Positions 1 through 64,000 of a stretch of DNA of 64,000 nucleotides are shown piece after piece. The stretch is from assembly GCF_004331915.1 (NCBI RefSeq), contig NZ_CP036528.1, positions 2,828,097 to 2,892,096 of the forward strand, read 5' to 3'. This DNA comes from Ureibacillus thermophilus. Its GTDB lineage: Bacteria > Bacillota > Bacilli > Bacillales_A > Planococcaceae. Positions within the stretch are counted from its first letter, which is position 1. Each line of letters starts with the position of its first letter. The position numbers and the translations under genes were made by a program. The notes under the pieces were generated by a model, which saw only the letters and a list, made by a program, of their open reading frames with translations, did no database searches and had not been told where the DNA came from.

Positions 1-431
1 TTCACCATGCTCCAAATGCCGCCCACTAGAAGCTTGTCATATTCCTTTACAAAATTAGAAGGAATCGGCACTCCTTTTAAACCTAGATTGGAAAATTCCG
101 CTTCATATACATCCAATTTGGGATTTAATTTTACGGTTACTTTATCAATAATTGAATATTGACCTAACTCACGAATTTTAGATTTAATCTTTTCTGCTTC
201 ATCCGGACGCACAAAATTATCTGCAAGAATCTTTTTCACTCGTTCAATTCCCTCACGGATACTTTCTTCATCATCAGTTGCGCAATACATTCCCAATAAG
301 TATTCAAGAACATAAACAGGTACATTGGCGCCTTCCTTAATTAGTTTGGTTAAATCCTTGCGAACAACACGGCCTGCAAAATATTGATTCAATTTTTTAT
401 CTAAATCGAGAACTGCTGCCTCTTCGCTCAT
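1..431 (-). CDS. brxL: BrxL, N-terminal part (BREX type 1), runs off the left edge
   Basis: Only the first 143 codons are in view; the gene continues beyond base 1. BrxL is the Lon-like AAA+ ATPase that closes type 1 BREX operons and is needed for phage exclusion. The visible protein starts MSEEAAVLDLDKKLNQYF and carries the segment DKVTVKLNPKLDVYEAEF, which I recognise as the conserved BrxL N-terminal domain; the AAA+ core and protease-like domain are out of view. The ATG at 429-431 has an AGGGGGCGG ribosome binding site just upstream. It lies 18 bases after pglZ on the same strand, as expected for the last gene of the operon. Whether the full gene is intact cannot be judged. Confidence 0.9.
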   Translation of the reverse strand, partial: MSEEAAVLDLDKKLNQYFAGRVVRKDLTKLIKEGANVPVYVLEYLLGMYCATDDEESIREGIERVKKILADNFVRPDEAEKIKSKIRELGQYSIIDKVTVKLNPKLDVYEAEFSNLGLKGVPIPSNFVKEYDKLLVGGIWSMV

Positions 432-449
432 AATTCCGCCCCCTAACGC

Positions 450-3005
450 CTAAAAATCAAAATCGCTTACAATGCCTAAATTTATTGAAAATGGAATTTT
501 TTCCGTCATAATTCCTGTTTCCATATCTTTAATAATCAGATAGTACGTTTTATTGCGGTCATAAGGAAGACTTTTTAATGCAAATTGTAACTTAAACGTG
601 CGTTCTGCTGGATCATCTGATGTTCGATCTCCAATTACTCTTTCTTCATTTGATAAAATATTTCCTTCCTCATCTGCCATGTATATGATAACTGTACGAG
701 GATTCATTTTTTCTTCCACTTTCTCTGTCTGGAAGAAACTCAAATGGAAAATGCTATTAGTAATTCTTCTCATCGTACTTGTCAATCTTATATCCACTTT
801 TGAAATGGATTTAACGCCCTTTTGACCTGCCCGTTTATTTTTGAAAATGAGCAGCGGAACAACAATTTCTTGTAAGCTTGCCCCACCATGGACAAAATTG
901 ATACCTGATCCTTGATTTCGATTGCGAATTGTTCCATTCGGCACATACACAAAAAATTGCAACTCATTGCGAATAACGGAAGATAAATCAATGCAAGTTT
1001 GTCCAGATACCTCTTTTTTCTCTTTGGATAAAATATAGCGACTTTTGGCTTCAATCATTTCCATTGGCTCTTTTATGATTTTATCGCTTTCTTGTAAAGG
1101 CTCACGTTGATATAAAAAACCATGGTCTGCCGTAATATAAATATTTGTACCACTTAAATCATCACGAATTATTTTTACTAAATCATACAATTGATTGACC
1201 GCTTTTTCTGCCGCATCAAAGGTATAAATTTCGGTTGTTGCTTTGTCACCTACCGCATCAATGGTGTCATGGTAAATATAAATGAGTTTCTTACCTTTAA
1301 AGGTTTCACGTCTACCTGCTTTATTCATATTCAATATATCTTGATAATAAATAGCGATACTATCTTCTGTTACCCCTTCAAGAATAGATTTTCGATGTTC
1401 AAGTCCGGATGAAACCTGTCCATTCACAAGCACTTGTCCAGATTCATTTATATCAATCGTTTTATGAGGGAGAAGGGCTGCCATGCCAAGCTTAGTAACA
1501 GACGGAATGACCCCAAGCATTGACTGAATTTCGCATATTCCAATCGTTTCCGCATTCAAACGCTCTGCAAGTTCGACACCGATTTCATAACGTAAGGCAT
1601 CTGAAATAATAACAAATACCCGCTCTCCTTTATAAATATGAGGAGCAATAATGGAAGAATAAAATTTTTGCTGATTCAATACACCAGGTAATGACCATTG
1701 TTCCGTCATTTCCGATTTCACGGCTTGGGTCCAATGAGCACTCAATTCACCCATATACCAATGAGTATAAAGATATTCCACTTGTTCTTTCAATTTTTTC
1801 AAAAGTTCATTATTCTCCTGATCATAGGCAACGTAAAACTTGCGATAATATGTATCCATTACATGATACTTTGTTTGATATGCGTTAAACATATCAATTG
1901 CCTGACCAGTAGGAATACCAAGGGAATATTCTTTATAAAACTCATGCATTTTTACTGTATAATAAAGTGCTTCATAAACCGCAGCAAACCGTTCATAAAA
2001 ATGTTTTGCCCTTCTTAATTTAATGAGCTTAATATATTCTTCAAAATCTTCAAGCTTTTCCAATAGGCTATTAGCAATATACATAATAATGGTTTTATCA
2101 ATATAAGGAAAAATCTCAGCCTGTTTAAATTCATCAATCGGAATGGATAGTAAAATTTGAGGAAGTTGAATTTCTCTTTCCACCAACTCAATATAATCAT
2201 TAAATACAACGTAATCGGCTTTGTGATGCATCCAATGATCAATGAATACTAGGGCATTTGTTCGGTTTCGAACAGCAATATAATCTTTAATATCCGCTAA
2301 ATATTCCTCTTTGACAGAATGACTGAAAGCTGTTACTGCCAAATGAATAAATAATGTTTTTAAACTTTTTGTTTCCCGTTCATAACCATAATATTCTGCT
2401 GCATATTTCCAAAAAGCATCAATATCAAAAAACTTCTCCATTTGTGTTAAATACTTGTTGTTTTCATCTTCCAACGTATCCATTAAAACTGTTTTCAACA
2501 CCTCTTCAAAGTCAGGTGTTTTCAAATTGCAAAAAACACTCATGATGGCAATTTCGATCATTTCTTCATTGTAAGAATCCATTTGGAAAGCTTGAAACTT
2601 TCGATAGCGTTCTTTATTGTTAAAGAACTTTTCATATTTTTTGATGACAGGACGCAAAGAAGAATCCATTCGAAGATCATTTAAAATTAAAGAAATGCGA
2701 TCAGCATAGAAAGTCTTCGAATATAAAACGGTATCTGCCAACCAATTATGTTCTATTTCCAAGTCTAAGTTGGTATAGATTAAATAATTTGAAGTTGGGT
2801 CTTCTTCCTCTAATAAATACTTCATATAAAATTGATTATTTTCTGTCAAGGTTTCAATTTTTACATCCTCTAAAGTAAATTGTTGAATGTCTTCAATAAA
2901 CTCTTGATCCCGGTCTACCCAAAAGACAATTTTTCGGAGTTCTCCATCTTCGAGGGGTTCATTAAAAATATCTTGTAATGCAGATGTAATTTGGGTTAAA
3001 TTCAT
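450..3005 (-). CDS. pglZ: PglZ, BREX alkaline-phosphatase-superfamily protein
   Basis: PglZ is one of the two hallmark BREX proteins, a member of the alkaline phosphatase superfamily (PglZ domain) thought to work with PglX in phage exclusion. The protein is about 851 residues, a normal length for type 1 BREX. Metal-site motifs of the superfamily are visible: VIISDALRYE near residue 464 and ITADHGFLY near residue 622. I place the start at the ATG at 3003-3005 because TAGGTGATTGCA precedes it; an in-frame start three codons upstream is less well spaced. It is separated from pglX by a toxin-antitoxin pair, an added module in the usual brxC-pglX-pglZ order. No frameshift is seen. Confidence 0.95.
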   Translation of the reverse strand: MNLTQITSALQDIFNEPLEDGELRKIVFWVDRDQEFIEDIQQFTLEDVKIETLTENNQFYMKYLLEEEDPTSNYLIYTNLDLEIEHNWLADTVLYSKTFYADRISLILNDLRMDSSLRPVIKKYEKFFNNKERYRKFQAFQMDSYNEEMIEIAIMSVFCNLKTPDFEEVLKTVLMDTLEDENNKYLTQMEKFFDIDAFWKYAAEYYGYERETKSLKTLFIHLAVTAFSHSVKEEYLADIKDYIAVRNRTNALVFIDHWMHHKADYVVFNDYIELVEREIQLPQILLSIPIDEFKQAEIFPYIDKTIIMYIANSLLEKLEDFEEYIKLIKLRRAKHFYERFAAVYEALYYTVKMHEFYKEYSLGIPTGQAIDMFNAYQTKYHVMDTYYRKFYVAYDQENNELLKKLKEQVEYLYTHWYMGELSAHWTQAVKSEMTEQWSLPGVLNQQKFYSSIIAPHIYKGERVFVIISDALRYEIGVELAERLNAETIGICEIQSMLGVIPSVTKLGMAALLPHKTIDINESGQVLVNGQVSSGLEHRKSILEGVTEDSIAIYYQDILNMNKAGRRETFKGKKLIYIYHDTIDAVGDKATTEIYTFDAAEKAVNQLYDLVKIIRDDLSGTNIYITADHGFLYQREPLQESDKIIKEPMEMIEAKSRYILSKEKKEVSGQTCIDLSSVIRNELQFFVYVPNGTIRNRNQGSGINFVHGGASLQEIVVPLLIFKNKRAGQKGVKSISKVDIRLTSTMRRITNSIFHLSFFQTEKVEEKMNPRTVIIYMADEEGNILSNEERVIGDRTSDDPAERTFKLQFALKSLPYDRNKTYYLIIKDMETGIMTEKIPFSINLGIVSDFDF

Positions 3006-3115
3006 TGCAATCACCTACCTAATTATCAATATTACCTTATAATCCAGCGTTCCAACAATGACGCTGAGAAAAAAGAAGAAAGCAAATCCAAAGCGGACTT
3101 GCTTTAAACATATAA

Positions 3116-3391
3116 CTATTTATAAATATCTCCACGACTATCAACATTAAAAACAAAAATCACAATTTCATGCTCCATGATAGTATAAAGAATCCGATAT
3201 TTTCCTACACGCAATCGATAAGAATTCGTATAGCCTGCCAATTTTTTTATATCCTGCTTCGTAAAGTCAAAAGGGGATTCAGATAATTGTAATAAGGATT
3301 TTTTTATTCTTTCTTGCGTCACTCTATCTAATTTTTTAATATTTTTTGCTGCCAATTTTGAAAAGCGGAGTTCATACTTCACGCTTTCCAT
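3116..3391 (-). CDS. RelE/ParE-type toxin inside the BREX operon
   Basis: This small basic protein of about 91 residues has the RelE/ParE fold signature: an N-terminal segment YELRFSKLAAKNIKKLD, a central KKLAG followed by YRLRVGKYRILYTI, and a C-terminal VFNVDSRGDIYK. RelE-family toxins cleave mRNA at the ribosome, while ParE relatives act on gyrase; I cannot decide between them, but the YRLRVGKYRI core is typical of RelE/YoeB-like mRNA interferases. Its start overlaps the 3' end of the antitoxin gene by about 20 bases, the usual sign of translational coupling. An upstream GTG or a neighbouring ATG could be the true start. Confidence 0.85.
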   Translation of the reverse strand: MESVKYELRFSKLAAKNIKKLDRVTQERIKKSLLQLSESPFDFTKQDIKKLAGYTNSYRLRVGKYRILYTIMEHEIVIFVFNVDSRGDIYK

Positions 3392-3599
3392 CATCCTCAA
3401 AGACTTGGTCAAAGGTTAGGAATTCACCTTTTTGATATTCTTCATAGCTTCTTTCAATCTCTTTCTTTGTCTCTTTATCAAGAACAACTTCTTCGATGGA
3501 ATCTTCGTTTAACTTATCAAGAAAATCTTTTATGATTTTGTATTTATCAGCAGGCATTTGATCGATTTGCTTAAATAAATCCCATTTCGTAATTTCCAT
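3372..3599 (-). CDS. Antitoxin partner of the RelE-type toxin
   Basis: The 75-residue acidic protein (MEITKWDLFKQIDQMPADKY...) lies directly upstream of, and overlaps, the RelE-type toxin gene, so it is called as the antitoxin. It is rich in Glu, Asp and Lys and predicted mainly helical, with the toxin-wrapping tail probably at the C-terminus (FLTFDQVFEDDGK). Three ATGs follow in a row; the third, at 3597-3599, is spaced about 8 bases from AAAGGGG and is preferred. It begins 13 bases after the pglX stop, so the pair is probably co-transcribed with BREX. I see no clear classical DNA-binding motif in the short N-terminus, so the antitoxin family is uncertain. Confidence 0.75.
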   Translation of the reverse strand: MEITKWDLFKQIDQMPADKYKIIKDFLDKLNEDSIEEVVLDKETKKEIERSYEEYQKGEFLTFDQVFEDDGKREV

Positions 3600-3612
3600 C
3601 ATCATTTCCCCT

Positions 3613-6600
3613 TTACTTAATTGGTACTACCAACCCTTTAAACTTTTCATAATTCATTTTTACACCATCATCAAGGTAAATTTCAATTTGCATATCGGCC
3701 ATGTGGTGAAGTAATTCATCATAAGCTTTTAATTCATCAATTTTTTTCTCAAGGGCTTTTAGTTCTTTCTTGGCTTTTGTAATTTCTTTAGCTGAGAAAT
3801 CTCCTTCAATAATTTCTAGTAACTGAAGTTTTTCTGCTTCCATACGTGTTTGGACTTCATGTAAATAATCCGTACGGATGCGGGAAAGGGTTGTTTTATC
3901 ATAACGATGCATATAAATGAGGCAATTAAAGGCTTTTTCCTTACCTGGTGTAAATAACCAATAAATCGGCCGTTTCTTATATGTTTGAACATGATCTTTG
4001 AAGAAGTCATTTAAGAAATAACGTCGCAATGTTTCTTTTGCGGTTTCATTTGGTTTTCGTCCAATGGCATCAGCAATGAAATCCAAATTCTCTTCCAAGG
4101 TGTCTTCACTAAACGTTATTTTTACAAAATCCACAAACTTCGAGACAATATCATCTTCAAAATAAGGATCTGAAAGGATTGGCAGAATATTGTCTTCATC
4201 TGCAGGGAACGTTTTATAACGAGTTGAATCAAACTCTCCACCAGCGTAAATCAAACCTTCTTCATCAAGGGAATAACGACCGAACATACAGCCGACAGCG
4301 TAAGAGATGAAGCTCTTAATATCCCGTTCCAAATCAGCTTTTCGAATCGTTATATCTTCATCCGCTATATCTGGAGTCAATTCATCTTGTAAACCATAAA
4401 TTTCAATAAAGATTCGGTTTAGTTCTTCTTCGTTTTGTTTTAACTGATTGAATTGTTTTTCAGCAAATTGTGTCCATTGTTCAAAAGACGACTTGATTGT
4501 ATTTGAAGGGAATTTCAATAATGGGTGTTTTGAAAAATCCCAAGATGTTTCAAAAGAATCCCATTCCAATTTCGAAATAGAAACATTTTCTTTTACTAGT
4601 TCAATAATTCGTTCTTCCTTTTCTTTCTCCATTGATATTTTTATCGGTAATCTTCCAATAGTACCTGGTTGATAATTTAATGTCGGATTGATCAATGGTA
4701 AGAAATTTTGAACAATTTTCGTTGCAAGAAAACCTTGAATTTTATATAAATCCTCCATGTTATTTGTAAACAGTGATGAACCTGAATTATCAAATAAAAA
4801 TCCATTTAAAAAAAGGCGAGAACTAAAATCACCAGAACTTAATGCTGACCAAGTAATTCCTGGTTTAAAAATATAATCCAGATTATAATTATGTGATCTC
4901 ACTTTCCCGTTTTCATCAGCATAGTTTCTTATTTTTTCCCCATCATTCTCCCAGTCCACAACATAATCATTATTACCATACCATTTTCTAAATTCTCCAC
5001 CTTTATTATATGGAAACCAACGTCGTTTACTTGAAATTGCTTCTTCTCGTTTATTAGAAGAAAATTTTATATTATCAAAACTTACTTCATACCAAAATCT
5101 TAAGAATAATTCATTATTTGCAGTTGCCATCCCTAATCGTGGTTCAGCAACTTCTGAAATTGAAGGGTTCTCTGAAAAAATATTCAATACTTCATTAGAA
5201 ACCCAATATGCAATTGGACTTCCTGGAATTTTACTAAAATTTTCTACTGAAACAATACCATTTCTGTTTTCTTTAATTGGAAATATACTTGGCTTTTCTT
5301 CCGATTGCACATCTTTATAAGTTACTTCAGTGTAGATTCCTTTATAATTATTAATATGAATGTTTCTAAAAACAGTGGCAGAAGTACCAAATGCTATCCC
5401 CATTACCATATTATCCATATGTAATAAGGTACTTATAGTTTTCTCTTTTATTATTTTATTTCTCATTTTTTCAAAGCTAGATAAAAACATCCATGATTGC
5501 ATTGTTACCATGCTATTAAAACTTGTTTCCTTAGATAACTCGAACCCTCTTTCCATAAATGCAGCAAAAAGATCACTTTTTGAATCAGAATAGTGTTTAT
5601 CCATAAAATCCTTTAATTTTTTATTCATACCGTTGCGGCCCATATATGGTGGATTCGTACATACAACATCATATTTTTTGCTTAATAAAGCTGACTGTTT
5701 TAATAAAACTGGTAATTTTTCTTTAATTATATCTTTATTAATAATTTCTAATAGATCATTTTCTTCTATTAAATATTGTTCAAGATACTTTTCAATTTGA
5801 TGGATATTTTTAATTTCAATACTAAGTAAAGAACCATATTCTTTTGCATCATAAAAAGTTTCCTGAATTAATTTTAAGGATTCATTTACTTCAAGATTAT
5901 CTTTTGATATATCTTTAATAATCTCATCTGTTAACCATTTGCTTTCTTGAATAGCGACAATTTTAGGGGTAATTTTTTGTCTAAAAATTCTTCTCGTTTT
6001 TTCTCTTGCTTTCATCATTAGGGCAAAGGATGCTAATTGTACAGCACGCTCATCTACATCTATTCCAAACAAATTTTTTTCTAAAATCAATTGTGGAATT
6101 TCGCTTTCCATATATCCTTTTTCAAGGTACATATCATAAAATACATCAAAAGCATAGACAAGAATATGTCCACTACCACAACATGGATCAAGAAATGTAA
6201 TTTCTTCTGGATTAACATTTTTATATCGAATTTCTTCAAGTTGCTTTTTGACTTCTTCTACTTGCTCGGCTTCATCTAAATAATATTTCCATTTTGTTTT
6301 TAATTGACTATCTGGATAACTTTCCATCCAAATACGTCCCAAAGAATTTTCTATCATATATCGAACAATCCAGTTTGGAGTAAAAAGTTGAGTTGCAGCT
6401 GGAAGTTTATCTTTTGTAATTTTGATATTTTTCTTTAGATTAGCAAATATCTCATCTTTTTCTTCAGAAATATAATATTGATACAACCAGCCAATTATCT
6501 CAATATTTTTCCAATCATCTTCTGAAATTTCGTTTGTATCTGTTAGTTTTCGAAGGAAAGTATCTTTACCAAGTAATCCTTCCGGGAAAAGAATCTCCTT

Positions 6601-7119
6601 ATAGTCCTCAACCGTTTCAAACATAAACGGCATGTAACGGTTTAAATCATTACAATGTACTTTGATTAAGTACTTGAACAATTCATCTGTTTTATTGTTC
6701 ATTTTTAATGCGTACACGTATTCTTTGTCCAAATCTAAATCTAAATTTAAAGCTTCTTTCATCATATCTGGTTCAGCACTGTCCGGATCTAAAGAAGATA
6801 GAACTCGTACTTTTGTTGGAAGATAGTCATTCACTTCCATAAAGCGTAAGGCGATAAATCGGTTAAACCATGTATATGCCGTTTCTTCCATTACCCTCTT
6901 AAATCCAATTTCTTTGGTACGGGCAATCAATTTATTTCTTTGACGTCTTTCAATGTCAGAAAGCTGTCTGCCGTCAATAAAGACGGCATCGGAGCTTTCC
7001 ACATCAGCTTTTTTAATCGCTTCTTCTGTAATTCCTATTTTTCTTGCCTGCAGTTCTACACGTTCTATCAGTTCTTTTCGTGCTTCTGTTGCAAATTTCT
7101 TTAATGCACTTTTATTCAT
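3613..7119 (-). CDS. pglX: PglX, BREX adenine-specific DNA methyltransferase
   Basis: PglX is the BREX methyltransferase that marks host DNA at an asymmetric adenine-containing site so that unmodified phage DNA is excluded. The protein is about 1,168 residues, the usual size. It contains the SAM-binding motif FLDPCCGSGH at about residues 309-318 and the catalytic amino-methyltransferase motif NPPYMGRNGM at about 488, and a target-recognition region should follow in the C-terminal half. The ATG at 7117-7119 follows GGGTGAAGAGC and is preferred over a GTG three codons upstream. It starts 11 bases after brxC. The reading frame is intact, so the BREX system may be active. Confidence 0.95.
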   Translation of the reverse strand: MNKSALKKFATEARKELIERVELQARKIGITEEAIKKADVESSDAVFIDGRQLSDIERRQRNKLIARTKEIGFKRVMEETAYTWFNRFIALRFMEVNDYLPTKVRVLSSLDPDSAEPDMMKEALNLDLDLDKEYVYALKMNNKTDELFKYLIKVHCNDLNRYMPFMFETVEDYKEILFPEGLLGKDTFLRKLTDTNEISEDDWKNIEIIGWLYQYYISEEKDEIFANLKKNIKITKDKLPAATQLFTPNWIVRYMIENSLGRIWMESYPDSQLKTKWKYYLDEAEQVEEVKKQLEEIRYKNVNPEEITFLDPCCGSGHILVYAFDVFYDMYLEKGYMESEIPQLILEKNLFGIDVDERAVQLASFALMMKAREKTRRIFRQKITPKIVAIQESKWLTDEIIKDISKDNLEVNESLKLIQETFYDAKEYGSLLSIEIKNIHQIEKYLEQYLIEENDLLEIINKDIIKEKLPVLLKQSALLSKKYDVVCTNPPYMGRNGMNKKLKDFMDKHYSDSKSDLFAAFMERGFELSKETSFNSMVTMQSWMFLSSFEKMRNKIIKEKTISTLLHMDNMVMGIAFGTSATVFRNIHINNYKGIYTEVTYKDVQSEEKPSIFPIKENRNGIVSVENFSKIPGSPIAYWVSNEVLNIFSENPSISEVAEPRLGMATANNELFLRFWYEVSFDNIKFSSNKREEAISSKRRWFPYNKGGEFRKWYGNNDYVVDWENDGEKIRNYADENGKVRSHNYNLDYIFKPGITWSALSSGDFSSRLFLNGFLFDNSGSSLFTNNMEDLYKIQGFLATKIVQNFLPLINPTLNYQPGTIGRLPIKISMEKEKEERIIELVKENVSISKLEWDSFETSWDFSKHPLLKFPSNTIKSSFEQWTQFAEKQFNQLKQNEEELNRIFIEIYGLQDELTPDIADEDITIRKADLERDIKSFISYAVGCMFGRYSLDEEGLIYAGGEFDSTRYKTFPADEDNILPILSDPYFEDDIVSKFVDFVKITFSEDTLEENLDFIADAIGRKPNETAKETLRRYFLNDFFKDHVQTYKKRPIYWLFTPGKEKAFNCLIYMHRYDKTTLSRIRTDYLHEVQTRMEAEKLQLLEIIEGDFSAKEITKAKKELKALEKKIDELKAYDELLHHMADMQIEIYLDDGVKMNYEKFKGLVVPIK

Positions 7120-7130
7120 GCTCTTCACCC

Positions 7131-10100
7131 TTAATCGACTAACTCAATGTGTTTATTTTCTTTAATGATTTGTTTTAATTTATTGGATAGGGTATGGATA
7201 TACTTATCAACATCTTCTTCATTTCTCAATGTTTTTATAGATACTAGTTGTGAAATTTTTACTTGTTGTTTTTTCGGAGCTTGTTCAATCGCAGCAATTG
7301 GTGGTTCTACAACAGTTCCTCCATTATCCGTTTGTTTCCGCTCCCATTCCAATCTTTCTCTTTCAATATGAATAAGCATTTTTTCTTTAAAAGCAGCACT
7401 TTGGGTTATTGTTGCATCTACTTTGAAAATGTCTGTGTAATTCTCAAGGTTTGTATTTAATTCATTATAATAGTCTTCCACCCGTTGTTTTGTACTGTTT
7501 GAAACCCCATATTGATTTGCAAGTAGCGACAGTTCCTCATTATCTTCCTGAAGCTTCTTACGGGCATTTTCCTTTTTTTCTTGTAAAACAAATCCTATTT
7601 GTTGTTCCAAAATATGAATTAATTCAGGGATGTCTTTAATTTGTTTATACGGAATCGGATTTTGAAGAATCTCACGTAATTTGTTCATCGCTTCTTCTAC
7701 TTCTTGTCCAATGAGATACGCTTTATTGTCTTCAAATTTGCTGAGCGCTTTTAGTCCCTGGTCAAAAATCTCTTTTTGATTTGTACTGAAGAAGCTTTTT
7801 ATGTAAATCATATCTTCTTCCCAATCCGCTAAATCATCTTCAAACTCTTTTAGTTTTGTAAAGAAAGAAACATTATCTAATTGGTTTGTAAATTGGCCGA
7901 AGTATTCTAATCCTTTATTTAATAAGCTTAAACCAGGATATTTTCTTCCTTCATAGCGGGCTTTATACGCATTGATTTCATTAATTTGCTTTTCGATGAG
8001 TTGACGAATGTCTTTAATTAATCCGTCTTCATCATCTGCTAAATCAGTCTTATTGAAAACTTCTTTACAAACTCTTTTCGCCGTGCGAAGAAGGGCTTCG
8101 TCTACTTTTACCCTCTTTGTGATAATGGCTTTATCTGCTTCATTGATTTTTCCAAAGACGGTCATTAATTCATTTGTATCCCGTTCCGGTTCTAAATAGG
8201 CGGAGTTATAGCGAATACGAATGCGCTGCTCTTTTAATAATTTTGTCAGTATTCCGGCTATGTCTAGCTGTTTCCAGCCATAGGGTTTGCCTTGGAACCG
8301 GTCATAGATGATTTTCACTCGAACTTGTTTATTAATTTGCTCTTGTAAATCGATAAATTCATATATTTCTTTTTTTGCAAGTTCATTTGGGTCTGTGCCT
8401 AATTGTTCATCTAATGTAAATTGTTGATTATTTTCTCTTATCATTAACAATAATTGGTTAGCATCTTGTAAGTGTTCTTTAATGTAGCCCAATTTTGTAT
8501 AAACACTTTCTACTAAACGTTTCAAAGCAGCATTCATTTTTTCTTTAACAGTCGACCCTTTTACGTCTAATTTTTCACCATTTACATAGAAGGTTGCATC
8601 TTTAATTGCTTCTTCCAATAATTCGCGCACCCGTTTTCTTCTTCCACGGGCTTCAACCCGTTTATTGTTTAAAATGTTTTGAATATGCTCTGGTTGTTGA
8701 GAAGGATTTCTTTTCTTCAAATATTCTTCTATCCGCAACGCTTCTTCCATTTCTTCGACATAAGAATCACTGCCACCCAGTTTCACGATTAATTCGTCAT
8801 TACCTGATGACATCATCATTAATTCCTGTTCTGATTTATGATAATGGTCTGAAAGTACAGATAAAACTTGAACGCCAATCGAGGATGTTTGATTTCCATA
8901 ACTTTTTTCATCCATTTTTTGATTGAATGGGAATGAGTATTCTTTTGAATATGTGAATCGTTTTTCATCATATAAATCATGGAATATATAGTTCGCTAAT
9001 TCACGCTTAATAAGTTCTTCTTCAACATTTATATGTTTAATTTCACGATTTACATCTTGCTCATCATCTGTTAAGAAATTGTAGTTGTCCCCGTTTTTCT
9101 GAATAAATGCTTGTGAAATAAGTTTTCTTAACGCAACTTTAATTTTTTCTTTCAACTCCAATTTATCTTCATCAATACGAGTCACCATTAATGTTGCAAT
9201 ATTATCAATGTTTGCTGGGAGTTCATTATCTTTAATATATTTAATCAAGAACAGTACTTTTAATAAGTTTACGTTAAAAGGATCGTCTTTTAATGCTCGA
9301 TTTTCAGCCGCTTTTGCGATAACTCTGGAAATTGATGGATTCAAAAATTCTTCAATGGTATCATAAAAGGCATAGAACGGAATTAGAATCCCTTCTTCCG
9401 CATCTTTGTATTTGAGTCCTGCTTCTTTAAAGGCTGATAACATAGAACGTTCCCCTTCAGACAAATGCTTACCAGAGGAACCATGTTTACGCACTTGTTC
9501 AAACACATTTTGTAACAACTTAAATTGATATGGAACAAAAGGATATACTTCCGCAAATTCAATATCGTTTTCATATCCTCTTAAATCAGCGGTGCTTTCC
9601 TTAAAGCTGATTAGGTTTTTCAAAATAGCGCTTTTATTTGGAAAATCTGCTCTTAATTTATCGAATACATGAGGTTTCTTTTCTAAAATGCGTTTTTTAA
9701 TCACCTCATCTACCGAAATGGAAGAAAGGGAAAGTCTCGTATCAAAGCGGCCTTGGATTCTTGAGAAGTCGTCTCCTTTTACTTTAATAATCGAGTCGAT
9801 GCTTTCCTGAGAAGTCACGATAATCCATACTTTACCTGCACAATAAGTTCCTAAATCCTCTGTCACCGTTTGTAAGTTGAGCATGAGATTGCGGTTATCC
9901 CCGATATATTGCCCGATTTCATCAACAAGGAAGACTAAATGGAAGTTTGGTCCTTTACTGTCAATGTACTCTTTAACATCTTTTGCAAACTTCTCAATAC
10001 TAATTTCATAGTTGTTTACTCCATTTTCAAACCAGTTTCTTGCAGACTCTTCCGACATTCCTGTCGCTTTCACCAATGCCCCAATGACATAGTCCGCGTC

Positions 10101-10706
10101 GAAGTAAAACGTATTCCTACGTTCTTCCCATGGTTCGCCTGCTAATTTAAGAAATTCCTCTTTAAACGTCTCATATACGCCTTGTTTATCCAAATATTTT
10201 TCCATTTCGGCAACGCCTGGAATATCGCCATAATAACCACGATGTTCATAAAACACTTTCATGAAGACCCGCAAAATGGCATCTTCTTTCGATTTGTTAT
10301 CGAGCGGACTTTTGGAGTCGATATTAAAAAGAATTACTTCTGTATCGACATCCGCTGTGCGTTTCATACTAGCATAAACAAGGGGATCTTTTATTTTTGC
10401 TTCAAAAAAGTCAACGGGTTTTTTCCCTTTGACTGGCTTATTGTCTAAGAGATAGGCTAGGATTTTCAAAAAATGGGATTTACCTGATCCGAAGAATCCA
10501 GAAATCCAAACTCCCATTTTATCTGTTATACCATCTATACTCCTTGAATAATTATCGTAAAATTTCGAAAAGTGTTTAAGTAATTCTTGCGTTACAACAT
10601 ACTCATCCAATTCCTGATAAATATCATCTTCACTAGTTTGTGCGACTTTAATCACACCACGAATGTCACGTTCAATGTCCTTTAAAAACATTTCTTTTAA
10701 TTGCAT
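7131..10706 (-). CDS. brxC: BrxC, BREX P-loop ATPase
   Basis: BrxC is the large ATPase of type 1 BREX and is required for both modification and exclusion. The 1,191-residue protein shows a Walker A motif GFFGSGKSHF at about residues 70-79 and a Walker B motif FLVDEIGQY near 258-266, followed by a long region rich in charged helices that probably includes coiled coil (for example around residues 780-1,090). GGGAGGAAAAGGGA precedes the ATG. The gene sits between brxB (13 bases upstream) and pglX (11 bases downstream), so the unit is tightly packed. No disruption is visible. Confidence 0.95.
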   Translation of the reverse strand: MQLKEMFLKDIERDIRGVIKVAQTSEDDIYQELDEYVVTQELLKHFSKFYDNYSRSIDGITDKMGVWISGFFGSGKSHFLKILAYLLDNKPVKGKKPVDFFEAKIKDPLVYASMKRTADVDTEVILFNIDSKSPLDNKSKEDAILRVFMKVFYEHRGYYGDIPGVAEMEKYLDKQGVYETFKEEFLKLAGEPWEERRNTFYFDADYVIGALVKATGMSEESARNWFENGVNNYEISIEKFAKDVKEYIDSKGPNFHLVFLVDEIGQYIGDNRNLMLNLQTVTEDLGTYCAGKVWIIVTSQESIDSIIKVKGDDFSRIQGRFDTRLSLSSISVDEVIKKRILEKKPHVFDKLRADFPNKSAILKNLISFKESTADLRGYENDIEFAEVYPFVPYQFKLLQNVFEQVRKHGSSGKHLSEGERSMLSAFKEAGLKYKDAEEGILIPFYAFYDTIEEFLNPSISRVIAKAAENRALKDDPFNVNLLKVLFLIKYIKDNELPANIDNIATLMVTRIDEDKLELKEKIKVALRKLISQAFIQKNGDNYNFLTDDEQDVNREIKHINVEEELIKRELANYIFHDLYDEKRFTYSKEYSFPFNQKMDEKSYGNQTSSIGVQVLSVLSDHYHKSEQELMMMSSGNDELIVKLGGSDSYVEEMEEALRIEEYLKKRNPSQQPEHIQNILNNKRVEARGRRKRVRELLEEAIKDATFYVNGEKLDVKGSTVKEKMNAALKRLVESVYTKLGYIKEHLQDANQLLLMIRENNQQFTLDEQLGTDPNELAKKEIYEFIDLQEQINKQVRVKIIYDRFQGKPYGWKQLDIAGILTKLLKEQRIRIRYNSAYLEPERDTNELMTVFGKINEADKAIITKRVKVDEALLRTAKRVCKEVFNKTDLADDEDGLIKDIRQLIEKQINEINAYKARYEGRKYPGLSLLNKGLEYFGQFTNQLDNVSFFTKLKEFEDDLADWEEDMIYIKSFFSTNQKEIFDQGLKALSKFEDNKAYLIGQEVEEAMNKLREILQNPIPYKQIKDIPELIHILEQQIGFVLQEKKENARKKLQEDNEELSLLANQYGVSNSTKQRVEDYYNELNTNLENYTDIFKVDATITQSAAFKEKMLIHIERERLEWERKQTDNGGTVVEPPIAAIEQAPKKQQVKISQLVSIKTLRNEEDVDKYIHTLSNKLKQIIKENKHIELVD

Positions 10707-10719
10707 TCCCTTTTCCTCC

Positions 10720-11286
10720 CTAATCGACTAAACGAAAAGCGCGATAGTAATTGTCATCTTTTAATTTTCCAAATAATTGAAGAGATTGTCCATCATATTG
10801 GCCAGGGAAAAACATAATGACTGGAGTTTTATCTAGCACTTCTTGAAGATTATTTAATATGTTATGGGATCGAACAAAGGGATAAATTTTTCCAATTCCT
10901 GTTAAAAAGACAACGTTATGGTCACCCATTTGTTCTTTAATTTTTTGAAGAAAAATTTCGGGTTTTGCAAAAGTGGTTAAGGCTTTAAAAAGTGCTGTTT
11001 TTCCTTGTTTTTGTTCCATTTCAAAAATGCGGTTAAAAATTCTTTTTTCTTTTGCAATTTCAATGAGCATTTTGTATAAATCAAATTCTATAATTTTTCT
11101 ATCAGTACTTTCATAATCAAATACTTTTTTTATATGCTGAATGTAATTCCTTACTTTTAATTCATATTTGGGCTCATAGTCAAACACGTAGAAACTGATT
11201 TCATTTCCAAGTCCCTTGCCGTGAATAAACTTATCTTCTTTAATCTTTGGAATAATCTTATCGAGCCTTTCATTTATATTAGACAT
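10720..11286 (-). CDS. brxB: BrxB (DUF1788 family)
   Basis: BrxB is a small conserved BREX protein with a DUF1788 domain; its biochemical role is not settled. This copy is 188 residues, the usual length, and contains the typical C-terminal run TPVIMFFPGQYDG followed by SLQLFGKL and a final YRAFRLVD. It begins two bases after the brxA stop and ends 13 bases before brxC, so translation of the three is likely coupled. Identification rests on sequence features and on its fixed position in the operon. Confidence 0.9.
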   Translation of the reverse strand: MSNINERLDKIIPKIKEDKFIHGKGLGNEISFYVFDYEPKYELKVRNYIQHIKKVFDYESTDRKIIEFDLYKMLIEIAKEKRIFNRIFEMEQKQGKTALFKALTTFAKPEIFLQKIKEQMGDHNVVFLTGIGKIYPFVRSHNILNNLQEVLDKTPVIMFFPGQYDGQSLQLFGKLKDDNYYRAFRLVD

Positions 11287-11288
11287 TT

Positions 11289-11885
11289 TTATTCACCCAT
11301 CGCTTCCAAATATTTTTTATCTCCAATCTGAATGAAATGTTGTTTCAATTCATCATCTATAATCAGCCTATTTATTTCATTTCCCTTTCGATTTTTCAAT
11401 ATGCCGCTTTCATAAAGTACTTGCATAAACGCCCTTTTTAATTTTTCTGTATTTATTGAGCTCCAACTCGCAACTTTTTCACTTTGCTCAGCTTTAGCTG
11501 CAAAAAACACATTAATATCCTTTTTTTCAATTAAAAAATTATTATTGTAAATTTTTTCACGTATCACCTCATCCATAAATTCAAAAAATAGGCGATCCGT
11601 TTTCATAATGGCGTATAAATTAATTACCTTTGCCATATCATTTGAGCCTTCTACTAGATAATTGATTAAAAATGAATCGAGGGATTCTGCCCTCCTCATA
11701 ACTGAAGGCAAAGCTCTATTAATTCTTCCCTTATTGTCAAACTGAAATAAGTTTTCTTCCATTACTTTTTTTCTAATTTCTTTTGAATCTAATCCTTGTT
11801 GCTTCAATTTTGCCACTTGTTTTAATTCGAATAACAAAAATGATGCACCATTCAAACTGGAGGAGTATTCCAATTCTTCCGGCAT
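11289..11885 (-). CDS. brxA: BrxA (DUF1819 family), first gene of the BREX operon
   Basis: BrxA is a small DUF1819 protein, reported in the BREX literature to have a NusB-like helical fold, and it heads the operon. The 198-residue protein begins MPEELEYSSSLNGASFLLFE and contains INRALPSVMRRAESLDSFL, both typical of the family. It is the first gene of the unit: upstream lies about 640 bases of AT-rich DNA without genes that must carry the BREX promoter. AAAGGTAGGG lies a little before the ATG at 11883-11885. No separate regulator such as a WYL-domain BrxR is seen next to it in this window. Confidence 0.9.
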   Translation of the reverse strand: MPEELEYSSSLNGASFLLFELKQVAKLKQQGLDSKEIRKKVMEENLFQFDNKGRINRALPSVMRRAESLDSFLINYLVEGSNDMAKVINLYAIMKTDRLFFEFMDEVIREKIYNNNFLIEKKDINVFFAAKAEQSEKVASWSSINTEKLKRAFMQVLYESGILKNRKGNEINRLIIDDELKQHFIQIGDKKYLEAMGE

Positions 11886-12522
11886 ATAACCCTACCTTTC
11901 ATGTAAGATAATTACCCTAATTTTCTTCCATATAAATACAAATAAAAATAGTTTATAATAACTACTTCTTGTTATTTTTTTATGATTATAATTATTAATC
12001 CTTTTTTAATCGAAAATAGTATTTTTATAAATCTAATTTATATTTTTTCAAATTTCGTTTATAATTTTCAAATGCTATTTTAACATTCAACCTTTAAAGT
12101 CTCCATACACTTTTCAAAAGCGAATTCATAAAATAATACTAATTGTGGTAATTTATTAAACAAAATACTGTATAAGGTGTAAGTAAAACCTATCTAAACT
12201 CATATATTATTCTTTTCACATTTGTTAACCTTAAAATTAAAAAAACAAAATTCCCCCATTTAAAAATATCCCGTCAATTATACTTAAAAAATTTCCAACT
12301 CCCGATTACAACAACTGCAGAAAGCAACATCAGTTTCTGTAATTTCGGTTAGTAGACCGCAATAGGGCATTCTGCACGGGAAGGAGTTTTTTGAGATTCT
12401 CAATCATTAGTTGGAACATCAAAAGAATATTTAGTTTCCATTAATCTTTTTTCATCTTGAATCAGCTCCTTTCTTACCTCTAGTCAAGTGTTTTTTATTA
12501 AATAATTTGGTTCACATAGATT
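11886..12522. other. AT-rich intergenic region between brxA and the CRISPR array
   Basis: About 640 bases without a supported gene. It must contain the promoter of the leftward BREX operon, probably within the first 100 bases, where the minus strand holds several TATAAA- and TATAAT-like words; I cannot choose one. The part around 12,300-12,480 is less AT-rich and looks like a decayed coding remnant on the minus strand, but stops interrupt every frame and I do not recognise it. Confidence 0.4.
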
Positions 12523-12562
12523 TTATTTTGGAAGGAAGGGGTACCCCTTCCTTCCAAAATAA
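12523..12562. terminator. Perfect 40-bp palindrome, probable bidirectional terminator
   Basis: The 20-base half ending in AAGGAAGGGGT is followed at once by its exact reverse complement ACCCCTTCCTTCC..., with no loop beyond the central TA. A stem of this strength between the BREX promoter region and the trailer end of the CRISPR array would stop leftward transcription of the array and isolate the two units. It could also be a protein-binding or cruciform site. Confidence 0.6.
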
Positions 12563-12589
12563 ATTTTCGCTTTCAATTGCCAAACAAAA

Positions 12590-12636
12590 ACACCTCCTCT
12601 GTAATCGATAACTCTATCTTACAGGGAGGTGCGATT
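12590..12636 (-). repeat. CACCTCC hairpin repeat, copy A
   Basis: Read on the minus strand this is CACCTCCCTGTAAGAT, a spacer, then ATTACAGAGGAGGTG: an imperfect inverted repeat of about 47 bases. Two diverged copies occur at 23,528-23,571 and 54,873-54,917. The conserved arms suggest a mobile-element leader or a mobile hairpin; I see no transposase attached to this copy. Confidence 0.6.
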
Positions 12637-12700
12637 GGTTGAAATGCGTCGTTTGAATTCGGGTTTACCGTCGCAATAGTTGAAATGATATTCTTCAATG

Positions 12701-14603
12701 ATTTCAATCCACGCACCTAATGTAAGGTGCGACTATGTCGATGAAGGTCTGCCCAACGAATAATTTGATTTCAATCCACGCACCTAATGTAAGGTGCGAC
12801 TTTAAATTTAGGAAGAATGGACGTGATCATTAGTATTTCAATCCACGCACCTAATGTAAGGTGCGACGATGTGTACGTGAAATATGGACCATTATCCGCA
12901 TAATTTCAATCCACGCACCTAATGTAAGGTGCGACGTAAACTTTCAGGAAAATTGCGACTGGAAGCGGATATTTCAATCCACGCACCTAATGTAAGGTGC
13001 GACTTCTAGCGACTATTTAAAAAAATGGTACGATAGCATTTCAATCCACGCACCTAATGTAAGGTGCGACTCATGTCGTTCGAGTAAGCGAAATGATATG
13101 TGATATTTCAATCCACGCACCTAATGTAAGGTGCGACGATTACTGACGTAGATATATTGAACGACAAGATTATTTCAATCCACGCACCTAATGTAAGGTG
13201 CGACAAACCAGTCTTGCGGTTTGATTTTGCGTATCTATATTTCAATCCACGCACCTAATGTAAGGTGCGACACTAAATATCTTATTACCATTCAAATAAA
13301 ATGCAATTTCAATCCACGCACCTAATGTAAGGTGCGACACTCAGCTATATACTTACCGATATTATCACAACCGATTTCAATCCACGCACCTAATGTAAGG
13401 TGCGACCGAAGTGGATGGAATCGAGTTTGATTCCAAGATTATTTCAATCCACGCACCTAATGTAAGGTGCGACATAGATTAAAAGAGATAACGAGAGCAT
13501 AGCTATTATTTCAATCCACGCACCTAATGTAAGGTGCGACATTAATTAAAATCTCTTGATTGTATATTAAATTAATTTCAATCCACGCACCTAATGTAAG
13601 GTGCGACTCAAGAAACGCGTCAATTGTGCGCACAGTTTGCTTAAATTTCAATCCACGCACCTAATGTAAGGTGCGACAACTTCTTGTACGTCTAAATACT
13701 CAAAATTACCATTTCAATCCACGCACCTAATGTAAGGTGCGACAAGTATGCAGTTAACGTAAATGAGTTAACTGAAAATATTTCAATCCACGCACCTAAT
13801 GTAAGGTGCGACGTTCGTTTGTAGATTGTTCTGGTGCCTTTTCATCAATTTCAATCCACGCACCTAATGTAAGGTGCGACGAATTACATTTTGACAGCAA
13901 TAGTCCAGTTTTTGATTTCAATCCACGCACCTAATGTAAGGTGCGACCAGGATTTCCGTATATTAAGTAAGTTGCATTATTATTTCAATCCACGCACCTA
14001 ATGTAAGGTGCGACAATAAACATCTATTTAATTCCTCAACTATAAATAATTTCAATCCACGCACCTAATGTAAGGTGCGACCGTAATTTAATTTATTAAT
14101 TTATAATTTGATTAAGATTTCAATCCACGCACCTAATGTAAGGTGCGACTTTAGCACAATACACAACATTTGAATCTGTGGAAATTTCAATCCACGCACC
14201 TAATGTAAGGTGCGACGCATGCTGGACAAGTGCATTCCACCCACTCTTCGTATTTCAATCCACGCACCTAATGTAAGGTGCGACTCAGAAACGAACCGCA
14301 ATTAAAAATCAGACAATGCATTTCAATCCACGCACCTAATGTAAGGTGCGACGGTTTCGCGATTTTCAATCTGAAACAATCGGATATTAATTTCAATCCA
14401 CGCACCTAATGTAAGGTGCGACGTATTTATTTCTATTTTCTTTCCAATCCAATTTTATTTCAATCCACGCACCTAATGTAAGGTGCGACACAAATCGTTA
14501 CGTCAAAACATACAAGTACGTTAATTTCAATCCACGCACCTAATGTAAGGTGCGACTTTCCAACTGCTTTTGCAAGTTAAATTCGAAACGATTTCAATCC
14601 ACG
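12701..14603 (-). CRISPR. CRISPR array, type I-C-like repeats, 28 full repeats plus one truncated
   Basis: Twenty-eight 33-base repeats, written on the plus strand as ATTTCAATCCACGCACC followed by TAATGTAAGGTGCGAC, alternate with 28 spacers of about 34-36 bases; the period is 66-68. The first repeat is 12,701-12,733, the last full one 14,524-14,556. A 29th repeat at 14,591 keeps only its first 13 bases, then IS66 begins at 14,604. On the minus strand the repeat reads GTCGCACC...GTGGATTGAAAT, the form seen with type I-C systems, so transcription should run leftward with the leader beyond 14,603, exactly where IS66 has cut. All full repeats look identical, which argues for recent activity before the cut. 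No cas gene is in the window. Confidence 0.97.
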
Positions 14604-15790
14604 GTAAGCGTAAAATAATCCCCACCTTTTAATGATAGGGATTAAATACTATTATTGTGATAAGTTATTAAAAACCCGACAATTCAAAGGAATTGTTTTG
14701 GACCAAGGAAGTAGTTGATCAAGCTCATCCATATTGCTTATGTCCATATTGGGAAGCCTTTCAAATAAGTAGCGAAGATAATAAAATGGATTTAATTTAT
14801 TCTCTTTTGCTGTCTCCACAATACTGTAAATGATTGAGCTGGCCTTAGCTCCTTTCGGAGTATTGCTAAAAATCCAGTTCTTCCTTCCGATCACAAATGG
14901 TTTAATGGATCGTTCACTTCGATTATTATCGATTTCTAAACGTCCATCCTCTAAAAATGCCACGAGTTTTTCCCATTGGTTGAGGCAGTATGTAATGGCT
15001 TGACCTAATAGACTCTTTGGTAAAACATTGCTTTTCTCTGTTTTTAGCCATGCTGAAAAAGCCTCCAACAATGGTTGGCTGTGTTTAAGTCGTTTTTTAT
15101 ATCGTTCTTCTGGTGTACATTCTTTCAAATCACGCTCGATGGCAAATAGCTGATTACAGAAATTGAGGCCTTCCCGAGCTGTGACTGCTGAATGACGTTT
15201 GGATTCAGGAAGTACGTTTAAAGCCTCATCGAACTTTCTGCGGGCATGAGCCCAACATCCAACTAATGTTACGCCGGATACCTTATGGTATCCTGCATAT
15301 CCATCGACATGCAGGTATCCTTTAAACCCTTTTAGGAATTCTTTGGCATGTTCTCCTGCTCTAGTTTCCTGATAGTCATAAAGGACAAGTGGTGGATCCT
15401 CTCTTCCAGTCCGATAAAGCCACATGTAAGATTTCGATGTACTTGACCTTCCAGGTTCATGTAAAACCTGAACAGTTGTTTCATCCGCATGTAGAATGTC
15501 TTTAGAGAGGAGATGCTCTTTCATTCGTTGATAAATTGGCGCAAGCCATTTTTCGGCACCATAAAGCATCCAATTGGCCATGGTTTGCCTGGATAAGATC
15601 ACACCTAATCGTTTGAACTGTTGTTCTTGGCGATATAGAGGTAGCCCCTCTACATATTTTTGATTCATAATATATGCCATGCTTGACGGCGAAGCTAAAC
15701 TTTTTGGATACACAGATTTTGGGGCAGGTGCTGTAACGATTGGTGTCTCTATTTCATTACGCTCACAATGACGGCATCCATAGACATATC
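14604..15790 (-). mobile_element. IS66-family element, truncated, inserted into a CRISPR repeat
   Basis: The element begins with the IS66 terminus GTAAGCGT immediately after 13 bases of a CRISPR repeat. Its first ~90 bases are the same as the left end of the other IS66 copy at 17,972. It carries most of tnpC but stops at 15,790, inside tnpC, where similarity to the other copy ends; tnpA, tnpB and the right terminus are missing. The bases that would be the duplicated target (AATCCACG) are therefore present only once in the window, so the other half of the CRISPR locus is not next door. Confidence 0.9.
14652..15790 (-). pseudogene. tnpC: IS66 TnpC transposase, 5'-truncated
   Basis: The frame encodes the C-terminal ~380 residues of the IS66 DDE transposase TnpC. 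Recognisable pieces include [12 protein letters not shown] with the catalytic Asp, [11 protein letters not shown] followed by [12 protein letters not shown], and the C-terminal [20 protein letters not shown] with the catalytic Glu region. The N-terminal coiled-coil and zinc-finger part of TnpC is absent because the element breaks at 15,790, so no complete transposase can be made from this copy. The missing N-terminal part is what the other copy (18,036-18,608) retains. Confidence 0.88.
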
Positions 15791-15815
15791 CTTATTTTTT
15801 ATTGAAAAAATGAAA

Positions 15816-15856
15816 AACAGCCCATGAAATTTCATTCCAAAATTTCATGGGCTGTT
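15816..15856. terminator. Strong hairpin next to the IS66 break
   Basis: AACAGCCCATGAAATT and its exact complement AATTTCATGGGCTGTT are separated by nine bases. Just after it is a GAGGCTGGGACAAAA-type end on the minus strand (around 15,867-15,892), a sequence often seen at the ends of Bacillales MITEs. It is probably a transcription terminator or half of a small mobile hairpin element. Confidence 0.5.
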
Positions 15857-15952
15857 TCCATTTTAGAGGGGGTTTTGTCCCAGCCTCTTCTATAGTAACC
15901 TTTATTAATGGTATGACAGATGATATGGAAGATAGGTGTTTTTGATGCATGA

Positions 15953-16122
15953 AAACGAATTATAAGTTTAATAGAACAGATAATGAATGCAGATGGGATA
16001 GAAGAAGTTGCTGATTTAATTGACATTCTTGAAAAAATGTTCCAGATCTAAATGTTAGTGACCTAATTTTTGGGAACGACGAAAAACTAACAGCAGAAAA
16101 AGCATATAAAACAATAATATGA
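15953..16122 (+). pseudogene. Decayed bacteriocin (colicin-type) immunity protein
   Basis: The plus strand reads IISLIEQIMNADGIEEVADL then IDILEK in one frame, then, after a one-base shift near 16,037, KNVPDLNVSDLIFGNDEKLT and AEKAYKTII in the next. Joined, these look like the Firmicutes branch of the colicin/pyocin immunity family (Bacteriocin_immun), in which NADG, LEKNVP and VSDLIF are typical. The upstream end has no start codon (a stop precedes KRIISL) and the middle is frameshifted, so the gene is dead. It suggests that a nuclease-type toxin locus once lay here. Confidence 0.6.
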
Positions 16123-16284
16123 TAAAAAAGCAATAAACGTGGTATAACCCCCTCTTATCGGCAATCATCCTGTAAGGGGGGTGTAATCGCTTGGAGATAT
16201 AATATTATTTTTTGAATCCTGGTTGTGATTTCTTTAATTTTGACTTCTTTATTAACTGAATAAGTTATTAAAGGAGATGATACA

Positions 16285-16938
16285 ATGCAAAGTATAATTG
16301 AATTGGATAATCAAACAAAGGAAAGATTCGCAGCTGAGGTGAAAAATAACAAACAGGTACAAAAATTAGTGGAACACCTTAACCATCTGTCCGAGAATAC
16401 TTCAGAATTGAAAGTGGAAAAAGTGTTGCAAGTTTCAATCAATGATGAAAAAGTAGTTGTAGTTCATTTGAAAAATGATAATAATACGGTTCGTGTACAT
16501 TATCAAACAAAACCGGTACAAGTATTTGGACGTGTAATTATCCAAGAGGGTGACAAACGTATTGCTAAAGTGATTGATGGAAACCAAGAACCATTTGAAG
16601 TGGTAAAAGAATATGCTTACACTAAAGAATTAGAAGAAGCGCTTGTTGAACTTCAAAATAAACAACTACCCAATATGGAAGAAGATATGATTACACCTCA
16701 AAGCTTATTTTGTATTCATGGAAATTGGTGTGGACCATTATGTAGTGGCCCTGAAGATCCTGAAACGCAAGTAGACGCTTGTTGTAAAGAACACGATATA
16801 TGTTATGGTGATAGTGGCTATTTCAATTGTGAATGTGATGCTCGACTGCAATGGTGTCTATTACCGTATGTACAAGAAGGTAGTGAGTGGGCGATTTTAG
16901 TTTTTGAATACTTTAATTTACAACCATGTAGAGATTAA
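16285..16938 (+). CDS. Phospholipase A2-like protein with an unknown N-terminal domain
   Basis: The 217-residue protein ends in a cysteine-rich module HGNWCGPLCSGPEDPE followed by DACCKEHDICYG, the calcium-loop and catalytic His-Asp layout of the phospholipase A2 superfamily, with further Cys at FNCECDARLQWC. The first ~130 residues have no signal peptide or membrane segment; they are charged and look like a small alpha/beta domain that I do not recognise. AAAGGAG lies well spaced before the ATG. Because it has no secretion signal it may be an intracellular effector or use another export route. It sits between a dead bacteriocin-immunity gene and a small membrane protein. PLA2 activity is inferred, not shown. 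Confidence 0.7.
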   Translation: MQSIIELDNQTKERFAAEVKNNKQVQKLVEHLNHLSENTSELKVEKVLQVSINDEKVVVVHLKNDNNTVRVHYQTKPVQVFGRVIIQEGDKRIAKVIDGNQEPFEVVKEYAYTKELEEALVELQNKQLPNMEEDMITPQSLFCIHGNWCGPLCSGPEDPETQVDACCKEHDICYGDSGYFNCECDARLQWCLLPYVQEGSEWAILVFEYFNLQPCRD

Positions 16939-16944
16939 TTCTAA

Positions 16945-17076
16945 GGGGCTGTCCGAAAAGTAGTATTTAATCCCGAAATCTAAAAAAAGCAAACCCAAAG
17001 AATGCTGTAAAATCAACATTCTTTGGGTTTTAATTTTGGCGGATTTTCAACTAAAATGGACTTTTTAGACAGCCCC
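16945..17076. mobile_element. 132-bp MITE, copy 1
   Basis: The element starts GGGGCTGTCCGAAAAGT and ends ACTTTTTAGACAGCCCC, so it has terminal inverted repeats of about 17 bases with two mismatches. In the middle is a strong hairpin, AAACCCAAAGAATG...CATTCTTTGGGTTT. An identical 132-base copy is at 60,216-60,347, so it is a recently mobile non-autonomous element. No transposase with matching ends is in the window, and I see no convincing target duplication. Confidence 0.85.
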
Positions 17077-17169
17077 ATTTTCTTATTATTCCATGTTACA
17101 ATAAAAAAAGACTACAAGAAGAACTAACCGAACTCTAAGAGATATTTTGTTTTATATGAGGTGAGTTTT

Positions 17170-17466
17170 TTGGAAAAACTATTCGTGAGATTGTGTAGTT
17201 GGTTAGGTCTATTCCTTTTGCTGCTTGCGTTTTTAAGTGACTTTATTGGTGTTTCGATATTCGATTCCCCATTTATTACTTTTTATACAATCAGTGTTAT
17301 AGGTTTAATTACCGCATTTATGGGTTGGATTCTTCTAAGATTTAATGAAGTAGATTCTATCACAAAGATTATTGGTAAGTTAGGTTTATTCGGTAATTTA
17401 CTAGTTGTTATTTTGTTTTTCCCGCCATTGTATCATTTTTGGGGAACACTTATTTTTGGACCTTAA
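17170..17466 (+). CDS. Small membrane protein, three predicted transmembrane segments
   Basis: I do not recognise this 98-residue protein. It begins MEKLFVRLCSWLGLFLLLLA and contains three hydrophobic stretches: the first ~30 residues, residues ~35-57 and residues ~73-96. The TTG at 17,170 is chosen because GAGGTGA lies five bases before it; a GTG at 17,161 overlaps that binding site. It follows the PLA2-like gene, with the MITE between, and might be its immunity protein, but that is only a guess from position. Confidence 0.55.
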   Translation: MEKLFVRLCSWLGLFLLLLAFLSDFIGVSIFDSPFITFYTISVIGLITAFMGWILLRFNEVDSITKIIGKLGLFGNLLVVILFFPPLYHFWGTLIFGP

Positions 17467-17689
17467 TCATTTGTCTATATGAAAGTCGATCCTTTTATGT
17501 TGGATTGGCTTTTTATTTTTGGGTAAATGATTAGTTTCTCTAGAACTATGTTCGGATATGAAACCTAAATCGAGAGTGTAAAATATTTTGTGTAAATAGA
17601 AATGCACTAAATAATGTTCATAGAAAAAGGAAGACCCTTTCTGTAGAATAAAGTTAGCCTATAAAATTCACAGAAAAGAGGTCTTCCCT

Positions 17690-17971
17690 ATGAATCATCT
17701 TACTACAGATTTAATCGAAGCACTAGCACAAAAACAAGATATCGAAGAAGTTTTTCGTTATCATTTGGAAACAGCCATCAATCAGCTGTTGAAACATGAA
17801 TTAACTGTCTTTTTAGACTATGAACCTTATGATCGAGAAGGTTTTCATTCTGGCAATTCCCGAAATGGCTACTACGATCGTACCTTTAAAACCGAATACG
17901 GAGAACTACATCTTCGTATCCCTAGAGACCGTAATGGAGAGTTTCAACAACAAACAATAGCTCCTTATAAG
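17690..17971 (+). pseudogene. IS256-family transposase, 5' part, split by the composite transposon
   Basis: The frame starts with a good binding site and encodes about 94 residues typical of IS256 transposases (FHSGNSRNGYYDRTFKTEYG, then LHLRIPRDRNGEF). It is cut after codon AAG of APYK at 17,971 by IS66 DNA. The next codons of the same protein, RSNDTLEQFVIHLYEKGITT, occur at 31,967, after the same 8 bases CTTATAAG. The two parts join in frame if one copy of the duplication is removed. The IS256 left end is probably near 17,570-17,600. Confidence 0.9.
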
Positions 17972-18035
17972 GTAAGCGTAAAATAATCCCCACCTTTTAA
18001 TGATAGGGATTAAATACTATTATTGTGATAAGTTA

Positions 18036-18608
18036 TTAAAAACCCGACAATTCAAAGGAATTGTTTTGGGAAGCTAAACTTTTTGGATACACAGATTTTG
18101 GGGCAGGTGCTGTAACGATTGGTGTCTCTATTTCATTACGCTCACAATGACGGCATCCATAGACATATCGAACGTGTTTTAAAACTTTGACTTGAGCCGG
18201 AATAATCACTAATTCTTGTCGTACTTCTGTGCTCATTTCGTGTGTTTTTTCACCGCAACACGAACAGACCTGCTCTTCTTCGGGTAAACGATATTCAATC
18301 GTTTCCATAGGCAGGTTTTCAAACGTAGCTTGACGTTGACCACGTTTCTTTTTACGACGATATGTAATTGTTTCAACAGTTGGCTCTTCGGCTTTTACAT
18401 TAGACTCTACCTCTGCTTCATTGAATAAAGGTAGTTCTAATTGATTAGGATTTGTTTTTTCGCTTGAAGAGCCAAATTTTCGTTTTTGACTAAGACGATA
18501 CTGTTCTTCATACCATCGTAATTTCGCCGTCAATTCAACGATTTGCTGTTGAAGTTTTTCAATTAATTCAAATGGGTTTTGGTTAGGATTCTTTAAATTT
18601 TTCATCAT
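18036..18608 (-). pseudogene. tnpC: IS66 TnpC transposase with a large internal deletion
   Basis: The N-terminal ~180 residues of TnpC remain: a coiled-coil start ([20 protein letters not shown]), an RKFGSSSEK motif, and the zinc-binding module [10 protein letters not shown]...[10 protein letters not shown]. After YPKSLAS the frame jumps into ten residues of a different frame near the original C-terminus and stops. The DDE catalytic domain is gone. The full gene would be about 520 residues. Confidence 0.88.
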
Positions 18609-18669
18609 GTAGTAATAATTCGACGGTTTTAGCTATTTTCCTCCAAGGTTTTTGTTAAAAGTAAAAAAT

Positions 18670-19026
18670 TCATATAACTGTTCTAGCCTTTACTTCTGGG
18701 TGTGCTTTCTTTTGCTCCATTGGAAGACCATCCAATAACCAGCGTAATTGCCGATAACTAATTTGTATCGTTCCAGTGTCATTTTCATTTGGCCATTGAA
18801 ATTTTCCTTTTTCCAATCGACGATAATAAAGCCAAAAACCATTATAGTCCCAGTGAAGAATTTTTAATTTATCTCGCTTTCGATTACAGAACACAAAATA
18901 GCTTGATGAAAAGGGATCTAAATCAAATCCCTCTTTCACCAAAGCAGCTAATCCATCAATGGATTTTCTCAAATCAGTACTTCCTTTTGCCAAGTAAACT
19001 CGTTCAGCTCTTGTACCAACTAACAT
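18670..19026 (-). CDS. tnpB: IS66 accessory protein TnpB
   Basis: The 118-residue protein has the IS66 Orf2/TnpB signature: VYLAKGSTDLRKSIDGLAAL near the start, then FVFCNRKRDKLKILHWDYNG, and a C-terminal LRWLLDGLPM. In IS66 elements TnpB is needed with TnpA and TnpC for transposition. Its ATG overlaps the tnpA stop (ATGTTAG), a standard translationally coupled arrangement in this family. The frame is intact. Confidence 0.9.
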   Translation of the reverse strand: MLVGTRAERVYLAKGSTDLRKSIDGLAALVKEGFDLDPFSSSYFVFCNRKRDKLKILHWDYNGFWLYYRRLEKGKFQWPNENDTGTIQISYRQLRWLLDGLPMEQKKAHPEVKARTVI

Positions 19027-19340
19027 GTTGATTTCAACGTCCTAACCACTTCTGAAAGAAAGGCCGGATCGAAACCAGGTTTTACTTCAATTGAAATCCC
19101 ACTAATTTCAATCCGTAATGAATTTTCAACTGTTTGTGAATGATCTTCTAGGGTAACGGATACCCATTTTGTAGACTTTCCTTGATTGTTTATTGGATTT
19201 TCAATTTTTCTTAACCAGTATTTAAACTGGTGAATACTCCATTGATTTTCCTTGCACCAGTTTACTTGAGTTTGACCGCTTTTACGATAGTCAGCGATTC
19301 GTTGTTCCCAAACCTTTCGTAATTCAGGATTCTTAGGCAT
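19020..19340 (-). CDS. tnpA: IS66 accessory protein TnpA
   Basis: The 106-residue protein (MPKNPELRKVWEQRIADYRK) has the helix-turn-helix N-terminus of IS66 Orf1/TnpA, including the segment GQTQVNWCKENQWSIHQFKY. I choose the ATG at 19,338-19,340, eight bases after AAGGAGG, rather than an upstream start. The gene overlaps tnpB by seven bases. The first part of the same gene recurs, shortened, in the fragment at 31,712-31,958. Confidence 0.9.
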   Translation of the reverse strand: MPKNPELRKVWEQRIADYRKSGQTQVNWCKENQWSIHQFKYWLRKIENPINNQGKSTKWVSVTLEDHSQTVENSLRIEISGISIEVKPGFDPAFLSEVVRTLKSTC

Positions 19341-19425
19341 AAAAAAAACCTCCTTCAATTTCATCTTGAGGAGATTATCTCATGAAATTAGCACATCAAG
19401 AAGGTGTGCAAGATTTGACGCTTAC

Positions 19426-19949
19426 CCTTATACATATATTGAACTGGGTGTGGCTTACTATCACGTGGTGTTGTTATATAATTTCAATTTTAATCAGAAG
19501 GTAATTTAATGAGTAATTGGCAACGTGTAAAAGAGCAAATATTATTTCAATCTAAACGCTACTGTAAACGTCAACCATTTGGGGTTGGCTTTTACAACAA
19601 TATGTTGTCAAAATATATACTTTATTGTATTTTGCTGTATATTTCATTTGAATAAGTATGTAAAAAATTGTTAAGATATGATATATTTTAATAGAAAAGC
19701 TCTCTCGTTTATTGAATAGAGAGAAGAAGTATCGTGCTGGCAACTTATAAAAAGACTTTACAATATGAATAACTTGAATGATGAACATTAGCATTTATAA
19801 ATAATGTGTAGCAAGTTTAACAATTCTAGTAGACTTATGCTAAAGTTTAATAATTTTACACAATAATCGTTTGTATACCAAGTGCATGTAATAAATTATA
19901 AGGCTTAATTAATATTTTTAACGTTGATATAAGCTAGGAGGCTTAAGTT
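19426..19949. other. AT-rich stretch without a supported gene
   Basis: About 520 bases between the inner IS66 end and the next gene. No open frame with a binding site and no strong hairpin stands out. The bases flanking IS66 here (CCTTATAC) are not a copy of the left-flank duplication CTTATAAG. Confidence 0.4.
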
Positions 19950-20294
19950 ATGTTGAAGTATACTGTCGAATCTGAAAATGTAATCATTAACCGAACAAAG
20001 TTATTTGATGCAATTAAAGTATTTAATGGTGGAGAAGTTGGTAATGATTTTGATAATAGGTCAGCAATGTATTCTGATTCAGAAGTTATATTGAATATGT
20101 TACAATATTTTGTTGCCACAAGTTATGAACAATTAGAATTGGGTCATGAGGTACATCTTGTTTCAAATGTTGGCACAGAGGTTTATAAAAATTTTAAAGA
20201 GTTGAAGCAATTGTTAGATGATTTGATTAATCATAAAAATGACGATATATTGACCGGTAAAATCTATGAAGTATTAGAACGAAAATTAAAATAA
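19950..20294 (+). CDS. Hypothetical protein of 114 residues
   Basis: I do not recognise this protein. It is acidic, has no membrane segment or signal peptide, and is predicted mainly helical in its second half (MLQYFVATSYEQLELGHEVH, then FKELKQLLDDLINHKNDD). An excellent binding site, TAGGAGG, lies nine bases before the ATG, and a hairpin follows at about 20,343-20,402. Size and isolation within mobile DNA resemble cargo genes such as immunity proteins, but nothing in the sequence proves that. Confidence 0.65.
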   Translation: MLKYTVESENVIINRTKLFDAIKVFNGGEVGNDFDNRSAMYSDSEVILNMLQYFVATSYEQLELGHEVHLVSNVGTEVYKNFKELKQLLDDLINHKNDDILTGKIYEVLERKLK

Positions 20295-20517
20295 ATCGCG
20301 AGTATTGTTCTCGTGACACTTCTTAACTAATTACAAAAAAGAACCCTACAACATGGTAATCACTTAGTTTTAGTAAGTTAGATTGCGTGTTGTGGGGTTT
20401 TGTTTATATTATTCTGAATGAAGAGTGATGTGTATTGCATAATAAAAGTGCAGACTAGTGCAATGAATTTGTACAGAGTCTAGCACTTTTTTTAGTGCAA
20501 AAAAAATATGATCCATG

Positions 20518-20546
20518 ATCCACGGGGACGGTTCTCGTGACTCATT
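20518..20546. repeat. REP-like motif 1
   Basis: GATCCACGGGGACGGTTCTC followed by GTGACTCATT. CACG and CGTG can pair around the GG-rich centre. This is the type of Bacillales REP sequence associated with REP-associated tyrosine transposases. Confidence 0.8.
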
Positions 20547-20719
20547 CTGGATAAATTTTCAATAATCGACGAGGACGATTCCTTTAAAGAATAAGTGGAA
20601 GGTAAAGGGTTTTGGCTCTTTACCTTCTCGTTTAATACGAAATTAAAAACATAACCACAACATGACAATGACTTATTTGAAGTAAGTTGGATTGCGTGTT
20701 GTGGGTTTTTATGGGATGA

Positions 20720-20747
20720 ACCACGGGGACGGTTCTGGTGACTCATT
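20720..20747. repeat. REP-like motif 2
   Basis: CCACGGGGACGGTTCTGGTG followed by ACTCATTT; one base in the 3' arm differs from motif 1, which weakens the CACG/CGTG pairing. It begins a new composite repeat unit. Confidence 0.8.
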
Positions 20748-21014
20748 TTGGATAATATTTCAAGAGTTTACGAGGACTATTCCTTTCAGGAATAAGTTGA
20801 AGGTAAAGGGTTTCGGCTCTTTGCCTTCTTCTTAACTGAATACAAAATGAATCCACAACATGACATTAACTTATTTGAGGTAAGTTGAATGGCGTGTTGT
20901 GGTTTTTTTCATTTTTGGTTCTATTTTTAATAATATAAAGGAAGTGGTGTATTTTGCAAGATAAAAGTGCAGAGAATTGCAATGAAAAATACAGAGTGTT
21001 GCCACCCAATATTT

Positions 21015-21387
21015 TTACTGTTTTCTCGACAACGCATTGGCTAAACGGAAGCTCTGTCCCGTATAAGAAATAATGTGGGCGTGGTGAATCAGGCGATCCA
21101 CCAGAGCTGCCGTTAAACGTGAATCCGAAAAAATACGATTCCACTGACTAAATTCTAAATTTGACGTGATAATCAAACTCTTTTGTTCGTAAAACTCTGA
21201 AATGATTTGAAAAAGTAACTCCGCTCCTTCTTTACCAAAAGGAAGATAACCCATTTCATCCAATATCATTAAATCAATTTTCTCTAATTTATTTCGAAAT
21301 TGTTTTAATTTCCCTACATGTAGAGCCTGTTCCAATTCTTCTACTAAATGCGAAACTCGATAAAAACGCACTTCAAAACCTTGCTCA
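21015..21387 (-). pseudogene. istB: IstB (IS21-family ATPase helper), C-terminal remnant
   Basis: About 123 residues of IstB remain, including the Walker B region IDLMILDEMGYLPFG and the sensor region LIITSNLEFSQWNRIF, ending ANALSRKQ. The N-terminal half with the Walker A motif is missing: upstream of 21,388 the sequence is a REP unit. An istA remnant of an IS21 element is at 30,994-31,711, so both may come from the same family of element. Not functional. Confidence 0.88.
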
Positions 21388-21388
21388 G

Positions 21389-21417
21389 ATCCACGGGGAC
21401 GGTTCTGGTGACTCATT
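21389..21417. repeat. REP-like motif 3, at the istB break
   Basis: GATCCACGGGGACGGTTCTG followed by GTGACTCATT. It begins exactly where the reading frame of the IstB remnant loses its family sequence, so it marks a break point. Confidence 0.8.
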
Positions 21418-21525
21418 CGGTGAAGTGATGATGCTTTGCTGAACCAATGGAAGGTAAAGGGTTTCGGCTCTTTACCTTCTCTTTCAATAACAATACAAAA
21501 ACATAACCACAACATGACAATGACT

Positions 21526-21554
21526 TCCACGGGGACGGTTCTCGTGACTCATTT
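21526..21554. repeat. REP-like motif 4
   Basis: TCCACGGGGACGGTTCTCGT followed by GACTCATTT. It cuts into the CCACAACATG hairpin of the preceding unit after TGACT, leaving that hairpin without its second arm. Confidence 0.8.
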
Positions 21555-21709
21555 TGGATAAAATTTCAAGAATTCATGAGGACAATTCCTTTCAGGAATA
21601 AACGGAAGGTAAAGGGTTTTGGCTCTTTCCCTTCTCGTTTAATACGAAATTAAAAACATAACCACAACATGATAATGACTTTGAAGTAAGTAGGTGTCGT
21701 GTAGCTGAC

Positions 21710-22197
21710 GAATATGACAATATCGATGTAGAAGTTGAAATACCGTCATAGTAATTGAGCATCCTTTAAGGGTGCTTTTTTTAATCTCAGTCATTTGATT
21801 TTATGTGACAATCACTTCCTTTCATTAAAAGAGAGAGGTTATGTGTAAGAAAATAAAAACGTAAATAAAGTCGGTAATAGCCTTAATTTCAATTGAATTA
21901 CAGAAAGTGGGGTGAAATATATCTATAGTCGATGAAAAGCGTCTCTCAAACGTTTTAAAGAAGAAGTTGGGATGCTGTGTTCCAATTAGTGTTCCATTTT
22001 GAATGAACATCAACATCCCAAATATCGTCATTCAACTAAAAAATAGTATCCTTAAACTTTAGGGGATTAGGGATACGTTTTTTTATGGATGGATGAACCA
22101 TTACAGAGGGTTTTATAAAAGTATTTTCTTTTTTTATGAAACTATAAATAGATTTACTACGTATTATTAATCAAACAAAGAATAGGTGGTGATCTTA
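21710..22197. other. Non-coding stretch with two terminator-like hairpins
   Basis: No supported gene. GAGCATCCTTTAAGGGTGCT followed by T residues (about 21,757-21,783) and GTATCCTTAAACTTTAGGGG...AGGGATAC followed by T residues (about 22,046-22,084) are both rightward terminator-like. The rest looks like decayed mobile-element DNA. Confidence 0.45.
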
Positions 22198-22392
22198 ATG
22201 AGTTTAGAATTATTCGAAACAATTTTAGAAAAAATGAATACTGAGGGTATCGATAAAACAATGGAATGGGCATCGGAACAACTTAATATGGATAAATCAA
22301 ATTTTGATAACCTATTTCAGTTGTTTGCACAAAATCCAACAATGAGTGATAAAGATTTAAATTTACTAAAAAATTTACTTGAACAAAAATAA
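22198..22392 (+). CDS. Hypothetical small protein of 64 residues
   Basis: I do not recognise this protein. It is short, acidic and helical (MSLELFETILEKMNTEGIDK, then LNLLKNLLEQK at the C-terminus). GGTGGTGATC lies suitably before the ATG at 22,198; an in-frame TTG/GTG further upstream is less likely. It has no membrane segment. Isolated between repeats, it may be a cargo gene of the transposon. Confidence 0.5.
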   Translation: MSLELFETILEKMNTEGIDKTMEWASEQLNMDKSNFDNLFQLFAQNPTMSDKDLNLLKNLLEQK

Positions 22393-22479
22393 TCAGTCTA
22401 CGGATATGGATTAACGGGGAAGGTTCTTAAAGAGGACAATCGTGATTGCAGCCAATGAAATGTACCACCTCTGCCATCT

Positions 22480-22541
22480 ATTTTACCGTCAAATGACAAC
22501 AAGTGTACCAGCAAACGACAAGTAGTTTACCATTACCCAAA
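22480..22541. mobile_element. IS21-like terminus remnant
   Basis: The words TTTACCGTCAAATGACAAC, GTGTACCAGCAAACGACAAG and TAGTTTACC follow each other, resembling the multiple short direct repeats at IS21-family ends. The neighbourhood also contains an istB remnant, which supports the reading. No intact element is attached. Confidence 0.45.
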
Positions 22542-22572
22542 GAATGGGGAAGGCTGTAGATTATTAAACTCA

Positions 22573-22679
22573 CAACTTTACACCGAGTGCGGGCATGATA
22601 GCCTTGGCGGGACAAGCCAGCATGTGTTGCTGGTTTCCTGGCTTGGGACTCATGCCCGTGGAGGCTCGGTGTCAAGTTG
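22573..22679. other. Strongly structured 107-base element of unknown nature
   Basis: Nested perfect arms are visible: CAACTT/AAGTTG outermost, CACCGAG/CTCGGTG, GGGCATGA/TCATGCCC, and CAAGCC/GGCTTG with an inner CCAGCA/TGCTGG around TGTGT. Such a multi-bulge stem would fold stably as RNA on either strand. It may be an RNA of a mobile element, a terminal structure of an IS, or an independent small RNA. I do not recognise a family. Confidence 0.5.
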
Positions 22680-22749
22680 TTAACCAACACATATCGCTTT
22701 ATGAATATACTGCTAAAAAGAGATCTTTCCCCAGCTAGCACGCCATCTG

Positions 22750-22778
22750 ATCCACGGGGACGGTTCTCGTGACTCATT
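22750..22778. repeat. REP-like motif 5
   Basis: GATCCACGGGGACGGTTCTC followed by GTGACTCATT, lying at the edge of the structured element and IS21-end remnant around 22,480-22,680. Confidence 0.8.
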
Positions 22779-23095
22779 TTGGATAATTTTTCAAGTATTT
22801 CTCAATATTTAAAATCCTTTGTATAAGAAAAATCTTGTACAAAGGATTTTTCTATTTTCATCCCCAAAACACCTCGAAATATTTTTTTCAATTCTTTTGA
22901 AAATATAGGATTGGTCGTTGGTTAACACTCCTTTTAGGAAAAATAGACTAGTTAAAAAAGTGATTTTGAATAGCCACTTTCCAAGCAAAATCTTATTTTG
23001 AATGGTTGAAGAAATTGGAAGTATGTTGCGGTATTTTTTATTATTTCCTATTATAGAAGAAATATATCACTAACGAAAATAAGTGTGGTGATCCT

Positions 23096-23437
23096 ATGCC
23101 TCGCAAGGCGAGATCAATGAGTAAAACAGGGATTTATCACGTGATGTTGAGGGGCGCAAATCGGCAGGAAATTTTTCATGATGATGAAGATCGGTTAAAG
23201 TTTTTAGAAATCCTTACAAAATATAAGAAAAAAGTAGAAATGAAAGTGTATGCCTGGTGTTTGATGAATAATCACGTGCATTTGCTCATAAGGGAGGGAA
23301 ATGAAAGACTATCTGTCACAATGAAGCGAATCGGTGTGAGTTACGTTCAATATTATCATTGGAAGTACTTCACAACAGGTCATCTATTTCAAGATCGATT
23401 TAAAAGTGAAAATGTCGAAACGAAACACTATTTATAA
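23096..23437 (+). pseudogene. REP-associated tyrosine transposase (RAYT, Y1/IS200-like), 3'-truncated
   Basis: The 113-residue frame begins MPRKARSMSKTGIYHVMLRG and contains the metal-binding HUH-type motif NNHVHLLIR of Y1 transposases, which also carries the NNHVHLL signature of TnpA-REP proteins. Family members are usually 150-250 residues; here the sequence ends at GHLFQDRFKSENVETKHYL and a REP motif follows at once, so the C-terminal part, which includes the region of the nucleophilic Tyr, is lost or absent. A GTGGTG binding site precedes the ATG. It is probably the source of the REP field around it, but no longer complete. Confidence 0.8.
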
Positions 23438-23466
23438 GATCCACGGGGACGGTTCTCGTGACTCAT
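23438..23466. repeat. REP-like motif 6, truncating the RAYT gene
   Basis: GATCCACGGGGACGGTTCTC followed by GTGACTCATT. It starts at the stop codon of the shortened REP-associated transposase gene, so the REP has landed in, or replaced the end of, its own family's transposase. Confidence 0.82.
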
Positions 23467-23527
23467 TCCGAGAAGTGATTTGAGGTTAAACGTAAGCCCG
23501 AAATCAAACAACGCCTACAAATCAATG

Positions 23528-23571
23528 ACACCTCCCTGTAAGATGAAAGTAACATTTATAGAGGAGGTGTT
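23528..23571 (+). repeat. CACCTCC hairpin repeat, copy B
   Basis: CACCTCCCTGTAAGAT, a spacer, then TATAGAGGAGGTG. The right arm doubles as an AGAGGAGGTG binding site for the small frame that follows. Related copies are at 12,590-12,636 and 54,873-54,917. Confidence 0.6.
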
Positions 23572-23576
23572 CTTTT

Positions 23577-23774
23577 TTGACAACAGAAAAACTTAATATC
23601 GTGCCAGTCAAATTGGAATCCGAATCCGATCCAACTCCACCCCCAACAAGTCGTGGTGCACTCATACCAATATGCGTCATTCAATCCAGTCAGTGTAAAA
23701 TCCCCTTCTACCCCGGTGTCAAACGTCCATTACTTCAAGCTGTTATCAGGGAGTTGAATCGAAATGATTCATGA
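23577..23774 (+). CDS. Short frame after the hairpin repeat, possibly a mobile-element leader gene
   Basis: The 65-residue frame starts at a TTG about ten bases after AGAGGAGGTG and reads MTTEKLNIVPVKLESESDPT, then IPICVIQSSQCKIPFYPGVK. The coding pattern is plausible but I cannot name a family. Its close link to a hairpin that recurs elsewhere suggests it is the first gene or a leader of an otherwise lost insertion sequence. The next 240 bases contain no continuation. Confidence 0.35.
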   Translation: MTTEKLNIVPVKLESESDPTPPPTSRGALIPICVIQSSQCKIPFYPGVKRPLLQAVIRELNRNDS

Positions 23775-24020
23775 TTTTACAAAATGCAAAATTTAGAAAA
23801 TGAAAGACGTTTTATTTTGGATACATCATTGCAATCTAAAATCGAAATCGAATTCGGATGAGATTTTAAATACGTTTAGAAAAATAAAAAAATATATTTA
23901 ATCAAATTTCACAGAACATCCAACCATAATGGAAGGTATAATTATAAATAGAAAAACGAGCATGATTGGAATGAATCTAAAAGGATAAAGACAACTTTCA
24001 ATGGAAAAGGGTGCCTTGAA

Positions 24021-24272
24021 ATGGATCAATTTGAAATGCTTAAAAAAAGAGCGAGAGAAAATGCTTTTGTTGCTAAGTATTTGGATAGCCCTGAAAGTGC
24101 ATTGGGGAAAGATATCATAAAATTGCGTATAACAAATAGATTAACGCAACAAGAATTAGCCAAAATCGCCAAAACTACTCAAAAAACAATCTCTAGAATT
24201 GAAGCTGGGGATCCTGGAATAGAAATAGACATATATAATAAAGTTTTAAAAAAATTAAGGAATTTAAAATAA
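24021..24272 (+). CDS. XRE-family helix-turn-helix protein
   Basis: The 83-residue protein has an XRE/Cro DNA-binding domain in its C-terminal half: RLTQQELAKIAKTTQKTISR is the helix-turn-helix, followed by EAGDPGIEIDIYNKVLKKL. The N-terminal ~35 residues (MLKKRARENAFVAKYLDSPE) resemble HigA- or HipB-like antitoxins, which often carry a short extension before the HTH. No toxin gene lies next to it, so it may be an orphan antitoxin or a regulator of the transposon cargo. AAAGGGTG lies before the ATG. Confidence 0.8.
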   Translation: MDQFEMLKKRARENAFVAKYLDSPESALGKDIIKLRITNRLTQQELAKIAKTTQKTISRIEAGDPGIEIDIYNKVLKKLRNLK

Positions 24273-24520
24273 ATGAAAGTATAAATTCGCTTCATGCTAA
24301 TCTGTCGCCTTATATATGATAGTCTCCAAACAGAGTATTTGCTGATTGCAAAAGAAGAAAGAGGTTAACCAAAACCAATCTAATGAAAAGTTGAGAATTG
24401 CGAAGTTCTTGAAAATTAATTATTGGTATTGGTGGAGGTTAATGGAAATGAAAGACGTTTTAATTTCTTCTTAATGGAAATATCCCCAAAATGGGGATTT
24501 TTAATAGTGTATGTGGAATG

Positions 24521-26362
24521 TTAGTGGGTTTCGTATGTTAGCCAATCAACCAATTTCCAACTACGGCTGTTTTCGGTGATTGTTAATCCGTGAATTTGAA
24601 ACGCTGAGAGGATTTCTTCTCTGTAGTTTAGCCAATGTCGATTCATGAAGTTTTTGATTGCTGTTGAGTTTGTTATTTTGCCGACTGGCTGGGGTAAAAT
24701 GATATTTTCTTTTTTAATAATTTCTACTAATTCATTTGCATACATTATCGCTTTTTCTTTTACTTTGTCGCTATCTATTACTGTTTTGCTATCAAAATGG
24801 AACGTCACTTTATTCATTCCGCATCGTTCAAAGAGACCTTTTAACTCATATAGAAAATGAACTTGCTTTGTTGCAATATAGATGTTTACCTTTTTCGTTT
24901 TTGTCTCATTCAAATTTCGGATATTGCTACGATAAATGATTTGAATCAGCTCTCTTATTACAAGTTCACGATAAATTTTTTCAATCCTCTCATCGCTAAA
25001 CCATTGTTTGACCGAATGATCATGGTTCATTTTTAAATTTAGTAGCTCTTCATCTTTTTCAAACATTGCTATAGCTGCTGCTTTGTAATAATACGGCGGA
25101 CGTAATGGCAAAGCTCCGAGGTACAGTTCCGTATATTCAGACAAATAGTTTTTACTCGATGTCGTTAGGATATTTATTTCTTTATAAATTGAACTTTCAC
25201 TGTCAATGATATTGTGTTTTGAGTAATATTCATAATCTTTCTTATAGCTCAAAAGAAACGGATTTTGATTGTTTCCACGAAGCTTTTCTAGTTCCCGAAT
25301 GATTACTTGATAGGTTTTGTCACTGCTTGACCGCGCGTAATAGGATGTATTAATATGATGATGAGTGATAATAAGTCGTTCATCATTTGTACGGTTATCT
25401 AAAGGAATAATGTTGTAATCTTGATAATGGGTGGGAGTGGCAAAAGCCGTTCCATCCATTATTAAAATTGGGCATTGCAACGTTTCATAATTTATTTTTT
25501 TACTGCATATGATCTTCTTCTCATTTTTATTTCTTTTCGATAATGAATCCTCTTGATCCATATATCCTACATTTTCTTCTCGACACAATCGAATGAACCA
25601 TCTAAGTTTATTACGAGATTCGAAGTCTATTATTTCGTAGATATTCTTTTCCGTTTTTCTCAAAAAATTAATCAAAAGTTGTTTTTCTTCTAATTCGGTA
25701 ATTTCTGAAAGGATTGGTTTTCCCGTAGTCGGTCCATTTTCATTACTAATTTTTTGTTTAAGAAGTTTGATTATGAAGTTACGGATTTTTACTCGATCTT
25801 CGTTATTATAAACTTTCCCATTGGCATCCAACCACTCATTAATCCATTGGCAATCATCAGTAACCTGATAAATAAAACTATCAATCATCTCTGGCATTTC
25901 ATCGACAATCACTTTTCGTTTTTTACCTCGCCATGTTGTGAAAAGATTGATATTTTCTTTTCTAAAATGTTCAATTGCAATTTCTTTAAAGCGTGCGTGA
26001 GTAATAATAACGATTTGGCTTTGTTTTATTTTTTCTCTTACTTCACTTAAGTTTTCGTGTGATACATAAAGCACTTTATTTTCTTCCAACGGTAAAATTT
26101 TATTAAGTGCTTTCATGTGACTAATTTCTTTGACTACAAAGAGAAAACCATTATATTTCAGTTTATCATGTAAAATTTGATTACCCAGTAAAGCTAATGC
26201 AGTTGTTTTTCCATGCCCAGGATAGGCAAGTAATACGTTATTGTTTGCGTAGTTCAAAAAGTTGTTTATATAGTCTAGAAGTACATTATAAATGTCTTTA
26301 ACAGCTTCTAACTGAATAGTTGATAAATAATCTTTTGGTAATCTATTTAAAGAAGAATTCAT
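24521..26362 (-). CDS. P-loop ATPase or helicase-like protein of unknown function
   Basis: I do not recognise this 613-residue protein, but it has clear nucleotide-binding motifs: Walker A AYPGHGKTT at residues 46-54, Walker B VIVDEMPEM at about 151-159, and CPILIMDGTAFATPTHY near residue 300, which could be a helicase motif III. The layout resembles a degenerate superfamily 1/2 helicase whose second RecA-like domain starts around KVNIYIATKQ. No membrane segment or zinc motif is obvious. GGAGGC lies before the ATG. Upstream is an unusual array of paired repeats (26,379-27,240) that looks specific to this locus. A phage-defence, plasmid-replication or transposition role is possible; the sequence does not decide. 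Confidence 0.75.
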   Translation of the reverse strand: MNSSLNRLPKDYLSTIQLEAVKDIYNVLLDYINNFLNYANNNVLLAYPGHGKTTALALLGNQILHDKLKYNGFLFVVKEISHMKALNKILPLEENKVLYVSHENLSEVREKIKQSQIVIITHARFKEIAIEHFRKENINLFTTWRGKKRKVIVDEMPEMIDSFIYQVTDDCQWINEWLDANGKVYNNEDRVKIRNFIIKLLKQKISNENGPTTGKPILSEITELEEKQLLINFLRKTEKNIYEIIDFESRNKLRWFIRLCREENVGYMDQEDSLSKRNKNEKKIICSKKINYETLQCPILIMDGTAFATPTHYQDYNIIPLDNRTNDERLIITHHHINTSYYARSSSDKTYQVIIRELEKLRGNNQNPFLLSYKKDYEYYSKHNIIDSESSIYKEINILTTSSKNYLSEYTELYLGALPLRPPYYYKAAAIAMFEKDEELLNLKMNHDHSVKQWFSDERIEKIYRELVIRELIQIIYRSNIRNLNETKTKKVNIYIATKQVHFLYELKGLFERCGMNKVTFHFDSKTVIDSDKVKEKAIMYANELVEIIKKENIILPQPVGKITNSTAIKNFMNRHWLNYREEILSAFQIHGLTITENSRSWKLVDWLTYETH

Positions 26363-26378
26363 AGTATAGCCTCCTTTA

Positions 26379-27240
26379 ACAGTAAATCAAATATTAAGAA
26401 AGTGTGATATGTTAAAACATACATGATTTTTGGTTGCGGAGCGTATAACTAATTGTATAGCACAGCACCTATTTTGTACGTATGCCTAAATTCCTCAGCA
26501 ACCAAATATATAATACTAGTTTAAACAAATGAATAAAGTTAATTGGATTGTTTAGTGCAAGAGATTACTACTTTAAGTGAATCACAAACTCTTATATATA
26601 AAGAAAAATGATTCACTTATTAAAGTTAAATGATAAATTTGATTGCGGATAGTATAGCCAAATGTTTTGAACTGCATCTATTTTGTTCGCTTCACCAGTT
26701 TTTTTGGCAACCAAATATAATACACTAAGTTTAGGAAACCAATAGCATTTTCTTGATTGTTCACATGTAAGAAATTATTAAAAATGAATCACAGACTTTA
26801 TATATTAAGAAATGGTGATTCACCTTTAAAATCTAGTTAGTTGAATTGACTGCAGTAGTTAAATGCTAAGTATGTTGCAATGCATTTGTTATATTCGATT
26901 CACTTATTTTTTTCGACAGCCAAATAGAGAATTAAGTGAATCACAGACCCTTAATATATTAAGAAAAAGTGATTTACTTTTAAAACTTAGTTATTTTAAT
27001 TGGCTGCGAAAGTATGATGCCATGTGTATAGCTCCAGCCATATTGTTCGTTTCCCTAATGTCTTCGGCAGCCAATAGAGTACATAAGGATTATTGAACAG
27101 CTAATGTGAAATGACTAATTAAGTGTAAGCGTTAATAATTAGAGTGAATCATAAATTCTTATATATTAAGAAATCGTGATTTACTTTTTCCATTTATGCA
27201 GTACATTGGTTGCAGCTTGTCCTTCAGATGTTTTGATTAA
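26379..27240. repeat. Tandem array of two alternating hairpin repeats (A and B) upstream of the ATPase gene
   Basis: Two diverged units alternate. Unit A (about 40-48 bases) is AGTGAATCAC...TTATATATTAAGAAA...TGATTCACTT, at about 26,379 (partial), 26,574, 26,786, 26,932 and 27,140. Unit B (about 75-85 bases) starts TTGGTTGC and ends GCAACCAA, with a conserved inner TATTTTGTTCG-like core, at about 26,431, 26,638, 26,843, 26,997 and 27,207 (cut by ISL3). The B stem changes on both sides together: GTTGC/GCAAC in the first copy and GCTGC/GCAGC in the fourth. Such paired change argues that base pairing is under selection. Could be an RNA array, operators or replication iterons. Confidence 0.8.
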
Positions 27241-28279
27241 GGTTACATTCGTCTAAGTGCATCAACTAATTCTTTTGCACTTGGATCAATATAAATATCT
27301 TTCAGAAGGAGCTTCCAGTATGTTTTCAATTTATTGTAATTCTTTTTATCCCGATTCATGACGTTGATGCGCGTTTTGTTTAAAGCTCTGCTAAATAGTT
27401 GGAGGATATGGAATTTGTCGAGTACGATTTCCGCTTTAGGGAAAACTTCTTGGATTAAGGAAATATAAGGGCTGTACATATCGATGACAATCGTTTTTAC
27501 CGCATCTCTCGCCTTCTTGGAATACCGTAAGAAATCTTTGAGGACAGGTAATCTCCGGTCCTCCACGATATCCACAATCTCCCCCGTTTCAGAGTCGCAG
27601 AAAATAAAGGACATCGCTCCAGCTGCGGATTTCACTGATTTAAACTCATCAAAACACAAATGCTTTGGAAGGTAGTGAACATTTGGTTGATAGTAGATAT
27701 AAAAGCTGTCAATGACTCGACTGACAGTGGCATGAGAAACATGATGTTTCATCGCAATATCTTTTTCGGAGATTTTATCTTTGGCGTTAAAAGCAATTGA
27801 TACTTTGGTATTGTTGGAAATGCAACAGTTTTTAGCCACGACGCTCGTTTTTCAAGTAAACGTGGCATGACCATGTTTACAGAAATAACGCTGTTTACGC
27901 AATTTTAAATAGGTATGAAAACCTGAAACACTAGGCATTTTAATGAGAGACGTTTTAAAACCGTGTTTAATGATTTGATCATCGAAGACATGTCCACAAG
28001 CATAGCACGCTTTTGGTTGGTAAGTGAATTGTCCATAAAAGACTTTTGATTGGACCCCTTTAATGAGTTCTTCTGCACAAAAATTTTCATCAAATGTGAT
28101 ATTTTTATCTTTTATATTGAGTAGGTTTCGTATAGAATGATGGTGAGACATGTGACACAACTCCTTGTAAATGTGGTTTTGGTCGATTACATTTTACCAG
28201 AGTTTGTCACATGTCTCATTTTTTTGTTCAAAAAAATTGGTGCTGGTTTATACTCACCAACACCAAATATTATAGAGCC
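27241..28279 (-). mobile_element. ISL3-family element, partial
   Basis: The right end reads, on the minus strand, GGCTCTATAATATTTGGTGT, an ISL3-type terminus. The transposase is frameshifted and its 3' part is missing at the left, where the sequence meets the last B repeat of the array near 27,240. No left terminus is found, so this is an inactive remnant that has removed the end of the repeat array. Confidence 0.8.
27243..28160 (-). pseudogene. ISL3-family transposase, frameshifted and 3'-truncated
   Basis: Two frames together give an ISL3 transposase: 27,852-28,160 encodes the N-terminal zinc-binding part (PKACYACGHVFDDQIIKHG, then QRYFCKHGHATF) and 27,243-27,839 encodes the central helix-turn-helix and the DDE domain start (HLCFDEFKSVKSAAGAMSF, VKTIVIDMYSPYISLIQ, VLDKFHILQLFSRALN). 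A shift around 27,840-27,852 separates them. The C-terminal third is missing. DEFK and IDMYSPY are ISL3 hallmarks. Confidence 0.88.
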
Positions 28280-28310
28280 AAAAGGAGAAGCTTTACGCAC
28301 TTCTCCTTCA

Positions 28311-28376
28311 CTACTCCCGCTCCCATTCTCCTTTACAATCAGGACATTGCCATCGAATTACCCGATCTGCTTCCAT
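28311..28376 (-). pseudogene. Tail of a lost protein with a CxxC knuckle
   Basis: The minus strand encodes SMEADRVIRWQCPDCKGEWE before a stop, the look of a C-terminal zinc knuckle, but nothing readable continues upstream. It is cut off by the SIR2 unit on one side and ISL3 on the other. An AAGGAGAAG...CTTCTCCTT hairpin (about 28,280-28,307) follows it and could be its terminator. Confidence 0.3.
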
Positions 28377-28503
28377 ACTGGAAATGCCGATTTTTTTGCT
28401 CGTTACGTTTTACATATTCATGGCATGTTGGGAAAATGATGAAGGATTTAGGCGATATTTGTCGAATAATGGAAGATGAAACGATGTGGAAAGGAGTTTA
28501 TGT

Positions 28504-28839
28504 ATGTGTAAAACGATCAAAACGAAAGTAACGGTGGAGCGGATTGGGATTGTTTATGGGGAAAATCGAGCGACGTTACGAGTTTGCCAGGATGCTTATT
28601 TGCATGATTATTTGTTGCCTGGAACGGATCACAATGGAAAGAAAGTTGCTGTCGGTTTGTTTGATAAAACGATTGAGCCGTTAAAAGATATGATTCATGT
28701 AAAAATCGAGAATGACGAGAATGATCGGCTGTTTTCTTATTTATTTGAGGCGTATAAGCATGAGAAAGAGGTGGTGGTGTATTTAGAAAAGAGGAAAAAT
28801 GGCATGTATGTTGTCGTCGGATTGGAGTTTTATTCATGA
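28504..28839 (+). CDS. 111-residue partner of the SIR2-family protein, unknown
   Basis: I do not recognise this protein (MCKTIKTKVTVERIGIVYGE). It has no membrane segment, a mixed alpha/beta pattern, and two short hydrophobic strands near the end (KEVVVYLEKR, MYVVVGLEFY). The ATG at 28,504 is seven bases after AAAGGAG. Its stop overlaps the start of the SIR2 gene by four bases (ATGA), so the two are translated together and probably act together, for example as sensor, inhibitor or specificity subunit. GC content rises from here, marking the two-gene unit as a separate import. Confidence 0.7.
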   Translation: MCKTIKTKVTVERIGIVYGENRATLRVCQDAYLHDYLLPGTDHNGKKVAVGLFDKTIEPLKDMIHVKIENDENDRLFSYLFEAYKHEKEVVVYLEKRKNGMYVVVGLEFYS

Positions 28840-30407
28840 AACAGTTGAAATCGTTTCAACCGTTTTGGCCTGAAACAGTCATCTTTTGGGGAGCTGGAGC
28901 GACGGCTAGTTTAGGGATCAAGACGACAGAACAGCTGGCTCGAGTCATTTTTCGTTTGGCAGGGATTAATGGGAAGCGGCAAGTGCAGCAACGAGTGAAA
29001 GACGAGTTTCCCCAAGCGGATAAACGGGTGCGCGCGGAGCTGGCAGCGCTGCTCGTTTTGCTTGGGGAAGATGGCGATCGGGACGAAGCGATGCGAACAT
29101 TACGGTTTTCCAAGAAGCGGGTAAGCGAGCTTAAACGGCTGTACAACTGGACGGTGACCCGAGAAGTGATGCGGCGCTGTCCTGGCGTTCATAATGGGCA
29201 TTTTTCGTTGCAAGATTGTTATAATTTGATCGATCTTCATATAAAAAGCGGACAAGGGTTTGCGGTAAACGGCCGCTTTATTCAGCCGGAGGAGTTGATC
29301 GTGGCGCGCCGTACGTTAAACATGTTGATCGGTATTGTACATGCGCTCGATTATCGCGCGATGTTGCGGCATCGCAGAAACGAAATCTGCCAATATTTCC
29401 AGTTTGCCTACATTTTAGGGCAGCTGATGCAACAAGAAGGGAAGGAACGGGCGAGACATAATGTTCCGTTGACAGAGCGCCAATTTTATTTGTTCAGTTA
29501 CGCTGTCATCAGCATGAACTGGGATCCGTTGCTGCTATGGTTTCTTTTTAACGCGCATCGGGAGTTAAATCATTCGTACTCAGCGGTTCCGATCGATCGG
29601 TTTGGCAATCGGCTGAAACTGTTTCACGATTTGGCGCATTTTATGGCGGTGAGACGAATCGATGGAAAAAAACCGGCTCCATGGTTTCCGTTTAATGAGA
29701 CAGTCGTTCAACGTTTGAATGATCCAGAGTACAATCCTGGTAGGAGAGTACGCGTTGGGAAATTTTATTTTCCGCACGGGTGCTACGGATTTCGTGAATG
29801 TCCAAACTGTGGAAAATTGACGGTGTATTTAGGGGATGAGTGGAGCGTTTATTCCGAGACGTTGTTTCCGCCGATGTTGTTGCCGTCGTTGTCGTACGGT
29901 CGTCCGCGTTCGGAGGAAGAAATGGCCGCTCACCGAGAAGGGATTTTTGATGCGATTCAATGCGTACATTGCGGGCAAATGACCGAATCGCATCATACCG
30001 CAATGATTATGCAAACGCAGTTGAAAGAGCAACATCCGCCGTTTTTGGAAGAAATTCAGCGTGATATGAAAGTGGCGATTGAAAACGCGAAGCATATCAT
30101 TTTACTCGGCTATTCACTTCCGGAGGACGATTTCTTATATCGTACCATTTTGTCAGCGCGCAAAAAAGATGGGACAGTGAAATGCTCAATCGTCAACTTT
30201 CAACGCGGTTTACCGGACAAATGGCTCGATTGTGGGCAGTGGAAAACATACAAGTTCGATCATTCCCTCAACAGCTTATGCGAACGAGTAAGCAATATTT
30301 TTGGCGAAGAAAACGTCCGATTGTACGGAGCCGGAGTGCCAGCGGTGTTTCTTCGTCACGGACGCGCTTCTGTAGAAAAAGTGAAACAGTTGCTTGAGTG
30401 GAAGTGA
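28836..30407 (+). CDS. SIR2-family NAD-binding protein, candidate defence effector
   Basis: This 523-residue protein shows the sirtuin-fold landmarks in order: GAGATASLG at residues 19-27 (NAD loop), MNWDP at 227-231 (the family's N-x-D), FPHG at 312-315 (position of the catalytic His), two CxxC pairs at 322-325 and 376-379 (zinc module), and LLGYSLPEDD at 423-432. About 200 extra residues lie between the NAD loop and NWD. SIR2-like proteins of this size act in bacterial immunity as NAD-degrading effectors; deacylation is less likely. It is coupled to the 111-residue gene upstream. GC is well above its neighbours. Confidence 0.85.
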   Translation: MKQLKSFQPFWPETVIFWGAGATASLGIKTTEQLARVIFRLAGINGKRQVQQRVKDEFPQADKRVRAELAALLVLLGEDGDRDEAMRTLRFSKKRVSELKRLYNWTVTREVMRRCPGVHNGHFSLQDCYNLIDLHIKSGQGFAVNGRFIQPEELIVARRTLNMLIGIVHALDYRAMLRHRRNEICQYFQFAYILGQLMQQEGKERARHNVPLTERQFYLFSYAVISMNWDPLLLWFLFNAHRELNHSYSAVPIDRFGNRLKLFHDLAHFMAVRRIDGKKPAPWFPFNETVVQRLNDPEYNPGRRVRVGKFYFPHGCYGFRECPNCGKLTVYLGDEWSVYSETLFPPMLLPSLSYGRPRSEEEMAAHREGIFDAIQCVHCGQMTESHHTAMIMQTQLKEQHPPFLEEIQRDMKVAIENAKHIILLGYSLPEDDFLYRTILSARKKDGTVKCSIVNFQRGLPDKWLDCGQWKTYKFDHSLNSLCERVSNIFGEENVRLYGAGVPAVFLRHGRASVEKVKQLLEWK

Positions 30408-30550
30408 GAAAAGATATCACGTTCCGAATGGGATGCGTGCCTGTCACGCCCCGAAGTTTGTCGAAGGATTGGTGGTTGAGAGAGGATGATAGATGGATTA
30501 AAATAGACTAAAGGAACGAATGTTCTTATAATTAAGGAGGGAATTATGCA

Positions 30551-30769
30551 ATGAAACGTCTACTCAAAGGAATATTAATTTCATCCGTTACATTGTTTTT
30601 ATTAATAGCTTATTCAAATGATTCAACCCCTCCAAAAAAAGATAAAACAACAAGTAATGCTGTTTCAAAAGAAATAACAACGCAAAAACAAGAGGTTTCT
30701 CATCCTTCTCATATATATACGAACGGTGTTTATGGCAAACTAAAAATGGCTCTTACATTCTTTTGGTGA
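30551..30769 (+). pseudogene. Lipoprotein-like gene broken by a MITE
   Basis: The frame begins with a signal-peptide-like MKRLLKGILISSVTLFLLIA after a strong AAGGAGG site, but the residue where the lipobox Cys is expected is Tyr (IAYSND). After a Ser/Thr/Lys-rich stretch the frame runs into an ISL3-type MITE at 30,748 and ends after seven altered codons. Beyond the MITE no clear continuation remains. Probably a dead lipoprotein gene. Confidence 0.55.
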
Positions 30770-30866
30770 AAAGTCGAGATAATTGAGAATGAGAAGCTAA
30801 AAAATTCTATTTGCACACTGATTTTCTCAATTACTCCCTCCCTATCACCAAGATTGCGTAAGAGCC
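30748..30866. mobile_element. 119-bp ISL3-type MITE with 8-bp target duplication
   Basis: Ends are GGCTCTTACATTCTTTTGGT and, on the other strand, GGCTCTTACGCAATCTTGGT, giving terminal inverted repeats of roughly 24 bases with mismatches. The flanks carry a perfect CTAAAAAT duplication (30,740-30,747 and 30,867-30,874), the length typical of ISL3 transposition. It has no coding capacity. Confidence 0.85.
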
Positions 30867-30993
30867 CTAAAAATGTAACGTTTGGCAATTAATTTATGCA
30901 GGTCCTATAAAACAAAAAACCACTTGCCAACATTCCCCAAATACACTACCCTCCTAGTTGGACAAAACAGTTAAACGGGAGGTATTCAAGGAG

Positions 30994-31711
30994 ATGTTAG
31001 CAGTGGCTGAAATTCATTATATCAGATATGAAGCAAACCAAAAAGGATGTTCCTATTCCGATATTGCCAAAAGAATGAATCGTGATCCAAGAACAGTGAA
31101 GAAGTATGCGGAAATGGAAGACTTCAATCCCTCAAAAGTTAAACAAACGAGAAAAGCGAAAGTGATGGATCCAGTGAAACCGATATTGGAACAATGGATT
31201 AAAGAGGACTTGACAAAGAAGAAAAAATATCGAAGAACTGCGAAACGAATGTATGAAATCTTAAAAGAAGAATATGGATTTACAGGTTCAGATCGTTCTG
31301 TTCGGCTCTATGTATCAAAAAGAAAACAAGAACTGCTCGAACAAAGTGAATCAGCTGCGTTACCTTTAGAATCGAAACCTGCAACGGCTCAAGTTGATTT
31401 TGGAGAAGCTCCTTTTCTCTATCAGGGGAAATACGTCGATTTTCCTTACCTGGTCGTTTCATTCCCTTACAGTAATGCGGCCTATGTGCAAGTCATGCCA
31501 GCTCAAAATCAAGAATGTTTCTTGGAAGGATTAAAACGAATCTTTCACTATATGGGAAGGGTTCCAAGGGTCATTCGTTTTGATAATCTCTCCCCTGCAG
31601 TAAAAACGATCTTGCCAAACGGAGAAAGAGAATTGACAGAGACATTTCAACGATTCGTTTTACATTATGGCTTTGAATGCGAGTTCTGCAACCCAGCCAG
31701 CGGAAATGAAA
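30994..31711 (+). pseudogene. istA: IstA (IS21-family transposase), 3'-truncated
   Basis: The N-terminal ~240 residues of IstA are present: helix-turn-helix CSYSDIAKRMNRDPRTVKKY, then the start of the DDE domain (ATAQVDFGEAPFLYQGKYVD, IRFDNLSPAV, FECEFCNPASGNE). At 31,712 the frame runs into the IS66 right fragment, so the catalytic Glu region and the following istB are gone. The ATG at 30,994 is preferred to a TTG at 30,958. Confidence 0.9.
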
Positions 31712-31958
31712 TTTCCTTGATTTTTTATTGGATTTTCAATTTTTCTTAACCAGTATTTAAACTGGTGAATACTCCATTGATTTTCCTTGCACCAGTTTAC
31801 TTGAGTTTGACGCTTTTACGATAGTCAGCGATTCGTTGTTCCCAAACCTTTCGTAATTCAGGATTCTTAGGCATAAAAAAACCTCCTTCAATTTCATCTT
31901 GAGGAGATTATCTCATGAAATTAGCACATCAAGAAGGTGTGCAAGATTTGACGCTTAC
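31712..31958 (-). mobile_element. IS66 right-end fragment closing the composite transposon
   Basis: The fragment repeats the last ~245 bases of the IS66 copy at 19,180-19,425, including the start of tnpA and the right terminus GACGCTTAC, with a few base changes and a one-base deletion that shifts the tnpA frame. Its outer end abuts CTTATAAG and the second half of IS256. Its inner end is fused to istA. Confidence 0.92.
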
Positions 31959-31966
31959 CTTATAAG

Positions 31967-32212
31967 CGTTCCAATGATACGCTAGAACAGTTTGTCATTC
32001 ACCTTTATGAAAAAGGGATTACGACAAATGAAATTGCTCATCTCATCGAGCGGATGTATGGACATCACTATTCCAAACAAACGGTTTCGAACTTAACAAC
32101 TTGTTTCTGAAGACGTGCAGGCTTTCCATGAACGAAAGCTCGAAGAACGCTATGTGTGCATTTACTTGGATGCCACTCATATTCCGATTCGACGTCAAAC
32201 GGTTGAAAAACA
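31967..32212 (+). pseudogene. IS256-family transposase, middle part after the composite transposon
   Basis: The frame continues the IS256 protein interrupted at 17,971 (RSNDTLEQFVIHLYEKGITT, then EIAHLIERMYGHHYSKQTVS). A one-base shift near 32,100 leads into a second frame, VSEDVQAFHERKLEERYVCI followed by YLDATHIPIRR, which holds the first catalytic Asp region of the DDE domain. Family similarity stops near 32,212. The C-terminal half of the transposase is missing. Confidence 0.85.
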
Positions 32213-32546
32213 TACTAACATTAGTAGTACAGACCTAGGCCAAGGTTTGTGCTACTATTTTTTTATAGTAGAAGTGAAGGAAGGTCGAACAGCTCCTGGG
32301 ACCATTCCGCGTCACCACGGACACCCTTGCTCTTGGCTAACCTCTACTTCTGTCTTCGGGGTTCGGGACTTACACCCTATAGTTCATGTACATGCCGGGC
32401 GCACAAATACGGCAAGAGTCCGGTGGAATGCCGAACTCTTGCCGCATAAGGTTCACTCTTTTATACGTATCTATTTGACAGGTATTATTATTTAGCCAAC
32501 CTGTATCCTTTAAACGAGTCAATCAAAGGAGCGGATGAAGGAATGA
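32213..32546. other. Unassigned mobile-element debris with a terminator hairpin
   Basis: Between the IS256 remnant and the next gene I see no supported gene. CGGCAAGAGT and ACTCTTGCCG form a perfect 10-base stem at 32,410-32,444. The GC-rich stretch 32,280-32,400 resembles the end of some insertion element or intron, but I cannot name it. Confidence 0.4.
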
Positions 32547-33368
32547 TTATGGAGTTAATCTTAAATCCGCCCAATGTGGGTGTGCCTCAAGTCTACGCTC
32601 CATATCGCGGAACGCTTTGAGTGAACGGCTTAGCTTGCTGTAAGCGTCGCCTCCTTCACCCCAACCTTGGTAGCCAATCATCCCATTATAGCCCATCTTT
32701 TTAAGCTGTCCAAGCAACGCAAAATTATCTAACTCTCCGACATCCAAAGGCTCGATTGTCGCCACTCCCCCAAAACCGTGAGGATCTCGGCGGCTGCCAG
32801 AAATGTTTACTTGTTTTAAGTAAGGGGATACCGCTCTAAGCGTACCTAATAGGTTTGTTCCATCGACTGCGCCGAGATTAGGATGATTGAGACGCTTGCA
32901 AAGTCTTACTGCATCTTCATGGCGTTCAACCCAGAATGATAAGTGTGTGTAAAGCAAGATATTAATGTTTCTTCGTTCAGCAATCTTTAGTGCTTTTTCC
33001 AGCCACTTCACAGCGATGTCGTCCCCTTTAGGGTCTGAAGGGCGTATATGATGTCCGACAGATTGAATCGCCAGCTCGACCGTGGAGCATCCTTCCATGA
33101 TCTCCAGCATTTTTAAAATACCTGTATTTCTTGGATGGTCCTCACCTAATGAAAGGTCTAACACAACGTACACGCCAGCGACATCCAGTCCATATTTCTC
33201 CTTAACGTTTTTCAGCTTCTCTACATCTCTCCACCGTTCTCCGTGCCAGACGGATAAATGGGTCGCATCATACCCGATCTCTTTTAGCATTTCACACCGA
33301 GCTTCAAAGCTATAAATGCCCATGGAGTTATAAAAAGCAAAATCCATTGCATAAAATTTGTAAGCCAT
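32547..33368 (-). CDS. Sugar-phosphate isomerase/epimerase-like TIM-barrel protein
   Basis: The 273-residue protein looks like the xylose-isomerase-like TIM-barrel family (AP endonuclease 2 fold): an N-terminal SFEARCEMLKEIGYDATHL, strand-plus-acid segments ILLYTHLSFWVERHEDAVRL and LKQVNISGS, and a C-terminal GYNGMIGYQGWGEGG. Members use a divalent metal to isomerise or epimerise sugars or polyols; the substrate cannot be read here. The gene is the last of a leftward group with an NAD(P)-binding protein and a flavin-dependent oxidoreductase. GAAGGGAG precedes the ATG. Confidence in the fold is good, in the reaction low. Confidence 0.75.
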   Translation of the reverse strand: MAYKFYAMDFAFYNSMGIYSFEARCEMLKEIGYDATHLSVWHGERWRDVEKLKNVKEKYGLDVAGVYVVLDLSLGEDHPRNTGILKMLEIMEGCSTVELAIQSVGHHIRPSDPKGDDIAVKWLEKALKIAERRNINILLYTHLSFWVERHEDAVRLCKRLNHPNLGAVDGTNLLGTLRAVSPYLKQVNISGSRRDPHGFGGVATIEPLDVGELDNFALLGQLKKMGYNGMIGYQGWGEGGDAYSKLSRSLKAFRDMERRLEAHPHWADLRLTP

Positions 33369-33401
33369 GTTTCTAAATTCTCCCTTCGGATGAATGCTTC
33401 A

Positions 33402-34046
33402 TTACAGTGATTTCAATGCTTCCGCAATCTCTGTATCCCCTGACATTAAATCGAATGCTTTTTTATACGTATTTGGTTCATCAAGAGATTGAACGATTGT
33501 TCTTGCTACATCTTCACGTGGAATGCTCCCGACATTTAATTTTTCTGCTACAGTAACCAACCCTGTTCCTTTTTCATTAAGAAGATATCCAGGACGAATA
33601 ATCGTATAATTTAAACCACTATTCATTAACATACGGTCAGCATAATGTTTAGCGACATAATAAGGTTTGAGGTTTTCTGGCCAGTTCTCACGGTTGTGGG
33701 CCTGGAATGAGCTCACCATGACAAATCGTTTAATTCCGACTTTTTCTGCAGCTTCCATCGCTTTTACGGCACCGTCTAAATCGACAAGCAATGTCTTATC
33801 CGCTCCTGTGTGTCCACCTGAACCGGCAGAGAATACAATCGCGTCACAGCCTTTGGCTGCTTCGGCAATTTCATCGACAGTGCCTTCAAGATCAGCGAGC
33901 ACCGCTTCAATTCCTTTTTTCTGAAAAGCCTCCAATTGCTCTTGTTTTCGAACCATTGCACGAACGGTGTGCCGTTCATGCGCATGAAGCATGCTCACCA
34001 CTTGTTGGCCTACTTTTCCGTTGGCACCAATGACCAAAACTTTCAT
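33402..34046 (-). CDS. Atypical SDR-family NAD(P)-binding oxidoreductase
   Basis: The 214-residue protein begins MKVLVIGANGKVGQQVVSML, a Rossmann fold with the GxNGxxG form seen in NAD(P)H-binding atypical short-chain dehydrogenases (NmrA/SDR_a5-like). Further landmarks are VFSAGSGGHTGADKT, RFVMVSSFQAH and YYVAKHYADR (YxxxK). Such proteins act as NAD(P)-dependent reductases or sensors. The ATG at 34,044-34,046 is six bases after GGGAGG; the ATG two codons earlier overlaps the site. It resembles Bacillus subtilis YhfK-type proteins. Confidence 0.85.
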   Translation of the reverse strand: MKVLVIGANGKVGQQVVSMLHAHERHTVRAMVRKQEQLEAFQKKGIEAVLADLEGTVDEIAEAAKGCDAIVFSAGSGGHTGADKTLLVDLDGAVKAMEAAEKVGIKRFVMVSSFQAHNRENWPENLKPYYVAKHYADRMLMNSGLNYTIIRPGYLLNEKGTGLVTVAEKLNVGSIPREDVARTIVQSLDEPNTYKKAFDLMSGDTEIAEALKSL

Positions 34047-34108
34047 ACGCATCCTCCCTTTCTTATATTTACGTCTTTAAAGGTTATCAACCAAATGGAT
34101 TGTTCTCA

Positions 34109-35053
34109 TCATGATAAAGCCGGAAAGTGTGGAAGCACAAATTCACCTAATTCTTCGATCACTTCTTCTACTGGGCGTTGGCCATATTTTAAGTTGATGA
34201 TGACATGGTTCACACCTGCATCCTGTAAAGCTGCAAGAAATTCGATAACGAAATTTCGCCCCGTACGGAATCCAAGATGAATCGGGATTGGTACATGATT
34301 TGGGTCTTCCGTCAAATCAATATAAAGCGATTGGGTAAACGGCTTAAATTCGTCTGTTAACGAACGCCAATTATCAATTAACATTTTTTGAAATTTGAAT
34401 CCGCGTGGATAGTAAATCCAACCATCACTATTCTCAGCAATCCATTCAGGAGACTGTCCGCTGTGACCTGTCACCATTAATGGGATGTCTGACAATTTCG
34501 GTTTTGGTAAAAGATCTCCATTGGCTAGATGAACTCGTGCAGAGTCAATGGTCGGAAAATGCTCTTTCCATGCTTTTCTTATGACAGCCACTGCTTCTCG
34601 GAATAATTCGCTCCGATCTTCTGGATTCACAGCGAACGCTGGAAACTCGATTGGACGGTCACCTGTTGCGACACCGAGAATAAGTCTTTCACCAGATAAT
34701 CTGTCTACAGAAGCCGCCGCTTTTGCGACATGAAGAGGATGGCGCAATGTTAAAATAATACTTCCCGTTCCCAAGGCAATCTTTTCTGTGTTGGCAGCAA
34801 CATACCCTAAATACGTAAACGGGTCATATATTTGCCCGACATCCCCGAAATTAGGATCGCGCAACGGTACATCTCTCACAAATAATGAAGCGAAATTGAG
34901 TTCTTCTGCTCGTTTGGCTAACTTCATTTGCTTTTCTATATTCATCTCAGGGACATCGCCCATATACGATTCAATCGGAAAGAACAATCCTAAAGTTAGT
35001 TTGTTTTCTTGATACATGCGTGAATACCCTTTGTGATTTTTAAATTTTTCCAT
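34109..35053 (-). CDS. LLM-class flavin-dependent oxidoreductase (bacterial luciferase-like)
   Basis: This ~314-residue protein has the bacterial luciferase-like TIM barrel: LTLGLFFPIESYMGDVPEMN at the start, LGTGSIILTLRHPLHVAKAA, SVDRLSGERLILGVATGDRP, and a C-terminal GVNHVIINLKYGQRP. These enzymes use FMNH2 or coenzyme F420-like flavins to oxidise or reduce small organics. It looks closest to the BA3436 type found in Bacillus. I start at 35,053, where GAAGGTAGATGTGAA precedes the ATG; an upstream ATG six codons earlier is possible. It is first in a three-gene leftward group. Confidence 0.85.
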   Translation of the reverse strand: MEKFKNHKGYSRMYQENKLTLGLFFPIESYMGDVPEMNIEKQMKLAKRAEELNFASLFVRDVPLRDPNFGDVGQIYDPFTYLGYVAANTEKIALGTGSIILTLRHPLHVAKAAASVDRLSGERLILGVATGDRPIEFPAFAVNPEDRSELFREAVAVIRKAWKEHFPTIDSARVHLANGDLLPKPKLSDIPLMVTGHSGQSPEWIAENSDGWIYYPRGFKFQKMLIDNWRSLTDEFKPFTQSLYIDLTEDPNHVPIPIHLGFRTGRNFVIEFLAALQDAGVNHVIINLKYGQRPVEEVIEELGEFVLPHFPALS

Positions 35054-35277
35054 TTCACATCTACCTTCCAATTATTTTTTAATTTCGTTGTATCTAGAAA
35101 AACGTTCCATCAAAACATAAAATATCTTAAAGATGATTCAGTATGATGTTTTGTAGTTACTCTTTGTATGATAGCCGATAAAATTCCCCGAGATTTATTC
35201 CTTATCACAGCACTTATTATTCCTGACAAGATAGCGTGCATACAGGGTGTCATTCTATAGTCAAATAGTGTATTGTT

Positions 35278-36396
<1,119 letters not shown>

Positions 36397-36505
36397 TCAC
36401 CTTCTTAAACTGAAATATTTTTTGTTACAGTTATGTTTAAAAAAAATTGATGGAGCATAACGAACATAAAAACATTAGTCGTACTTTTGTTTCAGGCATG
36501 AAAAC

Positions 36506-36916
36506 CTAACTACTATTGATTTCATCAATGATATCTTTGATCGTTACACCTTTTAAATAATTTAAAAAGTGTTCTTCCGCATTGTGAAAAACGCGAATGA
36601 GTATATTTGATAGGTTTCTGCCTATTGGACAATTCTCATTGGAATCAGGGCATTTCGGTACAAGCGTTTCCTCACTAGTGATTTTAAATATTTTGTCTAA
36701 CGTAATATGTTCCGGTGAATCGTTTAAAGAGAATCCGCCTTTTGCCCCTTCTTTAGAAGTAATAATATTTTCTTTCCTTAATATGCTCAAAATTTTCCTT
36801 AATCTTGCTGGGTGGACAGAAACACTTTGGGCAATGTCTTCACTGGTCACTCGTTGGCTTTGCTTTTGGGCCAGGTAAGCGACGCAGTGAACGGCAATCG
36901 AAAAATCGCTATTCAT
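36506..36916 (-). CDS. Rrf2-family transcriptional regulator
   Basis: The 136-residue protein has an N-terminal winged helix (SIAVHCVAYLAQKQSQRVTS, then IAQSVSVHPARLRKILSILR) and the wing KEGAKGGFSL, followed by the Cys pair KCPDSNENCPIG where Rrf2 proteins often bind an Fe-S cluster or sense thiols. Only two of the three Cys typical of cluster-binding NsrR/IscR are seen. It resembles the Bacillus YwgB type more than CymR. A perfect inverted repeat lies just upstream, so it is probably self-regulated. mnmA follows downstream. Confidence 0.88.
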   Translation of the reverse strand: MNSDFSIAVHCVAYLAQKQSQRVTSEDIAQSVSVHPARLRKILSILRKENIITSKEGAKGGFSLNDSPEHITLDKIFKITSEETLVPKCPDSNENCPIGRNLSNILIRVFHNAEEHFLNYLKGVTIKDIIDEINSS

Positions 36917-36932
36917 AATGAACCTTCCTCCT

Positions 36933-36957
36933 AACTGTAATAATAATGATTACAGTT
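36933..36957. promoter_or_regulatory. Palindromic operator of the Rrf2 regulator
   Basis: AACTGTAAT and ATTACAGTT form a perfect 9-base inverted repeat separated by seven bases, 17-41 bases upstream of the regulator's start codon. The size and AT-rich arms fit Rrf2-family operators. A half-site recurs before mnmA. Confidence 0.7.
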
Positions 36958-37149
36958 GATATTGTCAATTGCAAATAATTTCTAAAGTCCTTCCGTTTCG
37001 AGTGTTGGTAAATCATTATATATATCTTCAATTTTCATCTTCACACTTCCCCCGAAAGCTTTTTACTTGTAATATTCTGTCTCCTTGTACAATTCTCCCC
37101 TTTTTCAACTAAACTATCCCATTAGCCCATCGCTTCGTGGCACCACAGA

Positions 37150-37440
37150 TTAAAGAAGAATTTCCGTTCTTCCATTTAATCGCCGTGACAACTGTGAAAT
37201 ACTAATAGAATGAAGGTCGACCCCTTTTTGAAGTTGGTCATCAAAAAGGCAATCGCTTAGCGCATGGAGACTTTCGATTTCTTCCAATTGCGCAAAAAGC
37301 AGTAATTTTAGAAATGGCTCTGTCGTTAATTTTTTCGTATAGTAATCTAATTTCATCGTTTTCATCAGTTCTTCAAATAATTGAAGATTTATTGGCGAAA
37401 ACCATTGTCCAAATGAAGTTTTTCGTGTAATCTTGTCCAT
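37150..37440 (-). pseudogene. IS4-family transposase, N-terminal remnant
   Basis: About 96 residues resemble the N-terminal domain of IS4-type transposases (MDKITRKTSFGQWFSPINLQ, then LLLFAQLEEIESLHALSDCL and SISQLSRRLNGR). The frame ends seven residues later and no DDE domain follows on the left, so the element is truncated. I place the start at 37,440 after AAAGGACC. Confidence 0.75.
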
Positions 37441-37479
37441 GAGTTTGGTCCTTTTTAGTGGATTTGGACGGGTTACCAC

Positions 37480-38164
37480 CTGACTTATCCATTATAAAGG
37501 ACTTTTTCTTTTCACAAAATAAAATAAGTGAAGATTGTGAGTCTTTTTCATTTTAAAATTAAATTAATGCAGCACTAGTGATATTTCCTAATTATATTTT
37601 CTAATAATTACTTTTTTTACATAATTTACAAATTATAATAAGTAAAAAGACTATACTCATTAAATAATTACTGACTGAATTTTGAGGAAGCAATAAATTT
37701 GAAACCAGACATTTTCATATAAAGTATCTCTTCGCTACGAGGGAAAATTTGGATAAAAATGATATTCGTGTATTTTATGTCAAAACATAAAGTTTGTGTT
37801 AAATATGTTACTTATAACTCTAATACCTTCTCTTTTAATATTTATGTTAGATCATTTTTGATTTTTAGAAATAGTTTGATTAAATCCCTCAACAAATGTA
37901 TCTCAACCTTTGACTAGGACACTCAATGTATGTGGATAAAATCCATTTTCCCTTTGCCACAGTTTACGATGCAGCCGTCTAATTGGATGCCAAAACGATG
38001 AAGTATACTATTCTTCTATTTATCGAGCTCCTGGGTTTACCAAAAACAGCAAGCGATATTTGAACAGTCATTTTGAGGAATCCGCTTTGCAAAAAGGATG
38101 AAGAAAACCTGTTTCAACCATTTCTGGGGAAAAGAAAGATAATAGATAATTGTTTCTAAAAATA
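37480..38164. other. Long stretch without a supported gene
   Basis: About 690 AT-rich bases between the IS4 remnant and ansA. Short frames with transposase-like words (for example YRAPGFTKNSKRYLNSHFEE on the plus strand near 38,020-38,080) suggest decayed insertion-sequence DNA, but none is continuous enough to call. Confidence 0.4.
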
Positions 38165-38167
38165 AAG

Positions 38168-38201
38168 GTGTCCTGAAAGTTCTTGACTTTCAAGACATCC
38201 T
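38168..38201 (-). terminator. Terminator of ansA
   Basis: On the minus strand GTCTTGAAAG and CTTTCAGGAC form a stem with the loop TCAAGAA, followed by ACCTTTATTTTT. It lies eight bases after the ansA stop codon. Confidence 0.75.
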
Positions 38202-38209
38202 CTTCTTTG

Positions 38210-39178
38210 TTATCTAAATTTTCCCCTCACATCCCCCACCCCTGCAGCCAACATCACCGCCAGCTTCATGCGGGCTTTTTTGCTGTCGTAGTCGCGGCCG
38301 AGGATGGCGCCTTTCTTTTGCAAGTCGTAGGCAGTGCCTGGGGTGTCGTACACCACTTTGACGTTTCCTTCCGCCGTGCTTGTTGTCACCACCACGATGA
38401 CGCCTTTTTCAATGGCATATTGCACTTGTTCTGCAACGGCCGGGTGGACTTGGCCTCGGCCGAACGCTTCAAGGACAATGCCTTTTGCTCCCGTCTCCAC
38501 CGCATACTTAATCAAGCGGCCATCGGAGCCCAATGAACATTTGATGATTTCCACATAAGGCAATTCGGACTTCAGCTCATAAGTTTCCCTTTTCACCGCT
38601 TTCCCGTAAAGGATGACTTCTTCCTCATCCACATACCCCAAATGGCCGAACCCCGGCGCGTTGAAGCCGTCCACGTTGGAGGCGTGATTTTTCTTCACAT
38701 AGCGGGCAGGCAAAATCTTTTCGTTGAACAACACAACCGCGCCCAAGTTTCTCGCTTCATCACTTGCAGCCAAAATGATGGCTTGGCGCAAGTTGGAAAA
38801 GGCATCCGTTCCGATCGTGGCCGGGCTTCGTTGGGCGCCTGTGACCACAACCGGCCGCTCGTCTCCAATCGTCAAATCCAGAAAATACGTCGTTTCCTCC
38901 AGCGTATCCGTTCCGTGGGTCACGACCACTCCTGCCACTTCTTGATTCTCAAACACCTTCTCAATTTTTTCTTTTAACTGAATTAAATGATCAAAGGTCA
39001 TTTCATTGCTTGGCAAATGAAAAAGGGTTTCTACATTTAATTCAATATAAGTTGGCAATTCGCATTGTTTGGCCAAATCTTCCCCCGTCATCATGCCGGA
39101 TGTGAGGAGCCCCGTTTCCGGATTCACGCCGCTAGCAATCGTGCCGCCCGTACTGATCAAAACCACTTTCTTTTTCAT
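38210..39178 (-). CDS. ansA: Type I L-asparaginase
   Basis: L-asparaginase hydrolyses asparagine to aspartate and ammonia in the cytoplasm. The 322-residue protein has both signature motifs with catalytic Thr: ISTGGTIASG near residue 8 and VVTHGTDTLEETTYFLDL near residue 85. No signal peptide is present, so it is the cytoplasmic type. The ATG at 39,176-39,178 is eight bases after AGGAG; a GTG three codons upstream is less likely. The gene is alone, with a terminator behind it, and GC is somewhat higher than in neighbours. Confidence 0.93.
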   Translation of the reverse strand: MKKKVVLISTGGTIASGVNPETGLLTSGMMTGEDLAKQCELPTYIELNVETLFHLPSNEMTFDHLIQLKEKIEKVFENQEVAGVVVTHGTDTLEETTYFLDLTIGDERPVVVTGAQRSPATIGTDAFSNLRQAIILAASDEARNLGAVVLFNEKILPARYVKKNHASNVDGFNAPGFGHLGYVDEEEVILYGKAVKRETYELKSELPYVEIIKCSLGSDGRLIKYAVETGAKGIVLEAFGRGQVHPAVAEQVQYAIEKGVIVVVTTSTAEGNVKVVYDTPGTAYDLQKKGAILGRDYDSKKARMKLAVMLAAGVGDVRGKFR

Positions 39179-39337
39179 TTTTTGCACTCCTAAACTCTCA
39201 ATTTATAAACGTTCATTTATCAAAATAAACCATTGTTACAAGAACTTCAACTGTCGCACGTCCAAAGAAAAACCCCCTGCAGCTGCCAAGGGAATTATTT
39301 CAAATCAAGCTGCATTTTCTCTCCCGGTTTAAATGCA

Positions 39338-39390
39338 AAAAAAGAGCGAATGGCAACACTCCATGATCTTCTCCACTCACTCTTTCCTTC
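39338..39390 (-). terminator. Terminator of purC
   Basis: On the minus strand AAAGAGTGAGTGGAG and a matching TTGCCATTCGCTCTTT form an imperfect stem followed by a T run. It lies just beyond the purC stop. Confidence 0.6.
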
Positions 39391-39403
39391 CATTCCCTAT
39401 TTC

Positions 39404-40090
39404 TTATCCTTCCAAAATCAATTTTTCCAATTCCAACGGCTCGATATATTCGCCATTTTTGTAGGCGCGCATGTTGCCGCCGGAAATTTCGTCGATCAAC
39501 ATGATTTCATTCGTTTCTTTATCACGGCCGAATTCGAATTTAATATCGTAAAGTTCGATGCCTTTTTTCGCCAATTCTTCTTTTACAATGCCGGCGATTT
39601 TTTGTGTAAGTTCTTTTAACACTTTGTATTCCGCTTTGGATAAAATGCCAAGCATGTCCAACGCATCTTCGCTGATTGGCGGGTCTTCCCGTTCATCGTC
39701 TTTGATTGTCACTTCCACAAAGGCATCAAGAGGTTGCCCTTCTTGTGCATATAAACCATATCGACGTAAGAAACTTCCCACTGCACGGAAGCGGCAAATC
39801 ACTTCCAACCCTTTGCCGAATGTTTCCGCCGGTTTCACTTTCATCGTCTTTTTATCGATATCCGCTTCAATAAAATGCGTTGGGATGCCTTTTTCATTAA
39901 GCAATTCGAAAAAATATTTCGTCAATTTCAATCCTGCAAGTCCGGCACCTTCAATTGTCAATCCCACCGTGTTGGCACCTGGGTCAAATACCCCGTCAAC
40001 GCCTGTTACGTCATCTTTGAATTCCAATAAATAGTTGCCATCTTCCAATTCGTAAACATTTTTCGTTTTACCAGTGTAAATGTGCTTCAT
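39404..40090 (-). CDS. purC: PurC, SAICAR synthetase
   Basis: PurC joins CAIR and aspartate with ATP to make SAICAR, step eight of purine synthesis. The ~228-residue protein begins MKHIYTGKTKNVYELEDGNY and has the family motifs GLTIEGAGLAGLKLTKYFFE, EVICRFRAVGSFLRRYG and DIKFEFGRD followed by LIDEISGGNMR. The ATG at 40,088-40,090 is seven bases after AAGGAG; longer upstream frames are not supported. It stands apart from other pur genes in this window, unlike the Bacillus purEKBCSQLFMNHD operon, which is noteworthy. Confidence 0.94.
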   Translation of the reverse strand: MKHIYTGKTKNVYELEDGNYLLEFKDDVTGVDGVFDPGANTVGLTIEGAGLAGLKLTKYFFELLNEKGIPTHFIEADIDKKTMKVKPAETFGKGLEVICRFRAVGSFLRRYGLYAQEGQPLDAFVEVTIKDDEREDPPISEDALDMLGILSKAEYKVLKELTQKIAGIVKEELAKKGIELYDIKFEFGRDKETNEIMLIDEISGGNMRAYKNGEYIEPLELEKLILEG

Positions 40091-40337
40091 GTCAAGTCTC
40101 CTTCTTCTTTTAGCCTTTTCATCGATAGAACTGATGCTGTCTTTATAATAAATCAAACAAAGTTTATCGGACAAGAGTGCCTCTTTTATTAATTACAATT
40201 TCTTCATTATTATAGCGATGAGGCCGATGAATCTAAAAGCGGCTGTCTTGTGACATACACCGTTTTACCGCCGTGGATCAAATAAAAAGACTACCCGGAA
40301 AGTCCTTCTCTCCAGATAGCACGATTAGCTGACATTA

Positions 40338-40709
40338 TTATTTATCTTCTCTCAACAAATACTGATTTCCATCTTGGTCATAGAAAGTGAACATCGAACC
40401 ATAAGGGAATTTTTGTAGTTCATCCACCTTTACGCCATTATTTTTCAACCGCTCATACGCTTCTTCAATGTTCGGTGTGCTGAAAAGGAGGGTTGGATGA
40501 GCGACATTTTCCGGTTTTTGTTTCTTCATCAATGCTTTTGAGTATAGCACCAATGTCGCAAAATCATTTTCAGGCCCCACCTCAATCCACGCCATCCCAG
40601 GCCCCATCGGCTGTTCGAATTTCAATACAAACCCTACTTTGTTAATCCAAAAATCTTTTGCCTGTTCCTGATCTTCAACATAGATTGTGATTTTTCCAAT
40701 TTGGATCAT
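40338..40709 (-). CDS. VOC-family (glyoxalase/bleomycin-resistance fold) protein
   Basis: The 123-residue protein has the paired beta-alpha-beta-beta-beta units of the VOC superfamily: ITIYVEDQEQAKDFWINKVG at the start and FYDQDGNQYLLRED at the end, with an acidic metal-ligand position in each half. These proteins bind a divalent metal and may act as glyoxalases, dioxygenases or antibiotic-binding proteins; the function cannot be read. The ATG at 40,707-40,709 follows AAGGAGAATCTCG. Confidence 0.85.
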   Translation of the reverse strand: MIQIGKITIYVEDQEQAKDFWINKVGFVLKFEQPMGPGMAWIEVGPENDFATLVLYSKALMKKQKPENVAHPTLLFSTPNIEEAYERLKNNGVKVDELQKFPYGSMFTFYDQDGNQYLLREDK

Positions 40710-40878
40710 CGAGATTCTCCTTTTACGCTTTTTCATTTCATTATGCCTTAAAAATGGATTAGCTAAGTATTTTTCAAACTGAATATTTTCCTATAAATAT
40801 GGTTTTTTCCTATATAATATAACCATGATTAGATTCTAGGTTTATAATATATATAAAGAAATCAATGAGGAGGATATC

Positions 40879-41034
40879 ATGGAAAATGAATATGTTGTTG
40901 GTTGGGGCACTTTGGCGTTGATCAATGCAGGGCTTGCCCAAGGAAAAAACCGCTCCGGATTGAACTGGTTCTTGATTTCGCTTTTATTGGGACCATTGGC
41001 CACATTGCTTTTATTGTTTGCAGAAAAGAGATGA
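40879..41034 (+). CDS. Small membrane protein of 51 residues
   Basis: A short frame begins MENEYVVGWGTLALINAGLA after an excellent GAGGAGG site and ends LLLGPLATLLLLFAEKR. It has two hydrophobic segments separated by QGKNRSGLNW, so a two-helix membrane protein is likely. I do not recognise a named family, though short proteins with KNRSGLNWF are common in bacteria. A separate promoter region lies upstream. Confidence 0.6.
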   Translation: MENEYVVGWGTLALINAGLAQGKNRSGLNWFLISLLLGPLATLLLLFAEKR

Positions 41035-41297
41035 ATTTTTCAAAAGACGATGATTTGTAACTCAACAGTAGTATTTTCGTCCTCCATAAAACTTATTTTG
41101 ATAATCATATTTTACTATTCACAAAGAGATATAATCCGCGCTTATCTCCCTATTTTTTTTATGTCGAAAAATGGAAATCTATTTACATTAAATAGTAGTA
41201 TTTCCTATATTGCTGAACATACTCTCTGCTAGTATCTTTATTTTTAAGTATATGGATACGCTTCCATGTACGAAATTCAAACAAAGGGGGATTATTA

Positions 41298-42314
41298 TTG
41301 AAAGCTGCAGTTGTATCAAAAGAAAAAACGGTGAGTGTGGTGGACAAACAATTACGTCCGCTTAAACATGGTGAAGCTTTGGTGCAGATGGAATATTGCG
41401 GAGTTTGCCACACAGATTTGCATGTGAAAAACGGGGATTTTGGGGATGTCACAGGTGTTGTTCTTGGCCATGAAGGCGTTGGAAAAGTCGTTGAAGTGGC
41501 TGAAGGGGTCACTTCCTTAAAAGTCGGCGACCGGGTAGCCATTCCTTGGTTATACGAAAGCTGTGGCCATTGCGAGTATTGCACAACGGGAAGAGAAACG
41601 TTGTGTCGAAATGTAAAAAATGCCGGCTATACGGTTGACGGAGCCATGGCGGAACAGGCGATCGTGGTTGCCAATTATGTGGTAAAAGTGCCTGACAACT
41701 TGGATCCGGCAGCTGCCACTTCCATTACATGCGCCGGAGTGACAACATATAAAGCGGTAAAAGTGTCGGATATCCGGCCTGGGCAATGGATTGGCGTATT
41801 TGGCATTGGCGGTTTAGGAAGCCTGGCTGTCCAATATGCAAAAAATGTATTTGGCGCAAGAGTAGTCGCATTCGATATTAATGACGATAAATTGGCCTTT
41901 GCAAAAGAAATGGGAGCAGATGTCACGGTGAATTCGTTAAAAGAAAATCCGAAAGAAAAAGTCCTTGAAATCACAGATGGAAAAGGATTGGACGCTTGCG
42001 TTGTGACAGCTGTGGCGAAAGCACCATTCAACCAGGCTGTAGATGTCGTAAAAGCAGGCGCCCGGGTTGTTGCAGTTGGTTTGCCTGTTGATAAAATGGA
42101 TCTTGATATTCCTCGCCTTGTGCTGGACGGCATTCAAGTGGTCGGTTCCCTCGTCGGTACCCGCCAAGATTTGAAAGAAGCGTTCCAATTTGCAGCTGAA
42201 GGAAAAGTAGTACCTAGAGTAACCCTCCGAAAACTTGAAGAAATCAATGATATTATGGAAGAAATGGAGCAAGGAAAGTTCACTGGTCGAATGGTGATCG
42301 ATTTTACGAACTAA
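41298..42314 (+). CDS. adhP: Zinc-dependent alcohol dehydrogenase
   Basis: This 338-residue enzyme oxidises primary alcohols such as ethanol with NAD. It shows the medium-chain dehydrogenase pattern: catalytic zinc ligands in [15 protein letters not shown] and GHEGVGKV, the structural zinc Cys set [15 protein letters not shown], and the NAD fold [14 protein letters not shown]. The start is a TTG at 41,298 after AAAGGGGG. It closely resembles the thermostable ADH of Geobacillus (adhA/adhT). A terminator follows. Monocistronic. Confidence 0.93.
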
Positions 42315-42326
42315 AAAATAAAAGGA

Positions 42327-42360
42327 AGGAGCAGTCTCTTTTGGACATGCTCCTTTTTAA
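42327..42360 (+). terminator. Terminator of the alcohol dehydrogenase gene
   Basis: AAGGAGCA and TGCTCCTT form a stem around GTCTCTTTTGGACA, followed by a T run, about 15 bases after the stop. Confidence 0.75.
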
Positions 42361-42364
42361 ATTT

Positions 42365-42535
42365 CGAAGAATTTGGCGGTCAGAAGACGGTTTGCCTCTT
42401 TGGTTGGCGAATATGTTCGTTGATTTGGCGATTATTCTTGCCTGGTTGGCGATTATCGGGTTCTGCAGAAACGTTTTTTTCCTTTGGCGATTATGTTCCT
42501 CTATTCGGCGATTATCAGGATCTTCGCAAATTTTA
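42365..42535. repeat. Degenerate direct repeats with a TTGGCGATTAT core
   Basis: The core TTGGCGATTAT or close variants recurs about six times in 170 bases at irregular spacing (for example near 42,370, 42,402, 42,422, 42,447, 42,483 and 42,509). The stretch is not coding on either strand. Two other intergenic regions here carry similar but unrelated degenerate repeats. Confidence 0.65.
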
Positions 42536-42554
42536 TAGAAGTCCTTTCTGGCCC

Positions 42555-43283
42555 CTACACGCCTCTTTTATTCCCCCACACAAGGGTATGGAGTTGCGGC
42601 AGTACTTTCACGTTTTGTAATTCCTCATCTGCCATTACTTTGTTAATGAGCCTTTCATATTTTTTCAGTAAGTGGCTAACGAGTTTCGTTTGATCTTTTG
42701 TAGTTGTGTCATCATTGCCAACCTGTAAGAAAAATGGAATAGTCGGATATCTTAAATGTACTTTTTTTGCATATTCATAATCTTCCTCATCAAATACAAC
42801 GACTTTCAATGAAATGTGCTGGTTGCCGTTTCGGGCATTTAGCTTATCTATGATTTCAGTAAGCACAGTAAAATCTGTTTTCATCCCAGAACTTGGCGGT
42901 TTTGGGGAAATCGTCACTTGATTTACATCGTACAGCCAATCTTGCCATCTAGAGCCTTGAGTTTCGACGCCAATTTGGATTCCATTCTCCTTTAAAATCC
43001 GCACTAATCCTTCTAAATTCCGAATTAATGCCGGGTTGCCGCCTGAGATCGTTACAAAAGAGAATCCGTCTCCGCCAAGCCGTTTCAATTCCGTCCAAAT
43101 TTCTTCTGCGGTCATTTGCCGAATCAACTCTTTACCGCTGCCATCCCATGTAAAGGCTGAGTCGCACCATTCACAAGAGTAGTCACAGCCTGCCGTGCGA
43201 ACAAACATCGTCTTTTGCCCGATGACCATCCCTTCTCCCTGAATGGTAGGGCCAAAAATCTCCATAACGGGAATTTTACTCAC
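42555..43283 (-). CDS. queE: QueE, 7-carboxy-7-deazaguanine synthase
   Basis: QueE is a radical SAM enzyme that converts CPH4 to 7-carboxy-7-deazaguanine on the way to preQ0 and queuosine. The ~242-residue protein has the radical SAM cysteines in CDYSCEWCDS (CxxxCxxC) and the family start [20 protein letters not shown]. The GTG at 43,281-43,283 is chosen because homologues begin just before KIP; it overlaps the queD stop by eight bases. The gene ends the queC-queD-queE unit. Confidence 0.94.
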   Translation of the reverse strand: MSKIPVMEIFGPTIQGEGMVIGQKTMFVRTAGCDYSCEWCDSAFTWDGSGKELIRQMTAEEIWTELKRLGGDGFSFVTISGGNPALIRNLEGLVRILKENGIQIGVETQGSRWQDWLYDVNQVTISPKPPSSGMKTDFTVLTEIIDKLNARNGNQHISLKVVVFDEEDYEYAKKVHLRYPTIPFFLQVGNDDTTTKDQTKLVSHLLKKYERLINKVMADEELQNVKVLPQLHTLVWGNKRGV

Positions 43284-43746
43284 TTTCCATCCACTCCCGT
43301 CTAGCTTCTGCATAACTTGTAGGAGTCTCATAGAGTCGAATAAATTCTACCCGCGCCCCGTCAAAACCTTTCTCCTGCAACGCTTCCGCCAATTTTTCAT
43401 AAATCCAAACGACCATATTCTCAGCTGTTGTATTCATTGGCGGCAACGTTTCATTTAAATAGCGGTGGTCCAAATAGATTTCAATTTTTTCTTTCCAAAT
43501 GTCTTTAAGGTCAGCAAAATCAATAACTAACCCTCGATCATCCGGATATCCGCTTACTCCAAGCACTACTTTGTACGTATGCCCATGGAGGTTTTTGCAT
43601 TTCCCTTCATATGCATGCAAATGATGGGCGGCATCAAATGTAAATTCCTTGCTGACGAGCACACGCTTCGAGTGATATCTCAATTGGTCTCTTTGAATAT
43701 CTTCATCTAGTTTTTGAAGCTTATCAACAATTCTAAAATCTAACAT
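43276..43746 (-). CDS. queD: QueD, 6-carboxytetrahydropterin synthase
   Basis: QueD converts dihydroneopterin triphosphate to 6-carboxy-5,6,7,8-tetrahydropterin. The ~156-residue protein shows the zinc and catalytic residues [20 protein letters not shown] and the later DHRYLNE and ETPTSYAE segments of the 6-pyruvoyl-tetrahydropterin synthase fold. The ATG at 43,744-43,746 overlaps queC by 14 bases; longer upstream frames lie inside queC. It is part of the queCDE operon. Confidence 0.93.
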
Positions 43747-44413
43747 GTGAAGCACCCTTTCTAGAACGTAAATACTCATCAAGACCTCTTTTTCTCAACT
43801 TACATGCTGGACATTCTCCACAGCCATCTGCAATGATTCCGTTATAGCAAGTCAATGTATTGTTTCGTACAAAATCAAGCACACCTAATTGGTCTGCCAG
43901 TTCCCATGTTTGTGCTTTCGTTAACCACATGAGCGGCGTATGAATGACAAACGTATCATCCATCGCTAAATTCATTGTTACATTCAACGATTTGATAAAA
44001 ACATCACGGCAATCAGGATAGCCACTAAAATCCGTTTCACATACGCCTGTTACGATATGCTTTGCTCCTACTTGGCTTGCTAACACCCCTGCAAAGGAAA
44101 GGAATAGCAAATTGCGCCCCGGCACAAAGGTAGAAGGAAGCTCGCCATCTTTCCCTTCCTCAACTTCGATATCATCCCGTGTTAGTGCGTTTGGAGCTAG
44201 CTGATTTAAAAGGGACATATCAAGAATGTGATGCTTCACTCCTACTTCCTTTGCGATTTCCTTCGCACATTCAATTTCCAATCGATGTCTTTGACCATAA
44301 TCAAACGTCACAGCTTCCACTTCTTTAAACTGTTCTTTTGCCCAAAACAAACATGTCGTGCTGTCTTGTCCACCGCTGAATACGACGATTGCTTTCTCTT
44401 CTTTTAATATCAT
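43733..44413 (-). CDS. queC: QueC, 7-cyano-7-deazaguanine (preQ0) synthase
   Basis: QueC converts 7-carboxy-7-deazaguanine to preQ0 with ATP and ammonia. The ~226-residue protein has the PP-loop [14 protein letters not shown] and the zinc-binding [17 protein letters not shown] at the C-terminus. The ATG at 44,411-44,413 is eight bases after AAGGAG. It is the first gene of queCDE and lies directly behind a preQ1-I riboswitch with a terminator. Confidence 0.95.
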
Positions 44414-44439
44414 TAAAGACACTCCTTTATAAAGAAAAA

Positions 44440-44510
44440 AACAGCATCCTAAGAAGGAAATGCTGTTTTCTTCTTAGTTTTTTATAGAGGGTAGCTAAGA
44501 ACCTCTGTTA
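44440..44510 (-). ncRNA. preQ1-I riboswitch with terminator controlling queCDE
   Basis: On the minus strand AGAGGTTCTTAGCTACCCTC followed by TATAAAAAACTAAG matches the preQ1 class I aptamer: a short hairpin whose loop is followed by an A-rich tail and a CUAAG-type pairing strand (44,473-44,506). Just after it AACAGCA and TGCTGTT (44,440-44,468) form a terminator stem followed by T residues. Binding of preQ1 should shut off queCDE. Confidence 0.92.
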
Positions 44511-44516
44511 TTCAAT

Positions 44517-45017
44517 TTATCGATTATCCACTTTTTCTGGATATAAATCATGATTCATTAAACGATAATTTGCCATTTCTTCATATTTCGTTCCAGGTCT
44601 GCCGTAGTTGCAGTATGGGTCGATGGAGATGCCTCCGCGCGGCGTGAATTTGCCCCATACTTCAATATATCTTGGATCCAGCAATTTGATTAAATCATTC
44701 GTTATGATATTTACGCAGTCTTCATGAAAATCCCCATGGTTACGGAAACTGAATAAATATAACTTGAGAGATTTGCTTTCGACTAATTTTTTGTCTGGAA
44801 TATAGGAAATATAAATCGTGGCAAAGTCCGGCTGGCCAGTAAGCGGACAAAGGCTTGTAAACTCAGGACAATTAAACTTCACAAAATAGTCCCGATCAGA
44901 ATGCAGATTATTCACCGCTTCCAACACTTCCGGCGCATACTTTGTTGGATAATTCGTTTTCTGATTTCCTAATAAGGTTAAATCTTTGAGACCATCTTCC
45001 AATTTGCGACTAGACAT
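44517..45017 (-). CDS. queF: QueF, NADPH-dependent preQ0 reductase
   Basis: QueF reduces preQ0 to preQ1, the base inserted into tRNA. The ~166-residue protein is the short unimodular type found in Bacillus: catalytic Cys in [13 protein letters not shown], the substrate Glu/His in [13 protein letters not shown], and the NADPH segment [15 protein letters not shown]. The ATG at 45,015-45,017 follows AAGGAGG and a T run. It has its own riboswitch and is separate from queCDE, though both read the same way. Confidence 0.95.
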
Positions 45018-45099
45018 AAAAAAAAAACCTCCTTGCAAAATGTTTCCCAACATTTACAAGAGAGGACACCCATAAATTCTATAAAACTCATGAAATTGG

Positions 45100-45145
45100 T
45101 TGTTTCATAGTTTTTTATAGAGGGTTAAGCTATGAACCTCTCCCG
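45100..45145 (-). ncRNA. preQ1-I riboswitch upstream of queF
   Basis: On the minus strand AGAGGTTCATAGCTTAACCC followed by TCTATAAAAAACTATG has the same layout as the queC riboswitch, with the pairing strand changed from CTAAG to CTATG and the loop changed to match (TTCATAG). A small AAATGTT/AACATTT hairpin lies just before the queF binding site and may be the expression platform. Confidence 0.9.
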
Positions 45146-45285
45146 TGCTAGTCGGGCCAATTTAATAGTATAGAAGTTTGGAAAATGAGTCAACTTGTTT
45201 TTTGGGGTGATTTAGGAAAAAGAGGAGGTTGGAGATAAAAAATAAGCAGGTTCACGGGTGTGCACCTGAAGCATGGATGTAAGAA

Positions 45286-45666
45286 TTATGAATGTTTTTT
45301 GAGCTTGTCTATTTCTCTTTCATTACGAACAGCTTTCTGCCAAATATAGTCTTGGTCGGCTTTGATGGTATTGATGGCACGCATTAATTCGTCATAGCGC
45401 TCTTCGTTTTTCATTTCATATTCGTCTTGTCTTTCTTTTATTTCGCGAATTTCTGTTTTGATTTCTTTGATTTCTGCTTTGATTCCTTGAATTTCTGCTT
45501 TCATTCCTTGGATTTCTGCTTTCATTCCTTGGATTTCTGCTTTCATTCCTTGGATTTCTGCTTTCATTCCTTTGATTTCTGCTTTCATTCCTTGGATTTC
45601 TGATTGAATGGCGCCAACAATTTGAATAAGCTGTGTTAACATTTCCTCTGTTTTTCCATTGCTCAT
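45286..45666 (-). CDS. Heptad-repeat coiled-coil protein
   Basis: The 126-residue protein consists mainly of six to eight copies of the heptad IQGMKAE or close variants (IKGMKAE, IQGIKAE, IKEIKTE), encoded by an almost exact 21-base tandem repeat at about 45,470-45,610. The rest is charged and helical, so the whole protein should be a long parallel coiled coil. No enzyme or membrane motif is seen. GGGGGTG precedes the ATG. The near-identity of the DNA repeats suggests that the copy number changes easily. Function unknown. Confidence 0.75.
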   Translation of the reverse strand: MSNGKTEEMLTQLIQIVGAIQSEIQGMKAEIKGMKAEIQGMKAEIQGMKAEIQGMKAEIQGIKAEIKEIKTEIREIKERQDEYEMKNEERYDELMRAINTIKADQDYIWQKAVRNEREIDKLKKHS

Positions 45667-45728
45667 ATGATTTCACCCCCTATTATTTTTATATTTTGTC
45701 ATGAAGAACTGTTAAAATCAAGGACTTA

Positions 45729-45899
45729 TTACACCGTTGCCCCACCCATAGATAAATAAGCTTTGACCGCATAAGTTCCTTCCGGAGAAATCGGTTGGGC
45801 AATTAATTCGTCCTTCAACCGGCTCCAGTCAAAAAAAGAGCCAATATATACCGTAGCCAAAAATCCCGTCAAAAAGGAGGAACCAAAAAAGAAAAACAG
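45729..45899 (-). pseudogene. DUF5412-like remnant
   Basis: A 56-codon open stretch lacks a start and reads LKDELIAQPISPEGTYAVKA followed by YLSMGGATV and a stop. The SPEGTYAVKAYL...GGATV pattern resembles the DUF5412 family, whose members continue beyond GGATV. Upstream a stop and frameshift separate it from a hydrophobic leader-like segment. It looks like a dead membrane-protein gene. Confidence 0.5.
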
Positions 45900-46072
45900 T
45901 TAGAACTTTTTTCTTTACTTCGGGTTTTACTGCGGCAAGTTCCAGTGGCTATCCCTCCACAAATATAGTTTTAAATTAGAGTGACGCTAGATGCTGGAAG
46001 AAGTTTGATTAAGATTTATTTTTATCCATATTGAAATAAAAAAAGCAAATTAGAAACTTGTTCCAATTCGCT

Positions 46073-46852
46073 TTAAATGAATTGCCACAATACTTCATTG
46101 AATTTATTCCGCTCTTCCCAGAAGGTTCCGTGTCCACTATATTGAAATGGCACAATGATGGAGTTTGGAATGCGTTCACTTAGTTCATGCGTTTGGGCAA
46201 AGGGAATGACCTTATCATGAATTCCGTGGATGATTAAAGTAGGAACATGAATTTTCGATAAATCAGCATATAATTTTTCATCCCTTAATGTATTAATAAT
46301 AGCAATCGTGGACCAGCTGGCCGCTTCCATGCCCATGTTCATAAACCAATCGGAAAATTCTTTCGTAATATATTGGAAGAAAAATCCATCAATGACTTTT
46401 TGCATCATTTTTGCCCGGTCATTGTATGCTAGTTCAAGGAAGCTTTGCCCCGTTTCCTGCGTAAAACTGACCGGAGCCGCGCTGGCAACAAGGATAAGTT
46501 TCGATACTCCATAGCCATTGTGGCGGGACATATAGCGGATAGCAATAGCTCCTCCTGTTGAATGGCCAACTAATGCAAAATGTTGAAGCTGCAGTGCTTT
46601 CACAACGGCCAACACATCATCAGCCAACCTGTTAAAATCGTAGCCTTCAAAAGGTTTATCCGACTTTCCGTACCCTCTCCAGTCAATGCCAATGCAGCGG
46701 TATCCGAGGGCCGGCAACACGTTGAACTGATATTCAAACTGTTTGTGATTTAATGGCCAACCGTGCAAGAAGACAATGGTTTTCTTTCCAAATGGATTAA
46801 TATCTTCCACATATAATTTTACACCCGAATCCACAGGAACATAATAGCCCAT
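46073..46852 (-). CDS. Alpha/beta-hydrolase, non-heme-peroxidase-like
   Basis: The 259-residue protein has the alpha/beta-hydrolase landmarks: oxyanion segment FLHGWPLNHKQFEYQ, GIDWRGYGKSDKP, nucleophile elbow GHSTGGAIAIRY with Ser, the catalytic Asp in IHGIHDKVIPF and the His in YSGHGTFWEE. It resembles bacterial non-heme chloroperoxidase/esterase enzymes; the substrate is unknown. AGGAGG precedes the ATG. It stands alone. Confidence 0.87.
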   Translation of the reverse strand: MGYYVPVDSGVKLYVEDINPFGKKTIVFLHGWPLNHKQFEYQFNVLPALGYRCIGIDWRGYGKSDKPFEGYDFNRLADDVLAVVKALQLQHFALVGHSTGGAIAIRYMSRHNGYGVSKLILVASAAPVSFTQETGQSFLELAYNDRAKMMQKVIDGFFFQYITKEFSDWFMNMGMEAASWSTIAIINTLRDEKLYADLSKIHVPTLIIHGIHDKVIPFAQTHELSERIPNSIIVPFQYSGHGTFWEERNKFNEVLWQFI

Positions 46853-46912
46853 GAATATCCTCCTTTCGGAATAGGATATTCAGTGCTGAAATGATTGGTG
46901 AAGTAAACCCGT

Positions 46913-47263
46913 TTAGCTCCGTAAAATTTTCTCCATGGCTTTTCCTTTTGCAAGTTCGTCAATCAGTTTATCTAAATAGCGAATTTCCCGCATCAATGGT
47001 TCTTCAATTTCCTCCACCCGCACTCCGCAAATAACGCCTTTAATAAGAGAACGGTTCGGATTTAATTGGGGAGCTTCTGCAAAAAACGTTTCAAAATCCG
47101 CTTCTTTTTCTAGTTGCGCCTCCAACTCTTCTTGGCTATATCCCGTTAGCCAACGAATAATTTCATCCACTTCCTCTTTAGTGCGTCCTTTTTTCTCCGC
47201 TTTCTGAACATATAGAGGATACACTCCAGAAAATTTCATCTTATATATTCGATTGTTTCTCAT
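46913..47263 (-). CDS. DUF2200 family protein
   Basis: The ~116-residue protein reads [20 protein letters not shown] and then [20 protein letters not shown], the pattern of the DUF2200 family found in many bacteria, with a C-terminal [20 protein letters not shown]. No function is established. The ATG at 47,261-47,263 is seven bases after AAGGAG; a second ATG one codon earlier is closer. It lies 16 bases behind the crcB pair and may be read with it. Confidence 0.85.
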
Positions 47264-47279
47264 CATAAATCTCCTTTTC

Positions 47280-47633
47280 TTAACAAATCATTCCTATTAA
47301 ATACCCAAAAAATGTAAGAGTTATTCCACCTATGTAGGTAATAATTATGTACAAAAGGAAATTCTTTTTATTCTTTAAATAAAGCTGAGTGAGTTCTAAT
47401 TTCATCGTGGAGAAAGTGGTAAATGCCCCTAAAAAACCTGTCCCAAAAAGTAAAGCAATCATTTCATTTACTTTTGCCCCGACGATCATCCCCAATAAGA
47501 ACGATCCTAGCAGATTTACGGTCAACGTTCCAAAGGGAAAAGACACTTTCTTATTGAATGCTTTACTCATGGCAAAACGGGAAACGGCTCCTGCAAAGCC
47601 TCCGATTCCTACGAACAAAAAATTGATCCACAT
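47280..47633 (-). CDS. crcB: Fluoride channel subunit CrcB (second copy)
   Basis: CrcB/Fluc proteins are four-helix membrane proteins that form dual-topology fluoride export channels. This 117-residue copy has [20 protein letters not shown] near the N-terminus, [20 protein letters not shown], and the [15 protein letters not shown] segment with the Phe-box and central Na+ site. It overlaps the preceding crcB (TAAAATG), so the two probably form a heterodimeric channel. Both lie under the fluoride riboswitch. Confidence 0.93.
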
Positions 47634-47634
47634 T

Positions 47635-47994
47635 TTATTTCCCCCCCTTAAATCCCAAGCGGCTCATGAACAATCCGCCCACTAGGCTTGCCAAAATATA
47701 AACTACGCCTACTAAAATATGTTGATTCTCAAAAAGTTGAATCGTTTCGACACTAAGTGTGGAAAAGGTTGTGAATGAACCAACAAAACCGGTGCTAATG
47801 GCGATCGCAACGCTTGGAGATATAGAGATTCTTTTAAATAATGAAGTCGAAAGCCATGCCAATAAAAAACTGCCTGCAAGATTAGTAATAAGTGTGGCCC
47901 ATGGAAATAAACTCCCCGTCAACAATGTTATTCCAATAAAATATCTCAACATGGCACCACACGCCCCTGCCATGCCCACATATAGATAAACCAT
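47635..47994 (-). CDS. crcB: Fluoride channel subunit CrcB (first copy)
   Basis: The 119-residue protein has the same family motifs in a diverged form: MAGACGAMLRYFIGITLL, ATLITNLAGSFLLAWLSTSL and STGFVGSFTTFSTLSVETIQ. In genomes with paired crcB genes the two proteins sit in opposite orientations in one channel. AAGGAGG precedes the ATG. It is the first gene after the fluoride riboswitch and couples to the second copy. Confidence 0.93.
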   Translation of the reverse strand: MVYLYVGMAGACGAMLRYFIGITLLTGSLFPWATLITNLAGSFLLAWLSTSLFKRISISPSVAIAISTGFVGSFTTFSTLSVETIQLFENQHILVGVVYILASLVGGLFMSRLGFKGGK

Positions 47995-48017
47995 TTGATT
48001 TCCTCCTTCTCATGAAA

Positions 48018-48110
48018 AAAACCCCTGCTGAAGACATGGGCGTTCCATATCACCAGCAGGAGTCATCAGCACCTATCGGCGGTTAAAGGTGAACTCCATC
48101 ACCTATTGTA
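48018..48110 (-). ncRNA. Fluoride riboswitch with terminator, upstream of the crcB pair
   Basis: On the minus strand AGGTGATGGAGTTCACCTTT followed by AACCGCCGATAGGTGCTGAT and GACTCC matches the crcB-motif (fluoride) aptamer. CCTGCTG and CAGCAGG then form a terminator stem followed by a run of T. Fluoride binding should allow read-through into crcB. The ribosome site of the first crcB follows at once. Confidence 0.9.
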
Positions 48111-48194
48111 CGGAATTGGTAATTCACTTATAACATGATGGAATTTAATTTTCAACTATTTATGTAGGATAAATTTTTAATATGAGTAACTTGT

Positions 48195-48385
48195 GAATAC
48201 TGCCTTATCTGATGTGGATACAACCTCGTTTGGTGCGTTTACTTATTCCTTTAGTTCGGATACTACCTCAATTGGTTCAGTTGCTCCTCCCTTCAGTTCA
48301 TATACTGCCTCATTTGGCCCCACTTGGCAAAGATACTCCTTCTTACTCCCCCTTAGTTCATAAACTCTCCCCTTTGGTACCGGTC
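48195..48385. repeat. Degenerate repeats with a CCTCATTTGGTTCAGTT-like core
   Basis: Variants of GATACTACCTCATTTGGT and TTAGTTCATATACT recur four to five times in 190 bases of intergenic DNA. They do not encode protein and have no strong hairpin. Confidence 0.6.
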
Positions 48386-48482
48386 TAACGAATCCGCTGA
48401 ATTTGTCTTTTCCCTCATTTCAGAATAAAATGATTAAGAATCTTCATAAAACTCTACTATTCTCACAAAAGGAGTGCGAAAT

Positions 48483-49481
48483 ATGAAAGCACAAGTGATA
48501 CAAGCTTTTGGCAATCCATCCGTTTTTCAAATTCAAGAAATTCCTGCACCTGAAGTCATTCCAGGCCACGTTCTTATTGAAGTGAAAGCGACAAGCGTCA
48601 ACCCAATTGATACAAAAGTGCGTTCTGGTTTCGTGAAAGGGGTTGCACCAGATTTTCCAGCAGTTTTACATGGAGATGTAGCTGGAATTGTACGGGCAGT
48701 TGGAGAGGGAGTGACAAAATTTCAAGTAGGGGATGAAGTATACGGCTGTGCCGGCGGATTTAAAGGAATGGCAGGCGGGGCATTGGCGGAATATATGCTG
48801 GCCGATGCAGATTTACTGGCCTATAAACCTAAAAATCTAACAATGGAAGAAGCCGCCGCTTTACCGCTCGTTGCGATTACCGCTTGGGAAGCAATGTTCA
48901 CTCGCGGCAACTTGACTTCTGGACAAAATATCCTAATTCATGCTGCAGCTGGCGGTGTGGGCCATGTGGCAATTCAATTAGCTAAATGGGCTGGAGCAAC
49001 AGTTTATACAACCGCCTCTTCCAAAGAAAAGCTAGAAATCGGCCGACGCCTTGGTGCAGACGTAACAATCAATTACCTTGAAGAAAGCGTTCAAGAGTAT
49101 TTACAAAAATATACAAATGGTAAAGGGTTTGAAATCGTATTTGATACAGTTGGTGGAGAAAATTTAGACCGTTCCTTTGAAGCAGCTGCGCCCCTTGGAA
49201 CCGTGCTTGCCATTGCTGCCCGTTCAACCCATGACTTGACGCTGCTACATTCAAAAGGATTGACTCTTCATGTCATATTTATGTTATTAAAAATGTTGGA
49301 GAAAGAAATGAGAAAGGAATATGGACAAATTTTAGAAAAAGTTACAAACATCGTTGAGGAAGGCAAACTCCGCCCGCTTCTAGATTCAAACATCTTTACT
49401 TTTGATGAAATCTCCAAAGCCCATGAACATTTAGAATCTGGAAAAGCCATTGGTAAAGTCGTTTTAGTTAATAAATGGTAA
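48483..49481 (+). CDS. MDR-type quinone/zeta-crystallin-like oxidoreductase
   Basis: The 332-residue NADPH-dependent oxidoreductase has the medium-chain fold without the zinc ligands of alcohol dehydrogenases: IEVKATSVNPIDTKVRSGF, PAVLHGDVAGIVRAVGEG, NILIHAAAGGVGHVAIQLAK (the NADP fold) and GGENLDRSFEAAAPLG. Members reduce quinones or activated double bonds. The ATG at 48,483 is eight bases after GGAG; a GTG three codons earlier is poorer. A terminator at 49,494-49,530 ends the unit. Confidence 0.88.
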   Translation: MKAQVIQAFGNPSVFQIQEIPAPEVIPGHVLIEVKATSVNPIDTKVRSGFVKGVAPDFPAVLHGDVAGIVRAVGEGVTKFQVGDEVYGCAGGFKGMAGGALAEYMLADADLLAYKPKNLTMEEAAALPLVAITAWEAMFTRGNLTSGQNILIHAAAGGVGHVAIQLAKWAGATVYTTASSKEKLEIGRRLGADVTINYLEESVQEYLQKYTNGKGFEIVFDTVGGENLDRSFEAAAPLGTVLAIAARSTHDLTLLHSKGLTLHVIFMLLKMLEKEMRKEYGQILEKVTNIVEEGKLRPLLDSNIFTFDEISKAHEHLESGKAIGKVVLVNKW

Positions 49482-49489
49482 ATAAACGC

Positions 49490-49535
49490 TCACAATCGTT
49501 GTTGAAGCAACGGTTTGTGAGCGTTTATTTATTTT
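49490..49535 (+). terminator. Terminator after the MDR oxidoreductase
   Basis: AAACGCTCACAATCGTTG and the matching CAACGGTTTGTGAGCGTTT form a long stem around TTGAAG, followed by a T-rich tail; it may serve both strands. Confidence 0.75.
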
Positions 49536-49558
49536 AAATTTAATACTTTTCTTTCACT

Positions 49559-50137
49559 TTAAAAATGATTTGCTTCATGCGCTTGGGCATCTGCTTTTGT
49601 CCGATGAATCGTACCGTGTGGATGATGCGGCGGTGCATAAATGGAATATAATTTTAACGGGCCTTTTCCAGTATTCACTACATTATGCCATGTTCCAGCA
49701 GGTACCATAATAGCAGAATCTTCTTTCACTTTTCTACGATAATTCAAATTGTTTGGAGTTCTCCCCATCTCGACAATACCTTCACCTTGTTCAATGCGCA
49801 AAAATTGATCCGTATGTGGATGAATTTCTAAACCTATATCTTCTCCTGGCTGAAGGCTCATCAATGTGACTTGCAAATAATTTCCAGTCCATAAAGCTGT
49901 ACGGTATGTTTTGTTTTGCTCTGCAGCCTCTTCAATATTTACCACAAAAGGTGCAGGGCCGCGGTCTTGTGTTGATGAATGCTCAAAATATGGATGAATC
50001 CACTGATTATTTCCGTTTGGATGCGTCCATTGATTATAAAAATTTGGATCAGTATACATATTTTCAACAGGTCGATTCATATAATAGTTTGGATAATAAG
50101 GAGAGCCAAATGGGTAGGGATTATGAAAAAAGTACAT
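49559..50137 (-). CDS. Cupin-domain protein
   Basis: The ~192-residue protein has a Tyr/Asn/Pro-rich N-terminal ~65 residues (MYFFHNPYPFGSPYYPNYYM) and a cupin barrel with the two metal motifs: LQPGEDIGLEIHPHTDQFLR and PAGTWHNVVNTGKGPLKLYS. The HPHTDQF...H layout supports a bound metal. The N-terminal part resembles spore-coat-like low-complexity tails, so a spore or cell-surface role is possible. The ATG at 50,135-50,137 follows GAAGGATGTGACA. Confidence 0.85.
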   Translation of the reverse strand: MYFFHNPYPFGSPYYPNYYMNRPVENMYTDPNFYNQWTHPNGNNQWIHPYFEHSSTQDRGPAPFVVNIEEAAEQNKTYRTALWTGNYLQVTLMSLQPGEDIGLEIHPHTDQFLRIEQGEGIVEMGRTPNNLNYRRKVKEDSAIMVPAGTWHNVVNTGKGPLKLYSIYAPPHHPHGTIHRTKADAQAHEANHF

Positions 50138-50321
50138 TGTCACATCCTTCCATTTTCTTATTATAAACATCTATTCTAGATATTATGAAAATTCACTTCC
50201 ATCCCCTAGGCATTCTTCACAGTTTCTTAAAATTCCCTTCATTAAAACCAAATACCTTCACATTAGCGTGTTAGCAAGAAAACAATCAAATTACTTCAAA
50301 GTAAAAATATTGGGGGAATAC

Positions 50322-50666
50322 ATGAAAAAAATTAGAACAACACTTTTGTTAATTTTTGGTATATTGCTGTTACTCGTTATAGCCAGTTTCATTTTTTCAA
50401 ACACTATCAATTCTATTCATTCAAACGAACAACAAATCAATCAGTACAAAGAAAGTTTATTCAATAACTACAACAATTTGATTAAATCCCAAACGGAAAG
50501 TGCAGTTAAACTTCTTGAATATGTTTATTTAGTAGAGGGGGATCTAAAGGGATTAGATACCCTTTTTTGTTTCCCATTCCTTCTATTAAACGAAAAAACT
50601 TTTGATTATCTTAAAATAAAAACTTCTTATCATCTAAAACAAAAGACATCAAACGGAATAAAATAA
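50322..50666 (+). pseudogene. Methyl-accepting chemotaxis protein, truncated N-terminus
   Basis: The frame begins MKKIRTTLLLIFGILLLLVI, a signal anchor, followed by a periplasmic-type helix FNNYNNLIKSQTESAVKLLE typical of chemoreceptor ligand domains. After about residue 75 the sequence no longer looks like the family (GDLKGLDTLFCFPFLLLNEK) and the frame stops; no HAMP or signalling domain follows. Probably the remnant of a chemoreceptor gene. GGGGGAATAC precedes the ATG. Confidence 0.6.
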
Positions 50667-50768
50667 TAGCATAATTCATCTTTTGATTGACTCTGCTAAG
50701 AAACTATCATTAGAATTGTACTAATATTAAAAATTCCCATAATACGGTATAAGAAGGGAGATGATGTC

Positions 50769-51923
50769 ATGTTTCAATTGCCAACTGTGCAGTTTACAGA
50801 GGAGCAGGAAGCCTTTCGTTTAGAAGTGCGAAATTTCCTGCAAGCGCATATTACAAAAGGAACATTCACCCCTGCCATCGATTCTTGGTTAAGCGGCGTG
50901 GATCCCTCCTTTTCCAAGCTTATTGGAGAAAAGGGCTGGATTGGACTGACTTGGCCAAAAAAATACGGAGGTCAAGAACGAAGCACCCTTGACCGATATA
51001 TTTTAACAGAAGAATTTTTAGCTGCTGGTGCACCAGTGGCAGCTCACTGGTTTGCAGACCGCCAGACAGGGCCTTTGCTTCTTCGTTATGGAACGGAAGA
51101 ACAAAAACAATTTTTCCTGCCAAAAATTGCAAAGGGAGAATGCTATTTTGCCATTGGATTAAGTGAACCAAACAGCGGTTCCGATTTGGCGTCCATCCGC
51201 ACGAAAGCCGAAAAAGTCGAAGGTGGTTGGATTGTGAATGGCCAGAAAATCTGGACAAGCAATGCCCACGTCTGCCATTATATGGTGGCGCTTGTCCGTA
51301 CAAGCCCATACGATGAGAAAAAGAAACACTCGGGATTAAGCCAGCTGATTATCGATTTGAATGCTGAAGGGGTAACCATCGTTCCTATTAAATTTTTATC
51401 GGGCGAATATCATTTTAACGAAGTCTTTTTTGATAATGTGTTTGTACCGGACAATATGGTCGTTGGAGAAACTGGAAACGGATGGGAGCAGGGATTGGCG
51501 GAACTTGCCTTTGAACGAAGCGGACCGGAACGCATTTTGAGCACATACCTCTTGCTGGAAGAATTGATAAAAGAATTAAAGCATCAAAAAAATAAAGACG
51601 GGTTAAAGCAAGCAACGAAGCTTCTTGCCCAATTATGGGCGCTGAGAAATTTATCTATTGGCGTTGCGAAATTATTGGAATCCGGCAATGCTGAGGATGT
51701 CGCCATTCCTGCCTCTTTAGTCAAAGCAATCGGTACAAAGTTTGAACAAAGCATTCCTGAAATTGCACGGTTGTTAGTTGAAACTTATCCAAACCTTGAG
51801 GCAAAAAGAAAATTCGACCGCTATATGGCACAGGCAATCTTGCATGCACCAAGCTTTACGATTAGAGGGGGCACAACGGAAATTCTTTATGGCATGGTGG
51901 CGAAAGGGATGGTAGAAAAATGA
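50769..51923 (+). CDS. Acyl-CoA dehydrogenase, larger subunit
   Basis: The 384-residue FAD enzyme removes two hydrogens at the alpha and beta positions of an acyl-CoA. Family signatures: FAIGLSEPNSGSDLASIRTK (FAD/substrate), WIVNGQKIWTSNAHVCHYMV, and the C-terminal SFTIRGGTTEILYGMVAKGM. In typical enzymes a catalytic Glu lies in the C-terminal half; which residue serves here is not clear by eye. It overlaps the next, smaller acyl-CoA dehydrogenase by four bases (ATGA), so the two may form a heteromer like the FadE pairs of actinobacteria. AAGGGAGATGATGTC precedes the ATG. Confidence 0.9.
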   Translation: MFQLPTVQFTEEQEAFRLEVRNFLQAHITKGTFTPAIDSWLSGVDPSFSKLIGEKGWIGLTWPKKYGGQERSTLDRYILTEEFLAAGAPVAAHWFADRQTGPLLLRYGTEEQKQFFLPKIAKGECYFAIGLSEPNSGSDLASIRTKAEKVEGGWIVNGQKIWTSNAHVCHYMVALVRTSPYDEKKKHSGLSQLIIDLNAEGVTIVPIKFLSGEYHFNEVFFDNVFVPDNMVVGETGNGWEQGLAELAFERSGPERILSTYLLLEELIKELKHQKNKDGLKQATKLLAQLWALRNLSIGVAKLLESGNAEDVAIPASLVKAIGTKFEQSIPEIARLLVETYPNLEAKRKFDRYMAQAILHAPSFTIRGGTTEILYGMVAKGMVEK

Positions 51924-52963
51924 GCGAAATGAAAGAAATGATTTTAGATGCAGCTGGACGCATGTTGAAAGAAAACATCTCCAAAGATGTTGTGGATTTG
52001 TTGGAACGGGATGATTGGGCAAGGGGCATTTGGGCTTTATTTGAAGAAACCGGCATGTTTAACGTTGCCATTTCTGAAAAACACGGAGGAGCTGGAGGCG
52101 ATTTAGAAGATTTATTGCATATTGTGAGATTGACTGGAAAATACGCCGCCCCAATGCCATATGCAGAATCCACTTTTGCAAATTTTCTCCTTGAAGCAAC
52201 GAATCAGGCAATTGTCAAAAACATTGCAACTTACTCTTTAAAAGAAGGATTCCATTTACAAAATGACCTTATTTCCGGTTCATTGCACAATGTTCGATGG
52301 GCAAGACATGCTGATTATTTAGTTGCCCGTGTCGACAGCTTTCAAGGAACACAAATTGCCTTGATTGACTTGCAAAAGGCAACCATTGAACATAGCAATA
52401 ATTTAGCCAGCGAGCCGCGGGATACAATTATTTTGGATAAGGTAAAACCGATTTCCATCGCTCCTCTATCCGAAGAACAATTATTTTATACCCTTTCTAT
52501 TGAAACCGCCTTCAAAATTGCATTAATGACAGGCGCTATTGAAAGAATTTATGAAATCACGGTTCAATATTCCAAAAAAAGAGAGCAGTTTGGCCGTCCT
52601 ATTCACCGCTTCCAATTAGTGCAGCAGCATCTCGCCCAGTTAGCCGGGGAAACAGCTATTGCCATCACTGCCTTTCATAATGTTTGTGCTGCAATTCAAT
52701 CAAAGGATTTCTTGCATGAAATTGCTTTTGCCCGCATCCGCATAGAAGACGCCATCACGACTATTACATCTGTTGCCCATCAAATTCATGCAGCCATAGG
52801 GATGACCCATGAGTATACATTGCATCAATATACGCGTCGTTTATGGTCTTGGCGAGATGAAGGAAGGAACAGTCCATTTTGGAGCAACTACATTGCCGAT
52901 TATTTACTGAAGCATGATGTGGATTTATGGGCATATCTTACAAAAACCATAGGAAAAAAATAA
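51920..52963 (+). CDS. Acyl-CoA dehydrogenase-like, second subunit
   Basis: The 347-residue protein is a diverged acyl-CoA dehydrogenase: the N-terminal helical part is short, the middle barrel contains ISGSLHNVRWARHADYLVAR, and the C-terminal part has KKREQFGRPIHRFQLVQQHL and AIGMTHEYTLHQYTRRLWSW. The REQFGRPI and GxTxE-like segments mark the FAD-binding half. The usual SEPxxGSD motif is missing, as in the non-catalytic subunits of two-gene FadE enzymes. It starts inside the stop of the upstream gene. Confidence 0.85.
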   Translation: MSEMKEMILDAAGRMLKENISKDVVDLLERDDWARGIWALFEETGMFNVAISEKHGGAGGDLEDLLHIVRLTGKYAAPMPYAESTFANFLLEATNQAIVKNIATYSLKEGFHLQNDLISGSLHNVRWARHADYLVARVDSFQGTQIALIDLQKATIEHSNNLASEPRDTIILDKVKPISIAPLSEEQLFYTLSIETAFKIALMTGAIERIYEITVQYSKKREQFGRPIHRFQLVQQHLAQLAGETAIAITAFHNVCAAIQSKDFLHEIAFARIRIEDAITTITSVAHQIHAAIGMTHEYTLHQYTRRLWSWRDEGRNSPFWSNYIADYLLKHDVDLWAYLTKTIGKK

Positions 52964-52975
52964 GGGAGAGATTCC

Positions 52976-53782
52976 ATGCCGGACTTGCTGTTTGAAGTGG
53001 ATAACCATATTGCAACCATTACTTTGAACCGACCGGAAAGTTACAACGCCTTCAGCGAAGAAATGATTATGAAATGGATTGAAGCATTTGAAACGGTGCG
53101 GGATGATGATTCCATACGAGTGGTCATTGTAAAAGGAAACGGCAAAGCCTTTTGTGCAGGTGGGGACATTAAGGCCATGCAAGCAGGCGAAGGATTTTAT
53201 CGAAGCAAAGAGGATATCACTTCCACAGGACTCGCTCGAAAAAATTCATTATGGAAGAAAATTCAACGGATTCCATTGCTTCTTGAGGAAATTGATAAAC
53301 CAGTCATTGCCCAAATTCACGGTTTTGCCATGGGGGCAGGGTTAGATATGGCGCTTATGTGCGATATCCGGATAGCCGCAAAATCCGCAAAGGTTTCTGA
53401 AAGCTATATTAATGTAGCGATCGTGCCAGGGGATGGAGGGGCTTATTACTTGCCGAAACTCGTTGGCATCGACAAGGCGCTGGATTTGTTATGGACGGCA
53501 CGGATGCTTACCGCTGCGGAGGCAAAAGAAATAGGGCTTGTTACTTTTGTAGTTGAAGATGAGGAATTGGATTCATTTACCCGCTCCTATGCTGAAAAAT
53601 TAGCAAACGGGCCTCAAACCGCAATTCGTTTTATAAAACGGGCCGTTTATCAAAGTCAGAAAATGGACTTGCGCTCTGCCCTTGATTATATTTCCTCTCA
53701 AATGGCCATCGTGACGGAATTGGATGATTTTAAAGAAGGCGTCGATGCAGTAGTTAATAAAAGGAAACCTAAATATCAATAA
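52976..53782 (+). CDS. Enoyl-CoA hydratase/isomerase family protein
   Basis: The 268-residue crotonase-fold enzyme probably adds water to the trans-2-enoyl-CoA made by the dehydrogenase pair upstream. Signatures: TLNRPESYNAFSEEM, VIVKGNGKAFCAGGDIKAM (oxyanion hole), and QIHGFAMGAGLDMALMCDIR. The catalytic-Glu region reads NVAIVPGDGGAYYLPKLVG, with Pro-Gly-Asp where classical hydratases have E-x-x-x-G, so the reaction could be a related one. GGGAGAG precedes the ATG, 12 bases after the dehydrogenase. Confidence 0.87.
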   Translation: MPDLLFEVDNHIATITLNRPESYNAFSEEMIMKWIEAFETVRDDDSIRVVIVKGNGKAFCAGGDIKAMQAGEGFYRSKEDITSTGLARKNSLWKKIQRIPLLLEEIDKPVIAQIHGFAMGAGLDMALMCDIRIAAKSAKVSESYINVAIVPGDGGAYYLPKLVGIDKALDLLWTARMLTAAEAKEIGLVTFVVEDEELDSFTRSYAEKLANGPQTAIRFIKRAVYQSQKMDLRSALDYISSQMAIVTELDDFKEGVDAVVNKRKPKYQ

Positions 53783-53789
53783 CAATTTA

Positions 53790-53826
53790 GATGCTCCCTA
53801 TCAGTAACTTGGTAGGGAGCATTTTC
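53790..53826 (+). terminator. Terminator of the acyl-CoA cluster
   Basis: ATGCTCCCTA and TAGGGAGCAT form a 10-base stem around TCAGTAACTTGG, followed by T residues, shortly after the enoyl-CoA hydratase stop. Confidence 0.8.
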
Positions 53827-53867
53827 GTGAAAATGGGAAGGTATTCTTACAAAGTAGGGATGTGGTT

Positions 53868-54005
53868 GTATCTGCACGAAATATTGCCTCATCCGCACGA
53901 ATTAAGGAGGTAAGCGCACCAAATGTTTCTTCATCCGCACGAATTAGGAAGGTAAGCGCACCAAATGTTGCCTCATCCGCACGAATTAGCACTTTATCCG
54001 CACCA
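53868..54005. repeat. Degenerate 42-base tandem repeat
   Basis: Two near-perfect 42-base units (GCACGAATTAGGAAGGTAAG then CGCACCAAATGTTGCCTCAT CC) plus partial units at each side. The last partial unit provides the final codons of the convergent metallo-beta-lactamase gene (VRIKC and stop). Confidence 0.75.
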
Positions 54006-54813
54006 ATCCTTCCCCCATTTCCTTCTTTAAAAACTGCACATTCTCCTTATGGCACTTTTTCAAACTTCTTGGATATGGATATTGTGCAATCAAATGCTCA
54101 TGTTCTGCATTGGACTGGATGGCTTTTTTCAAACTGATGATATAAAGAAGACTATCATTTTTCCTTTTTATGATTTCCTCTCTGCTGCAAGCTGCATGTC
54201 CATGCCCCGGAATCATGATATTCATTCGATGATTTGCCAAAATGGTTTCCGTTTTTTCCAAAGTATTTATGTAATCCTTTGAACTTGAATAAATAAACGG
54301 GAATTCAATATTGGATAAATAATCCCCTGCAATCCAAATCCCAAGAGGCTCTACAATGGCAAATATGCCATCATCCGTATGGCCTTTCGCTTCATAAAAA
54401 GTGAGCAATGTATTGCCAATTTTCAGCTGCTGTCCATCCTTCTCCACAGCTATATCCACTTTCGGATAAATTAATGGTGTTTTGCGATCGATATAATATT
54501 CATCATCAAAGGCTTTCACTTGTTCAATCATGTCATCTGGATTTTTCTCTTCGAAGGCGGTACTGGCAATGACCATCGCTTCTGGAAACGCCCCAGCCCC
54601 CACTATATGATCCCAATCCGAATGGGTAATAATGAGATAGATTGGACGATTTCCTTTAATGCTCATGACATACTCCCGAATTTGATCCACTTCAAAAGGA
54701 AGCAAACACGGATCAACGACGATCATGCAATCTTCCGTTTGGATGACGGAGGAGGTGGTTTTATAAAGTTGGCTTTCGAATACGGTGAGGTGATCATCTT
54801 TGTATTGGATCAT
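53986..54813 (-). CDS. Metallo-beta-lactamase-fold hydrolase
   Basis: The 275-residue protein carries the metal-site motif THSDWDHIVGAG (HxDWDH), a later EAKGHTDDGIF with the third His, and the bridging Asp in GIWIAGDYLS followed by IPGHGHAACS. The fold covers many hydrolases (glyoxalase II, lactonases, thioesterases); the substrate is unknown. The 3' end overlaps the 42-base repeat, so the C-terminal residues GLVRIKC are probably an addition from the repeat. It faces the acyl-CoA cluster. Confidence 0.85.
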   Translation of the reverse strand: MIQYKDDHLTVFESQLYKTTSSVIQTEDCMIVVDPCLLPFEVDQIREYVMSIKGNRPIYLIITHSDWDHIVGAGAFPEAMVIASTAFEEKNPDDMIEQVKAFDDEYYIDRKTPLIYPKVDIAVEKDGQQLKIGNTLLTFYEAKGHTDDGIFAIVEPLGIWIAGDYLSNIEFPFIYSSSKDYINTLEKTETILANHRMNIMIPGHGHAACSREEIIKRKNDSLLYIISLKKAIQSNAEHEHLIAQYPYPRSLKKCHKENVQFLKKEMGEGLVRIKC

Positions 54814-54872
54814 GGTTTTCTCCTCATTGCATTGTCTACTTATTCTCTATTGTAATCACAAAACAAATAAAA

Positions 54873-54917
54873 TCACACCTCCCTGCAAAATAAAATGAAG
54901 AATTACAGAGGAGGTGC
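54873..54917 (+). repeat. CACCTCC hairpin repeat, copy C
   Basis: CACCTCCCTGCAAAAT, a spacer, then ATTACAGAGGAGGTG. It lies between the metallo-beta-lactamase gene and the 3-hydroxyacyl-CoA dehydrogenase gene, with no frame attached. See copies at 12,590 and 23,528. Confidence 0.6.
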
Positions 54918-54969
54918 TTTCCACAAGAAAAAGGAGAACTGAATTTCCCCTTTTTCCAATAAATCTATT

Positions 54970-55863
54970 TTATTTTAAGAAGTCCGGATCAAGGTATTTC
55001 GGATTTGGATAGTCATAGAATCCTTTGCCGTTTTGGACACCTAAGCGTCCTTTATCAAGGAATTCTTTTTTCAAATATTCGGCGATTTTCTCCGCTTCCT
55101 TGTCTCCTGCTTTTGCTCTGGCAAGGCACAAATTGTAAGGAGTGTTAATGCCAATCACATCCAGAATCGCAAATGGACCTTGAGGGGCACCCGTTGCAAT
55201 CATCCATGTTTTATCCACTGTATAAGGATCGGCAATTCCATTTACCACTAATTTTTGCGCAGCATCCAAGAACGGAACGAGCAAGGAATTTAAAATGTAA
55301 CCTGGCTGTTCTTTATACAATGGCAGTGGAACCATGCCAATGGCTTTGGCAAATTCAATGATTTCTTCAAATACTTTTTCGTCTGTGCCTTCATGTTTCA
55401 TAATTTCGGCTGTATTGTGCTTCCAAATTTCATTGGCAAAATGCAAATTCAAAAATTTTTCAGGTCTTCCGGAAATGTCAGCAAATTGGCTTGGCAACAT
55501 CGTAGAAGAATTGGAAGCGAAGATGGTCTTTTCATCCGCCACTTCAGAAAGTTTTTTATAAAAGTCTGCTTTAATATCGTACACTTCCGGCACCGCTTCA
55601 ATGACAAGGTCCGATCCTTTCACCGCTTTTTCTAAATCTGTATAGAAAGTTAAGTTATTGTAGGCTTTTTCCACATCTTCCTGAGTAGCCCCTAAATCTT
55701 TCTTATATGCTTCTTGCCATGCGCGAATTTTTTCTTTTGCTTTCACTAAAGCTTCGTCACTAATGTCATAAAGATTGACCGGAAATCCCGAAAACGCTGT
55801 CTGAAATGCAATTTGGCTTCCTAATACTCCTCCGCCAGCTACTGTCACTTGTTTAATGTTCAT
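54970..55863 (-). CDS. 3-Hydroxyacyl-CoA dehydrogenase
   Basis: The 297-residue protein oxidises 3-hydroxyacyl-CoA to 3-oxoacyl-CoA with NAD. It begins VTVAGGGVLGSQIAFQTAFS, the GxGxxG NAD loop with Gly-Gly-Gly, then DLVIEAVPEVYDIKADFYKK, FASNSSTMLPSQFAD and the catalytic His region FLNLHFANEIWKHN. The C-terminal domain has GAPQGPFAILDVIGI and GKGFYDYPNP. GGAGG precedes the ATG. With the dehydrogenase and hydratase genes nearby it completes three steps of beta-oxidation; a thiolase is not in the window. Confidence 0.92.
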   Translation of the reverse strand: MNIKQVTVAGGGVLGSQIAFQTAFSGFPVNLYDISDEALVKAKEKIRAWQEAYKKDLGATQEDVEKAYNNLTFYTDLEKAVKGSDLVIEAVPEVYDIKADFYKKLSEVADEKTIFASNSSTMLPSQFADISGRPEKFLNLHFANEIWKHNTAEIMKHEGTDEKVFEEIIEFAKAIGMVPLPLYKEQPGYILNSLLVPFLDAAQKLVVNGIADPYTVDKTWMIATGAPQGPFAILDVIGINTPYNLCLARAKAGDKEAEKIAEYLKKEFLDKGRLGVQNGKGFYDYPNPKYLDPDFLK

Positions 55864-56083
55864 AAGTATGCCTCCGTTTCTTAAGGAATCTACTATTATT
55901 TTACACCTATAATTTTTTGAAAAATATGGTTAGTAGATAAGGTTCATAAAATGTATAAACTTCAAGGTTTTTCACAAAAAATGCTTTCTGAAAAAATTTT
56001 AAACATAAAGTATAGGTAACAATTCCTCCATAAAAAAAACTTCATTCTGCCAAGCAGAACAAAGTCTCTTCTTTTCAATATCC

Positions 56084-57463
56084 TTATTGTGCGCAACGCA
56101 TCGTTGAAATATTCCGCAAAGTTCTGCGCAATTCTCTTCCTTTTTGGAAAATCCTTTTTAACAAAATATAAGTTTGGTAAGTAGCCTGAACATCTAAAAA
56201 TTCTTTGGCTGTATGCTCATTGCCATATCCTACTGAAAGATTTACGCTTTCAATGCCATGGCTTGCCCAAACGACCGTGTCACTGCTTCCGCCTTCCCTG
56301 CAAGCCCATCCGACTAAGCCGATTTCTTTCGTGACTTGTTCAAAAAATAATCCATATTGCGAATTACAGAATGGGATGATTCCTCCGGAAGAAGTTACAA
56401 TATCAGAATTTCCACGCCGATCTAAAACAATCGCTGCATCAACACCCCACAAGAAATATTCGTCGACATGCCGAGCCCCAACCAATCCGATTTCTTCTTC
56501 CACGGTAAAAATAAATTTTACTTTTCCACAAAAATCAGATTGATTCAGATGTTTTGCAATCATTACTATTAACGCTACGCCTGCCCGGTCATCCGCTCCT
56601 AAAATTCCCTCGCTGGAAGTCCAAATCGTTCCGTTCTTTTGAATCGTTCTACCAGGTTCTATTTCACAAACCGTATCTAAATGAGCATTTAAAAGAATGG
56701 TTGGTCCATTGCCGTTTCCGTATGTCTTTTCTGCCAACAAATTGCCGTAGTGGTCAACCGAGATGTAATCCACATACGGTTTCATTTTTTCTCGCACCAC
56801 TTTGCGAATAACATCCTCTTCCCCGCTTGAGCCCGGAATTGAAAGGCATTGTTCAATTTCTTGATTTAATAATTGTCGCTCAATATATTCAATTCCTTGC
56901 TCCAACCATTCTGAATGTAGATTGCTTAACTGTTCAGCCAAGTCTAAAAGTTGAGAGCGTTTGATGCGAAGGGATAATTTATAATGGTTTCGCATTTCAT
57001 AATAAGACACGCGAGGAATGCCAAATAGCCGCAAAATGCTTGTTAGCAGGTCGATGTCAATATCTTTCATCAAACAAATAATAGGAAATCTTCTGTCATG
57101 GCCGTCACATGACAAGGTTGTAGAAAACCCCAAACGGTTTAATTGACGGACAGTTCCCATCATATATAAATCCAAATGACAAATTTCCAGTTCGTCGTAT
57201 TCCGGGTTGAAGTAATAAGATGGGTCTCTTCGTTCTTTTGCCGCCTTTTCAACTGCTCTTATCCAATTGGATTCATCCATCAATTCTTGAACAATCATTA
57301 ATTCCCGATTTTTTAAAACATACTGTACATCCGCTTTTTCTAAACAGGCTTGCAAAAATTGAAGATTTTCTTCCGTTTCCTTTTTGCAATCAAATGTATT
57401 TTTCCCTTGTTCCTCTAAAATCCAGCCGCTTCTTGTGAATAATTGATTCCAAGTTTTCAACAT
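56084..57463 (-). CDS. M20/M28-like zinc peptidase with an N-terminal domain
   Basis: The ~459-residue protein has the di-zinc aminopeptidase layout in its C-terminal 260 residues: ILLNAHLDTVCEIEPGRTI (first His), EGILGADDRAGVALIVMIAK (bridging Asp), IFTVEEEIGLVGARH (catalytic and zinc Glu), VDAAIVLDRRGNS and GYGNEHTAKEFLDV (last His). The first ~200 residues, including LSCDGHDRRFPII, form a domain I do not recognise. The peptide or acyl substrate is unknown. I start at 57,463, eight bases after AAAGGAG; ATGs just upstream are possible. Confidence 0.82.
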   Translation of the reverse strand: MLKTWNQLFTRSGWILEEQGKNTFDCKKETEENLQFLQACLEKADVQYVLKNRELMIVQELMDESNWIRAVEKAAKERRDPSYYFNPEYDELEICHLDLYMMGTVRQLNRLGFSTTLSCDGHDRRFPIICLMKDIDIDLLTSILRLFGIPRVSYYEMRNHYKLSLRIKRSQLLDLAEQLSNLHSEWLEQGIEYIERQLLNQEIEQCLSIPGSSGEEDVIRKVVREKMKPYVDYISVDHYGNLLAEKTYGNGNGPTILLNAHLDTVCEIEPGRTIQKNGTIWTSSEGILGADDRAGVALIVMIAKHLNQSDFCGKVKFIFTVEEEIGLVGARHVDEYFLWGVDAAIVLDRRGNSDIVTSSGGIIPFCNSQYGLFFEQVTKEIGLVGWACREGGSSDTVVWASHGIESVNLSVGYGNEHTAKEFLDVQATYQTYILLKRIFQKGRELRRTLRNISTMRCAQ

Positions 57464-57521
57464 CATCACCACTCCTTTGCTTTGATGTATTTATGATATA
57501 AAAAGGAGGGTGACAGACCTG

Positions 57522-58556
57522 TCATTCTTTCAAAAAGAAATCCTCATCTGTACGGTGGATGATAAGATAGTCTATTTCATCAGCAAAGTAGTATCCCGCC
57601 TGTTTATTCTGAATCATCCCAATTGGGAAATGAATGTTTTCCAATTTTTCTTTCAGTCTTTGAATCGCTTTTGTAAATGTATTATTTTTCAATTCGAAAT
57701 TTGGATTTTTTCTAGTAAATATATCTGCCACATCAAATTTAGTGATTGGATGCTTTTCTGTTCCATATATCAAAAGATATCGAAGCAGCTCTGCTTGTTG
57801 ATTGGTCAGTTTCACGTATTCGCCATTGAAAATTGCTGCAATTTCCCTGTCGCCAAAATAGCAAATTAACATGCCCGCAGTATCTTGCAAGTTTTCTGCC
57901 TCTTCCTTTGTGCAATAGCGTTTTCCTTCTTTTGAAACAACGGTATAAGCATTTTGCGTTAAATATTCTTCATTATTAGAAGCAATTATTTCATAGAATG
58001 GTGAAATTTCATAATTTGGAAGTTGATGGAAGGGTTTATTTTTTATGTTCATGATGGAATCTTGGGCATTTTTCGCGATGAATAGCGCACTGTTCGTCAA
58101 ATACAAATGGGCATAGTAATGTTGAATCTCATTTAACTGATAATCTGGCTCAACTTCCCCTTCATTTAATTGAATAGCCTTTTCAAAATGCTGTAAGGCT
58201 TGCACATAATCCTTTCTTTTATACGCTAAAAATCCTAAACGGTAATGAGCAATAGGAATATGTGGCTCTTCCTTTAGAGCTAAATGAAAGTAACGTTCTG
58301 CTTCCTTTTCTGATTTTTCCACAGAGCTTTTCATATAAGTTCCAAACCAAATTAAATGCTTAATAAACCGTTTAGTTATGTACGGTTCCAAATGTCGATA
58401 TTCTTTATTTCTTCTTATTTTTTTCAGCAGTATTTTATATAAATGATGCAACCGGTTATTCGCCCCTGGTTCATCCTCTGCTCTTTTCTCCAATAGCACT
58501 TGTTCAATATCAAGTAAATCTTCAATAGAGTGGTTCTCAAATTCTCTGAACAACAT
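57522..58556 (-). CDS. TPR protein with a C-terminal winged-helix-like domain
   Basis: The 344-residue protein has tetratricopeptide repeats at about residues 80-140 (AERYFHLALKEEPHIPIAHY, RLGFLAYKRKDYVQALQHFE) and a C-terminal ~90 residues that look like an OmpR/SARP-type winged helix (LTNQQAELLRYLLIYGTEKH, then KNNTFTKAIQRLKEKLENIH). Such a combination suggests a regulator that responds to a partner or peptide. GAAGGGAATGGATA precedes the ATG. Target unknown. Divergent from the HNH-toxin remnant that follows on the other strand. Confidence 0.7.
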   Translation of the reverse strand: MLFREFENHSIEDLLDIEQVLLEKRAEDEPGANNRLHHLYKILLKKIRRNKEYRHLEPYITKRFIKHLIWFGTYMKSSVEKSEKEAERYFHLALKEEPHIPIAHYRLGFLAYKRKDYVQALQHFEKAIQLNEGEVEPDYQLNEIQHYYAHLYLTNSALFIAKNAQDSIMNIKNKPFHQLPNYEISPFYEIIASNNEEYLTQNAYTVVSKEGKRYCTKEEAENLQDTAGMLICYFGDREIAAIFNGEYVKLTNQQAELLRYLLIYGTEKHPITKFDVADIFTRKNPNFELKNNTFTKAIQRLKEKLENIHFPIGMIQNKQAGYYFADEIDYLIIHRTDEDFFLKE

Positions 58557-58680
58557 TATCCATTCCCTTCAAAACAGGATTGTGTCAGTTCTTTAAGGTA
58601 ATAAGTAGTTTCCAAAAGATAATTGACTAGGAAAATTCCCCCTAATAAAATAATACTATATCTTTTACAGTTCATGTATT

Positions 58681-59355
58681 TTGATAGATGTCTATTATAA
58701 AGAAAAGGGATTCAACGACTTAAAAGAATCCACTGGCAAAACTGTAAAAGGCGTTGTCAATTCGGTAAAATACACTGTCCATAATGCTTCTACTACTTAT
58801 CAGGGAATTGTAAGTGGAGACAAGACTCAAACAATACAAGGTTTAAAAAATATAGGAAAAGTCGCAGCGGTTTCTACCCTTGCCATTGGAGTTGTTGTTT
58901 TATTGGATGGTGCTGATCTAGCAGAGGCGCAAGAAATCGATACCATCAACGATCATTTAAATGGCACGGAGCATCCAGAAACTGGGGTGCCTTTTGAAGA
59001 TAAAACGGTGGAACTGCCTGATGGTGAAGTGAAGGAAGGGGTCTTCCCGATTTTTGAATCCAAATTTAGTGTGGAACTTCCGGAAGATTACTATCTGGAA
59101 AGCGATGATGTGCATTTTAGCATCGCCAATTACACATTGTATCAAGCCATTTTGGACAATCCAAGCTTAGCCAATGACTTGCACCTTTCCCAGTCCGATA
59201 TTGAAATGTTTGCTAATGGTGAAACTCCAGATGGTTATGTCTGGCATCATAACGAAGAACCCGGTGTTTTGCAGCTAGTGGATGAAGACATACATAACCA
59301 TACGGCTCATACCGGCGGGCGATTTTTATGGGGCGGCGGAAGTGAAAATCGTTAA
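58681..59355 (+). pseudogene. Polymorphic-toxin-like protein with a C-terminal HNH (WHH) nuclease motif, 5'-incomplete
   Basis: The 224-residue frame ends in DGYVWHHNEEPGVLQLVDED followed by IHNHTAHTGG, the Trp-His-His form of the HNH/endonuclease VII superfamily used by polymorphic toxins. Upstream is a hydrophobic LAIGVVVLLDGA and a region like the pre-toxin linkers of LXG/WXG systems. The only possible start is a TTG without a binding site, and the expected long trafficking domain is missing, so this is probably the tail of a broken toxin gene. No immunity gene follows directly; a decayed immunity gene lies far away at 15,953. Confidence 0.65.
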
Positions 59356-59469
59356 CCGTGACAAAGCGTTCTTTAAATTAGCAATACAAACCTTCTCGAG
59401 TCCTTCAAATTGTTCGAACCATATTTTATAATTTTTTAGAAAACATATCCTAAACAGAAGGTGTCTGCA

Positions 59470-60216
59470 ATGGTATTAAAAATTTCAAACTCCGAAAACA
59501 AACGCCTTTACAAACCCTTTCGGAAAACGATTATGGAATACAATATGATTGAAGAAGGAGATCGAGTGGCGGTTGGCTTATCTGGGGGAAAGGACAGCTC
59601 CACTTTGCTTTATCTTCTCACACTGCTCAAGCAACAGGCTCCTTTCCAATTTGATATTGTTCCTGTTACCTTGACGCTCGGCTTTGAAGGAATGGATCTA
59701 TCGCCGCTAAAAAACTATGTGGAAAGCCTCGGACATGAGCTGCATATTAAAGAAACCAACATCAGCCAAATCGTGTTTGACATCCGCCGGGAAAAAAACC
59801 CTTGTTCCTTATGTGCCAACTTGCGCAGGGGAATTTTATATGATTACGCAAAATCCCTTGGCTGCAATCTAGTTGCTTACGGCCACCATTTAGATGACGG
59901 CATTGAAACCTTTTTTATAAATCTTCTGTTTGGAGGAAAATTGGGCGTGTTTAAACCGGTATCCTATATGAGCCGTTTGGACATTACATTGATTCGCCCG
60001 ATGATTGCCATTGAAGAGCAATCCATCATTCAATTCGTCAAAGCGAAAGAAATCCCTATTATACATAACCCTTGCCCTGCGGATAAAAACACGAAGCGGG
60101 AAGAGATGAAAGAACTCGTCAAAGCGTTAAGCGAAAAATACCCAAACGTGCGCCAAAACTTTTTGCATGCTGTGAAAAATGTGGATGAAGCGGATTTTTG
60201 GAATGTGGAAAAATAG
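59470..60216 (+). CDS. ttcA: TtcA-like tRNA 2-thiocytidine biosynthesis protein
   Basis: The ~248-residue PP-loop protein has VGLSGGKDSSTLLYLLTLLK near residue 35, the CSLCANLRRG Cys pair that ligates a [4Fe-4S] cluster in TtcA, and AYGHHLDDGIETFFINLLFG. TtcA thiolates cytidine 32 of certain tRNAs. The ATG at 59,470 is six bases after AAGGTG. The stop codon TAG at 60,214-60,216 shares its last base with the end of a 132-base MITE, so the C-terminus may have been altered by insertion. Confidence 0.85.
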   Translation: MVLKISNSENKRLYKPFRKTIMEYNMIEEGDRVAVGLSGGKDSSTLLYLLTLLKQQAPFQFDIVPVTLTLGFEGMDLSPLKNYVESLGHELHIKETNISQIVFDIRREKNPCSLCANLRRGILYDYAKSLGCNLVAYGHHLDDGIETFFINLLFGGKLGVFKPVSYMSRLDITLIRPMIAIEEQSIIQFVKAKEIPIIHNPCPADKNTKREEMKELVKALSEKYPNVRQNFLHAVKNVDEADFWNVEK

Positions 60217-60347
60217 GGGCTGTCCGAAAAGTAGTATTTAATCCCGAAATCTAAAAAAAGCAAACCCAAAGAATGCTGTAAAATCAACATTCTTTGGGTT
60301 TTAATTTTGGCGGATTTTCAACTAAAATGGACTTTTTAGACAGCCCC
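60216..60347. mobile_element. 132-bp MITE, copy 2
   Basis: Identical in sequence to the element at 16,945-17,076, with the same GGGGCTGTC / GACAGCCCC ends and the AAACCCAAAGAATG hairpin. It begins on the last base of the ttcA stop codon and may now serve as the terminator for both ttcA and the convergent fusB-like gene. Confidence 0.88.
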
Positions 60348-60353
60348 TTTCCT

Positions 60354-61013
60354 TTATTTCTTTAAAACTTCAATAAAACTATTCAGTTTATCCAATGAAG
60401 TGATATTTTGATTACATTTTACGCTGTTTTTGCAAATATAATTTCCTCTATTGACATAAGATTCTTTTCCGCTTTTCACATTTGCGACAAATAGACCGAT
60501 TTCTTCCAATCTATTGCATATAGAACATATGCCTTTATGTGACTCTTTAAAAGTTCCTTCGATTCCCATCAATTTGCCGTCATATTCGACTACAAGAAAC
60601 TTTCTTCCTAATCCGACATCATTCCAGCCTAAATAGGAAATTTCCCTGCAATCCATTTCTACTAATGGAGGAACTTTTAATTTCCCTATTTTTGGAAAGA
60701 GTTTTCTTATTGCATTTTCCGTGAGATTCGCAAACGGAATAACATATTGTTTCAATTCATGAAGAAAATGCTTTGCTTGTGTTTCCTCTTCAATGTCGAT
60801 GATTTTATATAATCGTTCACTTTGTTCTTCATTTAAATCGGGGAACAAGTTTTGAATCTTATCGAATGCATATAATTTCAAAGCATCCAGCGTTTCTTTG
60901 TCTTTAACCGATAAATGTGCTGAAATAATGTTTTTTAGTTCAAATTTAATAAAATTGAATTGATCATTTCGAATAAAAGGTTTTAAATTCATTTCTGTAT
61001 TTTTGTTTTCCAT
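60354..61013 (-). CDS. FusB/FBP-type EF-G-binding protein
   Basis: The 219-residue protein has the two-domain layout of FusB: an N-terminal four-helix part and a C-terminal treble-clef zinc finger (GICSICNRLEEIGLFVANV, then YICKNSVKCNQNITS). The segment AIRKLFPKIGKLKVPPLVEM is typical of the family. FusB binds elongation factor G and releases it from the ribosome in the presence of fusidic acid; chromosomal homologues in Bacillales act in ribosome recovery. AAGGAG precedes the ATG. Resistance itself cannot be inferred. Confidence 0.87.
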   Translation of the reverse strand: MENKNTEMNLKPFIRNDQFNFIKFELKNIISAHLSVKDKETLDALKLYAFDKIQNLFPDLNEEQSERLYKIIDIEEETQAKHFLHELKQYVIPFANLTENAIRKLFPKIGKLKVPPLVEMDCREISYLGWNDVGLGRKFLVVEYDGKLMGIEGTFKESHKGICSICNRLEEIGLFVANVKSGKESYVNRGNYICKNSVKCNQNITSLDKLNSFIEVLKK

Positions 61014-61098
61014 TCCTGACAGCTCCTTTTCTTATTATTTAAAGAATTTTTGCAAAGCTGTTTCAGAAATGGGATCATTCAGTTCATAGGCGATTTAT

Positions 61099-61191
61099 TT
61101 AAAATCCACCCATGCAAAGTATCGCCATTTCAGTAACAGACTTTGCATGGGAAGCTCCAATTTCTGGCGGATAAATCTTCATATCTGCCAT
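61099..61191 (-). CDS. Very short frame with a strong ribosome binding site
   Basis: A 30-codon frame (MADMKIYPPEIGASHAKSVT then EMAILCMGGF) begins after GGAGGTGATAGCAA, a better site than most real genes here have, but is interrupted by a stop. It may be a small peptide gene or the beginning of a lost gene. I do not recognise it. Confidence 0.35.
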   Translation of the reverse strand: MADMKIYPPEIGASHAKSVTEMAILCMGGF

Positions 61192-61391
61192 TTGCTATCA
61201 CCTCCAATCAATCATATTATACAATACTTTGAAGGATTTTTTTATGAAGTTCAGAATATATGGTTTTTAGAAAATATACGTCACATCACACTATCCTTCT
61301 TTTTCTCCCTAATAGAAACCTAGAAATTAGGTTGCTATAGAGAGCTGATATAATTAATGCGCCATCATTTCTTCCGCAATTTCTTCTCCGC

Positions 61392-62054
61392 TTAATGAGA
61401 GAAATAGTATGTTGGCCAATTTTCCAATTCTTTTAACAATGTTGCATGATCTGCATCCCCAAAGTAAATATGGAAATGATGTGATTTGGTTGGATAAATA
61501 TTGTGATCACTGAATTGAACATGTTTTGGAACCCCTTCTTCACCGTCTACCAAATCAAATAAGTAACGAACACCTCTATTTCCAGCTTCATATGTCAGTA
61601 TTTCGTAACCATGATATTTATATTTTCCTGTTTTCCCCTCCCCATTTCGATAAAATGTTATTGTATCATCCTTTATGACAATTCGTTCAACGTCTGTTTC
61701 ATAGCCGATTTTATAATATTCTTTGTATTCTTCAAAAGTCTTGTCTTTCTTTGTTTCCGCTTTTTTCTTCAAAACCTCGTCCAAGGTTCCATCCAATAAA
61801 TAAGGATAAACAGATTGCCAATCTCCTTCCCAGTCCGACAATTCCCTGTCTTCCACTTCATCATCTTCAAAAATTCCGGAGTAAATTTCTTTCTGTTTTT
61901 CAGCATTGTGACCATATTCATGATTGTGTTCATGGCTCTCTGTAAATTCAGTTTGCGAAGAAGTCGTCGTTTCTGAAGAAGCATTTTCATTTTCTTGACA
62001 GCCCGCGAGAATCATTCCTAATAAAACCATTGTTGTTGCAAATTGCTTTTTCAT
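61392..62054 (-). CDS. zinT: ZinT zinc-binding lipoprotein
   Basis: ZinT binds zinc outside the membrane and helps deliver it to the Znu importer under zinc starvation. The 220-residue protein has a lipoprotein signal with lipobox LAGC, a His-rich acidic linker (ESHEHNHEYGHNAEKQ) and the ZinT domain: DWEGDWQSVYPYLLDG near residue 80 and FSDHNIYPTKSHHFHIYFG near the end, with the His cluster that binds zinc. GAGGGG precedes the ATG. Two Zur boxes lie upstream. No znuABC genes are in the window. Confidence 0.94.
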   Translation of the reverse strand: MKKQFATTMVLLGMILAGCQENENASSETTTSSQTEFTESHEHNHEYGHNAEKQKEIYSGIFEDDEVEDRELSDWEGDWQSVYPYLLDGTLDEVLKKKAETKKDKTFEEYKEYYKIGYETDVERIVIKDDTITFYRNGEGKTGKYKYHGYEILTYEAGNRGVRYLFDLVDGEEGVPKHVQFSDHNIYPTKSHHFHIYFGDADHATLLKELENWPTYYFSH

Positions 62055-62087
62055 TAATATAACCCCTCTTTTTCTATATTGTTTTAT

Positions 62088-62109
62088 AAATAGTAATGAT
62101 TACTATTTA
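62088..62109. promoter_or_regulatory. Zur box 1 upstream of zinT
   Basis: AAATAGTAATGATTACTATTT is a near-perfect palindrome of the Bacillus Zur type (TAATNATTA core). It lies 34 bases before the zinT start, overlapping the likely promoter, so zinc-bound Zur should repress the gene. Confidence 0.85.
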
Positions 62110-62151
62110 CACCTTAACGAATATACTATGTTTTCATTCATTAGTCAATAT

Positions 62152-62172
62152 AAATCGTAACGATTACTATTT
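62152..62172. promoter_or_regulatory. Zur box 2 upstream of zinT
   Basis: AAATCGTAACGATTACTATTT is a second Zur-type site, about 43 bases upstream of box 1. Its core TAACGATTA differs by one base from the standard TAATGATTA. Confidence 0.78.
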
Positions 62173-62280
62173 GTTTTTTTCTTGCAGCTCATAAATAAGT
62201 GATATTATCTATCCAAAATAAAAAAAGAGTCCTCATTTTAATGAGAACCCTTGTCCCTAAAGCCTTTTCCCTATTTTCAA

Positions 62281-62363
62281 TGCCGATGGTGGGAGTCGAA
62301 CCCACACTCCTTTTGGGAACACGATTTTGAGTCGTGCGCGTCTGCCAATTCCGCCACATCGGC
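62281..62363 (-). tRNA. tRNA-Leu (anticodon CAA)
   Basis: 83 bases with a long variable arm, acceptor GCCGATG paired with CATCGGC and discriminator A. The loop reads CTCAAAA, giving CAA. The 3' CCA is not encoded. It is the last tRNA of the leftward rRNA-tRNA cluster. Confidence 0.96.
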
Positions 62364-62399
62364 ATAATAATAAAACATCAAAACAATGCTTATTTGATT

Positions 62400-62473
62400 T
62401 GGAGGCGGCTACCGGATTCGAACCGGTGATAAGGGTGTTGCAGACCCGTGCCTTACCACTTGGCTAAGCCGCC
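62400..62473 (-). tRNA. tRNA-Cys (anticodon GCA)
   Basis: 74 bases including an encoded CCA; acceptor GGCGGCT with AGCCGCC, discriminator T, and anticodon loop CTGCAAC giving GCA. Confidence 0.96.
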
Positions 62474-62480
62474 AAAAATA

Positions 62481-62555
62481 TGGAGCGGAAGACGGGACTC
62501 GAACCCGCGACCCCCACCTTGGCAAGGTGGTGTTCTACCACTGAACTACTTCCGC
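62481..62555 (-). tRNA. tRNA-Gly (anticodon GCC)
   Basis: 75 bases with encoded CCA; acceptor GCGGAAG with CTTCCGC, and anticodon GCC between the arms CACCT and AGGTG. Confidence 0.96.
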
Positions 62556-62564
62556 ATTCTCAAA

Positions 62565-62639
62565 TGGCTGGGGTACCAGGATTCGAACCTGGGCATGACG
62601 GAATCAAAATCCGTTGCCTTACCGCTTGGCTATACCCCA
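62565..62639 (-). tRNA. tRNA-Gln (anticodon TTG)
   Basis: 75 bases with encoded CCA; acceptor TGGGGTA with TACCCCA, discriminator G, and loop TTTTGAT giving TTG. Confidence 0.96.
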
Positions 62640-62701
62640 ATAATACTGTATTAACAAAATAAACAGAATTATATTCGTTCTAAATCCTTTTTATTAATTT
62701 A

Positions 62702-62778
62702 TGGGGCGACTGATGGGAATCGAACCCACGAATGCCGGAGCCACAATCCGGTGCGTTAACCACTTCGCCACAGTCGCC
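62702..62778 (-). tRNA. tRNA-His (anticodon GTG)
   Basis: The acceptor has eight pairs, GGCGACTG with CAGTCGCC, i.e. the extra G at position -1 opposite C73 that is the histidine identity element, followed by encoded CCA. Anticodon GTG. Confidence 0.96.
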
Positions 62779-62799
62779 AAAATACTATATTTTATTGAT

Positions 62800-62873
62800 T
62801 GGCAGGGGCAGTAGGAATCGAACCCACACTGAAGGTTTTGGAGACCTTTGTTCTACCATTAAACTATGCCCCT
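62800..62873 (-). tRNA. tRNA-Trp (anticodon CCA)
   Basis: 74 bases with encoded 3' CCA; acceptor AGGGGCA with TGCCCCT, discriminator G, anticodon loop CTCCAAA giving CCA. Confidence 0.96.
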
Positions 62874-62884
62874 GTTATCATAAA

Positions 62885-62969
62885 TGGTGGAGGGGGGCGG
62901 ATTCGAACCGCCGAACCCAAAGGGAACGGATTTACAGTCCGTCGCGTTTAGCCACTTCGCTACCCCTCC
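62885..62969 (-). tRNA. tRNA-Tyr (anticodon GTA)
   Basis: 85 bases with the long variable arm of bacterial tRNA-Tyr and encoded CCA; acceptor GGAGGGG with CCCCTCC, anticodon GTA. Confidence 0.96.
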
Positions 62970-62976
62970 GGAATTA

Positions 62977-63052
<76 letters not shown>

Positions 63053-63066
63053 ATCATTAATTTATA

Positions 63067-63142
<76 letters not shown>

Positions 63143-63150
63143 ATCTTTTA

Positions 63151-63226
63151 TGGCGGTCCCGACGGGACTCGAACCCGCGATCTCCTGCGTGACAGGCAGG
63201 CATGTTAACCACTACACTACGGGACC
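63151..63226 (-). tRNA. tRNA-Asp (anticodon GTC)
   Basis: 76 bases with encoded CCA; acceptor GGTCCCG with CGGGACC, discriminator G, anticodon GTC. Confidence 0.96.
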
Positions 63227-63231
63227 ACTCT

Positions 63232-63309
<78 letters not shown>

Positions 63310-63334
63310 ATAATAATATACATTATCAATAGTA

Positions 63335-63407
63335 TGGAGGATGACGGGATCGAACCGCCGACCCTCTGCTTGTAAGGCAGATGCTCTCCCAGCTGAGCTA
63401 ATCCTCC
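63335..63407 (-). tRNA. tRNA-Val (anticodon TAC)
   Basis: 73 bases; acceptor GGAGGAT with ATCCTCC, discriminator A, anticodon TAC. The CCA end is not encoded. Confidence 0.95.
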
Positions 63408-63410
63408 AAT

Positions 63411-63485
63411 TGGTGACCCCTACGGGATTCGAACCCGTGTTACCGCCGTGAAAGGGCGGTGTCTTAACCACTTGACCAAGGGGCC
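63411..63485 (-). tRNA. tRNA-Glu (anticodon TTC)
   Basis: 75 bases with encoded CCA; acceptor GGCCCCT with AGGGGTC (one G-T pair), anticodon TTC. It is a substrate class for MnmA, encoded at 35,278-36,390. Confidence 0.95.
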
Positions 63486-63497
63486 ATTCCTTAATTA

Positions 63498-63590
63498 TGG
63501 CGGAGAGTAAGGGATTTGAACCCTTGAGACAGGTTATCCCCGTCTACACGATTTCCAATCGTGCTCCTTCAGCCACTCGGACAACTCTCC
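63498..63590 (-). tRNA. tRNA-Ser (anticodon GGA)
   Basis: 93 bases with a long variable arm and encoded CCA; acceptor GGAGAGT and a 3' strand ACTCTCC, anticodon GGA. Confidence 0.96.
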
Positions 63591-63598
63591 AAGAAGCA

Positions 63599-63673
63599 TG
63601 GCTCCGAAGGTAGGATTCGAACCTACGACCAATCGGTTAACAGCCGATTGCTCTACCACTGAGCTACTTCGGA
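63599..63673 (-). tRNA. tRNA-Asn (anticodon GTT)
   Basis: 75 bases with encoded CCA; acceptor TCCGAAG with CTTCGGA, discriminator G, anticodon GTT. It is the first tRNA after 5S rRNA; a queuosine target, fitting the que genes nearby. Confidence 0.96.
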
Positions 63674-63689
63674 ATAATTTTATTGGTAA

Positions 63690-63806
63690 GCCTAGCAACG
63701 TCCTACTCTCGCAGGGGGAAGCCCCCGACTACCATCGGCGCTGAAGAGCTTAACTTCCGTGTTCGGTATGGGAACGGGTGTGACCTCTTCGCCATCGTCA
63801 CTAGGC
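63690..63806 (-). rRNA. 5S ribosomal RNA
   Basis: The 117-base segment reads GCCTAGTGACGATGGCGAAG at its 5' end and contains CACCCGTTCCCATACCGAAC, the universally conserved 5S loop; its ends pair as GCCTAG/CTAGGC. It lies between 23S rRNA and the tRNA run. Confidence 0.97.
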
Positions 63807-63934
63807 TTATTTCTTACCGAAAGACAAATATTATTATAACACATTTTATTATTTTTACAAGCATCAATTTATATTTTTTTATATTTTTTGATGTTTGAGA
63901 GTTGTTCTCTCAAAACTGGATAACGACATTGAAA

Positions 63935-64000
63935 GGATATTGGTTAAGTCCTCGATCGATTAGTATCCGTCAGCTCCACACGTCACCGTGCTTCCACCTC
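63935..64000 (-). rRNA. 23S ribosomal RNA, 3' end
   Basis: The last visible bases, on the minus strand, include CTAATCGATCGAGGACTTAA near the 3' end of Bacillales 23S rRNA. Only about 65 bases are in the window; the exact mature end cannot be fixed. Confidence 0.92.

Follow-up and report, generated by a model that had tools for sequence, protein, structure and literature searches.

Background

In iteron-type plasmid replicons, tandem direct repeats with inverted boxes lie directly ahead of the gene for a DNA-acting protein, and in type III toxin-antitoxin loci, tandem repeats directly precede a single gene that encodes an endoribonuclease. A different kind of comparison is offered by the DinG/XPD-type helicases of superfamily 2 (SF2), such as the DinG proteins of E. 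coli and S. aureus, CasDinG and archaeal XPD. The sections of PMC11981726 drawn on here name ten subgroups of this type and describe for it an iron-sulphur (FeS) domain that lies between motif I and the DE-box and has four (or three) cysteines, with exceptions named; the same sections report from cyanobacterial orders an FeS-less 'sDinG' that is devoid of the conserved ATP-binding residues. Finally, some SP-beta-like phages encode the RNA polymerase YonO, and the part of PMC5467207 used here leaves open whether YonO recognises promoters unaided or only with further phage factors.

Here we describe a locus of Ureibacillus thermophilus, contained in a window of 64,000 nucleotides of contig NZ_CP036528.1 (the whole stretch of DNA that was analysed, the numbering of which is used throughout), in which a tandem array of composite repeats lies directly ahead of the gene for a predicted DinG/XPD-type helicase. 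Among the meanings that an earlier note on this DNA had suggested for the repeats, iterons of a lost replicon is the one that we retain: with a probability that we put at roughly 0.4, the repeats belong to a stranded mobile element as its iteron-like origin/operator array, and the helicase would act on it.

The repeat array

Five units, each consisting of an A repeat followed by a B repeat on the plus strand, occupy positions 26374 to ~27240, directly ahead of a minus-strand open reading frame (ORF) of 613 amino acids (24521..26362). The two alternating repeats that the earlier note had reported ahead of a 613-residue P-loop ATPase are indeed present, between the start of the ORF and an ISL3-family transposase remnant, and both motifs that it had named are found in the ORF, namely, Walker A (GHGKTT, within PGHGKTT) and Walker B (VDEMPEM, which includes the DE-box VDEMP), along with DGTA and QIIYRSNIR. 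The order of the sites on the plus strand is A1, B1, A2, B2, A3, B3, A4, B4, A5, B5 (the sites themselves are given without strand). At one end, the degenerate A1 (26374..26420) abuts an AGGAGG sequence, recognised by eye, that resembles a ribosome-binding site just before the start codon of the helicase ORF (26370..26375, minus strand), so that the first unit extends to this site with no visible scar. At the other end, B5 (27206..27242) is represented by its left half alone, and the likeness stops at the ISL3 remnant (27243..27839, minus strand) that bounds the array.

The four better preserved A repeats are A2 (26575..26618; GTGAATCAC ... ATGATTCAC), A3 (26784..26823; ATGAATCAC ... GTGATTCAC), A4 (26934..26979; GTGAATCAC ... 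GTGATTTAC) and A5 (27142..27186; GTGAATCAT ... GTGATTTAC), with 31, 31, 33 and 32 bp between the boxes, respectively. The right arm previously given for unit A, TGATTCAC, is that of A2 and A3 only, A4 and A5 carrying TGATTTAC. The compensatory change claimed for unit B is seen when B1 (26430..26505; TTGGTTGC ... GCAACCAA) is compared with B4 (27000..27074; TTGGCTGC ... GCAGCCAA), but B2 (26639..26714; TTGATTGC ... GCAACCAA) has one uncompensated position and B3 (26846..26923; TTGACTGC ... ACAGCCAA) has two such positions within its 8-nt arms.

Three spacers of ~66 nt, each leading from a B repeat to the next A repeat, resemble each other in a MAFFT alignment inspected by eye, so the repeat is better regarded as a composite, ~207 bp long, or ~152 bp in the one copy where the spacer is absent (box starts at 26577, 26784, 26936 and 27144). 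R1, a covariance model for which the five composite A-B units were themselves the input and which therefore matches them by construction, scores them at 152.1 (26569), 148.2 (26928), 134.8 (26776), 116.3 (26374) and 85.4 bits (27136); the other R1 matches in the window search are weak, and four of them are on the reverse strand inside the array. The pairwise identity of the whole units, spacers included, is 62-75%, which indicates that the array is old and diverged; with this level of identity and with spacers that are alike by eye, it does not have the near-identical short repeats and unrelated spacers of a CRISPR array.

The A arms are copies of GTGAWTCAC, a sequence that is its own reverse complement save for the middle base, so each A arm is a near-palindrome. 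Exact GTGAWTCAC occurs three times in the 64 kb, in each case inside the array (a mean of 0.40 is expected by chance, and none of 100 shuffles has as many as three), and with at most one mismatch it is found in the array at eight places that form four pairs 31, 31, 33 and 32 bp apart, that is, approximately three helical turns. In B, the arms form genuine inverted repeats; TTGGYTGC occurs 12 times in the window, compared to 3.92 expected, and 6 of the 12 are within the array. Pairwise identity is 0.876 in the A arms, 0.815 in the A loop, 0.81 in the B arms, 0.60 in the B interior and 0.554 in the A-B link, and in the three full units the A arms stand above random column sets (0.003 of resamplings) whereas the B arms do not (0.24). 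The AT-rich core between the A boxes, ATATATTAAGAAA, is conserved as well. Taken together, the conserved pair of boxes, the conserved core and the freely changing B interior are more in keeping with DNA sites to which a protein binds than with RNAs that fold, and the units are likely to be double-stranded DNA sites for a protein rather than an array of small RNAs. No DnaA-box-like 9-mer (up to one mismatch to TTATCCACA) is present in 26362-27242, and there is no GC-skew flip in the array.

A protein that binds these sites could, of course, be a regulator, in which case the array would be only an operator cluster, and not an origin. A repressor or activator, perhaps an HTH protein such as the one of 83 aa encoded at 24021-24272, would then control the helicase gene by binding to the GTGAWTCAC pairs. 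The self-palindromic boxes with their regular spacing are compatible with this possibility, as are the end of the array at the ribosome-binding site and the location of the HTH_3 gene (Pfam 29 bits, cut-off 23) on the far side of the helicase gene. However, operators usually need less than five composite units over ~870 bp, promoter-like sites in the array are at the level of chance (9 found, 9.4 expected), and no GTGAWTCAC box is found elsewhere in the window, so this explanation, although it deserves to be kept in mind, appears doubtful.

The locus is surrounded by IS66-like, ISL3, Y1 transposase and REP-like pieces. Between 20521 and 23466, CACGGGGACGGTTCTNGTGACTCAT is repeated six times, being read in the ORF list as MSH[EQ]NRPRGS within several small ORFs (nine places genome-wide at up to two mismatches); the last copy comes after a short Y1 (REP-associated-like) transposase ORF (23096-23437), and the copies together with this ORF look like a REP/RAYT pair. 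Past the ISL3 remnant, an ORF of 523 aa (28836-30407) has no match in Pfam (E up to 0.01) or PADLOC (E up to 0.001).

The predicted helicase and its relatives

The 613-aa ATPase is predicted to have the fold of a DinG/XPD-type SF2 helicase, with two motor domains of this fold that harbor Walker A, the DE-box and motif VI; the predicted likeness spans residues 1-525, with 8-14% identity in the listed PDB matches. The HMM and structure searches that the earlier note had recommended differed in their yield, the fold search pointing to the DinG/XPD type and Pfam giving DEAD only, below the cut-off (24.1 bits against 26); NCBIfam gave nothing above cut-off, and no replication-initiator domain was recognised. 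A helical insertion that separates the DE-box from the DGTA motif apparently occupies the place of the Arch domain of DinG/XPD enzymes, as inferred from its position. By contrast to these enzymes, the window protein contains no cysteines in residues 49-157, between motif I and the DE-box, and has an added C-terminal part, the last 114 residues showing no clear fold match. Among the 18 rows of the family alignment, the aligned region contains no cysteine in nine and one to three in the others, none having four (P0005 is without the N-terminus). The 'sDinG' of the cited sections of PMC11981726 is FeS-less, too, but the window protein, unlike it, retains the conserved ATP-binding residues. The only PDB matches by sequence were to UL9, the origin-binding helicase of herpes, at E 0.39-0.41 and in the Walker A region only; this reading was dropped because the fold search gave DinG/XPD, while the absence of UL9 among the 50 fold matches listed excludes nothing by itself. 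Searches of 72,556 records of plasmids and 50,697 of phages gave no match to the protein, and PADLOC, which was consulted for a defence reading, does not match the ATPase.

Protein searches yielded 17 and 16 relatives among the best 7,994-7,995 candidates scored. One of these, labelled Caldifermentibacillus hisashii, is 98% identical (11 differences in 613 residues), four from metagenome or read collections are 51-56% identical, and the rest are at 25-35% by full alignment. Relatives are rare, being near full length in seven genomes of the family and class samples, own genome included. The profile matched 9 of 261 family genomes, a set that was also rescanned at a stricter limit: the match covered nearly the whole protein in three of them (own, G084 and G074) and was a C-terminal fragment in G027, and the remaining five were short stretches in ORFs of 693-998 aa, which are probably other helicases. 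In the class sample, 6 of 398 genomes were matched (own, G355, G293, G576, G427 and, with a fragment, G369), and in the phylum sample, 1 of 398, the own genome; viral contigs contributed four loci with relatives. No close relatives were found in the scans of named genomes or, with other alignments, in the viral collection.

The surroundings of the relatives were compared at 12 loci (L001-L004 and L020-L027). In five of these (L001, L002, L003, L025 and L027), a gene for an RNA polymerase of the RdRP/YonO kind is located 0.3-3.4 kb from the helicase gene, as judged from Pfam RdRP in L002 and L001 and from BLASTP likeness to those two in L003, where the gene is in two pieces, L025, where the polymerase has no RdRP Pfam match, and L027. 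It is possible that these helicases are helpers of a YonO-like polymerase. The arrangement resembles that of SP-beta-like phages with YonO, although no such gene was noticed near the window helicase, which is 28-29% identical to the relative. In L024, a DUF3991/Toprim_2 (primase-like) gene is directly downstream of the helicase gene (1 of 12 loci); L023 contains a phage tail gene, L025 a major capsid gene and L003 a ParB_N/DNA methylase gene; L020, L021 and L022 have defence-like neighbours; and recombinase-like ORFs were seen by eye in several loci.

Next to the helicase gene, L001, L004 and L027 each have a non-coding stretch with a strong GC-skew flip (1.28, 1.05 and 1.11, versus 0.48-0.76 in nine other sequences). 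These stretches (L001:2373-3484, L004:8737-9922 and L027:8236-9460, the skew reaching +0.93 over 150 nt of L004) may represent an origin or a transcription switch of phage-like elements; in the same context there are three DnaA-box-like 9-mers in L027 and two in L001. L020 has peculiarities of its own: sequences coding for small proteins of the AIQRFQERVT type, or similar to them, recur around the helicase gene (5795-5852, 6185-6418 and 9331-9546), and at 5932-6000 there is a tandem pair of hairpins, TAGAGAC/GTCTCTA and TAGAGGC/GCCTCTA, between which a change in one arm is matched in the other.

Among the genomes searched, the array is unique to its own. There, R1 yields no more than the five units plus matches on the opposite strand within the array. 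Searches of 25 genus genomes gave matches at E up to 1 in five, the own included, the best outside the own genome being at E 0.19, and among 261 family genomes searched with stricter filters only two were matched, the own and G207, where the match (E 0.002, about what chance gives for 261 genomes) is a plain hairpin. A pattern scan of viral contigs picked out three stretches, in which R1 found nothing up to E 1. The array DNA has seven short matches in plasmids (8% covered at most, best E 0.07) and none in phages.

The earlier note had proposed searching other genomes with a covariance model for linkage between repeats and ATPase; at the 12 relative loci, which are at 25-35% identity, this linkage does not appear. 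R1 gave nothing better than E 1.5 there, and repeat searches and hairpin counts at the relatives brought up no comparable array. In nine relatives (L004, L026 and L027 not included), hairpins of at least 9 bp number 14 in 6964 bases beside the helicase gene, a density no higher than that of other gaps, those of the window included (49 in 28519). The array contains four such plain hairpins in 880 bases (shuffle mean 0.70; at least 1 of 40 shuffles reached four), but stretches upstream in L022 (4 in 827 nt) and at L020 5387-6184 (6 in 798 nt) are equally hairpin-rich, so a high count is not special. Given the lack of R1 matches and of hairpin excess, the array is no general companion of the helicase family at this level of identity. 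We found no published description of the array or of the helicase family, including in the sections of PMC5467207, PMC8270828 and PMC11981726 drawn on, which is not proof that none is in print.

The absence of the array from all 12 loci, together with the pieces of transposable elements around it, is what would be expected if the array and the helicase gene were chance neighbours in an IS-rich zone, the array being left from another, lost element. Such an origin is unlikely, given that the array enters the region of the ribosome-binding site without a visible scar and that searches gave no further copy of it in the own genome, none in the 24 other genus genomes and no convincing one in the 260 other family genomes.

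Base pairing in the array

The A and B arms pair in 91.7% of 84 cells, compared to 23-44% when the partner is slid by one to three columns. However, the A arms, as two copies of a self-palindromic box, match each other without any RNA being involved. Among the 84 stem pairs, those that are not Watson-Crick comprise five G-T on the plus strand, five G-T on the minus strand and two others, and, with G-U mismatches at 5 versus 5, neither strand stands out as RNA. Two-sided changes affect 3 of 20 pairs over the five units, which 170 of 500 shuffles reach, and stem covariation is not significant: with only five units, 33 of the 500 shuffles attain its score. The earlier note had argued for selected pairing in RNA or single-stranded DNA and had named lack of significant covariation among many aligned copies in advance as a ground for giving this up; the argument is not borne out by the five units, and folding, pair counts with controls, comparison of mismatches between strands and the Rfam search all fail to support an RNA.

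That the units are transcribed and processed into small structured RNAs (A ~47 nt, B ~77 nt) which work with the helicase, as a new RNA-guided or RNA-antitoxin type, is improbable: both types of unit can fold (with both strands folded, A2-A5 and B1-B4 have minimum energies of approximately -10 to -23 kcal/mol) and one B pair changes consistently on both sides, from T-A in B1 and B2 to C-G in B3 and B4, but these points are set against the insignificant covariation, the even split of the mismatches, the uncompensated arm changes of B2 and B3, the poorly conserved B interior (60%), the chance level of promoters, the lack of copies at the relative loci and the lack of an Rfam match at gathering score (three below threshold, best E 0.25). 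Type III toxin-antitoxin loci similarly have tandem repeats directly before one gene; by contrast, the gene in the window encodes a predicted helicase, not an endoribonuclease, PADLOC gives no match, and the repeats are long and composite. The layout is thus real and unusual but is without the covariation and linkage needed for a new RNA system.

Proposed role of the array

The reading that we prefer is that of an iteron-like array on which the helicase of a mobile element acts. On this reading, a protein, either the helicase itself or an initiator encoded by the element, would bind the pairs of GTGAWTCAC boxes, about three helical turns apart, around the AT-rich core; the helicase, encoded next to the array, would open or process the DNA there, and this opening would start the copying of the element, which would now be stranded among IS remnants. 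The layout, the pattern of boxes and the surroundings of the relatives, namely, the phage contexts, the helicase-Toprim pair and the skew flips in L001, L004 and L027, all argue for this reading, and it is from these surroundings that we infer a mobile-element origin and a role in replication. Several findings are against it: the array has neither a DnaA-box-like site nor a skew flip, the protein shows no known initiator domain, plasmid and phage records gave no convincing match, and no comparable array was seen at the 12 relative loci. The YonO-like neighbours of the relatives are such that a role in transcription fits as well.

Compared with an iteron-type replicon, the locus has in common the direct repeats, five units of them, ahead of an ORF that is a candidate initiator only. 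It differs in the length (~207 bp) and divergence of its units, in the lack of a known initiator domain in the protein and in the absence of a DnaA-box-like site from the array. A more far-reaching version of the proposal, in which Bacilli mobile elements would possess a new kind of replicon, with a DinG/XPD-type helicase without an iron-sulphur cluster as the initiator at paired GTGAWTCAC boxes and TTGGYTGC inverted repeats, seems to us a long shot.

Implications

What emerges is a group of predicted DinG-like helicases without an iron-sulphur site in mobile elements, and an array that so far has been seen once. The helicase relatives beside YonO-like genes (5 of 12 loci) bear on the question, raised in the cited part of PMC5467207, of how YonO finds promoters. 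If the preferred reading is true, a cluster of Bacilli mobile elements would use a DinG-like enzyme for the start of replication or transcription, and not for repair or CRISPR work, and the array would be a testable origin.
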